64,000 nt of DNA from Isoetes taiwanensis (lineage: Eukaryota > Streptophyta > Lycopodiopsida > Isoetales > Isoetaceae): NCBI GenBank assembly GCA_021234155.1, contig JAJEKV010000052.1:4073606-4137605 (forward strand), given 5' to 3'. Positions within the stretch are counted from its first letter, which is position 1. Each line of letters starts with the position of its first letter. The notes under the pieces were generated by a model that saw nothing but the letters and a program-made list of their open reading frames with translations, ran no database searches and was not told the origin of the DNA. The position numbers were made by a program, and so were the translations under genes. Below are positions 1 through 64,000 of this stretch, piece by piece.

Positions 1-125
1 GTCTCTAGACAATGGGGCTGCTTGGGAAACTGATGCTATTTGTGTCATTCGAAAAGGATGGAAGATCTGAGTGCCAAGAAAACTATCTTGTTCAGGTGGC
101 TTCTTGAACAAAAGTCTGAAATCTA

Positions 126-592
126 ATGCATCTGAGCCGATTTAACAATCAAGTCTCAGATAGGTGTCCTTTAGGCTGTGGCCAAGCTGAAACTTCAACT
201 CATATCTTCATTTGTCCTTGGCTTATCCCCTTTTGGCAGTGGATTCATGCATTTATTGGATTTACTCCAGCTAGTGAACCAGATCTGTTTGCCTTCCTCT
301 CCTCTGGCTCCTCCTTCATGAGTACAGTAAGAACCTTGTGTTTGTGGGCATTTGGAAGCATAGGAATGGAGTGGCCATCAATCACTCTGCTCCAGACATA
401 AATTCCATCAAATCCACTCTTCAACTGGAGTTGGCTGATGCAGCCATGGCACACAGATTGCTTAAGGGTTCTAATTATGACAGAAATTGGGATGCTCTGG
501 GCTCCTTCCAGGGGTTCTACTATTTCTTTACATTGTATTTTAACAAACTTTCTGATGTGGATGACAGAGTACCTGGTCAGGAAACACCATGA
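126..592 (+). pseudogene. LINE ORF2 C-terminus (zf-RVT zinc-binding region), frameshifted
   Basis: The frame from 126 contains CPLGCGQAETSTHIFICP, the C-x3-C...H-x4-C pattern of the zinc-binding region that follows the reverse transcriptase in plant LINEs. The downstream part of the family, normally a W-x-x-W-K-x-R-N segment, continues in another frame (338-592) as GIWKHRNGVAINHS. One frameshift around 340-400 therefore separates the two halves and the copy is not translatable as one protein. The reverse transcriptase core itself is upstream of the window. Confidence 0.65.
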
Positions 593-920
593 AGGCGGAC
601 ATTACAGGGAGGTCCCGGAAGGAACGGTGCCTTTATCACATCAGGAAGTCCTTGAAGCTCTGCTGTGGGTTAAAACAGAAGTTATTATGGTGAAGACACT
701 GAAACGGGTGTTAGCTGATGCGGATATTTGGGAGTTCAAGCAGGAACTCAAGAACTATTTCGAACAGAAGCTTGGTATTTGTGAATCATGCAGGGATTCG
801 TGGATACTTCACATTCTGGACTCTTCTGCTTATGGAGCCGTGGAACTAGATTATCTCCTTTCTAAGTACACTGATCAAGCCTTTGCCATCATTACTCTTG
901 ATGGGGTGATGGATGACTGA
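438..920 (+). CDS. Unrecognised 160-codon open frame within the LINE 3' region
   Basis: A third frame, overlapping the end of the zinc-finger frame, stays open for 160 codons to a TGA at 918-920. From about residue 50 the composition is protein-like and charged (LPLSHQEVLEALLW is close to the actual text; later KNYFEQKLGICESC), without low complexity. I do not recognise a domain. It could be the natural end of the LINE ORF2 after a frameshift, a captured host exon, or chance. It ends about 225 bases before the poly(A). The start codon is uncertain. Confidence 0.3.
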   Translation: MQPWHTDCLRVLIMTEIGMLWAPSRGSTISLHCILTNFLMWMTEYLVRKHHEGGHYREVPEGTVPLSHQEVLEALLWVKTEVIMVKTLKRVLADADIWEFKQELKNYFEQKLGICESCRDSWILHILDSSAYGAVELDYLLSKYTDQAFAIITLDGVMDD

Positions 921-1167
921 AGAGACAGAGGAACTCCTAATCGACTTTTTGGACTTAATGCTCTTACTATAGTTATATTTGAAATTACTTTATGCTTCCA
1001 ATCTTAAAACAGTGTTCTAAATTTTGAAATATTTCCTCCTTTGGAGAGTTGGGCCAGTTTAGTCATGGCCTGTATAGCAGGGTCTACCCTGCCATTTTGT
1101 ATTACTATGTTTATCATGTAATATAATACTTCTGCCGTTTCCTCAAAAAAAAAAAAAAAAAAAAAAA

Positions 1168-1869
1168 CAATGCATTTGTTCCCAAGGTGGTCGTGGTCGT
1201 GGCCTGGAATCATGGATGCTTCCAGGCCATCCAATATCGAAATCCCATATAAGACACTCTCTTGACACTATGAGCTGAAGCAACAGGGAATGAAAACCCT
1301 TTCTGTTATAATAATCTTGTGGAGATTCCTGTGGTGCTATTATTGGAATGTGACTTCCATCGACTGCTCCAATAACAGAAGGAATACCATGGACACGCTC
1401 AAAAGCCTCTGCTAAAGTTTTCATCCGATTTGGTGAAGGCCATTTAATATTTGGTGAAGGCCATTTAATATATAATTCTTTTAGTTTCCAATTTACACAA
1501 GTAGCAAACTCTATAGTAGCTTGTTGTGCAGTTGCGAATCCAACACGAAAAGAATCTGCTATACCTAGCAATGTGTCACCGAGCTATCATAATTTTGGTT
1601 TCAACTAGTATAGTTGTCCTGAACTTGGTATCTTGTCTTACCATTAGCGGCCATAACTCGTGGCACAAGTACTGGAATGTTGCTTTAGAGATTCGCAACC
1701 TCTTTTTGAAATCTAAATCAGTATAGGTCTGCAGTAGCACCTGATCCAATCCAATGCCTCTGTCATACATCCAAAACTGCCTCGGAGTGTTTGCTCTAGT
1801 AATGGATGAACCAAATGATGAGAAAAGAGTCATTACTGCTCTCAACCAAGCCATAGCCCTCACATACAA
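1168..1869 (-). pseudogene. PIF/Harbinger (HARBI1-like) transposase relic
   Basis: The minus strand reads as a HARBI1-type DDE transposase in two frames. The upstream frame (1869-1576) carries the N-terminal part with FKKRLRISKATFQYLCHELW. The downstream frame (1571-1168) carries GIPSVIGAVDGSHIPI, with the first catalytic Asp, and DYYNRKGFHSLLLQLIV followed by WDFDIGWPGSIHDSR. The second conserved block ends at HDSR, where the LINE poly(A) interrupts it, so the later catalytic residues are missing here. A frameshift lies at about 1572-1580, and the segment linking the two parts is shorter than usual. Harbinger transposases act in the nucleus and cut at TIRs with 3-bp TWA target duplications. 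This copy is dead. Confidence 0.8.
1429..1470. repeat. Perfect 21-bp tandem duplication inside the transposase relic
   Basis: Positions 1429-1449 and 1450-1470 are identical. The unit is 21 bp, so on the minus strand it repeats seven codons (IKWPSPN twice) without changing frame. Confidence 0.9.
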
Positions 1870-2383
1870 TTAGCAGGAATCGTCACTAACACATAATTGT
1901 TTCATTTGAAGCAGCAATAAAAAAAACCTTCCCATTTTCAGAATTACTTCATTTCTACTACCTCCACCAGTGTTTTTTGATAATCCCGAAACTTGTATAT
2001 CATTTAAAGAATCTGGATTGCATATGCCTTGCTCCATCTAGAAGTGATGTCTAATCAGGTAAATTGGATTTGGATGATGCAAGAAGATAAAAAAGCTAAC
2101 TTATAAATTGCAAGGAGAAAGAAATTACCTGTGTTGAAGCAAAATCTCTATTCGTGAGCGTTCACAAGAAGCCCACAAGAAGCCAGTTGCCGCCAATTTA
2201 CATTTGATTGCGTGTAGGATTGCGCGGAGATGACGTTTTTAAATTAGGCATGCTGTAGTGTCATGAAGCCCGTCCGAAAATAAAATTTCTAGGGTTTTCT
2301 CCGCCCTTGTATGCCACGTAATTAATTTTAGACGGGCGTGGTGTGATTTCACCCTTAGGGGTTCCTCCCCTAAAAATCAGGAC
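1870..2383. other. 5' flank of the Harbinger relic with a candidate element terminus near 2354
   Basis: No coding frame is seen in 1870-2340. At 2355-2373 is a hairpin, TTAGGGG-TTCCT-CCCCTAA. Read on the minus strand, TAA is followed by GGGTGAAATCACACCACGCC, which is what a Harbinger target duplication (TAA) plus the start of a TIR would look like. The matching opposite terminus would lie beyond the LINE, outside the window, so this is only a proposal. Confidence 0.3.
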
Positions 2384-2588
2384 ATTTCTCAAAAAATCCT
2401 AAAAGGCAAAAATCTGATCGCTTTTTGAGAAAAAAATGTGGAAAATAGGAATTTCCTTCTGTAGAATCTGGTTATTCTTAGAGAAATCTGGTATGACATT
2501 TTTTGAGAAGGCAAAATTCCTATAACTCCTAAAACTATTTTCGATACCTGGAGGAGGATGTGGAAAGGCGGGAAAACCCACATCCTCC
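2384..2588. other. Short inverted repeats
   Basis: TTCTCAAAAAAT (2384-2395) and ATTTTTTGAGAA (2499-2510) form 12-bp perfect arms. GGAGGATGTGG (2553-2563) and CCACATCCTCC (2578-2588) form an 11-bp hairpin with a 14-base loop. These could be remnants of a small TIR element. No coding sequence is recognised between 2384 and 3440 apart from the duplication listed separately. Confidence 0.4.
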
Positions 2589-2820
2589 AACAAGATATAT
2601 ATACATGGCCACAACAAATCAAAGGTTTCCCATTTTATTGGGATAGAAACCACATGCGTTAAACCTAAAGGGTTTCTTTAAGTTGAAATGTACCTATATG
2701 CCAACCAATTCTTCAATAGACGAGGCTCTTTTCGGTAGACAAACTTGAAGGGGAAGTTGGCGGGGGGAGCATCTCACTCCGTATACAAAGGCCCTTTCTT
2801 ACCTTTGGGATGCTTTTGTC

Positions 2821-2831
2821 GTATAAATAGG
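2821..2831 (+). promoter_or_regulatory. Possible TATA box
   Basis: GTATAAATAGG matches a plant TATA consensus and lies next to the 101-bp duplicated block starting at 2833. No convincing transcript is identified downstream, so this is a motif match only. Confidence 0.25.
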
Positions 2832-2832
2832 C

Positions 2833-3106
2833 CATGTGTTTACCTTGGATCGTTGCTAGAGATGTAGGTTTTTATTATTTTTTTTAAGCTTCATATTTAG
2901 ATTACACTGGTCTAATAATATCTTTTTTCATTTGAATGCAGATCAGCGTGCATTTTCTCACTATTATTCACCATTTCAAAGTACAATTTTGCAGCCACAT
3001 CTCAACATGTGTTTACCTTGGATCGTTGCTAGAGATGTAGGTTTTTATTATTTTTTTTAAGCTTCATATTTAGATTACACTGGTCTAATGATATCTTTTT
3101 TCATTT
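2833..3106. repeat. 101-bp direct repeat pair, nearly identical
   Basis: Positions 2833-2933 and 3006-3106 match over 101 bases with a single difference (AATAATAT versus AATGATAT), separated by 72 bases. The high identity indicates a young duplication compared with most repeats in this window. Confidence 0.9.
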
Positions 3107-3548
3107 TAAATCTATGGCCCGAGATTACTATATTCCTATGTGGAAGCATATGCATGCAAGTGACAGGTTCTATAAATCTATGTTGGATAGTTGGATCTAT
3201 TTATGATGTCACTTTAAATCTCCCTAGTATGATTCAGGATGTATTCGTTGCTGACATTACAAAATGCTATGAAACCATACCATTGACAGGTGATTCGGGC
3301 ATTTGCTGGACCACGCCCTAGATCGGACGGCTGAGGTTCGCTCTCCCTGTTTAACGGTCAAGATTGCCCCTTGAACATTAAAACTTTTTTTTTTTCTCTC
3401 TTTGCTCTCGCAACGAGCAGAACGATGGCAGATTGGGCACCGCATTCCACATGCTGGTTGTAAAGAACGAACTCCTTCTTCGTTCTGGCGAGCAGTTTGA
3501 AGGTCGATTATATTTTTTTAGGTGTTTTTCCCCGTTTCCTTTCTTCCT

Positions 3549-3741
3549 AAAACCCTAAGCCATTCCGGAGGACGGCATGGCCCCTTTGTTTTGCCGCCTC
3601 CTTCAACAGCTTCTTTCTGGCAGTCTCACAATCCATCAGCTGGCTACATCGGCCTTTGCAAGAAGGTTATTAGAAGGAACAAGAGAAGAAGCGACCTGCA
3701 TATCCTATCTGGACAAAATTGATAAAGGATGCACGGTTTAA
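3549..3741 (+). CDS. 5'UTR-like patch with small ORF (54 codons), unrecognised
   Basis: AAAACCCTAA (3549-3558) resembles the telo-box found in 5' leaders of many plant housekeeping genes. An ATG in good context (GGCATGGCC, 3577) opens 54 codons to TAA at 3739-3741. The peptide (MAPLFCRLLQQLL...) matches nothing I know. The other two frames are also partly open here, so the reading frame is uncertain. It could be a first exon of the gene whose H2A-like exon lies at 5181, but no clear intermediate exon was found. Confidence 0.22.
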
Positions 3742-4051
3742 TGAGTTATACGGTAAGATGATTTACTTGGAAGGTTTTTTTTTTTAAACTTTGCCGAGGC
3801 TGTATCTGCATCATGTTTTATTATGACAGAGCCAAGGACGAAATTGTCCTTCCTGGTCCGACGAACAGAGTGCAGACTGCTTAAGGTTGCAGTCCTAAGA
3901 AGCTATGAATCCTAAATTAGTGCCATCAAACAGTCTGCCACAAGGACAACTCTGAAGATGTTGTTCGAAACCTGTCCAGCTTTGCTTAAATCCTGTTGTA
4001 AATGCTCTGTGGTTCTGCCAGCCACAGGAAAATTTCCAGCAAGAATACTCT

Positions 4052-4207
4052 GATGTCAAGAAGAAAGCAACGAACAGGGGCTTGAGAAGAAAAAACCGTT
4101 GGCTCAGGCCCAAAACAAATTGGCTACTTTGATGTCAAGGAGGAGGAAACGAGATAAAACCAGGGTCTGAGATAAAAACCATTTGGTTCAGGCCTGAAAA
4201 CAGCTAA
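4052..4207. repeat. Imperfect tandem duplication (~79 bp)
   Basis: GATGTCAAG.AG.A at 4052 and at 4131 begins two diverged copies. Each ends in a TTGGxTCAGGCC block followed by an A-rich stretch. Divergence is substantial, so this is an old event. Nothing else is recognised in 3742-5040 beyond a hairpin AAGGAC...GTCCTT near 3836. Confidence 0.6.
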
Positions 4208-5180
4208 CTGTCCCACAGGTGTAACTAAGTAGGAAGCATCGATGGAAAAGCCTCAACTCTGCAGAGATGGAAGGCCGAAATAAAATACAGAAAGGGATCT
4301 GTGAATGGTTGGGGCTAAACTTTGTCTTCAAGAAAAACAGCGGTGCAATCAGCAACGAATGCAAAGGAGGAAGCCTCAAGCAGCAGGTGACCAAAAACAC
4401 AGAAAAAAGGGCAACGTTTTTGTCCTGCCGAAAAGAGAGGTCGAAGCCCTTACTTTGCTCAAAGAAATTCACGAAAGGAGCTCCTTGCAGAGAATGGAAA
4501 CATATCTTTAGTAAAAGGTACATTGCTTTAACCAAGGGAGTATTTTTTAAATGTATTTGTATTTTCATAGACGGGTACAGTGCAATTCTGAAAATGAACA
4601 AAAAAGTATTGTATACAATTTTTTTTTTTCTTGGCAACTAGGGTTCTAGCACTGTTTTCTTGGCAGTGAGCTTCAGCCCTTGCTTTTGAAGCATCTGATA
4701 TGCATCAGGTTACATGCCAGAAGCCAATAGGCTCGATTCTTCCAATCAGAGGTGAATAGCTGTTCTCCTTTCTTTTTCTTCAACTTTTCTTGCATTTTGC
4801 ATTTTTGCTAAGCTGCATTTGCATTTCTATTAGCTGCATTTGCATTTCCAATTAAAAATATGAGAAATATTTTTATTTGTAGAAATATGAGAAATTGGAA
4901 TTGGAAACGACCGTGGGCTGCCATGTTCGACATGGCTTATCCTAGAATGTGTATGCCTTCTCTGTCTCTATTCTATGTTCAAATGTCTGCTAATTTTGCA
5001 GTGATCCCAGGGCACCATCTCACATGTAGTTGTTGATCATCACGCAAAATTGTGTGACTGTTTTGCAGATTTGAAGGGTGGGATAAGCTTTGCCTGGAAA
5101 CATTCTGAAGGTAACATGCATGGACAAAATAGGGAAGATTAGAATAATCTTAGCTAAATGTTTGTCCTTCTGTTTGCTAG

Positions 5181-5480
5181 GTTTCTAAAAGATTGAAAAT
5201 ACCAGAGACAGAGCTCCTGTCTACCTTGCTGCAGTTTTGGAGTACCTCTCTGCTGAGGTAGGTTGTACTTTCTGAAGCAGCCAGTACGGTGCATAAAGAC
5301 ATGAGCAATACAGGCAATCCTTATCTGTAATGACTATGTATATTTTATGACCATTAGAATGCAAGATTTTTGTACATATTAAAAGTGTTGGTGTAGGTAC
5401 AGTGAGTCAATACTCCTTTTGATTGCAGGACAACTGGCTTGAGACAAAAGAATACATGGTTGTTGATATGTACTAATTCA
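5181..5480 (+). pseudogene. Histone H2A relic with intron
   Basis: The exon-like segment 5181-5257 is preceded by a TTTGCTAG acceptor and followed by a GTAGGT donor. One frame gives APVYLAAVLEYLSAE, the core signature of histone H2A (alpha-2 helix). The donor comes directly after 'SAE', where many plant H2A genes have an intron. The next candidate exon, after TTGATTGCAG at about 5428, keeps fragments resembling the ELAGNAARDNK coding region, but with deletions and frame loss. Upstream of the signature the frame has a stop and an altered RVGxG segment. H2A packs DNA in nucleosomes; this copy cannot encode a full protein. An intron-bearing relic implies duplication of genomic DNA rather than retroposition. 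Confidence 0.6.
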
Positions 5481-6895
5481 TATCCCATGGTAAGGATAAA
5501 AGCTCAATATCCAACTCTTTGAAACCCAATGATATGATGCAGACCATCACGATTGGGGAATTCATAAACATAAAACTGTGATTGCAATATCGTGTGTGCA
5601 TCTTTTCTTCGAAGATTTGTTGCACCAACAGGAAAACGAATCTGCAAACAACGTATGGCATCCTTCTATTTATAACAGATTTCTGCATAGGAACAGACCC
5701 CTAACTTCTGTAGTGCAGAGTTGCGAAGGTAGCAAAATTCCAGAGACAAACTTTCCATGCACTTGAAACGGTGTAGCCTGCATAAGCAAGGTAATTGGCT
5801 TTGCCAAAAAGTAAAAATTATGGACTTACAACAAGCAGGACTCCCATGGGGCTAGGCTATAAGGCAATTGTTGTGATGTAATTGCTAGGGGTGGTTTAGC
5901 AGTTGCTCCTGAATATTGGCATGGCAAGGTTGTCAGGTTCCTTTTGGAGGGGTATTAAACCTGTAACCTGTGAAACAAATAACGATGAACCTTAGGGTCC
6001 AGTGGAGATTCATGTAAGGATTACAAGTTAGGAAGATCAGCTCTTGAAAGAGAAGCTAGATCTGCAAAAAATAATGTTCTCTTATTTCTTTACATTTCTT
6101 GAGTTGTAAAAATAGGCAGAACTTAGTGTTGCTCCACTATTTATTATGTGTTATCTCATCTGTTATTACTGTTATGTGTTGCAAATGGAGCATAAAGAAT
6201 GTCATGGGGAAGCAATGGAGGTACAAATATTTTATTTGCAAGGGCAATTCGAGTTGGCAATCTCTTAGCTTTGCATGCTTGCATTTTATCATCTGTTATG
6301 TTACAAATAGCAAGCTAAGCATCTCTAAGTATGAACTTACTTGAATTATCCAATACATCTTCTAAATAATATTAGCTCTAATATTATTAATAATATATCC
6401 CTCCCTATAATGTGGTATTCAAGTATTATTTTTTCATGTTTGCCTTCCATGTAGACTTGGCTAGCACTCATCTTTGAATGTTGTTTTTAGGACAATTAGC
6501 ATAGTGGATCAAAATGTTATCGTGTTGTGATATACACATTGCTGTTAAGGATTATGTTTCACTTGCATCATGCACAAAGTTGCAGAAGTTAAGCAAGTGC
6601 TCATGTAAACTAGAGACTAAAAAATTTAATGGTACAAAAGACATGCTTCTCAATTGGCATGACAATCTCTAATATGGAAGCAACGTAATCTTATAACTTT
6701 GGAAATATAGCTTTGGCAAGTTAGATAGAAGCAACCCCACCTTCGAAAACAACAATTTTTGCATTCCTATATCTTTAGCATTTATTTTTTATAGTTAATG
6801 AAGCCCAAAGGTTTTGAGAGCCCTTTTGCATAACTTAAATTTGGAGTACTAGAGTACGAGATATAATTGTATGAGATATATGACAAGGAGTTTGA
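5481..6895. other. Intergenic AT-rich sequence
   Basis: Only short open frames (under 85 codons) with no recognisable protein are present. There is no clear repeat structure apart from AT-rich runs around 6360-6430. Confidence 0.6.
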
Positions 6896-6912
6896 GCCCA
6901 GCAACGCTGGGC
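6896..6912 (+). other. Perfect short hairpin 14 bases before the reverse transcriptase frame
   Basis: GCCCAGC-AAC-GCTGGGC forms a 7-bp GC-rich stem with a 3-base loop in a very AT-rich neighbourhood. It ends 13 bases before the first ATG of the RT frame (6926). Confidence 0.5.
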
Positions 6913-6925
6913 ACCATTACTAGTT

Positions 6926-7808
6926 ATGAAGAAAGTAATTGATGCCACTTGGAACTATAAAAAAATGTTACACAAAAAGCATGAGTTATGGATCAAGAAG
7001 TGTGGGGATGCTGGCTATAAAATTAAATGGTTCAAATTCTCTCCTAGTGGCAAATGCTGGCAGTACATTAGTCAGCAAAAGTTCATTGATATAAACATTT
7101 GGCTTTTAACCAACTGTTACATTGCAGTAGGGATAAATACATGGAGACAGGACGGTGGTATTCCAATGGGGTTCCCTTGTAGTCCGGGATGGTGTAACCT
7201 ATACCTTGCTTGGTTTGAGCTAATGTTTATAAAGGAACTGGCAAAGCAAGGTAAGTTTGATCTTATCAACAATTTCAAATACGTATTTAGGTACATGGAT
7301 GATTTGCTGGCCATAAATTGCCCTATGATCAGGGATTTCTTAAGTAAGGGACCTGTCTCTAATGAACAGTCGTTACACATATACGACTTAGATAAACTGG
7401 GAATCAAAGAGGAAACTATTTTTGCTAATAATGGCCCTTTGAATCAATCCTTTGGACAGGCTGCTAATTTCCTCAATTTAAGAATTGAGATAGTAAACAG
7501 ATCACATGGGGTTTACAGAACGGTCAAATATGATAAAAGGGACTGCCTTCCATTCACATCCCTCAAATTTATTCATGCAGATGGGTGCAGACCTTACCAT
7601 CAATCAAGAAATGTTATCCTATCACAGGTTCTACCTTGTTTATACATAAATTCCTGCCATACTGGGGCTGCAAAGGATATCATCGAACTTATACATATAC
7701 TGTGGTGGTTTAAACCGTAGAGTGATCAAGTACATCAAGGAAAATACTTTTCCTGGAATAAAGTTTGATACCAATGAGGTTATTGATGCCATTGACAATT
7801 ACTTCTAG
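6926..7808 (+). pseudogene. Reverse transcriptase relic, possibly Penelope-like
   Basis: The 264-codon frame 6926-7720 shows reverse transcriptase hallmarks in order: GIPMGFPCSP (residues about 78-87, motif B), then FRYMDDLLAIN (121-131), the YxDD catalytic motif, then YDKRDCLPF and a conserved downstream segment ending in SRNVILSQVLPCLY. This arrangement, with a DKRD segment after YxDD, reminds me most of Penelope-like elements, but the family assignment is from memory. The upstream motif A with the first catalytic Asp is not visible, so the 5' end is missing. The last part continues in another frame to TAG at 7806-7808 (RRVIKYIKENTFPGIKF), so there is one frameshift near 7690. No endonuclease domain was seen. 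Confidence 0.75.
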
Positions 7809-8483
7809 ATCTGAGGTACGGGTTATCTGTGTTTATCTTCTTTTCTCTAAAATAGATGCTTTGCAAGTATAGGGTGTGGCATGGCTCCTGCTTTGAGTAG
7901 GGGCATGCCACCCCTACTTCAGAAATCTAAACAGGTTGCTTGGTACTTTGTGCTGCCCCACTCTACGGTTGGAGGTAGGGTTTTTTTTTATAAAAAGCAT
8001 GCTTGGTAAGCCCTTTTTTTCACTGATTGGATAGCATATCCGGTCCTGCTAGGAATAACTGTACCTTATGTGTATGGGAGTGTTTACATGATGGTTATTG
8101 AATACTTAATGGCCTATAAGCTCATTTATTTTCCCTAAGTCTAGGCCTTTAATTTGGTGTCATATGTGGGTATGTACCCTATGTGTGATATCTAGGATAT
8201 TTTCCCTTCAACTGGTTTTGCATGATATATTCTGGTGGTGACACCATTCCGTATAAAGATATGGACTTAAGATATTAACATTAGGTGTGTTATTCTGGCC
8301 TTAGTTAAATACTTGGGCTTGTTTCATGCCGTTTCCATTGAAAGACATAGTTTTAATGAATTACCAATGGACTTACCATTAGGTGTATCTTTTTGGCCTT
8401 AGGTAAACACAGGCTTATTTCGTGCTGCAAGTTGTGAAGTAAATACTTTGTATTGATTGAGCTGTTCATAGCTATATCCCTGA
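7809..8483. repeat. Intergenic; diverged ~100-bp tandem duplication at 8280-8430
   Basis: ATTAGGTGTxTxxTTxTGGCCTTAG occurs at about 8280 and again at about 8379, followed each time by GGCTT-x-TTTC-x-TGC. A hairpin AGTAGGGG...CCCCTACT is present at about 7896-7919. No gene is recognised. Confidence 0.55.
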
Positions 8484-8915
8484 CCTTTAAAGACGGACCT
8501 TAGCCGATCTGTGGCCTTGCCTCGAGTTAGGGTTTCGAGGCATGCGCTGGTAGCTGTTGATGACAGAGCATAGTTAAGATTGACGGTTCCCTTTTCTGGT
8601 TTTCCCGGGCTTATGCTAATGGATGAATGGGACCTGATTATTGAAGATGACCTTCCCTTTTCTGAGTTTGATATCCTGCGCCTAAATGAGGCCGCTCTAG
8701 ACAAGGAAATCGCATTTTGCATGTAAGGCACTGATCTTAAGGGAGAAAAGATAGGCATGGACAGATATAATAAGAGAGGCAAGCATAGCTATGGTGGCCA
8801 GCAACAGAATAGAAGTTTCCAGAGCACAAACAGATAAAGCTTTGGAGCTACATCTTACTTTGTCCCTGAAACACAGTACATGGACGATCAAGAATCTGAC
8901 TTGGATGATAATCAG
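8484..8915 (+). pseudogene. Unrecognised coding frame interrupted by three in-frame stops
   Basis: One continuous frame of 144 codons runs from after a TGA (8481) to a GTATG donor-like site at 8916, broken only by TAG (8571-8573), TAA (8724-8726) and TAA (8835-8837). The text between is protein-like: MLMDEWDLIIEDDLPFSEF, then RYNKRGKHSYGGQQQNRSF, then SYFVPETQYMDDQESDLDD. It is acidic at the end and contains no low-complexity bias typical of chance frames. It follows the RT relic by 0.7 kb on the same strand and could be a second product of that element or a separate host exon. I do not recognise a family. Confidence 0.4.
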
Positions 8916-11099
8916 GTATGAAATATTTAGTTCCTGGGTGTTTGTACACGGGTAAATTATCTGTGCTTGGCCAGCAACAATCTGTTACTTGTTGGCTTAG
9001 TGATGCAAGCTGACTGTGACATAAGGTATTTGCTTGCTTCTGCTTATACGATAGACCATGGGCACTTCTTGTGGTATGGTATCTATAAATAAATCCCCTG
9101 TTTCTTGATCAAGAACTTAAGGATATGGACAGCAGAATATGCCAGTATATGGTTGTATTGGATCTCAGGATCATTTTATTTCTAAGTATATTATTTGATT
9201 TGCTCTCTTTTATGATTTTGTTTGAAAGTCATCATCTTCCAAGTTATTTTCTTTTTTATCTTGTGGCAAAAGGATTACATTAGGTAATCGGTGAATAACC
9301 GAGAAACCTAAGGTACCTTTTGGCCCTTGCAATTTTACCCAGTCTATGGCTAACTTTGTATTGATTGGCTGCAGGTACGGGCTTCTCTTCTTAATGTTTT
9401 CCTTTTGTCCAAGGTTTTAGGAGTTCTTGGGAGATGGCTTGCTCATGAAGACAGTGGCTGGGAACACATGAAGTTTGTTTAAAGTTTTCAGCTGTTTTGG
9501 TAGACAGTGATCATTTGAAAAGGCTGTTGACAACTCAGTAAAGTATTAGAGAGAATATTTCTTTTTCTCATAAAGAAGGTACCTGGTGTGATATTTAGAT
9601 GCATTTTATGAAACATAGCTCTTCTGGACAACATGGATTCCTACAATGTTAAACACGGACGTGTATTGCTGGTTTTCATAAATTTTCTCCTGCTTTTATA
9701 TGGCTTAAATATGTAGCTTACGGTTACTCCACTTTAAAGTGCTTTCTTCATATTAGGAATCTAGATATTACTTTCTATATGCTGTAACAGTGTTCTAGTT
9801 TACCTGGAACTTGACTGAAATTTTCCAAATGCATTATGTTCTTAAAGATATTTGTCTCTGTTTTCTGCCAGAAAGTGCTATTTGCAGTTATATCTTGCTC
9901 TTTGCTGCGCATAGCACTATAAATCCAGTTCTACTCTTGTATTAATTTCAGTTCCAAATGCATTATGTTCTTAAAGATATATGTCTCTGTTTTCTGCCAG
10001 AAAACGTTATTTGAAGTTATATCTTGCACATTGCTGCTCATAGCACTATAAATCCAGTTCTACTCTTGTATTAAATTCAGTAGCCTGATTAGGTTAGCAG
10101 GAGTTTCAGCTTAAACTATGGTATGAGAAGGATCTTTGTTTACCTTCTAATTGATTGTATCTATCCAAAAGAACTAGGTTCTGTAAGTTTATGGCAGGGT
10201 GTTGGGCCGGAATAATTTTTTTCAGTCATTTCTCTAAGTCTGCTGCTCATTCTAAGATAAATCCAGGTCTGCTCTTGTAATAAATACAGTGACCCTATTG
10301 AGCTAACCGGTGATGTTGCCTGGAATATGGAATGAAAAAGTAATTCCCTTGAAAGTGTTTTGGATATAGCGTCTTCAAAATGTACGGGCTAAACTTATGA
10401 GATAAGGGGTCATATAATCTACAACATAGATTAGTCTAAGCTGACACATTTCCAAAGAATGATTAGATATTGGTCAGTAATAAGGATGTGCTTCAAATAT
10501 TGTTTATTGAAAGTGACAAACATATATATCTGAAATATGTTTCAAATAAGTAAGATAAAGTGGCTGAAGTTTTAATGGTGTATGAACATGGTAACATATG
10601 ATGTATTTAACTCATATTTACTGTCCTAAGCATAGACTATGGCAGGAAGAAGGGGTGATACCTTAAAAATGCCTCTAGAATTAAATGACCTTAGTATGGT
10701 TATGTGCCATTTTTGGTAATGCATGGTTTTAACATAATAATACTCGTGTGCACAAATCGTAGATTGTGGGAATCATATGTTTGGTTACGGTAGAACATTG
10801 TGAGATTGGATCTCGAATTGGCTACATGGATCAGTATGGACCACAATGGTTTTGTCAAGGTATTTATCTTGATTGAAAGATTTTATTTAGATTTGGCACT
10901 ATTAGATTAATGGTGGCTTACTGTCTTCCTTAGACGTATGGTACCATCTTGGGCTGAAAAGTCCATGTATGGCCAGATAAGACAGTGGAGGGATTGACCG
11001 AAGCTGATGTTTGTGCTAGGTCTAACTAGTTCAAGCCGTTTTTTTTATTTATTTATTTATTTTTGGAAAAAAACAACGTGCGAAAAAAAAACTTAATAC
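8916..11099. repeat. Intergenic; exact-length 129-bp tandem duplication at 9823-10080
   Basis: Copies 9823-9951 and 9952-10080 are each 129 bp with scattered substitutions and no net indel. A further, poorer copy of their 3' half lies near 10236-10291 (TGCTGCTCAT...AAATCCAG...CTCTTGTA). The rest is AT-rich and contains no open frame above about 60 codons and no recognised gene. Confidence 0.7.
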
Positions 11100-12570
11100 T
11101 GATGTCGCTTATCGTTTGGAATGCCAAAATTAGCCTAGGGACCAAGTTACACGGTCAGGTTTGCAAAAAAATGACACACTTACGCCCTACATTGCAGTAT
11201 TCAACAGCCACCTCCTAGGCCAATTGACTATGAGTGTGTTGGACATGAGATAGTTTGGCGCTTCTTCGAGAAGGGGTGGCCTTCTGGCCACAAAACTTGG
11301 TCCCTAGGGCAATGTCGAGGTTCTGAGTCCATTGGCAAAGCCGAATCACGGTTCCGGAGAGGGAAAGTTGCCCGTCCGTCGCCAGGGCCTTCGGGAGAGG
11401 ACTTTTGGGGCAAGCTGCTTCCGGGTGGTTTTTAGGGTCCGTGCTCTGGCGTCAACACCCCCCCTCTACGTTGAGACACGGCGCAAGCTCCTAGTCGAAT
11501 CTGACAAGGATAGAGCCTCCGAAATGTAAACCCTATGAGTTGCCAGGTTCTAGCAGGTTTGCGTTTTGGGTGCCGAGTTTTGGTTTTTTCCACTTGGGAC
11601 ATGGTCGATCACATGCAATTGAGAACGCGAAGCAAGGGGAACTAACGGAATGGAGTTTGGACCTGTACTCCTCCTGTTGTGCAGTTAGAAGTCAAGGCCT
11701 TGCAGTAGCAAGACATTCGTAAATTCGTAATTAATGCATAGTACGGACTTAAATTCTGATTTTTTGTCAGCTAGCTTCCTAAGTCATCGCCAACATACAG
11801 GCCAACTTTCAAAAATTTTGGATAAGGTTTAGATCAAATAGTTTGCATTAGAACGGTCCGGGCAGCCTGTTGTTGGGCAGCCGAGATGGCACACTTGCCC
11901 AAGTCAAACAAGGCCAGGACCTTGCAAGGCCTTCTCATTAGAGGGGAGAGTCTGAACGCCAGGAGGCGAGCCCCAAAAAGCTTCACGAGGCAGCCTTTCT
12001 CGGCGGCGCCGGGGGGCGTACGCTAAAGACCACACTTCCGGATCTCGGTTCCCGTATCCGACCGTTGAATCCTTTGTTCAAGGAACCTGGTCTGAGAAGG
12101 TTCAAAAAAATCCAACATCCGTCCGGGAGAACATATCAAACCGCGAAGCGTCCTGCGGGCGCCAGTGTAGAAACCAAAGTATTTTGTCGTTCGGACATTG
12201 CGGAGGCTCCGAAATGGCGATTCGACTTCGCCACATCGTCCGGAATGCCAAAATTACTGTAGGGACCAAGTTACACGTCAGTTTTGCAAAAGAAAGAAAC
12301 ACTTACGCCCTACATTGCAGTATTCAGCAGCCACCTCCTAGGCCAATTGACTACGAGTGTGTTGCACATGAGATAGTTTGGCGCTTCTTCAAGAAGGGGT
12401 GGGCTTCTGGCCACAAAACTTGGTCCCTAGGGCAATGTCGACATTCTGAGTCCATTGGCAGAGACAGATCACGGTTCCAGAGAGGGGAAGTTGCCCGTCC
12501 GTCGCCAGGGCCTTCGGGAGAGGGCTTCCGGGTGGTTTTTAGGGTCCGTGCTCTGGCGTCAACACCCCCA
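11100..12570. repeat. Tandem repeat, ~1.12 kb unit, 1.3 copies (locus 1)
   Basis: The block starting AATGCCAAAATTA at about 11120 recurs at about 12242. It stays similar for about 330 bases, through CACTTACGCCCTACATTGCAG, CCACCTCCTAGGCCAATTGA, AACTTGGTCCCTAGGGC and GAGTCCATTGGCA, to CTGGCGTCAACACC. The complete unit is therefore about 1.12 kb and GC-richer than its surroundings. A diverged locus of the same unit occurs at 23.8-25.1 kb. Short frames in the unit (such as 12593-12351 minus) are conserved between copies only as far as the DNA is. It could be a satellite-like array or a small element with direct terminal repeats; no tRNA primer-binding site was seen after the repeat. Confidence 0.8.
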
Positions 12571-12989
12571 ACAAAGTTTAAAATGAAACGCACTTATTTG
12601 CTGCAAACACACTTCAAAAGGAATCTTTGAAAGATTGCCTAAAATTCCCTTAAAAAAGTCCATTTTTAAGATTTTTTGTGACAGGTGTGACAATTTAAGC
12701 AATTTAGGTACCATTTTTGAGGGGTTGATTGAACATAACTTTCATGCAAAAATTTGAACATAACTTTCATGCAATTTTCATCCTTCTAAACTAGAACAAA
12801 AAATAATTACTTTTATAAAGTGTAGCAAAAAAGGGGCAATAAAAAAAATAGCAAGGGTAGTAGAGTGACAAAGAAGTGATATATTCATGGTTGTGAAAAT
12901 TGTACAAAATTATGAACAAAATTGTCAAAAATATAGGACATTTTGACAAACACTCATCACCTGCACTCTCTGTTCTTTACATGTTCGAG
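12571..12989. other. AT-rich spacer
   Basis: There is no coding frame. A short local repeat, GAACATAACTTTCATGCAA, occurs twice around 12732-12775. Confidence 0.5.
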
Positions 12990-15900
12990 TCATCGGACAA
13001 ACTTACATTTTGCAGCAAGATCAGGATGCACCTCATCCTCCAACTCATTTAATCCTTGATCACTTGAGCCTTCATCCTTAGCTTCACTCTCAAAACTGGA
13101 TGTACTCGAACGATCTTCTTCCTCTATCTACAAGTGAGTCTTCACCATCATCTTTTTTTGCCACCTTTCTAGGTTGTTTGTCTAATCCACATGCCGACCT
13201 TATTAAAGTTTGAGTGACCATACGTAACTTATTAGCAGCAGTCAGAACAAAGTCATATGCAAGAACCTTTACTTCAGCTAGATCTATGACAGCAGTGTTT
13301 TCTTTGGACTTAGCTCTCTTTCCCACTCCTGTTTTTACCATCTCCAAAGTATAACTCCCACTGAAAGCATTGGCAGCATTCGTTCTCATCCAGTGCACTT
13401 TTAATTGAGTGGGAATTCCATCCTCTCTTGTTATCTCCAGTACTTTAGCTAGCCAGAATGGCTTCCCAGATTCATCATTATGTTTGGGACAGCTATGAGC
13501 ATTCCTTTTCGAATCTCTCGAGACTGAACCCGGATACTCGAGCAACTTGTTGTCTTTGCGGCGTCTGGGGCGGTGTACATGACTCGCTCATCTTCATCCG
13601 AGCTAGCCAATATCTCTACATGTTCCTCTTGATTCTCAACTTGCATTGGGGAGAATTTGCCTAGATGGCCGATTGAATGTAAGCGGTCTTCGACCTTGTA
13701 ATGAAGCTTGCAACATGTCCGTTGTCTTGAGAAAAAAGCGAGGCCACCATAAAGCATCTCGCCTCCCCAAAGTGGTTAGAGCACGATGAATACTTGTCTC
13801 AATAAAATACAATGATTTGCTTGAGTCAAATGCTCTTCCCTCTTTTTTACTCTTTTGTGATTTCTTTCAAGCTTTTTAGAGGCATTTGCTCTCTGCAGAG
13901 AGCATGGAACTACTATTGGGGATGGTGCTTAATGAATTGAATACACGCTGGTGGCACCTTTGCAAGGATGTGGCATATTTCTTTCCTTGTAAGATGGCCT
14001 TGGCATCTACAAGTGAAATTTTGATCGATCTTTGAAATGTAATGTTTCTCAAGGGCTCAATAGCACAGTGACCCAGTTGATCTCTCCGAAAAATCCATTC
14101 CTTGAAATCATAAGTTTCTTCTAATAACTCGATGTCTGGATGAGGATTGTAGGAATCTTGGATAACCTCAATCATTGCTGGTGGTAGGTCGAGAGCTTTT
14201 TTCGAGCAAGGCGTTTAGAGAACCTCTTGAACATCTGATCAATTTGATCGTGTGTATGACCAACAAGCAGGAAACCAATCTTCACCTTCTTGAAGATTTG
14301 TTCCTCAACTAGCATAGCACAGTAAGCAAACAACGCCTGATTCTTATTTTATCTTGTCGTGTTGTCTAGCTGAAGATATAGAACCGGTGGTATATGTTCT
14401 AGATTGGAAAGAAGCTTATTCAATATTGTGATAGTGAGATTTGGATCAGCATGAATGTTTGGATAGTTTAAGAATGCCTTGCAAGATACCATAGCACCAA
14501 CAACATGCAGGTGTATGAAATCTTCTTCAGCAGCATCCTTAGGCACATTGACAAAATGTGGTAGGGTGGTCTTCTTCTGGTCCATTCCATCAATAACAAC
14601 CGATATGTAGTTGAGTGGTTGCTCCAGTGCTTTCTTCCTATGTTTTGTCAATTTTCTCCTTTCTAAAGATTGTTGTTCTCTTGTGCTTGTTCAGTTTCTC
14701 TTTCAATGCATCTGAAATGAAAACATGTTTAGGAAAGAACCTACTTTTAAGTAGAACTAGGCAAGAACACGTTCTGGAAGCTTACTTTTGGTGTGAAGTG
14801 TCCTTGCATTTTGTCTCTGAGCTTTTAATTCAGAGCATGTAGCACAAACAGACATCCGGTGCTTTCTAGGAATGGACACGCGAGAAAACTCTTTTTTCCA
14901 GAGCACAGTGAAGTATGAGTAGCATACATGTCGTGCACTAGCCTCAACACACATGTCCTTATAATTATCGTAGACTTCACGTTTAGTGAAGTTGTCACTC
15001 AAGTGGTACATAGGGCTGTTAGGGAGTTTCTCGCAAGACTCCTTAAAGAAACCTTCCATCCAGGAAACACATTGAAGGGCATGAATTCTGGATATACCTC
15101 CGAATGGCGTAGTCATTAATGCCCGGATTCTTGTCAAGCCTTTTTTCTCAGCGGTCAAGTCGTCTGCTGCCTAAAGCATGAATCAATTTGAAGGCCGTTT
15201 GACAGACGGTGTGGCCACCAGCTGTGTAAGTAAACCTTTCACCATAATCTGGCCTAATATTGAAGGCTAAGTAGCCCCTTTGGTCTAGCAGAGTCATTGA
15301 ATCAGAACTATCACGAATCAACCTCAATTCCTTTAGTCCAATCTTAAGCAAACAACGTTGAGAACAACAGTGCTTTGTATGTGTTGCCCTCAAGTGAGCC
15401 TCATCCATGAGTTTCTTTCTTCTAACGGTTGTACATGCTTTCTTGTGTAAGTTACGCTTAAGATTCTTACTTGCAGGGGCTTTGAATTCGAACATGGAGT
15501 CTTGTGGCTTTGGTAGGTCCTCGTCTGAGAGATCAACATGAGGTGTTTCTTCGTCTGAGAGATCAACATGAGGTGTACATGTAGACGCTGAGAGGTTTGG
15601 TGTGGGCAAGTCCTGGGGGGAGGTGCTTTCCCTGCCTCTGGGAAAAAGTAATCGAGGTTGATGACGTAGTTGACCAGCTCCTGACGTGTCGTAGAACACA
15701 GGAGTTGCGTGTCGCTGACTGCTCCCACTTGTTGTAGTACCATTTAGCGAAATGGATGGAGTTGGCATGATTTGCCTCCGGGAATTTAGCCTACGGTGGA
15801 CTATGTGCGACGTGCTAAATTGAAGTGGGGTAGGTAGTCTGACCTCTCTAGCCTGTGGTGGAGTAAAACGTATTGGTGGGGGCAAACGACGTTCAGGAGC

Positions 15901-16087
15901 TGGGTGTGGTGGAGTAAATTGAACTGGTGGTGGAAGCCGAGGTGGTCGTGCTGGAGTAAACTCAACAGAGCTGGGGGTTTGAATATCGGAGGCAGAATTT
16001 TCGAGGCTACTTCCAGGTGTCAGTTGAGGAGGTGTGAATGTCATTGCAGGAAGTTGGAGGCTCTGCAGGTCTTTTTTCTCGAGCCAT
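12990..16087 (-). pseudogene. DUF7869-type transposase-like gene, broken reading frame
   Basis: Successive minus-strand frames add up to one protein. The N-terminus (16044-15148) has proline-rich PPxxFTPP repeats, then a Cys-containing region (HTKHCCSQRCLLKIGLKELR). Next come VCATCSELKAQRQ (14757-15158), ISVVIDGMDQ and LYLQLDNTTR (14651-14349), GHTHDQIDQMFKRFS (about 14229-14275), then GKPFWLAKVLEI...KVHWM, a BAH-like C-terminal part (about 13430), and an acidic tail ending at 12990. This order is what I know from DUF7869 proteins, considered transposon-derived, with D-x-x-D, D-N and G-H-T-H-D blocks as candidate catalytic residues. Breaks are a TAA at 14349-14351 where the family has a Glu after DNTTR, a one-base loss in an A6 tract at 14197-14202, and frame changes near 15160, 14760, 14680, 13490 and 13110. 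An upstream ATG at 16087 would be in frame if the A6 tract at 16072-16077 had one base fewer. Confidence 0.7.
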
Positions 16088-16110
16088 ACTCAGAAAGTTA
16101 GTGTCACATT

Positions 16111-16279
16111 GTATAAATTTATACGACAGAATAGCAGACGGTAAAAGTTTACACAGGGATGGTATAAATTTATACAGAGAAGGCAAACTTGAAGCGGCAG
16201 ACTGTATAAATTTATACAGAGATGGTATAAATTTATACGGAGGAGGGCAACATAGAAAAGAAACGGTATAAATTTATAC
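16111..16279. promoter_or_regulatory. Cluster of five GTATAAATTTATAC palindromes in the divergent promoter
   Basis: Perfect 14-bp palindromes start at 16111, 16162, 16204, 16225 and 16266. They lie 24 to 192 bases upstream of the minus gene's possible start and on the other side of the plus gene's promoter. The start-to-start distances (51, 42, 21, 41) are near multiples of 10.5 bp, which would put all sites on one face of the helix. Each palindrome also contains TATAAAT in both directions and could double as a TATA box for the minus gene. Confidence 0.8.
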
Positions 16280-16420
16280 GAAAACTCACAGACAGTTGTA
16301 TTGAAAACTTTATGGAGAAGCGCTATACAAAACGGCACTTAGCAGAGGTACTTAAGCCCAGCGCCGGCCACCCTATTTTCTATATACACAGCTCGTTGTC
16401 GAAGGCGCTCGCGGTGCGGC

Positions 16421-16427
16421 TTATATA
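16421..16427 (+). promoter_or_regulatory. TATA box of the plus-strand gene
   Basis: TTATATA is followed by a C-rich stretch and lies 56 bases before the proposed ATG at 16477, leaving room for a start of transcription around 16452. Confidence 0.45.
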
Positions 16428-16476
16428 CCCCCCCTTATTTGCTCTCTAGAACGTCTATACGCGAGTCCATACTGTC

Positions 16477-19400
16477 ATGGCCACGTAAGTCTACTATCCG
16501 TACTGTTTTAGTTTCTCTTTTGTTTTAATCTGTTAGAGTGTAATCTCTTTTGTTTTATACCGATATGGTTCTGGAACGGTATAAATTTATACCGCTCGAG
16601 CACGAGCGGTATAAATTTATACCGTTCCAGAACACAGTCGGTATAAATTTATACCGCAAGTGTTCTGGAGCGGTATAAATTTATACCGCTTGTGATCGAG
16701 CGGTATAAATATGTACCGTTCCAGAACACAGTCGGTATAAATTTATACCGCAAGTGTTCTGGAGCGGTACAAATTTATACCGCTCGACCAGAACCATTTC
16801 GGAATCTTGGTGTCTAGTGCTTAAAGAATGGTCCCGAACCTTAATATTTTAGTAATATTGTTAAGTTTTAAGCTTAAATGACACAAATAAAGTGTTAATT
16901 TAGTGTGGATTTTATGCCCTTTCAGTCTCTTTTTTTACTGTTTTTGTGTTTCAAAAAGTCGAAAAAGGTTATGTTTCTTGTATAAAAATGGTTTTTTTTA
17001 CGCTTTTTCCAACCCTAAGATCAAGTTTGTACACAGAGGCCAATCATCAAAGGCTGCACCACCAGAGCCACAGACTTATGAATTGAAAGAACAGACTTGG
17101 TACGTCCACAGGGGCGCAAGAGAGAGCAAACCCAATCGAGGTACCCTTTACTTGTGCCATCATTCAGGGAAGGGCAAGTACAAGTCTGATGATTATTACC
17201 CTGCTGGCGAAATTATAAGCCTTGTTACTACAGAGAACGATGATGAAGTTTTAATGAAGTGCATGCATGACAAGGGGGATGTCTACTATGTTCTGAATAG
17301 TAGAATGCTTAGAATAAGCATGTGCAAGCCCAAAGACGTGTATGATTACATTGCGGACAATTACAAGAACGGCTTTGTAAGTTATTCTTAGTTGCTTTCC
17401 ATATAAATTTATACCGTCATTCTCTTAACTTAACCCTGGACCTAGTAGAAATTTTGATGTCAGTAGTGCTGTGTGAAGAAAAACTGTTGGTCAAGGGTCT
17501 ATGGTACCCCCGTACTATCGAAGAGGAAGAGAAGGACGACCCTCCTCCTCTTCCTCTTCTTCTACTACTTCCTATAAGGACGCTAGGGTGATAAAAAAAA
17601 GGGCCATTCGAATACATTACATATAACGTTATGTATTTTAATTATAGCAAGTTTTTGATTGCCATCATTAAAGAAAAATGTCATTATTCGAGTGTACCAA
17701 AAATTCCCTCCATTTTGTTCCCCCTGTTTCTTGGCTAACCGAGTGGAGCAAGAATTGGTTTGTTTTCCGAAAATTGGTACTGCTAGATCGTTTGAACCCA
17801 CTCGGAGCACTGCATATCCGTGTGATCTGCCCCGTAAGTTTTGTTTTCTTTATTTTGTAGTTTTAATTTTCTGTGATTTCAGTCCGAAAATGAATTCAAG
17901 AAGTAACAGAACTGGTTCTATGGATTAAAAATCGAAAAGCGGTATTTTTCAAGCTACATCGACGTAGGTTTAACATGAATATAAACAATGTGTTTGGTTT
18001 AAGGTCTGATCTTCAAATATTTCATCTTATAAAATCAAATTTGTTGCTTTGTTCATTTTGCAGGTACTGTGAACATGGCAAAGACCCCAAAGAAGACACC
18101 AATCAAGGGTTCAAGAAAGTCTCCAAGGACCGGAAAGCCTCCAGCAAATAAGAAAGCTTCAAGTTCGCATGCCAAAAGGGAAATTTTACCTCGATGATAC
18201 CAGGTTTTCTCAGAAGGCGGCCTCGGACAACTGAATTTTTGTGATGTTTACGAAGGTATGATGCTATGGTAAGAGAGATATGGGGTGATGAAGCACCAAG
18301 CGGTATGGCTATAAGGATGATGAATTGATATCAAGTGGATGGAAGAATTACGCAAATGGTATGAATTTGCTTTTGGAAGAAAAGATGTTATGAATCACTA
18401 TGTGTCTCTCAGACTTGCGGCAAGGGCATTTGCATTGCATCCGAAAGGTGCGTATGGATTTGGGGAAGATGTCAAAGCATGGGCGGATCGAAGCAAAAGG
18501 ATTCTCGATCTATCTAGTGAGGTGGTGACAGTGAAATCTAGCAATGCAAATGCAAAAGCCCCAAGAACTTCAGCTAAGAGTTACACAAAGGAGCAATTAG
18601 AAGTTTTCAGTAACTTCTTAGACAGCAGATCTATTGTGAAAACATCTTTAAGCAAGAAATTAACCGAAAGTTAAAGGAAAGAAGGCAAGAGATCCTTGAT
18701 ACATTGAAGCACAAGGAAGGGAGAGAGCGGTTTACATTAGGTTGGTCCAGGAAGCAGAGAGGAATGTTGAAGCAAAAATGGCAGCATTGGAGGATCAACA
18801 ATCAAAACTGGACCAAACATCTGAAAGTGCAATAAGATTTCAGCACCTAAAATGGAAAGTTGAGGATGCTATCGAGCAAAAGGAATCTAGAATGCAGGAT
18901 CAGGCTGAGCTCCAGAAACATATTGACATGAATCTTACCGAATTGAAACATGTAGATGCAAAGATTGAAGCTATATCTGTTGATATGAGCTCAGCTGAGG
19001 CAGGAGACAAAAAAATTATGGAACTCAGGGAATTTTTAGAACATTCCTCGATCCTTACTTTACAGCCCCCTCCTCTCCAGTCTACAATTCTTGCAGATCA
19101 GATTATTGTTCAGCCTTTTTCTTCATGTACATATTGTGAACAATCTTTTGGTGTGAATCCAGTGGTTCTGGCACCCTGCAGACACCCTTATTGTCTGCTG
19201 TGTATATCCTATCTTGCTAGCACAAAGATCTCATGTGTTGATCCTGACTGCTCATGGAATAGCAATTTGCCTGTAGCACTTGACCGCTTTGCAACAAAAG
19301 GTTAGTACATGTACATTTGAATTACAATTTCTTTTCTTATTTTAATAGTTAGATTTTTTTTTGCATGAAGGTTTTAGGCTTGCATTTACATTGAGTATTT

Positions 19401-20972
19401 AGATACATAGTTTTTGTAGTTGGATAATGTGGGTTCAGTCATGTATAATCTGCCAAATAGACTACTTATTTTTAAAGATGAGAGTTTTTAATTTCATGTG
19501 CACATTAGCTCAGTAATGTAGGTAGCTAATTACTTGTTATTGAGAATGTATAGTGTAGCAATTTGATGATACATTGCTATTGTTGCTGTCAAAATTACAT
19601 TTTGAGTTATTATTGAATACTTCAAGACTCATCAGTGGGCAGAGTACAATATCAGCTAGATTTGTTTACATTGATTGTACTTCAGAACAATGAATTTCAG
19701 AGTACATTCAGTACATTTCAACAGTACATTGAGTACATTTACTTGATAAATCAGAGTACATTATCTGATGGATACATTGGAGTACATTGTCAGTTAATTT
19801 CTTTCATTGACTGTACTTGTAGAGTACATTAAGAATACATTTCTTAGCTGATAATCTGATATACTCAATGTTTGACTGATGCAGGTGATTTTGGTAGCAT
19901 AAGGAAACCAGAAAAGGGTATGATATTGTAGTCTTGTTAATCATGCATATTCCTTTTCTTATCTCAAGTCTTTTTCTACTCTCTATTGTAGATGACAGTA
20001 AGAAGCCAACAGCACTTTCTTCCAAGGTATTGGATTTGACAGAAGGTCAGGAGGATTTGGGAAAGACTTCTACATGGGCATCACCTGTAAACCTTGTAAA
20101 GTCTTTTGAGGAAGAGCTTGAGGTACCAGTGAAGTCCTCGGATACATGTAAGTAAATATCACATTTGATTGATTTACAATCCCTGAAATTTAATTTTCAT
20201 GTCATATGAGCTTGATATGTCACTTGGAATTCCATATAGCCACGAGCATACCGATTCGAACATTTGTGGATTATGCAACAGAGGTTGAAAAGTTAAAGCA
20301 GAAGGCAGTAGTTAATACTGCAGGTATGTTGCATCTTCTTTTTGCTTGTGTGTCGCGCAATTATTAAACACCATTTTTGTAGGTTCTTCAAGTTTTTCTT
20401 CACATTATAAAGTTCAGATTCCTCGAGGTCTTTCTTCACAATATAAATTTCGGAGAAACCAATTTGAAAACCTATTAAGCCAATGCCATCATTTTCTTGA
20501 GAGAATGAAAATCTTTGATGAGTGATGATTCAACAGGTATACTATTAACTTAAAATTAGGATTCACAATACTGATTAACTTTGGTGACTCATTTATGCAA
20601 AAGTGTTGGAAATTGGTGAATCTTCTGCAGCCTTTGTTCAGGCAACCATTGAAAAGATAGAGGATAGTAGCCATATTAAGGGAGAGGAAGAGATGGTGGA
20701 GGTACAAGAGATCCAAAAGGATGATGTGGCAGTGGAGGAAACCAGAACCGAGGAAACAAAGGCTGAGGAAACAAAGGTTGAGGCCACTAAGGTTGATGAC
20801 ATAGAGGAAACCAAGGTTGAGGAGACCAAGGTTGTTAAACAGGAAGCAGACAAGAAAAAGGAAGGACCAAAAGCAAAATCTGAAGCTTCAACCAAAGGTG
20901 AATATTTATTATATGTTAGTTGAAACTTTTAAAATTATATAAATATCCCCGAACAATTTTGCAGGTGACTAG
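16477..20972 (+). CDS. Multi-exon gene: basic N-terminus, coiled coil, RING finger, acidic repeat tail
   Basis: Proposed exons: 16477-16484 (ATGGCCAC), 17037-17376, one around 17650-17830, 18062 to about 18260, about 18300-19300, 19885-19917, 19992-20147, 20240-20323, 20604-20897 and 20965-20972 (stop TAG 20970). Exons 1 and 2 join in frame (MATGQSSKAAPPEPQTYELK). The last five junctions are all phase 1 with GT-AG borders and read through without a stop. The product would hold a basic stretch (MAKTPKKTPIKGSRKSPR), a long coiled coil (about 18680-19080), a C3HC4 RING and an EETKVEE-rich tail, suggesting a nuclear E3 ligase or chromatin adaptor; that is inference. Between 18170 and 18740 at least four one-base frame changes occur, so this copy is either damaged or mis-sequenced there. 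It is divergent from the DUF7869 gene and carries the palindrome array in intron 1. Confidence 0.6.
16569..16782. repeat. Regular array of seven 18-bp palindromes (CGGTATAAATTTATACCG) in intron 1
   Basis: Copies start at 16577, 16607, 16639, 16671, 16701, 16733 and 16765, so the spacing is 30-32 bp (three helical turns). Five copies are perfect; the copy at 16701 and the one at 16765 each carry changes (ATATGTACCG; CGGTACAAATT). The array is itself built from a 94-bp tandem duplication (16621 and 16715). Its first two sites lie in a larger perfect dyad, 16568-16598 against 16603-16633. A single half-related copy sits at about 17402-17415 in intron 2. The symmetry suggests binding by a dimeric protein. 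Confidence 0.85.
17037..17376 (+). CDS. Exon 2 of the plus-strand gene
   Basis: The exon starts after GTACACAG and ends before GTAAGTTATT. Length 340 plus 8 bases of exon 1 gives 116 complete codons, so the two exons fit exactly. The text is protein-like: YHVHRG-like WYVHRGARESKPNRG, then LYLCHHSGKGKYKSDDYY, AGEIISLVTTENDDEVL and DVYYVLNSRMLRISM. I recognise no domain. The open frame extends upstream of 17037 only because the intron is open there. Confidence 0.6.
18742..19300 (+). CDS. Exon encoding coiled coil plus C3HC4 RING finger
   Basis: From about 18745 the frame reads VQEAERNVEAKMAALEDQ and continues with heptad-type charged sequence to about 19040, a predicted coiled coil. Then comes CTYCEQSFG...LAPCRHPYCLLCISYL...CVDPDC, that is C-x2-C, C-x-H-x2-C-x2-C and C-x4-C, a C3HC4 RING. 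The exon ends at GTTAGT after ACAAAAG. RING fingers commonly act as E3 ubiquitin ligases. The frame is clean over this exon; the nominal first Met in this frame is not needed because the exon continues upstream in other frames after one-base shifts. Confidence 0.7.
19635..19845. repeat. AGTACATT motif cluster in an intron
   Basis: AGTACATT occurs seven times between about 19700 and 19830, with three further TACATT variants close by and several TGTAC complements. The cluster lies within the intron between 19300 and 19885. The spacing is irregular (9 to about 60 bases). Confidence 0.7.
20604..20897 (+). CDS. Exon encoding acidic EETKVEE repeat tail
   Basis: The exon joins in phase 1 to the previous one and encodes VLEIGESSAAFVQATIEKIE, then imperfect repeats of EETK(A/V)EETKV, and ends in a Lys-rich KKKEGPKAKSEASTK. 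The next exon adds only Gly-Asp before the stop. Such acidic repeat tails are disordered. Length variation of the repeat would be expected between copies. Confidence 0.6.
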
Positions 20973-23767
20973 CGAGGACTAGAAGCCAAACATCTCATCC
21001 CCAGAAAGTGCTTTCGATCACGGAGACTCTTGGCCGCGAGGGAGTAAGTAAGATTACATTGTGAGATTTGCAATTCATTTTGTCTCTCAATATTACAAGT
21101 TTGGTTCTGTGAGGACACCGCGCGGAAAGCTTGTTGAAAGGTATTCCATGCTATCCTTTCAAGCAAAAGCCTCTGTCAAAGATTGCGACTGCAAGCTATT
21201 TGTGTGGAAGGTCGCTGCGGAGGCGGACACATGTCAGCGGGGCATATAGACATATTTGGAGGTAAATTGGTGATTCTTTTTTTTTTTTTTTGCATTATGG
21301 TTAGCTCTTGAACTCTAACCTCGCACTTGCCTTTTGTATGAATAGGTATCGGTGATTAGCATTATGCGACAGTAAGTGATGCATTTTTTTCTTCCTGAGA
21401 ATTTCTTAGCCTACGGGCGGCCTTTAACAAAATAATAGAGTGCAGCAGTGGATGCGGTGCGGATTGGTGCATGTGTAGTTCCGCCGAGGGTGTATTGAGG
21501 CGAATGCCGCGATTCATTGCGCGAAATCAGTTGAATCCCTATACCACCATGCACCCGGAGTCATCATTATTTTAGATAAAGATAGCCAAAACTGTAGCGG
21601 CACAACATCTTCTCGGCTATCGCAATGCGAACTCATTACTGCAAAAGTATTATGCTTGGTGAAAACCGCGAGGATGAATTTATGATATAGAGATTGCACT
21701 CAGCTATTAACAGTGGAGTTAGCGCATAGTCCCGATATGTTATTATTGCGGGAAGCTTCATAAAAGATATCATTACGGCATTGACTAATTCGGTTCTGGT
21801 AAGATTATTATTTATGTGAAAATTAGGTCTGAGAAAGAAATTGAACTGGGGTTCCACAACAAACGACACGGCCTCACGTAGTCTTTATGTCATGGGTTAT
21901 ATATGCAAACCTTTGTGGATGCCGGAGTGCGGGCTAAGAGCATGGTGAGATAACATGTCAACTATTGCTTTTTATATAATATTTTGATTACGAAAACTTC
22001 TTTGTTTCATTCTTTGATTCTCTTGATTGGTTTGATCTGCGAGAATGCCTTGCAGTCAGAGACATATCATTAAGGCTATGATTAATTATAAGAGCCATCT
22101 CGCCGAGAAACAAGCACTAGCACCGCCAGAAGCGGCGGGTGCTTAGCTTCTTTCATAACTCTTTTCAAATGGTATTGGCTTTTTCTTATTGGAAACAACA
22201 CTAAGCCATTTGGCTTTTATGTAATCTTGATAATGTAATCAATGAATAGTTTGCAATCCTAGTGCTACTATATGTTAATTATATTTTGCTTCTATGAGGA
22301 CTCCTAATATTTGAGATCCAAAGATATTAGGTTGCTTTTATAGAACTCGGGGAATCAATATTTTCCTCTTACAAGCCATAATTCTGAGAACATGGGTTTC
22401 TAATACCTTGGAACCAACAATAGAAAGCAATGCTTCAATATGCCTCTTTCATTGGGATTTGTCCATATGGTCAACTCTTCCCTTAGATATCATAACATCA
22501 ATTTTGGACAAGCTCTATGAAGATAGCATCCCAAAATTTAAACATATTTATAGAAAAGAGATGTTAGGGACTTCCTTATACAAATTAGGTTGGTGCTTAA
22601 CCCCTCAAGTAGTACCTATGGATAGTATTGTCATCGAGATATCCTAAATACAATGATGCAGGCCTACGTGGTGTGTTTGTGAGTCTAAGCACAAAGCTCT
22701 TTCAACCTGAAAGTTATGTTTGTGTGCCACTATGGACACCTTTGATGAAACCTTTGACAACCATACGTCCTTCTTATTTGATGATTGGGTGGTAGGGTTG
22801 AAATATGCACGGATTTTGCCAATTACATAAAGGAGCATAAGTTGGATGACTCTTGGGACATATATGGTGACATTATCATCAAGACTATAATTAGATGAAT
22901 CTGGCTGAAGATATGTAAGGCAGAATAAAAGACCCTATGTACCCAATGCCTTTGATAAAATTTGAATCTACTTCTTGTAACTTTTCTAGATGTGAACTTT
23001 GCTTTCCTTAACTCTTTTTGAGTACTTGTTAAATTATATCTATTATTAATATTTAAGGTTGAGGAAGTTTGTATTATGCCAAGATTTGTAATACTTTGCA
23101 AATGCTAATAACTTTTAACTTTTGTTATTGGATTAGAAGTTGAGGAAAATGAAATTGAAGGAATTTATATATGGGCAGAGAGTTGAACGAACAAAAGGAA
23201 CTTGTACATGTACATGGGCGAGAGGTTGAACAGGATAGATTCATCTCCTTTAGGGAATTTGACGGAATATATTCCTGTACCATTCTCTTGTGGCTTAGGG
23301 TTATGGAAGCAAGATTCCTTACCGGTACGGATTATGGGAGCAATTGACGGTCGAAGGCAAGGGAAGACAGGGGATGAGATGCTAGAATACTTTGGGCAAT
23401 TCACAAGATCTATGATCTGATCCTTGGGAAGGAATGGAGTTGCCAAGTGAACCGAGTCCAGAAGCTGTCTTTGCGTGAGGCTGGAGTGGGCTTCCAATTG
23501 CAAGAGAAGCGGCGGTGACCTCTGCCACGACTAGTCTAACATTATATAGGCGCTCGAAATCTCGGAGAATGGATGCAATACCTATGATTTCATACCGGGA
23601 TGTAATAGTTAGGCATAAAGAGAGTTGATATAATGCGTAAGTTATCAATAACAGAAACAAAAATTTCGTCGAAAAATTTGGCGTCAAGTGGAAACCTTCA
23701 ATTTAAACTGCAGCGAAACTAATATTAATATTATTATTATTTTTTTCGCGTGGCGAAACCTTTGGAT
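20973..23767. other. 3' flank and intergenic sequence, no recognised gene
   Basis: A coding-like stretch follows the proposed stop (RTRSQTSHPQKVLS, about 20977-21020) in another frame. A 57-codon open frame at 21512-21685 (SVESLYHHAPGVIIILDKD) is not identifiable. A short frame ends at about 22146 (PPEAAGA). The ORF at 22408-22647 (79 codons) matches nothing I know. The remainder is AT-rich with T-runs. Confidence 0.45.
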
Positions 23768-25125
23768 TTAAGCTTGTAGCTTTTCCAGATGCTTGAAACT
23801 TTTTGCTTGTCGCGGAAAACTTACGGAGTCCATTGGCGGCGAAGGCAGATCCGCGGTTGAGTCCATTGGCGAGCAGTCCATGGCGTTACGAGTCCATTGG
23901 CGAGGCGATCCGCGATTCCGGGAAGCGGTACCCGTCGTAGCGGGGCGCGGAGAGGACTTTTGGGGCAAGCTACTTGGGTGGTTTTAGGGTCGGAGTGCTG
24001 CGGCGTCAACACCCTCGTGAGAACTACGGCGCCAAGGTCCTAGTAGTCAAATCGACAGGATACAGAGCCTCGGCGTAAACCCTATGAGTTGCCGGGGTTC
24101 TGGCGGGGTTTACGTTTTGGGTCACCAGTTTTAGTCTTTTACGCACCCAGGACATGGCGAAATCACGAAGCAAAGGGAAGCTGGCCAGATAGGTTGGACA
24201 CGTACTCTCCGTTGTGGCGGTTAGAAGTCAAAGGGCAGCTTTGGGTAGCAAGACATTACGTATGATGAATGCATAGTATGGACTTAAATTCTGATTTTTG
24301 TCATTCAGCTTCAATAGTCATCACCGACATACAGACCAACTTTTCAAAAATTTGGATAAGGTTTATATCAAATAGTTTGCATTAGGCAGTCAGGGCTGAC
24401 TGTTGTTGGGGCGTAGAAGATGGCACACTTGCCCAAGTCAAACAAGGCCGGACCTTGCAAGGCCTCCTCGTAGAGGAAAGTCTGAACCCAGGAGGCAAGC
24501 CCCAAAAGCTTCAGAGGCTGACCTTTCACATGGCGGTGGCTCACGCTAGAACCACACTCTCGGATCACGGGTTCTAGGTATCCGTACGGGTGAATCCTTG
24601 TTCAGGAACACAGTCGAAGGTCAAAAATCCAACATCCCGTCAGAGAACATATCAACCCATGAGAAAGCGTCTACTGCGAGCAACGGTGTAGAAACCAAAG
24701 TGTTTGTTTTATGGATTGGGACGTGCGGGCTCGGAAATGGGTTCGACCCATACATCGTCCAGGTAAAATTACCCTAGGAACCAAGTTACGGTCGGTTTTG
24801 CAAAAGAAATAGACACTTATGCCTTACATTGCGATTGATGACCACCTCCTAGACCCGACTCGGTGTGTTGCACAGCATGAGAATGGTTGGCGGCTTCTTG
24901 AGGGTGGGCTTGGCCACAAAACTTGGTCCCTAGGGGCGATAATGGGCGTTACGGAGTCCATTGTGAGAATAGATCATGGATTCGGGAAGAGTTGCCATTA
25001 AATTAGCCGGGGCCTTCGGTAGAGGACTTTTGGGGCAGCGGTAGCAAGACATTAAGTAAATTAAGTAATTAATGCATGAATGCGGGACTTAAATTACGAT
25101 TTTTTTGTCGGCCCCAGCTTCCTAA
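23768..25125. repeat. Tandem repeat, ~1.1 kb unit (locus 2, diverged)
   Basis: The order of landmarks is the same as at 11.1-12.6 kb: GAGGACTTTTGGGGCAAGCT, GGCGTCAACACC, AAACCCTATGAGTTGCC, GGCACACTTGCCCAAGTCAA, then a second start with CTTACATTGCGATTGATGAC and AAACTTGGTCCCTAGGGGC. The second unit lacks about 0.55 kb, jumping from ACTTTTGGGGCA to GGTAGCAAGACATTA at about 25034. GAGTCCATTGGCG is amplified in the first unit (23827-23906). Divergence from locus 1 is high and rich in one-base indels. Confidence 0.8.
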
Positions 25126-25825
25126 GTCGCCATGTGCTCTGAGACATGTTGAGATAAACTTCATCTTCATGTTGTAGAATTGTGGATTCTCATAGCGAGG
25201 ACAAAATTAAAATATATATATATATATGCATTAGTAACAAGCGAACCATTAGCTACATATACTATTGGGCTAACCTTTTAAATCTAACAAAATAAAATTT
25301 TAAGATAAACTACATCTTTGCATGTTGTGGTAGGTATTAGTTATCATAGCGGTGAAAGACCCACTAGTTATCATGCGTCATGACCCATATACCTCATAGC
25401 TCAGCGAATGTATACCACAAAACGTTGAACATTCTCATGGTGGTATGTTCATAGCACTGCCGGGTGTAACAAGCCAAATAAGCCCTATCGATTAAGTAAA
25501 CCCGTGTATCGAGTGTACGTCGTTACATACAAAAATAATAATAAAAATAAAAAATTTTTGGAATTGCGTCGTCAAAGCGCGTGGGTTATGGCGTGGACAG
25601 CTTAGCGCGTTTTTGTCGTCGTTTAACAACGTCGCGGCGTGGATTAAGCGGCGACACATTGATTTAAATGCGGTAATCAGCGGCATTTTCGAGCAAGCGA
25701 AACATGGAGCATTTTTTGGTGGATCTGCCGGTCTATTCTAAAGTGTAAGACAAGCTTCATAAGGTATGTGCACGGATCAACCAACTCATTTTTGAATCTA
25801 AACTTGTTTTGGGTAGATTTAGAGT
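25126..25825. other. AT-rich intergenic sequence
   Basis: Contains (AT)n at about 25207-25227 and a segment with many CG dinucleotides at 25560-25690. No gene is recognised. Confidence 0.5.
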
Positions 25826-26116
25826 TTTGTATTTGTTGTTTGTTCTTCCTTCAGCCTTCATTCTTCTTCTTCCATTCTTGCATCTTTCTTCCATATATAT
25901 TCTTCCATTCCTTTTATTAAATCTTCTTCTTGATTCTTCCTCACTCTTCCCTCTTCTTCTTCCTCCTCTTATTCAAATTTTCCTCTTGTCCTCCTCTTTG
26001 GCTTCATCTTCTTGTTATTCTTCCTCCCATCTCTTTCTCTCTCCTCTATCTCCTCTCTCTTCCTCTCTCCTTTCTCTCTTTTTGTCTCCTCTCCTCTCTT
26101 CTTTCCCTCTCTTTCG

Positions 26117-26166
<50 letters not shown>

Positions 26167-26275
26167 TTTCCTCCTCTTTCCTCCTCTCCTCTCTCCTTTC
26201 CTTCCTCATCTCTCTCTCTCTCCTATTTCCTTCCTTTTCTTCTTGAGATTGTTCGATTTCTTCTTCTAGTTTCCA
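25826..26275. repeat. Polypyrimidine tract with (CT)22 microsatellite
   Basis: About 450 bases are almost all C and T on the plus strand, with a perfect CT dinucleotide run at 26120-26163. Open frames here (poly Ser/Leu on plus, Glu/Arg on minus) are artefacts of composition. Confidence 0.9.
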
Positions 26276-27177
26276 TCTAAGGCTGATGGTTGAGCCGGGG
26301 ACCGGCCTATTTCTTTCAGGGTGCCATGATGGTTTTATGCTGTTTTGTAACCTGATCTCGTTGGATTTTTGTTTTGTGCCACTCCTAGTAAGGTATTGTT
26401 TCTTGCTTTCCCTCTTCGGTGGGTTCAATTTTTCAATGTCATTAATAAAATACTATTCTTTATTTGGGTTCGTGTTATCAAGAGGGGGCGTCATTGGCTC
26501 CACCCTCCCATTGATTTTCCATATTTTCCTTCGGTTGTTTCCATTTCATCACTAATATTTTTTACTAATCGATGATTGTACTCTAGATAAATATATGTGC
26601 GGTCATTTAGTTTCATATCTTGTCATGTGTTGGCTTAGTTTGATGATTAATGTGTTTGGCTAAAGGTGGGGCTTCATTTATTTTTGTTTTTATTATGTTT
26701 GGTGACATCCATTTCTTGGAGTCTTGCCTTTGTTGGTTCAAATCCATTTTGGCATTGAAGTAGTAACTTCGTTCATAATAAATGTATTATTATTATTTTC
26801 GATTTCATAAAATAAAAATGTTAAATTTTTGTACTGCATTAATGGCGATAAGTTGCGTTATGAGCTCTTGTCTTGGAGTGGTTAGCGACTGACTTTGTGC
26901 GTGTTGCGTCGACAACGACTTGGCAGCGTATGACTGACATGGGCGTGAACATGCATCATGCGATGATAGATCGAGCCGTGTGCCATTCGATATTCCCTTC
27001 GTAGGCATGCTTGGGCGTGTGACCAACGCGTGTATGTGGTGGTTGACGACGTTAAATTAATTGGCTTTCAGGCAATGGATTTAGGCGTATGGCGTGATAA
27101 AACGTCGCGTCTTGGAGCGATGGTTATGATCGTTTATCAGCATTAGTTCAAATAGGCGTTCAAGCGACGTTTGGACC
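26276..27177. other. Intergenic sequence, no recognised gene
   Basis: A long frame at 26286-26555 has no recognisable protein. 26850-27150 has more CG dinucleotides than its flanks and leads into the TATA box at 27178, so it may be part of a promoter or an LTR. Confidence 0.4.
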
Positions 27178-27188
27178 TATAAATAGGC
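27178..27188 (+). promoter_or_regulatory. TATA box
   Basis: CTATAAATAGG is a full plant TATA consensus, about 170 bases before the ATG of the frame at 27357. Confidence 0.4.
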
Positions 27189-27356
27189 GTGCATTAGCAG
27201 ACGCTTATTTTTTGTGGTGAATGGCTCGAGTTTCGACCAAATTTAAAGTTGCTCGGCCATTGAGTGGATCTTGTCTGGTCTTTCAAGAGCTAGCCTTTGC
27301 ATCGATTCTTCTTTGAGCTCTTCTTGTTTTTATTACTTCAACTAGCGGATGAAAGA

Positions 27357-27668
27357 ATGGGTGTTGTGCCATGTGATAAAATTCCACTTCTTCGTTTGAT
27401 GGGTCCTCCTTTCTTCGGATATGGTCGTCTGGGTTTAAGATCTTCCATTGGGCCCTCTATAGGATCTTTCTTAATACGGACATGGGTTCTGCAGAACCTT
27501 TATTATTGGGATGTATCTTCTAGCATTACGTCTTTGGCGGTGCGTAGCGATGACGTCTTCTCGTCCTTTGCGGTGAAGGGTCTGTGCTTGCTTGGTTCTC
27601 CTTTTGATTTTGCTTGGAGTCGTAGGTGTGCATGGTTTAATCTTTGTGCTAAAACATATGCTATGTGA
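27357..27668 (+). CDS. Unrecognised 103-codon ORF downstream of a TATA box
   Basis: The first ATG of the frame (27357) is in moderate context (AGAATGGG). The peptide begins MGVVPCDKIPLLRLMGPPFF and ends CAKTYAM. I find no family match, membrane segment or repeat. An untranslated leader of about 140 bases from the TATA box would be plausible. It could equally be a fragment of a retroelement. Confidence 0.25.
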   Translation: MGVVPCDKIPLLRLMGPPFFGYGRLGLRSSIGPSIGSFLIRTWVLQNLYYWDVSSSITSLAVRSDDVFSSFAVKGLCLLGSPFDFAWSRRCAWFNLCAKTYAM

Positions 27669-29738
27669 GAGCATATGCAACAAAGCGGCACATTTGGCGA
27701 TTTAAAAGAATCTGAGAACAGGGATTTCAATTTTCTTGGGTAGACTACAACAAAGCGGCGATTTGAAAGAATACTGAGAACAAGGTTCGTGCTTCAAGTA
27801 TACAACTAACTATAAAAACACAGCTTAAATTGTGAATCTGCATCTCAGGTTGAAACTAATGTATTGCCTTGTTCAAGTCAAACATTTTAAATGACATAAA
27901 CACACAAGTTGAATCTTCGCCAGAAGAACTAACTATAAAACAACTAACTCGAATCTTGTTTATACATTAAACATTTATTTGCATTCATTTTAGAACATAT
28001 GAACTCAAATAATAGAGACACATACTTGCTTCGGGATAATAACTCTATTATTCTGACAAAACATCCTAGAACAAATTACGAAATCAATTACGAGAAAATC
28101 AATTCTGAGAACAAAAGCGGATCAATTACACGAAACTGGCTGGAAATGTGCTACGCTACGGTAACCTCCCGGGGCTTTGGGTGTGCTTTGGCTTTGTCGC
28201 CTAGCGAGGATCCCTCTAGGCACGCCATAGAAGGCGCAGAAGCGGATAATATGAGGCTAGGTTTTGGTTTAAACTTATATATGTATCGCGTTCATAATCT
28301 AGGCGTCCAGTTACAACCGTAATTCAAATTAGCGTCCTTTTCAATTATACATGTAATTAACGCCCGTCCAGCTCATTTACAAATTTAAAATGTGTTTTTT
28401 CTTTTCAATGCAATTCAAGAAAACAAATAATAATTATTTTCAAGAAAGCATATTTGGCAATCTACTACCACCTAATTGACCACCTACTATCAAAGCCTCA
28501 ATGGGCCAAGATCAATGAGCCCCTGGGGCAGTCACCGAGGCGCCTGAATCCAAGAATCAATGCGACCGTCTAGGCCAAGATCACTACGATCCCGGCGCCC
28601 AATATCTGTCGATCCCAAGAACAAGCGATGTACGCTGGGCGGGGTGAAAGTGTGGTTCCATTCTGAATTTATTTTTAGTCTTTTATTTTTCGAATTAGAT
28701 CTATATTTCCCAATGCCAATTCTAGCATTACGGTTTCTTGCTCGATTAATGGGAGAAAAGAATACATCTTTTGCGGCTGGCTTGAGCAGAGTAGGATTAT
28801 GTAAAATTGAAGATGAATCGAGTTCTATGTGTCATGAATTTCTCTTGGAAGCAGGTTTGTAAGATTTCTATTATAAGCTGCAATTATGAAGATGAGGCTC
28901 TTCCGAGACATCCGTTAAGCGATCTGATGCATTAGGCACATTTGTATGGCCAAAGAGCGTCGAAAAGGTATGTATATTTGGATATTCAAAAAAGAATATA
29001 TCAAAAACATCAGCGTGATGTTTGTGATTTTTGATGCGAGTGTTCTTTAGCGATCTTATCAACCCATGAAACTACGTTAATGAAAATATGTAGTTTCTTG
29101 GGGTTACTCGGAGGGCATGGGATTCAATGTTCGACATTGCATATAAAGCGACATAATAAAATAAGCATGACATTAAAAGTTAAAATTTTGCAAAATTAGC
29201 GGTGGAGGAGTTTGTATTTATAATAAAAAAATATACATCTCATTTGTGAAAATGGCGGTATGAGTTCTTCCTATCTTTACAAAATGTCACATAGGCCCAC
29301 ATCGCCATTTATCACAGAGTAAAAGTGCTGTTTGGACCAGCGTGATATGACATCATCCCTCTTCTTCCTGCTTGGTCAGTCTCCAAAATCGAGTGTTGTA
29401 TCGATGCTTGATACTATAAATCAAGAATCTGGCTTTATTTGTTGGCATGAGCCTTACTAAGAGCATGAGGGCCAGGATATGTCAGGTGTCACGATGGTAG
29501 CATTCCCATATTATCCTCTGAGGAGGCTATCATATAGCTTCTCAGTCCTTGTGAATGTTTTGAACAACACACAATCAAGTAGTATCTTTATGCGAGGGGT
29601 CAGTTGATGGTGGAGTCGAGGGGGAACTATATTAGAACTAGAAGCTGACCCGCGTGTATGCACTAGAGCGAGGAGAAATTAACTAATTAGCAAATGATAT
29701 TCCTCTCCCAGGAAAATGATTCTAAATATACAACGACA
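27669..29738. other. Intergenic, no recognised gene
   Basis: Frames of about 100 codons at 27999-28322 and 28560-28862 lack recognisable motifs. AACAAAGCGGC-type sequence occurs twice around 27680 and 27750. No other structure was noted. Confidence 0.4.
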
Positions 29739-29875
29739 AAATCGCGGTATTTACTATAGTGTTTTCCACGGATCTAAAAGCAGCGCGGTAGCATTTACTA
29801 TAGTGGTTTTTCCGCGGATCTAAGCGGCGCTGACGTTTACTATAATGTTTTTTCCTTGGTCTACTTCACCGCAGC
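29739..29875. repeat. Three-copy minisatellite (~50 bp)
   Basis: (T)TTACTATAGTG-TTTTCC-CGGATCTAA recurs three times with decreasing similarity at about 29750, 29806 and 29846. Confidence 0.65.
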
Positions 29876-29939
29876 GTAGTAGCGGTTAGATCAATCATAT
29901 GAAATGCAAACGTGTATGATATGCAGCATATCTTATGAT

Positions 29940-30290
29940 TTTCCTTGCCTAATGTTCTTTTACATTCTTGCATAGTGTGAGCAGAGACTATTTTCTTTGC
30001 ATCCCAGAGAACATACTATTTGCTTTTTTTAAACATTAGGGGTAAAACGAGATGAAGCGAGAACATGAAACGGAATAAATGAAATAAGATATCTTGTGAA
30101 TGCACAAGAATTCCCTAAATGCTGCTTGTATTGCAGATATAACACCACGAGCAATTTATTTGATTTTCCTTGCATCTAGAAACAGAGACTATTTGATTTT
30201 TTGAAAACATTAGGGTAAAACAGGATAAAATGGCAATAACATTAGGCCGAATATGAGCGGATAAATGAAATAGGAATAGCAATATGAAAT
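29940..30290. repeat. Diverged tandem duplication (~210 bp period)
   Basis: GATTTTCCTTGC...CAGAGACTATTT...AAACATTAGGG.TAAAAC is present at about 29938-30050 and again at about 30161-30220. Each copy is followed by ATAAATGAAATA. Confidence 0.6.
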
Positions 30291-30329
30291 AAAAAATCTG
30301 TTCATAATGCTATTCCTATTTCATTTATC
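30260..30329. other. Perfect 22-bp inverted repeat (hairpin), 26-base loop
   Basis: 30260-30281 and 30308-30329 are exact reverse complements (arm begins GATAAATGAAATAGG). The arms have no mismatch, unlike neighbouring decayed repeats. It could produce a small foldback RNA or mark a small foldback element. Confidence 0.85.
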
Positions 30330-30339
30330 TGTTCCCAAC

Positions 30340-30915
30340 TTCACTATTTCTAAAACATTGCCTCTTCTTAAGGTTAACATGTTCTAATCGAAGCATAGCT
30401 GTTCTAAAACACTTTCGAATCCTAAAACACTCGAATCCCTAAAACACATTCATTTCTAACCCATTCTAAACATAACCCATTCATTGAGATTAGAAACCCA
30501 TTCATTCTAACTTGTTTGGTAGATAAGCGAGTTTGAAGCCTTGAATCAGAGAAGCCGATTAGACTTTAAAGTAGAAGGCAGGTACTAAGCACTAGCTCAT
30601 TGCCCATTTTCATTTTATACGTGCATTTCGCCATTTCTAAAACATTGCCTCTTCTTGGGTTAGCACAATTTCCTAATCTAAACATAGCACGTTCTAAAAC
30701 ACTTCCGAATCTTGAAACATACTCGAGTCCCACAAAACACATTCATTCTAACCTATTCTAAACTTGCCATAACCCATTCATTGAATCCGAAACCCATTCA
30801 TTTCTAACTGTTTTGAAGCCGATAGTAGAGTTTGAAACCTTGTTTTGAATCGGAGAAACCCACAACTGGAGCTTTAAAGTAGGAAACCCGGTAACCCCAA
30901 AGCACCATTTTCATT
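30340..30915. repeat. Tandem duplication, ~270-300 bp unit
   Basis: ATTTCTAAAACATTGCCTCT starts both copies (about 30347 and 30634). Both continue through GTTCTAAAACACTT.CGAATC, AAAACACATTCATT, ATAACCCATTCATTGA and GAAACCCATTCATT to CTTTAAAGTAG.A. Several one- to ten-base indels separate them. Confidence 0.8.
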
Positions 30916-33659
30916 TTTCAAGAAACTTATAATGCCTACCTTGTGTCTACGTTTATCAAAGCTAACTCCCTTTGAAGCTCTAGAATGCGTAAAGCAAGAT
31001 CATAGAAATTTTGTATCATAGTTAAAATTGTTATATCTTGCATCCACATGGAAAACAACTCAAAGACAATAAACTTTCCTTACATACTAAGCAGAGAATG
31101 AGGAGAATGAAGAAGCCGACTTTAGATTAGAAGAATCAGGAGTTTAGATTAGAAGAAGCTGATGAGAAGTCGAGGCGAGTTTAGATTAGAAGCGAAAAGC
31201 TGAGAGAGAATCGGGCGAGAAGCGAGAAGGCATGCAAAAATTGAAGGCGAAAAGTTGGAAGAGGCATTAGAACCATTAATAACTGCCACCAACCGTGTAC
31301 ACATAAACCCCTTATTTTTCATATGGTTTCAAAAACTTATATTACCCATATATGTTTGAAAAACCATATCCATACCTTCAGAAAAACCATATTACCCATA
31401 TAGTTTTAAAATAGCATCTTACCCTAATGTTTAAAGAAAAACCATTCCTAACTAATGTTAAAAAACAATTCTTACTCTAATGTTGTTATTAAAACCATTC
31501 TTTCTAAAGTTTATTTAGAAAACATACTCTTAAATATTTTTGAAGAAACCAGTTACCCATATGGTTATATTTTAAAGCATGTTACCCTAATGTTAAAAAA
31601 ACCACTTAAAACTAGCTTGGACAAAAGCCATACTAGCATGAAGGTATCTACCTCGGTCAATAGTATGAAGGTGGACTTATCCGATACATACATGGACTAG
31701 GCTAATCAAGATGGTACTCACATCCATGGTCCACGATACTATCAAGGCATACAAAACTAGCCTAATCTTATAAGCGAGCGACCAAATACTTGACTCTTTT
31801 ATAAATTAAAGACCAAAATAATATACTTGATAAAGAACATTTTAGTATGTCTTTCTGAGCTGATACATGTTCATACATGTCAAATACATGTTTAAATTAC
31901 TTGTTCTCAAGTACGTGGTAATCCACAAACTATGCGGCCTTATCATTTCAAACATTAACCCTGAAAGCTATGCGGGGCTTGCTCATTACAAACCGTGTCC
32001 AAATTTTACTTCAAGCAGATACTTTTGTATATATGGATAATCCAAGGAAGGATCTCACCAATATGTAGATCTTCCTCAAAGTATAAGAAATGGTGTCTAT
32101 AATCATATCTTCAAGTCCACCAATTACAGTAATACTTCTAAAGGATGAAGTCTTGATTTTTGCACCCAAACATATCCATAGCAATATACTCGGTAATTAG
32201 ACAAGGGGATGTGGGTAGCTACTGAGAACTCCATGGCTTTTTTAAGCCTTCACTTAAATCATATTATTCCATCAATAAAACAAGGCCGATTTTTCAATTA
32301 CTATATTAGAGCTTTCGCATGTTGAGAATGTTAAATTTATATCAACAATAGACTTTTAGCAAGAGATCTTTGCTTACATACATATGCATGACCCCATATC
32401 CCTCCAAATACTAGTGGATCATGATTTTACATAGGCATCATTAAACAACCGCCAGACTTTGAGCATGCGTTGGTACACTCAAATTACAATGCAAATACTC
32501 AAAACTTGTTTAGAAGCTAATTACATACATTTCTTAAAGCTTATAAGTTCACTTATACATATGAACTCATCAATGACCAGGTTCTTTAGAGGTATTTATG
32601 CGGTTTCAAAAGTATGTTTTTCTTGAAAACATGTCTTGCAGATATTTTGAATGTACTAGCATTATTTTATGTTTTACGTATGTTTTTTTAGGTCAAGCTA
32701 GCATGCGACAGCTAAAGCACCTAATGATGGTCCTCAAGGAAAGGAAAAATCCCAAATGATCGAGATGATGCAAGAAGGAAAAAGACGCAAGGATGATGCC
32801 CAGGAAGAATAATGTCAAAGAAAGGATGATGCAAAAGGAAAAGAAATTGTACTTACTGTCAGTGATTGGAAAAGCGAAGGTCAACATCACGCATGAATGC
32901 AGCGAGGAAGTGTTAAGTGGAGAAGGGATTATTATTCTAGCGGATCCCTATCAATGCGATCCAATGATCAAAGATTAGGGGATAGGTTAGGTGTGGCAAT
33001 CTCAAAAATTATATGACAATTGGAAGGAAAGGGGTGGGGTAAAGAGAGGAATGCCTTGTTTGTGAAGCAACCTTAGAGGTTGCAATGATTGTGTACATGG
33101 CCTGGAAGACACGGTATCAATTGGAGAAAACTACATGTTTCTATGGATCTTGAGAACCATTGTCAATAAGGTTTACATGACAGCAGAGGCCACTTCCATC
33201 TTTTTCAAACATTATTGTATCACAAAGGTTAAGTCGGATTATGATTGTTCTCCTGAAGCTATGATGAAGGTTGAGGTGTTGTTTGGGCCTCTTATTATTT
33301 AGAATCTTCACAATAGAGTTGGTGGGGCTACATATCAGGAACATAAGTGTGATGATAGGAAAATTTCATGTACACCATATTTAGCTATGCAATTGGGATG
33401 AAAGATGTCCGAAGAAAAAAGATTTTCATTGAGCGGAAATTGGATATGTTCCGAAAGCATGGATGGCTATACATATGATTTTAGCTCTGGCACAACTAGC
33501 AAAAGGGTGTAGAAAATGGAACTAGATTGCATTGCACATGGGAACAACGTAAAGACCAACCTCTAGGACTATAGTACACCAAGGAAATATTTGAAACATA
33601 TGTGAGTTCAATCTGAAAACATGCCACATAAGGTAAGAAGGAAGGAAGGAAGGAAGAAA
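30916..33659. repeat. Intergenic; degenerate 30-40 bp repeats at 31310-31620
   Basis: Between 31310 and 31620 the pattern AACCAT-x-TTACCC-x-AT-x-TTTAAA recurs about eight times in degenerate form. GTTTAGATTAGAAG occurs three times at 31131-31195. The 61-codon frame at 32793-32978 is Lys/Met-rich with GGATGATGCAAAAGG-type repeats. (AAGG)5 is at about 33637. No gene is recognised. Confidence 0.5.
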
Positions 33660-34254
33660 CTTTTAATGTCCATGGAACCAATGGGGTTAGCATGGGACCA
33701 CAAGTACAAGCGGGACCGGTCCCTAACCCGAACAAAAAGGACGAAGCCCACGAGCAAACCATAATCACCATGGCCCAGTTAAAACCACAGCGGGAAAAGC
33801 GTTTGCCGGGGATGACTACGCATCCAAAAATCCATGCTGTGCAAAGCAATAAGCATACCTCCAGCAGAACAAGACTTCACGGTAGCCTGGACGTAACCTC
33901 TTCTGGCGGAACTGCAGAAAACCTTCGCGCCAATGCATGAGGAAGCGGCGCTTCGGAAGAAAGCAGCTGAAATCGCCCGGTGGAGGTGCCTCACTCACTA
34001 AAGCGCTCCGCGATCGAGGTGCTCTCGGGCACACCGCGCTTTCAGTGCAGCTCTCGCGAGCCCGGCGCCACCCATCACTTGCACCTCCCGGGCATCCATC
34101 ACTACGCCCGACAACCACGAAGCCGAGAGCGCTCAAGCAGCGGCGGCCGGGCGGCTATCTTCGAGCGGCGCCCAAAAGGAAAAGCGGAAACGGGGATAGA
34201 GTTGTTGTTGAGAAGAGATTGCCATCCCATTGTACCCGAGAAGAGGCATACTAG
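33660..34254 (+). CDS. GC-rich island with two overlapping unrecognised frames
   Basis: 33692-33940 (82 codons, MGPQVQAGPVPNPNKKDEAH) overlaps 33937-34254 (105 codons, MRKRRFGRKQLKSPGGGASL) by the four bases ATGA. The second frame is Arg/Pro-rich and very basic. The island (especially 33940-34170) is rich in CG dinucleotides, sharply different from the AT-rich flanks. A one-base correction would fuse both frames. The minus strand is open here too (34136-33816), which GC-rich sequence favours, so coding status is doubtful. It could be a 5'UTR/first exon or a recently inserted fragment. Confidence 0.3.
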
Positions 34255-36999
34255 AGGGAAATAAATGCATTACTTGAGGGGAACTTGGAGTAACCCTCTA
34301 TATCCAGCCAGGTTTAGTAGGCTATGGAATAAGCATTTCAAGCATGTGACCATAGCAACTTCAAATAAACTTTGCAAAGTGCAATTTGTGTGCTAAGGTA
34401 GAGGAGACTCTTGATAAGGCGTGCAGCCAAGTCTAAGGAGCTGAATAAGGGTACATAGAAGGACCATATAGTGATCCAACTATCATGTAGATCAACTTGT
34501 GGATGTGGAGGACCTTATGCGCAATGGAACCTAATAACTATCTATGTATACATGACAAGATGGACGACAAAGACTGTCTTCCACAATTCAAGTACGCACA
34601 AAAGTCATGTGGAAGATCATACCCTTCTGATCTCTCAATGGCTGGGGCAATCTTGCGTAAGAGTCAAACCTACTATGGCCGTTTAGTTTGGGTTGTGGAG
34701 TGATGGTCAGTTACCATATTGGGAATTATCGCGGGGTGTTTGAGAAACTATGAAAATGGATACAATGGTCACCTCGGGACCCTCCCCATTTAGCCGGCAC
34801 TACATGGGTGCATTGTTGGATGCGGCCAGATAATATTGAAAAGATTAGCAAGGCAAGGGTTTGGGAGGCATGGACTGTAGACATGTTGGAGCTTTGCTCT
34901 CGTGCTAAACCTAGAAATACGCTGAAGGTTACTCTTGCAACTTGATAAGCGTGTTGGAGCAAAATAAAAACGGTGGATATTTTTCTTTCTTATCCTACTT
35001 ATATATTTGTGGGCATTTTGAAAAGAGTTAATTTGGGAGGTTTCTAATGCGGGACATACTCCCTTGAGAGTGTGGATGCATTATTTGGAAAATAGAGTCA
35101 TGTTTTGAGGCAGTGACCAGGTGACCAATTTTCTAGAGCTACTAGAAATATTCCATGGATGCACTACTCGATCTCCTATAGGATCTCTCATATAGAAGAA
35201 ATTGCTGATTGGAAGAGTTTTGTGGAAGGTTATCTCTCTTGAAGACATGGAAGAGCCATTCTGAACCTCTTCAATTCCTTTTGGGTGAGATGGGATTCCA
35301 ATCATGCAATGGAAGATGGAGACCGAGGAAGTGGAGGAGGCTGAAATACGGCATAGAGATGCAGTGGCAAGCTATGATACCTCGGGTCAACCAAAGCTCT
35401 AAAACCTACTCTGAAGTGAAGCAGGTGGGATTGACCAGGGATGGCATCAATGACTACATCAAGCATTGGCAAACTAATTGATGACACTAATGCGTGCATT
35501 GATAGATGCGGAAGAAGGTGGTTAACTTGTTGGATAGAGGTAGACGCATCACGGGAAGGGTGTTGAAGGGTGGCTCCCTAAGCGGTGGAGGACATTGCTT
35601 GGTCTTGAGAGTGTAGTAGCATTGTTAAGGCCCATGCTCCTCCTCAATCACGACAAACACTATGTTGGTCCCTAAGAAAGATAGGCCAAAATATCTAGGC
35701 CTAGATGTTTTATGAACCGGCAAGCGGCGTGGAGTGGCACCAATTTGTGTGAAGTAAAACGGCCAGTTCTGAGACTTATCCGGTGTGGTTGGGATACACA
35801 CCATCTCGAGATATTTGCAAGAAGAAGGTGATGTTAACTTCAATAAAAGGTCGCGTGTGGAATGGTGTGTCCGGTGCGCAGTTGACTATGTCATAGATAA
35901 AGAAATATTGATTGTTGGACAAAAGGTGGAGGAGAAATCCTAGTGATCGATCTTTGGCTAGACTTATTGAAGCAAATGAAAGCATTACTTCGTGGACTCC
36001 AAAAACTATTCAGTAAAGAAGCTGAGGATTCTACAATACCTCGGGATGTAAGGAATAAGGTTCTCATATCACTTGGGGATCTTTGTTGGGAAAATGAAAA
36101 ACTATGTAAATATGTTTTCTACGTACCTCATACATCAATCACGGTTAATAAAAGTTATTGTGCTAGCGAGTTTCATGATATATGATGTTGTAATTTTGAG
36201 AGTTAAGGTGTGAATTTATATTAAGGTGTGTGATTGTATGTTAAGAAACATAATTGACTTTTATCAGTTACTAAAATTGCAATATAAATTTGTCCCAAAA
36301 TCCTCCCAATTTAATTGAATTGATGGTTAGCTCACTTCCCACCCACCCCTCCTCTTCCCCTTTTTACATTTGATACATAGGTCACATTATTTCTGATTAA
36401 CTTTGCCCAGCTTGTTAGTTTGATCACTTTGGTAACGTATTGATTTATGGTTATGGAGACTTGGAGCTTATGTTGATATGTGACTTTTGTTTATGGTAAC
36501 TTATATTTGATATGCATGACTTTTAGTTTTATAGAGGTGGCTTGTTTTGGTTTTAAAGCCTTGGTGGCTAATTATGGATTCTTGGTGGCTTATATATTGA
36601 TACTTAGTGCAGCATGGTTTTATTGTGGCCGGTATAGGGGCGGTTAGCTGTGAGAGTTGTTAGCACTTGATGGATTTCGCGTTTAGTAGCCTTTGAATTG
36701 CCGGAGAGGGCCTTGTGTTACGTGCCTTCATTTTGCGGGACTATGTTGATCGTGTTGTGAAGATGATGCTCTATAATAGCTCTTACATCCTTGATGATGC
36801 GGGGTCTGTTTGATACTCCGTTACGGAATAACGCTTTTAATTAGTACTTCTGACGAATAGTCAACATACGCGATCGTGTTGGCAATTTGGTTGATAGAGA
36901 ATCTTTTGCTTTAAACAGGTTCCTTCATAGTAACATCTCGCACCTGCATGTGGGTTCCTTCTACAACTTATTTGTAAACCCAAAAGGCACGTAGGCATG
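34255..36999. other. Mostly intergenic; scattered coding-like fragments
   Basis: Fragments such as 35209-35481 (90 codons, RWRPRKWRRLKYGIEMQW) and the stretch at about 35838-35941 (NKRSRVEWCVRCAVDYVIDK) look coding but belong to no family I recognise. 35943-36185 (80 codons) is also unidentified. They could be remains of one plus-strand element. 36420-36610 contains short GGTGGCTTAT-type repeats. Confidence 0.35.
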
Positions 37000-37260
37000 A
37001 GGGTCCCCTTTTCCTCTTGAGTTGTGTATGAGTGTCTCTTAGGCGGTTTGTTTATCTTTAGGGTTTTCGAAAACCCAAAGAGGCAGTTTTCATCGGGGGA
37101 TAAGCTCCTTCTTAGAGATACATATTGTGGAAGTGCCCACAAGAGGCTGACATGTTTTTGTTTATGGAGATGCCCAAAAAGAGGTTTGTCCTACACTCTG
37201 CAATATCGGCATGTTTACATTTTATGGAGATGCCCAAAAGGGCCATTTTGTCCACCTTGT
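37000..37260. repeat. Local duplication with TTTATGGAGATGCCCAAAA
   Basis: TTTATGGAGATGCCCAAAA occurs at about 37160 and 37220. Each copy is preceded by a GGCATGTTTAC- or GACATGTTTTT-like block about 20 bases upstream. Confidence 0.6.
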
Positions 37261-37359
37261 CTCTATAGCTCTAGAAGTAATATTTAGCTTCAATGCCAAC
37301 TGAATGGTTTGCTTAGGCAGAATGCTTTCTTATCGCATTCATGCAACACATTACAAAAG

Positions 37360-37710
37360 CAAGTGGGTGAGAATATTGGTACACATGCAAAGTTAGAGCA
37401 AAATTGAATCTTAGAAAGTCATAGATCTAAGCGTGTAATGGAGGAGAATGAGAAGTTGCAACAAAGGCTGAAAAGACTAAAGACTACACCACTTGGTTCA
37501 AGAGAAAGATATAAATCCATTAAGCTGATCCAGTTATTGGTTCCAGGTGGTGGAGAAGCTAAGCTATTAAAATACTAGTTGATCCTATGTTTTGCCCAAA
37601 GGGTAACAAAAAAGAAGGCCAAGCACAAAGCGAGAGAAAGGATGAATGTTTGGTGGAGCTTTTGAAGCAAATTTATACAAAAGAGGATATGTTGAGATTG
37701 ATGAGCCTTC
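37360..37710 (+). pseudogene. Coiled-coil coding relic, unrecognised
   Basis: One frame from 37438 (MEENEKLQQRLKRLKTTPLG ... KLIQLLVPGGGEAKLLKY) ends at TAG 37576-37578. The text continues in another frame from about 37580 (LVDPMFCPKGNKKEGQAQSE, then RKDECLVELLKQIYTKEDML) to a possible GT donor after MSLPG. It has the heptad spacing of a coiled coil. It may be an exon pair of a host gene with one stop/frameshift, or an element fragment. I know no matching family. Confidence 0.35.
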
Positions 37711-38278
37711 CAGGTATTGTCCAATTTGGTATACTTGCATTTACATCATTAGAATCATATTCATGCATTTCAATGTAATTATCATGTTGGTGCTTATCTC
37801 TTAAGAAACTTGATTGAAGTGGTGATCAGGGATTTACATTATTGCATAAGTGTCAAAAGCCTTCAAATATCATCTGACAACCTTGGAGTGAGTAGAGCTT
37901 ACGTGGCTATTCAAGACCTTGAAAGTGGCTACAAGAAGTATGGGCGTTAGGAAGTCTATGCCACCTAATTTGATCTTAATTTTTTTGCGAAAAATGTCCA
38001 AAGCCTTAAGGCAATGTTCTTTGGAGAACTATACTTTCCTTATACTAGATGGCATGATGTTTGATATTTTTCTCTATATACTGGAGTGGCCTCTAGCAAT
38101 TTGCAGATGTTGTATGCTATGAGTCTACTGGCCATGTTAGAGGCCACCTAGATCTTTTTTAGCAGTGATAATAGATGGTCGGATCCTTTGGACTATGATT
38201 TTGGGTGCCATAGGTTTGTCATACAAAGAGGGCATAACTATCCTTGCATTTGAGAAATTTCTACACCGTCTTCCTGAC

Positions 38279-39115
38279 ACCTCCCATTTCGCTTATGATC
38301 ATTTATGATTGAGGGCACCTATGATTTTAAAGTATGAAATACGAGTTTGCCTAAGGTTTTGATGGAAAATCGAGCTTCTATATGGCTTTACGTAAGGTTT
38401 TAGAATATGAAATATGGGGGCTCGAACCTCTACCAAAATAAGTCAATATTCTAGTAAGACTATTTTGACCAATATAATCAATGAGCTAACATGATTATTT
38501 TTTTTAGTTTAAATCAAATCCTCCTAGAACCCCCTGTTATTGTGCCACATATTCTAAACGAGGTGCACCCTGTACCCTCATGACACCTCATGACACCCTC
38601 ATTTCGCTTATGGTCGATTGGGGGCACCTATGATTTTAAAGTATGAAATACGAGTTTGCCTAAGGTTTTGATGGAAAATCGAGCTTCTATATATACGACT
38701 TTGCCTAAGGTTTTAGAATATACAAATCTGGGGCTGAACTATCAAATAACTTAATATCCTAATGAACTGCGACCAACATAGCAATGGCGAACATGGTATT
38801 TTTAGTTTTAAATCTTTTTTTTTTATGACAACCCACTCAATTGTTTTTGGGATATGGTCTATGGTTTCAGGGATTGATATTTTTACATCCCTATCAAATC
38901 CCCCTAGAACCCAAATAACTCAATATCCTAGTAAAACTACTTTCACCAACATAACCAATGAGCTAACATGATTATTTTTTAGTTTAAATGTTTCTTGTAA
39001 TAACAACCCACTCAATTGTTTTTGGGATATGGTCTATGATTTCAGGAATTGTTATTTTTACATCCCTATCAAATCCCCTTGGAACCCCCTGTTATTGTGC
39101 TACATATTGCATCAT
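38279..39115. repeat. Three partial tandem copies of a ~300-bp unit
   Basis: GCACCTATGATTTTAAAGTA and TTGCCTAAGGTTTTGATGG occur at about 38314-38362 and again at about 38626-38674. The following block, TAACATGATTATTTTTT and CCCACTCAATTGTTTTTGGG, recurs at about 38488, 38827 and 38967-39020, and the block ends near 39115 with CCCCCTGTTATTGTGC. The copies share different subsets, showing repeated deletions. Confidence 0.75.
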
Positions 39116-42100
39116 AAATGCATGTTGAACAAACAAAGTATCATGCTTTGTGTCATCAGATATATAACAATGGGTATCCTTAATCACAAACACGCTTTTA
39201 TTTGAGCACTTTATCAGCGAGATGGGCAACAGCTACCAAGATCATTAAACTTCATATCCATTATTAAAGTTTTACTTAATGCATTAAAACCTCTTTCTAC
39301 GTGGGGACAAAGTAGAGTAAGCGAAAATCTTTTCCAATTTATTAACTCGGCGAAGTAGCGGAAGAACAGAAAGATCTCACTTGTTGTTGTTCCTCCCTTG
39401 GCCGCCTGTGTTAAGCCCTTCTTTTGCTTATTCAATTGTCAAACATTTGTAACAACGCCATAAACTTGCCTTCCAAATCCTCACACTTCTTTGCACGCTG
39501 GCCTTACTTGCCAAATTTTGTCATTGAAGAAACTCCCACCATAATCTCCGTCTAAAGCTTTGCTTTTAATTTTATTAAGAATAGGTTGTGCCAATCCGTC
39601 AGATCTGCTGCCAAAATCTCAACCTTCATTGCCTTATCCCTTGCCCTAAACCTAAAATTTTCTGAAACCTCCTTATATTTTTACCTTTGCTTCTTCTCTA
39701 TTAATCAACTATTGCCCTTATTTATCCATAGCACATATTATGATGCACACTTTTTTGTTTGGGCGTCCCTTTCATATATTTTGACCGTCACTCCTCACCT
39801 TACCAAAGCCAAGAAATTGGGAATTTCATTGAAGTTTTATCATTTGCACAAGCTTGTTTATTTATGTGGTTCCCAAGGTCTATCACCGGGAATTGTCATC
39901 GTCTTATCAAGCTGATAAGAATTTTTTGAAGAACTGTGTCATCAATATATGGTCTTGGGCTCGTTGGAAGCTTAACTCAGATGACCATTCGGTTATGGGG
40001 TACATGGTGTTTCCTCTGTTTTAGTCGGCCAGATCCACGGCAGTCCGACCACTGGCTAGGGTTTGGCTACTGATTTTCTTTTAGCCATAACGGATCTGAG
40101 AATTGCAAAGCGACTTTGGGTGTGTTGGGCTTGTGCTGGAAACTCTTTGAGCACTCTATCCAATAGTGTTAAGCACTGAGAGGGTGGAGTGCATTGGGAA
40201 GAGCGGTTCAGCTCTGAAACTTGACCTCGACTTTGCACTGAGCGAGCGAGCGGCACCGGATAAGTTTTACATTTCATTTTTGAATCAAGGCAATGACCAA
40301 TTACATTTAGCAAGGGTAGCATATATATTTTGATTTCAAGACATTGCATTTAGTAAAGAACTTACGGCATGTTAGTCACTAATTTGCTCTCTCTCTCGTT
40401 TCTATAAGCTTTGAGATTTCTTTAGCTCTTAAGTTTATAAGAGATCAAATATTTCTAGTTTATATTGAGACACAAATTAGAATCTGTGAGAGGCTAAGAG
40501 TTTTGCATAGAGCAAGGCAAATGCATTTGAGTAAAGGTGGACGGAATAGGATTCTACACGGAGATGAGAGGGCTGCGACCTCGCCCATTACAGGATCATG
40601 GTGGACCCACCAATGGCTGGACCACTATAAGCTCCAGCCATAGAATAACAGCCAGGCATGCAAGAAAGAGCGGCCTTGAAGACACAATGCATATGTATAT
40701 AAAGGTGTGGTATTTGTAGTAAAAAGGTAGGATAATACTTTTCTGATTTGAGGGTCTAACCCCGCCATAGGCGAATGGCGGGCAAACCCTCAGCCCAGTT
40801 CGGATCATAAAATGACTAAAAAGGAGAGCTGAACTTTAATAGTAATAGCTTACAAGTGCTCTTACATCAATTGCTTGAGGGCGTCTGAGATTATGTGAAG
40901 ACATCTATAGAGTAATCAAAAACCATGTTTGGACTCTACAAGTTTTTCCTTCTGAGAATGTGTGCTCTAAAAGTGGAGCAGGGAATAACACAATCAATTA
41001 TCTTTGTAGACCTTCAAAAAGCTTCGAAGATGAGGACTTTTCATCTGTCGGGTTTTTCATTTGAAGATGAATAGCTAGTAACACAAAACCAAGGGAAGGG
41101 TGATACCATATCTGCACAATCGGATGATTGATCTTTTTATTTCTTTATCATCGTAGATATAAATATAGATTGGGTACATTTGTAAGCTATGAAATTGGGC
41201 GGTTTTCTTTGCACAATGCATAGTTCTATCAACATAGTATATACATGCCTATAGCCTTGAAATTAGGAAGTTTCTTTAGACACCATTACCTCTGGACTAT
41301 TAAAGGCGGTGTGGCTTCTACATAAGTTAGAGGTTGTGTTATAGTGTGGTTAGAATATTTCAAGATGGTTTATAAACGGACCTTTGGACCATTGATGTTA
41401 TGTTGGCAGTAATTACTACATATTCACTTTCGGTTGGAGCTCTAATATTTTAATATGGTTTAGTTTAGAGTTTTCGCAGCCTAACAATAATGGCGGGAAA
41501 AATCAATCGAGAATAGCCGAGGAAAGCGATGCGATCATATCGCGTACATCGATGGAATTACATTACCTATTAAGGTTTTTCCTCGAAAACCCCTTGGTAG
41601 GGAGTTTTAATCACGATAGTATCGGTGTCACTAATAGTCGAACTTGATCGTCTACGCATTTGGACACCACTAATAGGCACCAAGACTATCACGAGAACAA
41701 TTGTAAAAGAAGGGACTAAGTGTCGAGGTCGGTGGGGGTTCCTCAAGTAGGCCGCGAGATGGCGAATTTCCTTCCACGGTACGGTGTTCTATTTCCACGA
41801 TGGGGATTCACGGTGTAACTTAGGAGTTCATAATGCGACCCACCTCGCAAGGGTGGGGCGATTAGATCCACAATATTGTACATCTCAAGTAGCAACCGAG
41901 AAAGGCTACATCATAACGGCGTGATGTGCTAGTGGCGCCCGCGCACGAGGCTTCGCCCATGCAAGTCCAAAGGCCTGCAGCACGGAACATTAATGTATTC
42001 TATTCTATTCTATTCCTAATATATTAAAGAATGAGCAATGTTACAAGCAAGTGAACCAAGCGATAAGAAAAGGAATTGAGATCCTGAAGCGGGAACATTT

Positions 42101-43370
42101 CAAAACAATGCTACTTGTAGCTCAAACTGACACCCACAACAAGAGGGTGTAAAATAAGCTAGTGAGGTTACAACGGCCCGGCGTTTAAAGCACTTTTAAG
42201 TGCTGAAACTACATGGGGCGTCGGCTTGAGTCACGCCCTTCTCCCTCCTTTTCCACAGAGCGCAGAAACTTCGGTCCGGTCTGTTTCTGTTGATGATGGA
42301 GGCATGGAGGTAGCGGATGATTTTCCACGGCATGGGGAGTGCATGCAGTGGGGGTGAAGCCCAGGAAGAAGCTTGGTTGAGAGGAAAATAATGTCGGTCC
42401 GAGATTGGGATTACTGTTTGGACAAAGAGTTGAACAAAGGAAAGATAAAATGGCATATGTCTGAGGCATATTTCAAGAGAAGTTGGAAGCTTACTATATA
42501 TGTAGAAAAATCTACAAGAATTGTCTACCCAACAAAGAAGTGATAAGAAAACAGCCCGGCCCTTGCTGCGTTTAAAATTACACTAGATCGTACTTTGAGG
42601 AACACAAAGTGGCCGGGCTGCATTTGTGGCATGCAATGCCAAAGATACCACAATAGACAGTAAGCGATGGGTGTGTAGCACATGTTAGGAAAAGAAATGA
42701 AGAAGTAGCGAAGCCAAAGGGTGTATTTGCATCAAATGAGATGATGCATGTGATGAAAATATAAAGGCAACCAGGAATGCGATTACGAGGAGATTGGAAA
42801 ATCAGTTTTACTTATCACAAAAGATAAGGCGTTAGGGAGGTGGTGAAGAGGCAATGAGCCTCTGAATTCTGAAAATGATGTTGGAAGAGGTACAGCTTGA
42901 GTTTAAGGCAGACCTACAAATGATTTGGCTACCACAAAGCGAGGAGGAGTTCAACTTAATCCAACATGTGAGTTGGGCGGTAAAAGATTTGGGCCGGCTA
43001 ATCGGATGGGGAAACTTGTACCCGAGGAACAAAGGTACAAAACAATGAACCCTACATGTCTACGTGTAGGCGGGGTCAAGCGTAAACTCAAACTTGAGGA
43101 GTTAAAGAGTTCTCCGAGAAAGAGCGAGACTTCATTCTATAAACAATTTGTGGAAGAAAATGGATACTCACACTGTATCTACTGTAGTGTAGTTGTGAAA
43201 ACCAACCATTACGGGTTAGTTCCCTAGGTAATTCACGACTTTTCCTTCTTATAACCCCTTTCTTCCTCTTCTTCTTCATCGGCCACATAAAATTCTCCTT
43301 GCTTTCTTGACCTGTACCCCACCGCCCACCCCACACCTTACTCGCACCGTCATTTTAATATGTTCCTTAC
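39116..43370. other. Intergenic, no recognised gene
   Basis: Small hairpin CCGCCAT...ATGGCGG at 40762-40781. A (ATTCT)n run lies at about 41997-42017. 41480-41960 is richer in CG and contains GTTTTTCCTCGAAAACCCC, a pattern I associate with plant LTRs. The 100-codon frame at 42925-43227 (YSHCIYCSVVVKTNHYG near its end) is unidentified. Confidence 0.4.
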
Positions 43371-43559
43371 CTTGTAGTTCTCGTTTGTTGAAGGAAGGTA
43401 TGGTGTTGGTAAAGAACCCCTCATATACTCTCACCATTCTCTATCATTCCTTTGATCTCGGCTTTCCTCTACTTTTTGCTCTTCCTCCAAACCTTCTCGA
43501 CATTTGTCTTCCATTAAGCATAATGTATTTGGATTTCTCTGTTGTGCGGTGTGGAGCAT

Positions 43560-43860
43560 TGTGTTTCCGAGGCGATATAGCATGATGGCTAATGTGTGGC
43601 TCTTTGTGGCATGTAGTGGCTTTGAGGTTGGGCGACTGATAAGCGTGATAGCCTGTCATGGCTCTTTGTGGCATGGTGGTTTTGGTTTGGGCGGCATTAG
43701 CATTGTGGCTAATGTGTGGCTATTTGTTGTGTGTGATGGTGATTGAGATCTTGACAATGTGCAGTTCTTGGTTGTGACATTGGAGGCCTAGTGCTGGGAT
43801 TCTTGGTTGTGATATTGGAGCCCTGGGTGCCTAGTCTGTGATTGGTGGTGAAGATTACTT
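43560..43860. repeat. Minisatellite-like repeats in copy A
   Basis: GCTAATGTGTGGCTCTTTGTGG and close variants occur three times (about 43581, 43655, 43708). Then TTCTTGGTTGTGA.ATTGGAG occurs twice (about 43766, 43800). The corresponding stretch of copy B keeps at least two units. Confidence 0.65.
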
Positions 43861-44209
43861 GCATTTGAGTTAGTAGATGGTTGGAGATATTGCTTGAGCT
43901 CTATATACTTGGCATCACATATACTTTGGCATGTTTAGGAGCATCTACTATATTTTATTGATTTGTGGTTGCGGGTCCTTTTATCAAATTTGGAGAATAA
44001 TCGAACACATCATTGTGAGGCGTCCCCAGGGATTTTAGAGAATCACGGATTTTATTTGTTCAGAAGAAGCCATCTTATACTCAATTGTGTTTTAGCCTAT
44101 CATTGATTAGTGTTACTATTGTCGTCGAGGGTTTTCCTCGGCGAAACCCGAAAGGAGGCGGGAGTTTTTAAATCGGAAACTATAATGATGCACACACTTT
44201 CAATGCATC

Positions 44210-44360
44210 CCGATGTATTGTGTATATGTTGTGTATATTGGCATGGTTTTAATTAAACGGATATGTGATTTGTGTATATGACCTTAGTTTTGGGTAGGCG
44301 CCCGGATGTGGCCTTTCGTTATATTTGTGTATATTGACATGGTTTTAGTGGAGGCATGGG
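44210..44360. repeat. TTGTGTATATTGACATGGTTTTAG minisatellite (copy A; copy B at 46640-46815)
   Basis: TGTGTATATTGGCATGG or TGTGTATATTGACATGG, followed by TTTTA and a GGATGTGGCCTT-type block, recurs two to three times in each of the two tandem 2.5-kb copies. The unit count differs between the copies. Confidence 0.65.
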
Positions 44361-44963
44361 GTGTAGCCTTTTCTTTCCAGTTCTACATCTTGGGTTGGCT
44401 TATTTGGTTTTGACAATTGAACTTATCTTATTATCATGATAAGAAGATATCTGAGATAGAGATTGTTAGTGGAAGATACATTTTATATACATGTTACGGC
44501 ATGTGGTCTGGAATTCAACGAAGCTTCTGAGGTTAAGTTTAACTTGAATTATAACATAGTATCATATAGCTTGTTGTTCATTGTTGAAGACGATGTATTC
44601 ATAGTTTGCCACAGAAGGTGCAGAGGGTGTATTTGTGAGCTAGGTTTTGGCCATGTGCGGAGTGCTTCAAATAGTACACCAAAAGGATGTCTTAATCCGT
44701 CCTGCAATTGAGGTCTCACCATGGGGTTCAAAAGAAGGACAATGGTGCCATTTGAAGATGCACAACCGGCAAAGTCTATAGATGAGTCAGTGTGACTGAT
44801 TTGAATACAGCGAGCCATTCTACCACCACGGTCAGAAAGGCGTCAAGAAGCTATAGAAGAAACATACATCCACCGGTTGTAAACCTGACACCGGTTGTGG
44901 AAAAACAACGTGAATCAGATTGTACACCTTTGAAGCACCTAAGGAAGTTGAGGGAAGTGATTA

Positions 44964-45110
44964 TTGGATAGAACCTTGGATGAATATGTACTAAAAGGAA
45001 GAGCTGAGAAGAACAAAGGGGTAAAACGGAGGATAGCAAAAGAAGTTGTTGAGCTACAAGAAAGAGAACAAAAGTATACAAAAAGATACATGGGTCTCTG
45101 TGAAGTGCAA
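44964..45110 (+). pseudogene. Charged coiled-coil coding relic (copy A of the duplication)
   Basis: RTLDEYVLKGRAEKNKGVKR, then IAKEVVELQEREQKYTKRYM reads cleanly in copy A. The counterpart in copy B (about 47450-47575) keeps LDEYVPKRKGRK and KLQEREQE but in several frames. Conservation at the protein level in spite of frame changes suggests a once-coding exon. The family is unknown. Confidence 0.35.
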
Positions 45111-45529
45111 TACATGTCACATTACCTTCTATTTTCCATATCAATTTTAGGATATCTTACCACATGGTATTGCCGCAGGCTTACGTGTTGTGAGTGAGCA
45201 ACCGGTGGTAACTTTATCGTACTCCCAACAACTTCTAAACTACTAGAAATGGTAGCAATTGTTTCCTATTTTTTCCAACTACTTTTATAAGCCAATTTGT
45301 AGAGGTGGATGTTTTACCATAAAATTGAGGAGTTTATCTTTGGAAAAATGTCCATTCCCAAGCAATTACTACACTATAATTGGGATGCAATATTATCAAA
45401 TTTTTAGCAATTTTATGAAGTTCTTTAGGTACACATCACAGTAAACCATGAATCTAGATTTTAAAAAATGGTAAATATAGCAACTTCACAGTTTTCACAC
45501 CTTAAAGTCATCTTGGTGAGCAACATATA

Positions 45530-45690
45530 CTTAGTACCCAAAATTGATAATACTCTACAAAGATAACCTCATGCACTCCAAATTTTTGCCCCCATCCATC
45601 TTTGTATGAATCTTCAAGTGTGCATTTGGGTTTTGTGCACTTGAGGATGTAGAAGTCCACACCCTGCAGATTGTCACCTGCAGCATTCAA
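45530..45690 (-). pseudogene. Coding relic in copy A (VDFYILKCTKPKCTLEDSYK)
   Basis: The minus-strand frame reads AAGDNLQGVDFYILKCTKPK, then CTLEDSYKDGWGQKFGVHEV. It is preceded by an acceptor-like ACCTTTGCAG on the minus strand at about 45697. Upstream, in another frame, VEKKKETLEQVNEWI is visible. The same protein is recognisable in copy B, so it predates the duplication. I recall similar text in plant mobile-element proteins but cannot name the family. Confidence 0.45.
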
Positions 45691-48019
45691 CTGCAAAGGT
45701 AATGCCTACCTCTGCAAATTATGATCCATTCATTGACTTGTTCAAGAGTCTCCTTTTTCTTCTCAACTCTCACGGTTTTAAGTCGATTTACCTCCCACTT
45801 TCAAATCTACTGTATTGTCTGGGAGTCAATTATGATCAATACAAAGCGGCCGGAAACATAGCCCAGAACATCTATGGTCAGTTACGTATTGTTGTTTGTT
45901 GAAGGTATGGTCGGTAAGGCCCTCATGTCACTCTCTATCATTCCTTTGATCTCATTTTTCACCTCACTTCTTCCTCCAAACCTTCTCACATTTGTCTTCC
46001 ATTAAGCATGTACTCTTGTTGATTTCTCATAGCAGACCGTAGAGGAGCATTGTTTCCGGCAAAGATTAGCATGATGGCTAATGTGTGGCTCTTTGTGGCA
46101 TGGAAGCTTGTTGGGGGCAAAAGATTAGCTGATGCATAATGTGGCTCTCTTGTGGCATGGTGGTGGTTTTGGTTTGGGCAGCATTAGTACGGTACACGTG
46201 TGGCTATATTTGTTGTGTGCCGCGGTGATTGTGAGATTCGACATGTGCCAGTCAAGTTAGACATTGGAGGCCCTCGTGCCTAGCCTTTTTGTCACTGCGG
46301 ATATTGGAGGCCCTCGCTCTAGTACAAATGGTGGTGAGATTAATGCGATTGTTATAGATGGTTGGAGATATTGTGAGCTCTATGCCGCGCATGCGGCGTC
46401 GCGCGTTTGGAGTATCCGCTATATTTTTTCGCGGATTTGTGGTTGCAGGTCCTTTTATCAAGCCGAGAATAATCGAGCATCATTGCGCATCGCCTAGAGT
46501 TTTAGAGAACTGGATTTCAGCTTCGTTCAAGCCATCTTATACTATGGGCCTATCATTGATTAGTAGTGTTACTATTATCGCCGTGGTTTTTCTCAAAACC
46601 CTAAAGGGCGCAGGTTTTTAACTCCGACTATAATGGTCTACACTTTCAATGCACATGTTGTGTATATGTTGTGTATATTGCACATTTTAGTGGAGACGCC
46701 TGATGTGGTTGTGTATATCGACATGGTTTCTTAGTGGAGACGTTCTCGCATGTGGCCTTCAAAAGATGTTGTGTATATTGACATGGTTTTAGTGGAGACT
46801 TCGTGAGTGTATTTCCTTTCTTTCCAGTCAGTCTTGAGTTGCTTATTTGGTTTTTGATAATTCGAACTTATCTTCGTGATCAAATTTATAAGAAGATAAT
46901 ACTATGTTGTTAGTGGAAGATACACTTATACATGTTCTAAGTATGTGGTCCTAGAATTCACTCGAAGCTTACAGTTAAGTTTAGCAATCAATTGCCAACA
47001 TGAGTATCATCATATAGCTTGTTGTTCATTGCTGGAGAGGGAGTACGTCGTATTCATGAAGGCCCTGAAAGGTGCCAGAGGGTGTATTTGACGAAGCTAG
47101 GTTTTGGCCATGCTGGGTGTGCTTCAAATAGTACACCAAAAAGGCCGATGTCTTAACTGGCCCCGCACTTGTGTCTCACCTGTGGTTCAGCAAGAAGGAC
47201 AATGAAAGCATTTGAAGATGCACAACCCCTAAGAGAAAGTCCTGTATAGAGTACACAACAAATAATCAGGACTGACATTTGAATGCAAATACAGAATCCA
47301 CCACCACCACCCAAGAAGCTTGCCCAAGAAGCTATAGAAGAAGTCAGAACACATCACCGCTTGTAAAACACAAAGACTGGCTTAGAAAACAACAGATCCA
47401 TTGTATTAATCAAGCACCTAAGGAAGTTGAGGGAGTAACCACCCGGGATGAGAGGGCAACTTGGATGAATATGTGCCAAAAAGGAAAGGGCGTAAGAACA
47501 AAGAGGGCCGAGGATAGCAAAGAAGTTCAAAGCTACAAGAAAGAGAACAAGAAGTAGCTATGCAAAAAGATACATGGGCTTCAGGAAATTGCGACATAGT
47601 CTCAGGCTTCTATTTTTTCCATATCAATTTTAGGATATCTTTTACCACATGGTCAGTGGCATCTGTACGTATTGTTGTAAGTGAGCAACCAAGATTATCC
47701 TGCAAATGCTTTCCTAAACTATAGAAATGGTGGCAATTGTTTCCTATTTTCCAACACTTTTTATAGAAACTAATTTAGTAGAATTGGATGTTTTACCGCT
47801 AAAATTGAGGTTTATAATGAAAATGTCCACAATTTGGCTTAATTTACTATAATAATTGGGATGCAATATTATCAAATTTTAGCAATTTTATGAAGTCTAA
47901 CGCATACATCCTAGTAAAACCATCAATCTAGATTTTAAAAATGGTAAAATATAGCAACTTTACGTAAGTTTCATTAATCTAAAGTCACAACGTGAGCAAA
48001 TATATACTTGAAATTACCC

Positions 48020-48260
48020 AAGAATTGATAATACAACTACTAAGATAACCTCATGCACTCCAAATTTTTGCCCCATCCATCTTTTGTATGAATCTTCAAG
48101 TGCATTTGTTTGTGCACTCCTGAGGATGTAGAAGTCCACACCCTCCTCCTAATTACCCACCAAGATTCAATCGCGCAAAATTCGTCACCTACCTCAAATG
48201 TACCATCGATCCATTCATTAATTTGTTCAAGAGTCTCCTTTTCTTCGCTAACCCGTTTTG
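48020..48260 (-). pseudogene. Coding relic in copy B, counterpart of 45530-45690
   Basis: The minus strand gives EWIDGTFEVGDEFCAIESWW (about 48215-48155) and then, in another frame, GVDFYILRSAQTNALEDSYK and GQKFGVHEVILV (about 48140-48030). Compared with copy A the first half is better kept here and the second half worse. Together the two copies outline one longer exon. Confidence 0.45.
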
Positions 48261-48355
48261 CCGCTACCTCCCCACTCTTCCAAATCTACCTGCATTGATG
48301 CAGGAGTCCCAATTATGATCCATGCAAACGGTTAAAACATGACAATGCATCTATG

Positions 48356-50300
48356 AGCAAGCATGTTTGGTCTACCTCGCCGACAGTCCGGAGATACAAA
48401 GTTGAATCTTCTTTGTGCCTTTGAGTGTTTCACTTATATTCTTCCGCTGCCGCCAAATAAAGAAGCAGTTCAATTTCCCAAAAATACCTTGATCTCATCT
48501 CGTTTACCGACCGTAGACTCACAAATATGCGACAGTAAATTTACAATATCTTTAGCATGCCTGCAGCTTGCACAATTCATCAGGCTCTGAGTTGTTCCTT
48601 ACTTCTAGCAGCCTTTGATATCAAAGACCGCACCATCATGCCTACCTTTCCTTGTCATTGACGTACCTTGGGCGTTTTCTCGATTTGAATTGTGATGAGC
48701 ATCACTCCAAACCCAATGCTTCTCATACTCTATTCTCGCTCCTTAAGCCATGCAACATGCTTTGCAGCAAAGGTTCCGGCCAACAATGAGTCATGCACTT
48801 TATCATCAAATGTGTGTGCGCGAGTCTCTATGATCTTCCTACCATTGTTGAGCTCCACCCCTCGATCCGCCTCCAACCTTCGTTTTTCTTTGACAAATGG
48901 GCCTTGCATCAGAACAGAATATCAAGATTTTGTCATGTCTATATGTTATGTGAACAAGTATAGAAACTTGACCGTATGCCGCCAGCATTGATCAGTCATC
49001 TCGACTACGCCGTATCAAGAAGTCAATAACGTGACAATTGTATCTTCTGTCGATGACACACACCGCTTAAACTGATTGGCCTCGCCAATGCTATATGTAA
49101 TTGTGTGGAACCAAATCCGACATTACCTTCTTCACTTCCTTGAAACTCTTTTTGGGACTTCTCTCCTTCAGGCCTGCTAATCTCAAGCATCGTGTTTGTA
49201 CCTCAAAGCCTTTCATGGATCCCCGCCAATTCTTCGTCTCCGTCCACATGCGTTGCTTTTAAATGTCTCCAAGTAACTAGTACCGAACCCGTACATCCAT
49301 ATTTCCTCAGGACATTTTCTACCCTATCCAACCCACATGTTTACACATCGCCAAATAAGATCAAACCACTTTCATCATCATCACCTTGTACGCAGCACCA
49401 CTTGTCCCCATATAAATCACCGTGCACCATTTGTGCGCCCTTCATTATTCGCCAACCAGCAAGGGGCTTGCAATTGTCATGAACCCACCCGATTTTCTGT
49501 GCTATTCAATCCCTCAAAGATGATGTATTCAAATTCCCTCAAGTGGTAAATGCATCAAAGATGTATGCCTCTCACGATCCCTCCTTACAAAAACTCTCGC
49601 TTCAACCTCTCAAAAAGTCAGTAATGTAATTTTGATATGAGGATTCTCCTCTAAACCCGAGGTAGAATTGCAAATCAGCAGGAAATCGTGTGGTGAATGC
49701 CAAATAAATGCTAAGCATATAATGAACCTCTACAATATGATGAAATACTACTTACTGACTTCAAGAAGGTGAATTGATGTTCCATCTTTATTCCCCGCTC
49801 TCATACATACTTCCTCACGCCTTTTCTTGCATAGAGAAACTCTGTATTTTCTCGGCCCGTAACTTGATAATGTTCTCGGCTGTAATCTAACATGTATCCA
49901 TCCGCTCTCCTCCTCAACATTGACTGTCCTTCCTCTTCATTGCACCCTTTGAAAAGCATTTGAAATTGTTTTTCTAGGGATGCAGCAATCCGCCACTTCG
50001 CTGATTCAATGGCTTCGACACCATTTAGCCCGCCGCTTATTATAAGGGTGGACTTCCTCGCATCAAGCATGTCATGATTCTCTTATGTTCTTGCATTTTT
50101 CCTTTCCAAATTCTTCACCATTTGCTCTACCATAGTAACCCGCTAGATTCTTCCTTGCCCTCCAAAGAAGACCGCCAAGGATGCTACTTTCACGCCGATG
50201 GTCAACATTGGTACTAATTTGTTGAATATCATAAATTTCTCCCCGAATTTCTCTTATTCCTCATGGTCACTCAGCCTCACTTGTTATTCTTTCTTGAAGG
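48356..50300 (-). pseudogene. Decayed multi-exon minus-strand gene, unrecognised
   Basis: Reading from high to low coordinates, coding-like segments follow each other on the minus strand. They are EIYDIQQISTNVDHRRESSI (about 50240), LDARKSTLIISGGLNGVEAI with AKWRIAASLEKQFQMLFKGC (50067-49900), and GSVLVTWRHLKATHVDGDEE (about 49270). Then come VKEKRRLEADRGVELNNGRK with HDSLLAGTFAAKHVAWLKER (48909-48730, 59 open codons) and GRHDGAVFDIKGC...NCASCRHAKDIVNLLSHICE (about 48650-48500). They occur in different frames separated by stops. The protein looks globular and charged, with CxxC near the end. No family is recognised. It continues into the relics of the 2.5-kb duplication downstream, which may be its last exons. 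Confidence 0.45.
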
Positions 50301-51347
50301 CTTAATCTGTAATGGGAATTTTTCTTCATTGCTACCTTTGACACAATCTCTCCTACCCTCTCACAGATCACGGCTCAGAGAATTGAACGGGAGAGTGAAT
50401 TGGGTTTCATCTACCCCTGATTGTATTGCAAAATTGGTGAGGGCAAATTGTTGAATTTCTACCAAAACAATTAGTCTCCATTTTGTTTCAATTCATATAG
50501 CCTGCCATCCAGAATATGCGCGGCGGCTACGTGCATTCATGTCGCACCAAACATGCTCCGCGATTCTCAAATACATTTGACTCCGCGCCGCGACCCTACA
50601 TACCACACACAACACGCGCGACGCGCCGCGTTAAACACACCCCATTTTTAAGCACTTCAGGTGCCGGGCGTCCGGACGCGCTGACATTTCGCTACCCAAG
50701 ACCGATGGTAACTCCGTGAGACCGACATGAGTCATACAGCCTACCACCTGACGAGAAACCTTCTGTTTTGAAAACCTTCGCTTGAGCCTGCAGGTTCTCC
50801 TTCCGGTGAACATGGCAGGAACTGTAGAACGTAGTAGCAGGTCGGTATGCTCTTTGGAACTGTAGCTCCTTTTGCTTAAATGGATATAAGTGTGTTGGGG
50901 CTGGTTGAGGAGGATTTGCAATGATAATGACAAAGGCTAGGGGTGTAGCCATAAGTATTAAGGCACATTAGAATTGGACTGATTACCAAAAAGACTGATC
51001 ACACATTATTATGAACTTATAGGAGTGCACCTTGGATTTATTTTGGGGGAAAAGCCCCTCGATATTGGAAGTTATTACTTTGGATGTGGGGGAAGCAGAT
51101 CCAAAAGGTTAGGGCTTGAAATTCTCGAAGGAAAAAATAAATTTAATAGTAAAGTTTAGGACTTGAAATTCTCGGAGTAAAAGTGAGTTTAATCATAGCA
51201 TGGGAACACAAGGCAATAGTGCGGGACCAAATCCAGAAGGCTTTCAAATTGATAAACACACGCTACCACACAAAATTCTAGTCAGTAAATGAGGTGGAAA
51301 AGAGAAATGTCCGCGGCCGCCTTGGTCTTCGTGATAAGTTTCTTATA
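50301..51347. other. Intergenic; CG-rich patch at 50515-50700
   Basis: 50515-50700 is unusually rich in CG and GCGCG. Frames here on both strands are composition effects. No gene is recognised. Confidence 0.45.
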
Positions 51348-51745
51348 TATACCATAATGATTTGCACTTACCCATGTGATTAAATAGGGCACATGCCACT
51401 TATTAATGCGCAATATTATTTCAGCTTCAATTGGCAGTACCCACTACATAGATGTGCAAACTACTATCAAGAATCCGTAAAGGTCTAGTTTCCTCAAGAC
51501 GTCTATATCACCAGATATTCCATATTATTGTAATAAAGAAACCGTAAACCGTTTTGAGCCATCATGATTTGCTCTTACCCAAATGATTAAATACGGCACA
51601 TATCAATTTACACGTCCACACATTTCAATTTACATGTCACAACTTATTGACATGAATTTCATAGATGTAACCACATCGCAATTGCAAAGTCTATTCTCAA
51701 GACATCTACATCACCAGATATTCCATAAATATTGTAATAAAGAAA
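51348..51745. repeat. ~210-bp tandem duplication
   Basis: ATGATTTGCxCTTACCCA-x-x-TGATTAAATA starts both copies (about 51357 and 51563). Both end in CACCAGATATTCCATA followed by ATTGTAATAAAGAAAC (about 51541 and 51745). Confidence 0.75.
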
Positions 51746-52856
51746 CAGAAACACGTGTACAGTGCACCCAAATAGTAAGGAATAAACTAATTTGTTCTTC
51801 AAATTTTTGTCCACATGCCTTTTATTTCTATGTAGCAGTAGCCCAAAATGATCTTGATTCTTGCCTTCAGAGGCCGACTGATGGGGATGTGGGAAAATCT
51901 ACCATCAGTTTGCCATGACATTTTTTGTACTTTTTGATGGTGAGCAATTCACATGATTGATATCATGTTTGGCATCTTACACGATTGACAACAAAGCTAA
52001 GCATCCGCACACCAAGCTGGGGATAGATGCATTTGGCCTGGAATAGCCAGAGATGACCATTAATATTATTCAGCGACACTCGCGGTAATTCAGCATCACG
52101 TGTCCTAAGTGCTATGCATTGAAAAGTGTATCCATGACATGTACATATGGGGGGATGGAAACTGGGGAGATGATTCGAGGGGGTCCCACATCGATAGAAG
52201 CCGGGAGTGGGTCCTTGAAGGAGCGAATCAATTACATCCCTCCACAACATGGTAACTGAGGATTTACCTGCAGGTGACCTGTTGAGCTAAATCATAGCGT
52301 CCTTTTCCATTCCGCATACGGAATGCTATCCCTAGTTTCCATGTTTTAGACATGGTTTTGATGTTTGCCAAAATATAAACACACGACGTTGATGTAAAGG
52401 GAGAGTCCTTGTTTTTTTGTTATCATTATTGGTGTAGACCGAGCAACTACTTATCGCATCGCGAGTAAAGGGAGAGTCCTTGCTATATCATTATTGGCGT
52501 AGGGATCGATAACTACTTACGCACGGAGGATAACCTTAACTGGGCTTATTACATTATTCCACCCATACAAGCATCGATAGCGCTGCTATCGTTTTCGACG
52601 ATAACCAAAATGCTGCAATTTGATAAAAGTGCAAAATTTTAGATCACGCATTTTTTGTTATCGGCCCAATAACCTTACCTTAGGTTGCATGTTCTCATGG
52701 ACATTGGACTCTAGGGACGTCGTGTTAACTCAACTTTAACCATAGGAACTTTATATGGCACACGCTAAAATGGGTCACCTTTACGTAACAATTTCGGTTA
52801 GTGCCAAAAGAAGGCCAGGCAAAAAAAGCATGGGCCAAAAATATAGAAGCTAAGCT
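51746..52856. repeat. Intergenic; ~80-bp tandem duplication at 52397-52530
   Basis: GTAAAGGGAGAGTCCTTG followed by ATCATTATTGG.GTAG.. and AACTACTTA occurs at about 52396 and 52466. Nothing else is recognised; some open frames lie on the minus strand at 51963-52250 without known motifs. Confidence 0.6.
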
Positions 52857-53601
52857 ATGGCGGATGGCGATGATCAGCTGCCGTTATTCTACGCCATGGA
52901 ACACCTTGATACCTCCATGAGAGAAGTCCTTTGCTGATCAACTCGCTCTTTACCCTTCTTTGCTGCAGAAACCCGAAGATGACCCATAGCGCTGTTTCAA
53001 TGACATGCATGCAAAGGAACGAGAAGATTTTCATCCGGCAGCAGATTTCATGGATATCTATCTTCCAATCCATATCAGAGGTAGATCCGAGTATCCTCCT
53101 TCTCCATCTCGAATTTTTTCCAAGGATTTATTGCAAGAATCGGCAGGGCCTTTTAAGAATGATTATAACTGGTTATTGAGTCCCCCTTCCACTCCCCTGT
53201 TTCCCTATTTGGAGGATAAAAAACCAATTCCGGCGTTTCTGGTCACAGAAAATAGTAATAATGCGAAATGTTTTGCTCAAGAGGATGAATTTGGTCGTCC
53301 CCTGCGTTTGCCCGCATGTAATCCAAAAAAGAATGATCTCTTACAGACGCATTCCGGCAAGGAGTTGGGGATTCGTAACCGTGAAATCAAGGGGAAAATC
53401 TGCAGTCCGAAGCCCTGCCGTGGAAAGGATTTAAAGGCAGGGGTTTCAAAATTTCGGAAATCATTGCCTCTGCCATCGCCGGATTTGTCCCAAGCTCCAG
53501 CGGTACAGCATAAGAGTCCGTGTTCTTGTGGGAGTCTTACGAAACGGAAGATTAAAGTGCTTCCTTCGGTTGAGGAGAAGATTGAGAAATATCGGTTTTG
53601 A
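52857..53601 (+). CDS. Land-plant 'LLTPPGTPLFP' proline-rich protein, probable 5' frameshift
   Basis: The 198-codon frame from ATG 53005 to TGA 53601 contains NDYNWLLSPPSTPLFP (residues about 52-67). This is the hallmark of a land-plant family of basic Ser/Pro-rich proteins, some of which bind microtubules. Before it comes MHAKEREDFHPAADFMDIYL, matching the family's N-terminal LALF-x-x-M-x-x-KE region. The LALF part (PIALF, 52985-52997) is visible but one base out of frame at TTT 52995-52997, so the natural start is upstream. An ATG at 52857 in good context (26 codons, MADGDDQLPLFYAMEH) may be exon 1, followed by an acceptor TTTGCTGCAG at 52968. The C-terminus has basic and Pro-rich segments but the protein is shorter than the usual 400-700 residues. 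Confidence 0.55.
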
Positions 53602-55033
53602 CATTGCAAGAAACGAATGAGCATTTAACACCAACAATGTGCTATTTGGAACGCCACTTAAAGGTAGAGACCAACAACCAACAATGAGCTACTTGAACAC
53701 CACTAGAGGTGGATCTGATATGCTTATGAAGAGTGTTATGCGCCTTCAAAGATAGGTGAAATTAAATTCACCTTCAATGTTGTGATACCTTTGCAATCAA
53801 CGTGGAATTGCAATCCCCTCTCCAACCTCTTCGTTCCGCCGGGGCCATTTTGGGGCCATTTTGTGTACGTGACAATGCGCATTTTAGGTACCTTAATGTT
53901 TGTTAGTTTTTGCACATTTTAGGTACCTTAATGTTTGTTAGTTTTTGCACGATCTTACCTTCTGCACTCTCGGGCAATCATGTCCGTCCAAATAGAAACC
54001 CTATGGCAAAATCACAACTTCATCGAGATTCCACCAGAAAGAATCCTGAATCGTACACGGGGAATTCCTCCACGCAAAATCACAACCCGATTATTCTCTG
54101 CCATGGAATCACTAAAATGGAATCATCCCATCCAGTGGAATCTCTATTAGCATATTCTTTTGGCAAGGATATCCGATCTGTTATTCCATCCAATGGATTC
54201 TTCCGGACATAATGTTCGGCCACATAATCCCATTCCATGGACTCACACCCGAGGTGGGAATCTGGGACTGCGCCAGATGCCGAGTAGACATTGTTAGATA
54301 CTTTCTAGCCCATCTAAGTCGTCCGCCCGACAAATCAATCCCAGTTGTTCTTTTGTAATCCAGTGGCGATATCACGACTCATGCAATTCTTCGCCTAATA
54401 TGTGGAATCACCTAATACATTATTCTCCTTTGTAGAATCACATCATTTCTATTCATCTCCGCGAAATCACTATGTTGACACGCCACGTGGTCTACATCCG
54501 AAGGCCGCAAAGGAATAGATTGACGACTAGAAAGGCCTCATCCACTTATCTCATGTTCCCTTTTAGACCCACATATGGCTTTTAGAATGATGTTTGGATG
54601 CCTCCAAAGATACCATCCTTCAGAATTATACCTGCTGAACTTTTGCACTTTCTAAAATTTGCTTTAGTCTGATTGGTCAGTCTGGCGCTTGGAGCTTGGA
54701 TGGAGAGGCTGCAATGGATGTGGTCAAAAGAGAAAGCGCTCACAAAGGAAGAAAAATAATAGTTTTCCTAATGAGGCTACTTACATCCAACTAATAATGC
54801 TCTTTAGACCATGCCCCATTGACATATTTTAATATCCAAAAGCATTGCTCGAAGGTGTCAAAGAAAATGCGAGAAATATTACTCTAAAGCTAAGTCAATT
54901 TACATGACCTACTTAACGAAAATAAGTAGTTGTATGCACCTTAAAGACCATAATGAAATGGCTTGCTTCGAGAATTAGTGAAAATGGATATTTTATAGAT
55001 GAAGCTAATTTCAAAGTATTGATGGAGTGAAGT
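53602..55033. repeat. Intergenic; perfect 35-bp tandem repeat at 53880-53949
   Basis: 53880-53914 and 53915-53949 are identical. GGGGCCATTTT is also doubled at about 53841-53862. From 53990 to 54450 the words TGGAATC, AAAATCACAA and GGAATCACxTA recur many times in a loose pattern. No gene is recognised. Confidence 0.65.
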
Positions 55034-55180
55034 TCCAACACACGTTGGATGAATAGTAAAAAAAACTAGAAATTAATATTGATGTCTTGAATATTTAAGA
55101 AAATGCAATGGTCCAACACACGCTGGATTAGGAGAGGGCGCTAAAATGGCTAGAGGTATAATTCTCCAACACATGTTGGT
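55034..55180. repeat. Three stem-loops TCCAAC-ACAC-GTTGGA
   Basis: Copies at 55034-55049 (perfect), 55112-55127 (GCTGGA) and 55165-55180 (ACAT, GTTGGT). The 6-bp stems flank a 4-base loop. The distances are 78 and 53 bases. Confidence 0.7.
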
Positions 55181-55621
55181 TAAATAATTTAAAGAAAAAA
55201 AAATACTCAGCAAAGCAGGGCATCCGATGAAATTATATGAATAGAATAGTTTTTTAATCTGACCAATAGGTCATGGGACCCATACAACGGGCTGGGGCAT
55301 AACCCAAGCCACATAGGATTAAAACTCCTCACGAAGGTTTTCTAAGGGAAAACCTTTGCAAAGTAGGGGATGATACTGCATAAGCTTAGATAATGACTAC
55401 ACGAGGGCTCAGTGAATTGCGAGACGCTATCAGAACCCAAGTACGTATAATGCCAAGTCAGCGCCATGGTGCGCCGGTCAGGGAAGCGTGGAACGAATGC
55501 GCAACAAAATGATTCCTAACTATCTCAAAAGGCACCCTAAAGTATGGCTTTCATCTTCAATAACCTCGTGAATCGCAACAGTACATAGTCTTCTGAATTG
55601 CGTACCAGCCCATCTACCCGC

Positions 55622-57200
55622 TCAACTAGAACCGTGGGACCCCGTATAATTGATGCAATAGCTATGCTTGTTCCTGACAATGAAGGGGCAAATAAGCTTT
55701 GGGGCCCCGGGTAAAGTGGATTTATGTGTGCATGATAATGACCGGGCCACTTGGGCTAAAGTAATCACAATGGAGAGAAAACGCACTATTATATTGTTGT
55801 AAAAGCTCGTGATCGACCGGTAAAGACGCGTTGCTCGCTGTACGTTCCCAATCCGCAAAACCATATGTAGTGCAATGCTCTTTTCCAACATCGCTTCAAA
55901 CGCCGAGATTCAATGGCGGTAAAGCAAGAACAGATATAACATCATCCATGTGGTGCACCTTGCAGATATAGTGAGATGGCGCTCATGGCGTAATGTTGAA
56001 GAGGCCAAAACTCATTCGTAAAAGAATAGCATAGGGCACCGCGCAGCCGCCCAACCCGTGCCCCCTCTACACTTCCGTAACCATACAGAAATAGTGCCCA
56101 AAGTCCAAAACAAGTGGGCTTCGTGGCCACCACCTCGAAAAACAATTGTTTTGCATTGCATAGAGGCTCTCCATCCAAAGAGCCACCCGCTTGGTAATAC
56201 ACCTGCTCCCGTGAGTAGTGTTCTTACAGTAATTCCACCAAGATACTTCGGTATTATCTACAATCCCCAACTTCGCGCTATCATAGTATGGGGAACATTG
56301 TGACGAAGATTGAACTACCAAAAGCTTGGTCTGCGTGATTAACACCAGACTCTCAGAGAAACTCAGGCAGAGATATATAAATGTTAGTCGTGATACTAGC
56401 AGCCAGATAGTTTAAGTGAAACATCATCAAAGATACATAAGTTGCCTAATGATATATTGTGCCAAATGTGGACCTCCGCCGCCATGATTATCGCTTTCAT
56501 TCTTCCACTTGATCAATGTATGCCAAAGAGTGTAGGAGATAAAGGGCAACCCCCCATTTAACTCCAATATTGCTAGTGATTCGAAAGTACTGGAGCGTTC
56601 TCAGCAAAACCCTTCAGAGAGCCGAGCAACCGTGATTTTGAAGATCTTGTGGAACCCTCAAGTGCCTCGCAAGCACCGCCAAACAGTCACAAGGGTATCA
56701 GATTACCAAAAGTATGCAAAATCGCACGCTATATGAGGTCTTGCTTCAAAAACTGACTATGTTCATTAAGTATGCTAATGTGAAAATATGGTCTATTGTA
56801 GAAATGGGTATGGACGAAAGCCTCGCCAGTTCTACAACACGCATAATTGAAGGTTTCCATGATGTCAATCGCCAAGAAGATCGCTAAGAGTCAAATATGG
56901 AACTTACCATGATCATGCGACAATTAGAAGGGTCGTCACCGCTTGTAAATCGCACGACCTTACCATGTTTCAAGTTTCTCGGGTGCCTCGTAAAGCTTGA
57001 TTTAAAAGAGTAGTGATGATTGGAAGCAATAAAGGACTTCCATTTGCCACCCCGCTATAAACCTTGGAATCGTGAGATTCTGCTAGATAGATGCCGTGAA
57101 TCCTTTCTTTCACTTCCTCCTCCTCCTGCGGAATTGAAGAATATCACCTACCAAAGGAGGTACTGCACTAAGGACCCCGTGATGATCATATAAGTGGACC
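55622..57200 (-). pseudogene. LINE reverse transcriptase relic
   Basis: The minus strand at about 56560-56500 reads GGCPLSPTLFGIH, the QGCPLSPTLFGLYID motif of LINE reverse transcriptases with the preceding bases shifted. Further on, MYLxDDVSLKLSG (about 56440) corresponds to the YADD region, and TQTKLLVVQSSSQ (about 56330) to the conserved NxxKT(K)-motif. CFGLWALFLYGYGSVEG (about 56100) resembles the TLVxxxLLYGxEVWG segment near the RT C-terminus. The pieces are in correct order over about 1.2 kb but in at least three frames. It is an old, inactive copy with no visible poly(A). Confidence 0.55.
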
Positions 57201-60200
57201 AATCAGCCATCCCATTGCCGCATAGAAATATGTCCAAGGGTAGTGTGGTCGTATATAATATTTTATGCAGAAGGTCCGAGACTCATGTAATATTTGCTTC
57301 CGTACCAAGAACAAAGCGCGCCTTCTTGCATTTTAAACGCACTCTATAATTATGAATGGCATTATGTCGTATCCGCCCAACTATCATTCGCGAATTGTTT
57401 TTAAGCCGCTGCGCCTTCATCAAACTGCATTTCTGTGAAAGGATTTCCTACCAAAGATGAGCAACACCGTATGCGGTACCAAAGCAAGAGACAAAGAAGT
57501 AAGCAAAGTATCAAAGAATGCCGCATTACGCCTATTAAGTAAAAATACCCGCAAGCCGCCAGGAGCTAATGTCCTGCTCATGTTCAAAAGATCTAGAATA
57601 AGTCAAGTTTAATGCGAGGACATGAGCCGGATAAAGAATGGGTTGAAGAGGTGGAAGTCGCCACTTTAATGACAAATAAAGTGGATAGTGATCGATTTTA
57701 TCTCCTCATCTCTATGCCTTGCACTTGGGAAACATACACCCAACAACACTACAGTACCACCACCCCCGCTTATCCTCGGCTCAGATGCAATACCTTTAGA
57801 GTGTGGCCATTTAAGCTATTACAAGGTACCATCTCAAAGACTTCTACACAACCGATGAGCTCCTTCCAAATGCGTTGAGATTCGCTTATTAGCACGCTAT
57901 GAACGTGGAAAGATCAGAGATTACAGCGCATATCCATAAAGGGTCACTTTAACATCCCAAGTATGGAGTTGAGTAGCCTTGGTATTTCAGCAAGCTATGT
58001 AGCATTGAAATCACCAAGAAGAATAACATGCCCAACTGCTTGAATTGAGCAATGTCATCATAAAGATCACCGTAAGGACTAATATGAAATTTACATTATA
58101 TTCATCATAAAAAAAGGTGATGATGTAGGTGGGAAGTAACAGCAAGAATAACAAAAATGGTACTACTATTGTGGCAAATGAAGTTTGATCCACATGTAGC
58201 CATTATATCTATCAACTTTATGAAGCTGCGATATATGGAGCAAGGGCATCCTTGAAATAGCAAGCAACTCAGCCTATGACATTCATTAAATAACAAGAAA
58301 TTGACAGCCTGCAAAATGAGGTAGTCAGTTATCGGTAATGCTCCTGTCGCTTCCACATGAGCAAGAATGATATCCATATCTTTTGCAATGGGATTCAAGC
58401 CATCACCTTTTACGCCAGTGGAAAACCTCCCGACAATTCCGTGACACCAACCCAAGGCACATTTCCTAGGAAGGTACATTTGAAGTATGAGCAAAGGCGA
58501 ACCGAGGAGGCTGGAGCAATAGAGGCTTAACTACAGCAGAGAGGCAAAGAATATCAAGAAGAAGCAGCAAAGATCAAGGGTACCATTAGGCAACATCATG
58601 AGAGGAAACGCCTCGAAAGTGTAAGAAGATGTGTGGTAAGACAACAGTATTAATGAGGCTTATCGCTACATTGCGCATGGGAAATGGGAGAATGGACTTT
58701 AATACCAGCAAGATGAGTGGCCTTAGCAAGCATGGCAAGCCGCCAGGGGTTGCTGTATGTGATGGTAAAAGTTTTCCACGAGCAGCCTTTTAAGCACCAT
58801 TCTTTGAATGTCCTGACCTTTGCAAATTCCTCGTACCGCCAACTGCTGGGACCAGTGAATCAAAATCCGCATAGAAAGAGATGTCCCTTTCTAATTGCTT
58901 AGCCCCATATATACTTTATACCTACCACCTAAATTTCCTTACTCATGGATGGGGTGGAAGAGGGAATGAAGGTAAAGAAAGATGAGATGAAGATCAACAA
59001 AAAGAAAAAGTTAGTGGGGTTTTCCTTGGAAAGAAAGACCATTTTGCAAAGGCTAGTGTTGGATGTGTCTTTCATTTTAAAGGCTAGTGTTCGGTGCATC
59101 TTGCGAGAAAGATGAAGCCTCTGTTGCCAATAGTTGGCATCTACGTTGTACTTTGTCAACGCAGATTTATAATATCTTATTGAAGCACATACTTATATGG
59201 AAAAGCTCAACCAAACTACATGTGTTAGAATTTAAAGTTAACGATGAGACTGAACATGGAAATTACATAATTATTATTCCTTTGTATGCTTTATTACTGG
59301 ATGTAAATTCATTGCAAAAAGGGCTAATAGTTATAGTGATAGTTCGCCATACTGTACTTGGAAATGAACGAAGAAAATGGAGAGGCAATCATAATGATGA
59401 GGCAAAGATGGTACATTAATGATCTCCACAATCCTTATTGATTTTGAACAACTTTTTAGTCCTCGTACTTAAGTGATTCAAGTGATTCAAGACCACATGT
59501 AATCATGTTCCCATGTATTAGCTTACTCAATGCTATTGTCTTCAAATCAAAGCATGCATTGAAAGTACTAGTAAACATATTATTGTTGATTCATCACTCC
59601 TATTGTAATTCATCGAAAAGAGCAATTGCCCACATTCGAGATATAATGTTATTGAACGTGTACATTATATAAGTTATAGATGAAGCAGTTGAAGCACTTA
59701 ACATAGTGTCTTGAACCAATTCTTTAAAATGCTACAAACTTTGTGCATGTAAATGATGGCATTATACAAGAAGATAATTCCAGCTCAACTCTAGTATTTT
59801 CAAGATCAACAAAAATATACTTCTCGTCTGCAGCCCATATTAATGAACCATCCATTTTCAAGAATGGGTCATCTTAGAACACGTTCAAGAACACAACTAG
59901 CACACGTTTCCATGCCCCAAGATTTCAGGTTCTGTTTCAATAGATATTGACTTCCCGTTCTTGATGAAAATCTTGTTAGAAGCACCTTGACCTATAAGGA
60001 ACCTATCATATAAGTTTATCTGTAATTCTCATTATGTCATCATATGGATGGGCAAGCCATGTCCATATGAAGCAGGACCACATTGGAAATAGTATATGAA
60101 ACATAAAGGCCTTAAAATAACGAGAACATGCAACATAATTACCATGGTCTAATCAATCACCTTGAGATATCGTTTTTTATCTTTTCGTAAAACTATTTGG

Positions 60201-63200
60201 TTGTTTCTATCATAGACCCAAAACTATGAGTAAAAAGTGCAGACAGACTGAGCCAACAAATATCTTCAATATGGTTGATGCCTTTAGAATTTATACAATT
60301 GCGACTAGATGGATGTAGACAACATTTAAGTATTTACCAAGGTCTTGAATCTACTCCAGTCATGACTATAAAATAGCTCACCAGTCGACTTCCAATAAAC
60401 TCCACAATAAGAGTGTATTGAATCTCCACAAAGTGCTACATTACTGACATAGCTAGAACTAGAATGCACATGCTTAATTCAAGAGGACAATAAGAGTGTA
60501 CTCTAAGAGAATTATCAACTAATTCTTACCTTCGATAAGAAAACCTTGAAAATATGTTAATGGACGAAATCTTTCCTGAGAGGTTGCTGTATGACACATT
60601 TCTAAAAAATCGATCAATATGACACATTTCTATGAAACAGAGCAATATCTCCTAAATCAAACACATTGAACCACATTCAGAAAGAATAATTGTCAATCTG
60701 GTTGTTTTGTTTTAAGTTGATTTAATTTGCATTGACTTCTAAACCTGGCAGGATGCAAAATAAACACAATGTATTCAACAGGCTGGGTTGTTATTGCTCC
60801 AAAAAGTGAATTGCACTCCAATAACATGCATATAGATATACAAGTTACGCCACATCCCACTGGCAGCCATCCCCATTTTAGCATGTCTTAAGGATGCAAA
60901 AGAGGTGTATTCAGAAAGTAAGGGTTTTTAATGTTAGAATTCTTTAGATTCTATTATTAAGAATCTCCCAGGTTTCTGCAACAGTAAGATTCCCTAAATT
61001 CTCGATTCAACTAGATTCCCTTTTAGATTTTCTAGATTTTATGAGTTCCACGCTGTTCAAGCTACTCATTACCTCTAGACTCTCATCTCATTCTTCCATT
61101 TTCCAAGTGATTCCAGTCTCATTTGGAGTTGATATCAAGTTGGGGTTCTCTTTATTTAGGTAATTAGTATTGAAAGCCTGGGCCACCGGGCGTAAGTTGA
61201 GAGCATAGTAACGGTTTCAATGCAATGAAAAACCATCTAAAATATGCTCGCCTGTAAATTCTTATTTCATATTGTTGTGTGCTGTGATATGAGAGACACT
61301 GATATTATATATTATGATGCCGCCAAATTGTTGGGCTATAAGGCGCTTATTGGGTAGACCTTTGATGCAATTGTAACATTGCCGACGCATCACAAGTACG
61401 CCTTTACATTAGAATTGTATGTTTCAATATTGTCACTCATAGCTATTTCCTCCTTTTCTTCTGCCTTGCTACTCAATATGTCATTGAAAAGTGGCAGAGG
61501 TTACATTAGTTCTAAGGTTTATTACAAAAGCCATGTAAACTTGCAAACAAACGAGTCAAGTGTCCATTTGGAGTAGCAAGACAATATACGTGTACATATG
61601 TCCATGAAGGAGGATACACAGTACTTGAGCATTCTTTTACATAATGTTAGCAATAGTTGCATTATAGGAAGGGTGCTTGCAAATAGATTTACTAGAAGGG
61701 TTATGTCCACGAGATTAGAGATGCTACTATTGCTACTTTGATAAGCATTCTATAATGTTTGCAATAAAATTGCATTATAGAAAGGTGTGTTTGAAAAATA
61801 GGCTGCATTATGTGAAGGCGTTAATGCATTACCTACAGGGAAAATGGTATGGTAGTCAAAACAAAATTATTGAGATTGCATTACTCCTAAGGGTGTGGAG
61901 AAGAGCAAATAAAACATGTATAAAATCTATCATAGAAAGTGTATTAGCAAATTTTCCATGTTCTATAACTTCCTAAAGTATTTTTATTTGTTTTATATTT
62001 TTGACAATGTATCTAAGGTGTAATAGTCCATGATGGTATACTGTATGCCCTCGCTTGTAACTTCCAACATCTTCTTTATGGTACAATTATGGATACAAAT
62101 TTTGAGTATGATCATGTATAGAAGAATCTATAAAGGTGGGTGCCGAATGTAAGATCTAAAAAATGATGATCACAAAGCAAGATATTTTGGTCTATGAAGA
62201 TGGTGTTAGGTGGCCGGATATTTTGCATCCATGAAATTTATATTCTTTATACGTGTAGGCCAAATCAGAAGATGTAATCCAAGGACTCCGATCCGCCGTA
62301 TTTGGTGCAAGACCAACATATTTACGCTACGACCGCAACTAACCCGCTGACAATAATTTCTAATAATAAATAGATTTATACCTTACCTTGCACAGCTTGA
62401 GCAACACAACCAATGTAACGGCAGGCCGGGCCAGAGTTCATGCATATTGCTTTAGATGTTCCTTTGCAAGCTTCTGAATGGGTCTTCCATCAAGGAAAAT
62501 TACGCCGCTCAATAAGTCTAAACTCAAGTACTCAAAGTCCAAAGAGAGTCAGTAGATTATATGATGTAGATATCGTGAATGCTTTACCAAGTATCTTCGA
62601 AAGTATACATTTCGCCCAACAAAATAGAGATACGCCTTTTAGCCCACCCATAAAACCTCGCAAAATCTTAATCGAATAACCACATGCCTGCTTCTTCTCC
62701 ATCTCAGATATCTTTTACCGATAGTATGCCCCAAATACCAAAGAATAAGCTCTTTGCCGCAATAAGAGCAATGAATTCCTAACCTTATATATATACACAA
62801 CCTATCCCATACAACCTTTAACTATTAAATCCATGAATAGCTCCTTTCGCTCTTCACATGAGTTGAAACAACATCCTGTGTAGATGGCTATTAGGCAACA
62901 TCCTCCCATAGTATTAATGGTAGCCATACAATTATTAACATGTAACCGAATGGCAGCTTTGATATCTAGAAACATCATGGCTCTGCGCAAATACATTGAT
63001 TTGCGACACTAACAATATGTGTGATGACGCTATATTCCCACCATGCAATCCAAATTTTATAATAAAACATTATCCGAAGGACCCGATACCGTATGAACAA
63101 CAAAATAGCAATCGATCAGAAGCAAAGAAATGTAAAAATCAGCATTCACACAACCAAACACGTCCTCCCATCATAGCAATCAAAGCCGAGTTTAAACTTG

Positions 63201-63962
63201 CAACGAACAATCACACTACTGGTCGGCCATTTAATTGCACACAAAGATAACAAAATCATCATTTATTCGTGATCATCACTCTGGATTTCGGGAGGGCTTT
63301 ACCGTGGTTTGATTTGTTTCCACCGCTTTCATATATATTTCTGAGCAAAGTGTGCCAACCCCATCCTTTTCCCAAGGAATTAGACTGCAAAGGGGGAGCA
63401 TAGAAAAGATGTCCGTGGTTCTTGCAAAAGAGGGTCTTCCTCTCCCCGTCATTCCAAGAGGGCTGGGGCTTCTCCATACCAACCTCCTGTGTTTATTCAA
63501 TGCTACAAGAGAACCCCGAGTAAGTAGTGCCAAAACAAATTGAAAACAAATTGAATTCAGACCATGCAAGAGAGCCGCTTGGAGAAGAGCGCCTATTTCC
63601 ACACAAAGCCGCTTTTGCACCGGGCCATTTAAGCATCCAAAACCCTAAAGATCCAAACCCATGCATCGGAGCCGCGATGATAAACGCGTACTGGCACCGC
63701 CGGTCATGATCAATCTGATCATCTGCATTAGGGCGCAATTCAAGACACACCCTATAAACATTGGTACATAGGATATATGGGTCCGCGTGATTTCCAGGCT
63801 GATATCTGTGATGATCAATTAATGAGACGGCTGGAAAGTCTTTGATTCTTTATTTGCATGGGTAATTGCCTTCGGTGTTTTAAGAGCCTTTGAGGGCTTC
63901 CCTTCACTTCAAGCATGCCTTAGCAGCCTACAATACATAGCGCATAGGTGGTTACTTCCGTC
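57201..63962. other. Long intergenic stretch, no recognised gene
   Basis: No family was recognised in any frame. The longest frames (58494-58105 minus, 129 codons; 63620-63276 minus, 114 codons; 59087-59419 plus, 110 codons) lack known motifs. A diverged ~113-bp tandem duplication lies at 61630-61802 (AGCATTCT-x-ATAATGTT, GTTGCATTATAG). Near-repeats of GACACATTTCTA occur at about 60594 and 60621. Confidence 0.45.
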
Positions 63963-64000
63963 GTGTGTATGGATTAGTCGGTAGAGCACCGGCCTCGAAA
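63963..64000 (+). tRNA. tRNA-like 5' half (tRNA gene, pseudogene or SINE head), cut by window end
   Basis: TGGATTAGTCGG (63970-63981) fits the polymerase III A box TGGCNNAGTNGG except one base. It is followed by TAGAGC, an ACCGG stem start and CTCGAAA, which would be an anticodon loop with CGA (Ser). The D-stem GATT/GAGC is poorly paired, so a degenerate tRNA or a tRNA-derived SINE is more likely than a functional gene. The 3' half is outside the window. Confidence 0.3.

Follow-up and report, generated by a model that had tools for sequence, protein, structure and literature searches.

The short perfect palindromes clustered between positions 16111 and 16784 of the window, the whole 64-kb stretch of DNA that was analysed, belong to a DNA transposon that carries a DUF7869 gene and a divergent second gene, here called gene B, and two arrays of these palindromes flank the promoter common to both genes. 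Judged from the sequence, the palindromes are probably element-owned, family-specific binding arrays for a dimeric protein encoded by the element itself, with the ParB-like product of gene B as the most likely binder. The related DUF7869 families of this genome differ in their palindromes, TATAAATTTATA, TATGAATTCATA, TATTCCGGAATA and TATGCGCGCATA, which lie at matching places and are sorted by transposon clade.

The transposon, its genes and its arrays

The full-length transposon measures approximately 8.7 kb and has terminal inverted repeats of about 30 bp and 4-bp target duplications. The copy in the window is truncated. Its features and those of the adjoining repeat are as follows.

12570..17539, minus strand: DUF7869 transposon, truncated; about 3.7 kb missing at the left, right end retained, genes broken
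12570..12599, plus strand: terminal inverted repeat of the DUF7869-side end, AACAAAGTTTAAAATGAAACGCACTTATTT; the same end in 12 loci including the window
14202..14651, minus strand: region of the DUF7869 domain (putative transposase), broken by a stop codon that follows LDNTTR
15148..16087, minus strand: DUF7869 gene, N-terminal part; by homology its start codon is at 16087, frame broken in the window copy
16111..16279, no strand: array C; five exact palindromes (16111, 16162, 16204, 16225, 16266) and a degenerate one near 16141
16380..16429, no strand: promoter-like region between arrays C and B with the TATA-like CTATATAC and with TTATATACC, from a 19-copy alignment
16477..16484, plus strand: gene B exon 1, ATGGCCAC and then GTAAGT; in 19 of 20 copies with at most three mismatches
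16577..16784, no strand: array B, inside gene B intron 1; seven sites at steps of 30-32 bp, five exact 18-mers and two variants
17020..17376, plus strand: gene B exon 2 (containing QTYELKEQTWYVHRGARE), open reading frame 16903-17391, splice sites read from the sequence
17402..17413, no strand: single palindrome core in gene B intron 2, from the core search with at most one mismatch; a lone site is comparably placed in several other copies
17573..19305, plus strand: start of the RING-gene repeat, outside the element; window homology of L070 and L071 begins at 17573

The borders of the element emerged from blastn comparison with more than ten other copies, in which window homology begins at about 12570 and ends at or just before 17539, and from all-against-all blastn of the loci, which gave long common units sharing one endpoint, 12570 in the window copy. 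The inverted-repeat end has the consensus AACAA[AG]GTTTAAA[AT]TGAAACGCACTTATTT, and when at most one mismatch was allowed this pattern had 980 and 992 matches in the genome (1.66 Gb, 1110 contigs), compared with 0 for the reversed control. Among the 100 end matches listed, all of them exact, there were 11 facing pairs at a distance of 8.4-8.9 kb and four at about 2.2 kb, with a few other facing pairs between 3.5 and 9.4 kb or more. All five elements with both ends in hand are bordered by a 4-bp target duplication (AAAT in L006, ATAG in L011, AATC in L013, TTGA in L009 and CACT in the 8,672-bp L069), and the combination of a 30-bp terminal inverted repeat with a target duplication of constant length agrees with a cut-and-paste DNA transposon of the TIR order. 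In its surroundings, another repeat is copied at window positions 11154-11409, 12277-12532 and 24791-24832; as the right end of the element (12570) lies about 38 bp past one of these copies, the element probably inserted into or beside that repeat. Elsewhere in the window, at 6926-7720, an open reading frame of 264 amino acids shows a weak match to the reverse-transcriptase domain RVT_1, under the curated cut-off.

The palindrome GTATAAATTTATAC occurs ten times exactly in the 64-kb window, always at 16111-16748, where 0.00 copies were expected, and this count was never equalled in 100 dinucleotide shuffles of the window. Searching for the 12-nt core with at most one mismatch gave 12 window matches (0.73 expected), among them 16768 and the lone 17402. 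The 18-bp form CGGTATAAATTTATACCG is found exactly at 16577, 16607, 16639, 16671 and 16733, thus in the second cluster only. Of the twelve copies counted in an earlier note on this DNA, ten are therefore exact, and the remaining two are near-copies near 16705 and 16767. Chance origin of the palindromes was rejected by these window shuffles (0/100) as well as by shuffles of the upstream regions described below (0/1000).

The same note had taken the palindromes to lie between the DUF7869 gene and a RING gene and in the first intron of the latter. The supposed gene pair turned out to be the junction of two repeats, with homology to the element ending at 17539 and the RING unit beginning at 17573, and the palindrome was present in 0/3 upstream regions of other RING copies, the third of which (L072) was without a blastn match under the limit applied; the pair was accordingly rejected as carrier of the palindrome. 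The RING exon is itself repetitive, with 1,274 first-look candidates in the genome and several copies that are 96-97% identical. The intron that holds the second cluster is part of gene B of the transposon itself (ATGGCCAC followed by GTAAGT, 16477-16490), and gene B, not the RING gene, is the true divergent partner of the DUF7869 gene. The acceptor-like string of gene B exon 2 is found in 12 of 20 copies with at most four mismatches. On the other side of the promoter-like region, array C adjoins the start codon of the DUF7869 gene upstream. A third array follows the ParB-like exon of gene B in several longer copies, and in the full element L069 the palindrome sites are internal, located 0.5-5.1 kb from one end.

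The DUF7869 assignment is based on a match to Pfam PF25273 (E=5.5e-11) at 14349-14651. A search of the genome gave 9,907 first-look DUF7869 candidates, of which the best 150 were scored and all matched; in contrast, 0/14 control genomes gave a match. With regard to a possible DDE/D transposase, the proteins retain the motifs VIDGMD, QLDN and GHTHDQID, but searching the PDB with the DUF7869 profile gave 0 matches, and the window piece, folded as a single sequence, yielded a poor model (pLDDT 41.5). At L026 1349-4309, the C-terminus of the DUF7869 protein (containing GRPFWIAKVLDTIKEEGLVTKLKIHWL) resembles by eye a chromatin-reader-like fold of the Tudor/PWWP type.

Association with the element and conservation

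Genome-wide, the 14-mer GTATAAATTTATAC has 12,556 exact copies compared with 17 for the reversed-pattern control, and the 18-mer CGGTATAAATTTATACCG has 4,415 compared with 0. That the palindrome is associated with the element was seen from both directions. Starting from the motif, 12 hand-picked clusters (L001 and 11 loci, L006-L016, fetched with their flanks) showed element ends or long element homology at 11 of the 12 loci; the exception, the 3-kb piece L001, matches other copies through the array alone. Starting from exact ends on contigs C1-C23, 16 elements were delimited, two of them by both ends, and for 15 of the 16 the matches listed include a 14-mer or an 18-mer at most about 6 kb inward of the end; the exception, the element at C21:111746, had no 18-mer among them. 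An even scatter through the genome without gene association, which by the earlier note would have refuted its reading, is thus at odds with these counts as far as this search was run.

Within the element, the palindromes are better preserved than their surroundings. Across 23 array C sequences, identity is 91.6% in palindrome columns and 66.3% in the others; the first figure may flatter the palindromes, since repeats may align out of register. L022 and L033 contributed two sequences each, of which the second from L033 is possibly misplaced. All that blastn aligns between non-autonomous copies of about 2.2 kb and full elements are the ends and the palindrome array. In blastn comparison (E up to 1e-5) with L069, L012 and L016, the 2.2-kb elements L006, L011 and L013 matched the longer elements over about 65 bp at one terminus, over parts of the last approximately 445 bp at the other, and over the array; L006 and L011 hold no reading frame longer than 121 codons. 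These three elements had been found via the motif, while the ends-first count of 15 in 16 also takes in short elements. Parts common to autonomous and non-autonomous elements are likely to be needed in cis.

Palindrome copy number differs between elements, and the arrays of the window show a 94-bp higher-order repeat. An expansion is seen at L022 4180-6142, where promoter-plus-array blocks are duplicated and more than 30 palindromes are present. At L007 7944-9501, a stretch that matches the type C loci L026 and L027 abuts a type A element, a nested or abutting insertion.

Sister families with different palindromes

All DUF7869 copies considered here were hand-picked among the best-scoring 150 of the 9,907 candidates. 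In the first sample of 12 matches (L017-L028, picked from the scored list with the best six included), two loci carried GTATGAATTCATAC and three carried arrays of TATTCCGGAATA inside a longer palindrome, which reads GTGTATTCCGGAATACAC in L026 and L027, while L028 showed weaker TATTCCGGAATA sites (one exact, three with at most one mismatch). For the follow-up sample, 20 more matches were picked across the 150 and the 2.8 kb located 1.0-3.8 kb upstream of the domain were analysed. In 13 of these 20 upstream regions, one 12-nt palindrome recurred exactly three times or more without mismatch, and in 16 it did so twice or more, although one of the 16, L045, holds an unrelated ACCACATGTGGT pair; two copies of one palindrome were found in 0/1000 mononucleotide shuffles and in 0/37 window chunks outside the element. 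The fourth palindrome type, TATGCGCGCATA, came to light in this sample.

Over the 32 DUF7869 loci, when at least two sites with at most one mismatch are required, 14 carry type A, two type B, eight type C and two type D, so that 26 of 32 have an array and six have none. The half-sites read CGGTAT-AAA, GGTAT-GAA, AAGTGTAT-TCC and, more weakly, G[TC]CTAT-GCG; the TAT/ATA arms are constant while the centre varies (AAATTT, GAATTC, TCCGGA and GCGCGC). The switch between types is not absolute, as type B elements also carry some type A (TATAAATTTATA-like) sites. In the DUF7869 tree, types C, D and B each occupy one side of a branch, the C grouping with low support, and type A falls within one strongly supported group that also holds five array-less copies. 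At five of the six array-less loci, homology to the element is lost or displaced ahead of where the array would lie, and the sixth, L045, has no match to the type A references. Genome-wide, type C counts 3,720 copies against 0 for the control and type B is rare, with 64 against 11; the palindrome with GT/AC outer letters has one genome copy, which is not a type D total, the outer letters of type D being different.

That the centres change at matching positions in one genome and are tied to transposon clade argues for a reader encoded by the element rather than by the host, and the perfect palindromes point to a dimeric binder. Each family would then encode a dimeric DNA-binding protein whose target is TAT-NNN|NNN-ATA, the centre differing by family. 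An element has as many as three arrays, one at the start codon of the DUF7869 gene, one within intron 1 of gene B and one directly behind the ParB-like exon of gene B. Binding by the element protein may mark the element in cis, be it for expression, for escape from silencing or for transposition. The earlier proposal of a multi-site operator or transposase-binding array is thus supported in kind, the arrays being transposon-borne, kept in non-autonomous copies and variable with transposon family.

Candidate readers and related systems

Matches of gene B to ParB and sulfiredoxin (Srx), whose folds are related, are each weak but convergent and suggest a ParB/sulfiredoxin-like product. A by-eye pattern, GG[TN]HS[YF]KAR..L..DEEAK...SHN.DN, had been spotted before the profile tests. 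With NCBIfam, gene B of L027 matched ParB TIGR03764 at E=6.5e-4 (19.4 bits against a cut-off of 143.75), a family found in 4/13 gene B members, while the unrelated phosphodiesterase family yfcE appeared in 2/13 (best 0.0046). Among PHROG families, gene B of L018 matched a ParB-like partition protein weakly (E=0.1 and 0.21), that of L017 gave no such match, and that of L027 matched a family of unknown function (E=0.0051). Pfam returned DUF6551, which we take to be ParB-like, in 7/13 members (best 0.0039) and the unrelated IgA0_D2 in 5/13 (best 6.2e-4). With tblastn, gene B of L027 matched 10 of 72,556 plasmid records at E<=10, seven of them in genes annotated as ParB family protein (E 0.09-4), two of which lie in plasmids of equal length and are maybe one; a phage search with gene B of L017 gave two records, neither annotated ParB. 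A profile of four plasmid ParB proteins, chosen because they had already matched gene B, aligned with it in hhalign at a probability of 66.8% (P=5.3e-5), or 63.3% (6.9e-5) with another alignment, compared with 0.2% (P 0.39) and 0.1% (P 0.42) for the two controls. In the PDB, sulfiredoxin was found at E of about 2, outranked by the unrelated DHFR-TS at 0.7. A pattern scan of viral and prokaryote contigs confirmed no relative of gene B, and the gene B exons scanned yielded no helix-turn-helix (Pfam, NCBIfam, PHROG) and no methyltransferase match.

With its ParB-like domain and with arrays in its introns, gene B is the better binder candidate, and we put the specific proposition that its ParB/Srx-like product rather than the DUF7869 protein reads the arrays at slightly short of an even chance. 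The DUF7869 protein is a possible binder, and that this putative transposase uses the arrays as an internal transpososome enhancer or as an autoregulatory operator is the strongest rival, although a rather unlikely one. Palindrome type tracks the DUF7869 tree, array C lies directly upstream of the DUF7869 start codon, and short copies, which need only mobilisation, keep the arrays; on the other hand, the arrays of L069 are internal, unlike usual end-binding sites, and the third array, behind the ParB-like exon of gene B, lies away from the DUF7869 gene.

Improbable is an origin of the palindromes as host transcription-factor sites or TATA-type promoter elements that were captured and amplified by the transposon. 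The arrays flank a promoter-like region, and the spacing of type A is near-helical: of 355 gaps, 245 deviate by at most 1.6 bp from a multiple of 10.5, where a uniform distribution would give a fraction of 0.30. As the copies are related, this is weak evidence; phasing of type C rests mainly on one spacing (42), and that of type D is unsupported (4/12 gaps). However, four palindromes occupy matching positions in one genome, where host factors are identical, and the TATA-like sequences are located elsewhere. A role of the palindromes as TATA boxes in both directions, which the earlier note had entertained, was rejected, as 16 of the 19 copies aligned have a separate TTATATA between arrays C and B, and no TATA box occurs within the sister palindromes TATTCCGGAATA and TATGCGCGCATA.

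Less probable again, we think, is that the palindromes are satellite-like tandem repeats which grew neutrally inside the element, without a binding function. This would agree with the higher-order repeat and the variation in copy number between elements, and tandem duplication, which counts against our preferred explanation, could homogenise palindromes without selection for binding; yet the palindromes stay constant while other columns diverge, families with different palindromes use matching positions, and short elements with otherwise unrelated interiors retain them. Least of all do we favour hairpins or cruciforms in DNA or in transcript 5' leaders, as short loopless palindromes make weak hairpins and any compensated sequence would do, yet sequences are near-uniform within a family and TAT/ATA arms persist between families, even if all four types are perfect palindromes and single units as RNA have folding energies of -4.4 to -8.3 kcal/mol.

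To return to gene B, a tentative extension of its candidate role as binder, which we consider distinctly less likely than that role itself, is a eukaryotic ParB-parS-like system in transposons, in which a ParB/Srx-fold gene B product would nucleate on the family palindromes and spread or cluster along the element. If so, the whole element would be marked as self for expression, anti-silencing or end pairing, and the changes of the centre would be specificity switches that lead to non-cross-reacting families.

Several known systems resemble the present one in part. The TnpA sites of En/Spm (CACTA) elements are subterminal, non-palindromic 12-mers, and CACTA target duplications measure 3 bp; common to these elements and the present one is a short (here candidate) binding site in many copies within a DNA transposon. 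Sola1 elements have 4-bp target duplications, a length in which the DUF7869 element agrees with the Sola superfamily. The Ectocarpus transposon Sola1-1 carries a ParB-like accessory gene, with similar ones in green and red algal transposons, and these algal proteins have been suggested to bind and modify their own element (PMC12477816). As in the present case, the ParB-like gene and the transposase gene occupy opposite strands of a large eukaryotic DNA transposon, but the algal protein includes a DNA methyltransferase domain, and the part of the paper available to us names no target site and mentions no binding-site array for the algal gene (PMC12477816). In ParB-parS systems, a ParB-family protein acts on short palindromic sites (PMC7053999), and the present element resembles them in its short palindromes, as candidate sites, in the introns of gene B and beside its promoter region; it differs in the site sequence, in its eukaryote host, in the remoteness of the domain match and in that no ParA match was recognised among the element open reading frames scanned and no helix-turn-helix in the exons. 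In the open-licence literature searched, also with regard to ParB in eukaryotic transposons, no account of the present system was found, the nearest being the Ectocarpus paper in its available part (PMC12477816); no paper naming DUF7869 was found there, subscription journals being mostly outside the scope, and none on the palindrome, as judged by title.

We regard VANC as the nearest working model for the palindrome arrays. In Arabidopsis, VANC binds short tandem motifs in the non-coding parts of VANDAL elements, which leads to loss of DNA methylation, and the motifs differ per family (PMC5735166). Equally, the arrays described here are family-specific, lie in non-coding DNA of the element and differ between related families, and the VANDAL reader is an element-encoded accessory protein (PMC5735166), whose counterpart would be the candidate gene B product. 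In contrast, VANC motifs, as given in the available part of that paper, are non-palindromic 8-9-mers (YAGTATTAY, AGTTGTCC) (PMC5735166), while the present candidate sites, recognised by sequence alone, are perfect palindromes of 12-18 bp in a DUF7869 element with 4-bp target duplications. VANDAL elements, moreover, encode a MULE transposase (VANA), whereas Pfam found DUF7869 and no MULE domain in the element open reading frames scanned. What emerges are VANC-like family-specific arrays in a DUF7869 transposon with 4-bp target duplications, with a reader that is possibly ParB-parS-like. DUF7869, a domain of unknown function, is now assigned to a mobile DNA transposon whose ends are defined and whose target duplication measures 4 bp. 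For the algal ParB-like proteins, binding of the own element has been suggested and no target site is named in the available part of the source (PMC12477816), while the candidate sites here come in thousands of copies and, at corresponding positions, in four related spellings, each of which goes with a protein clade of its own. Four palindromes and four proteins thus make discrimination between self and relative by selfish elements directly testable.
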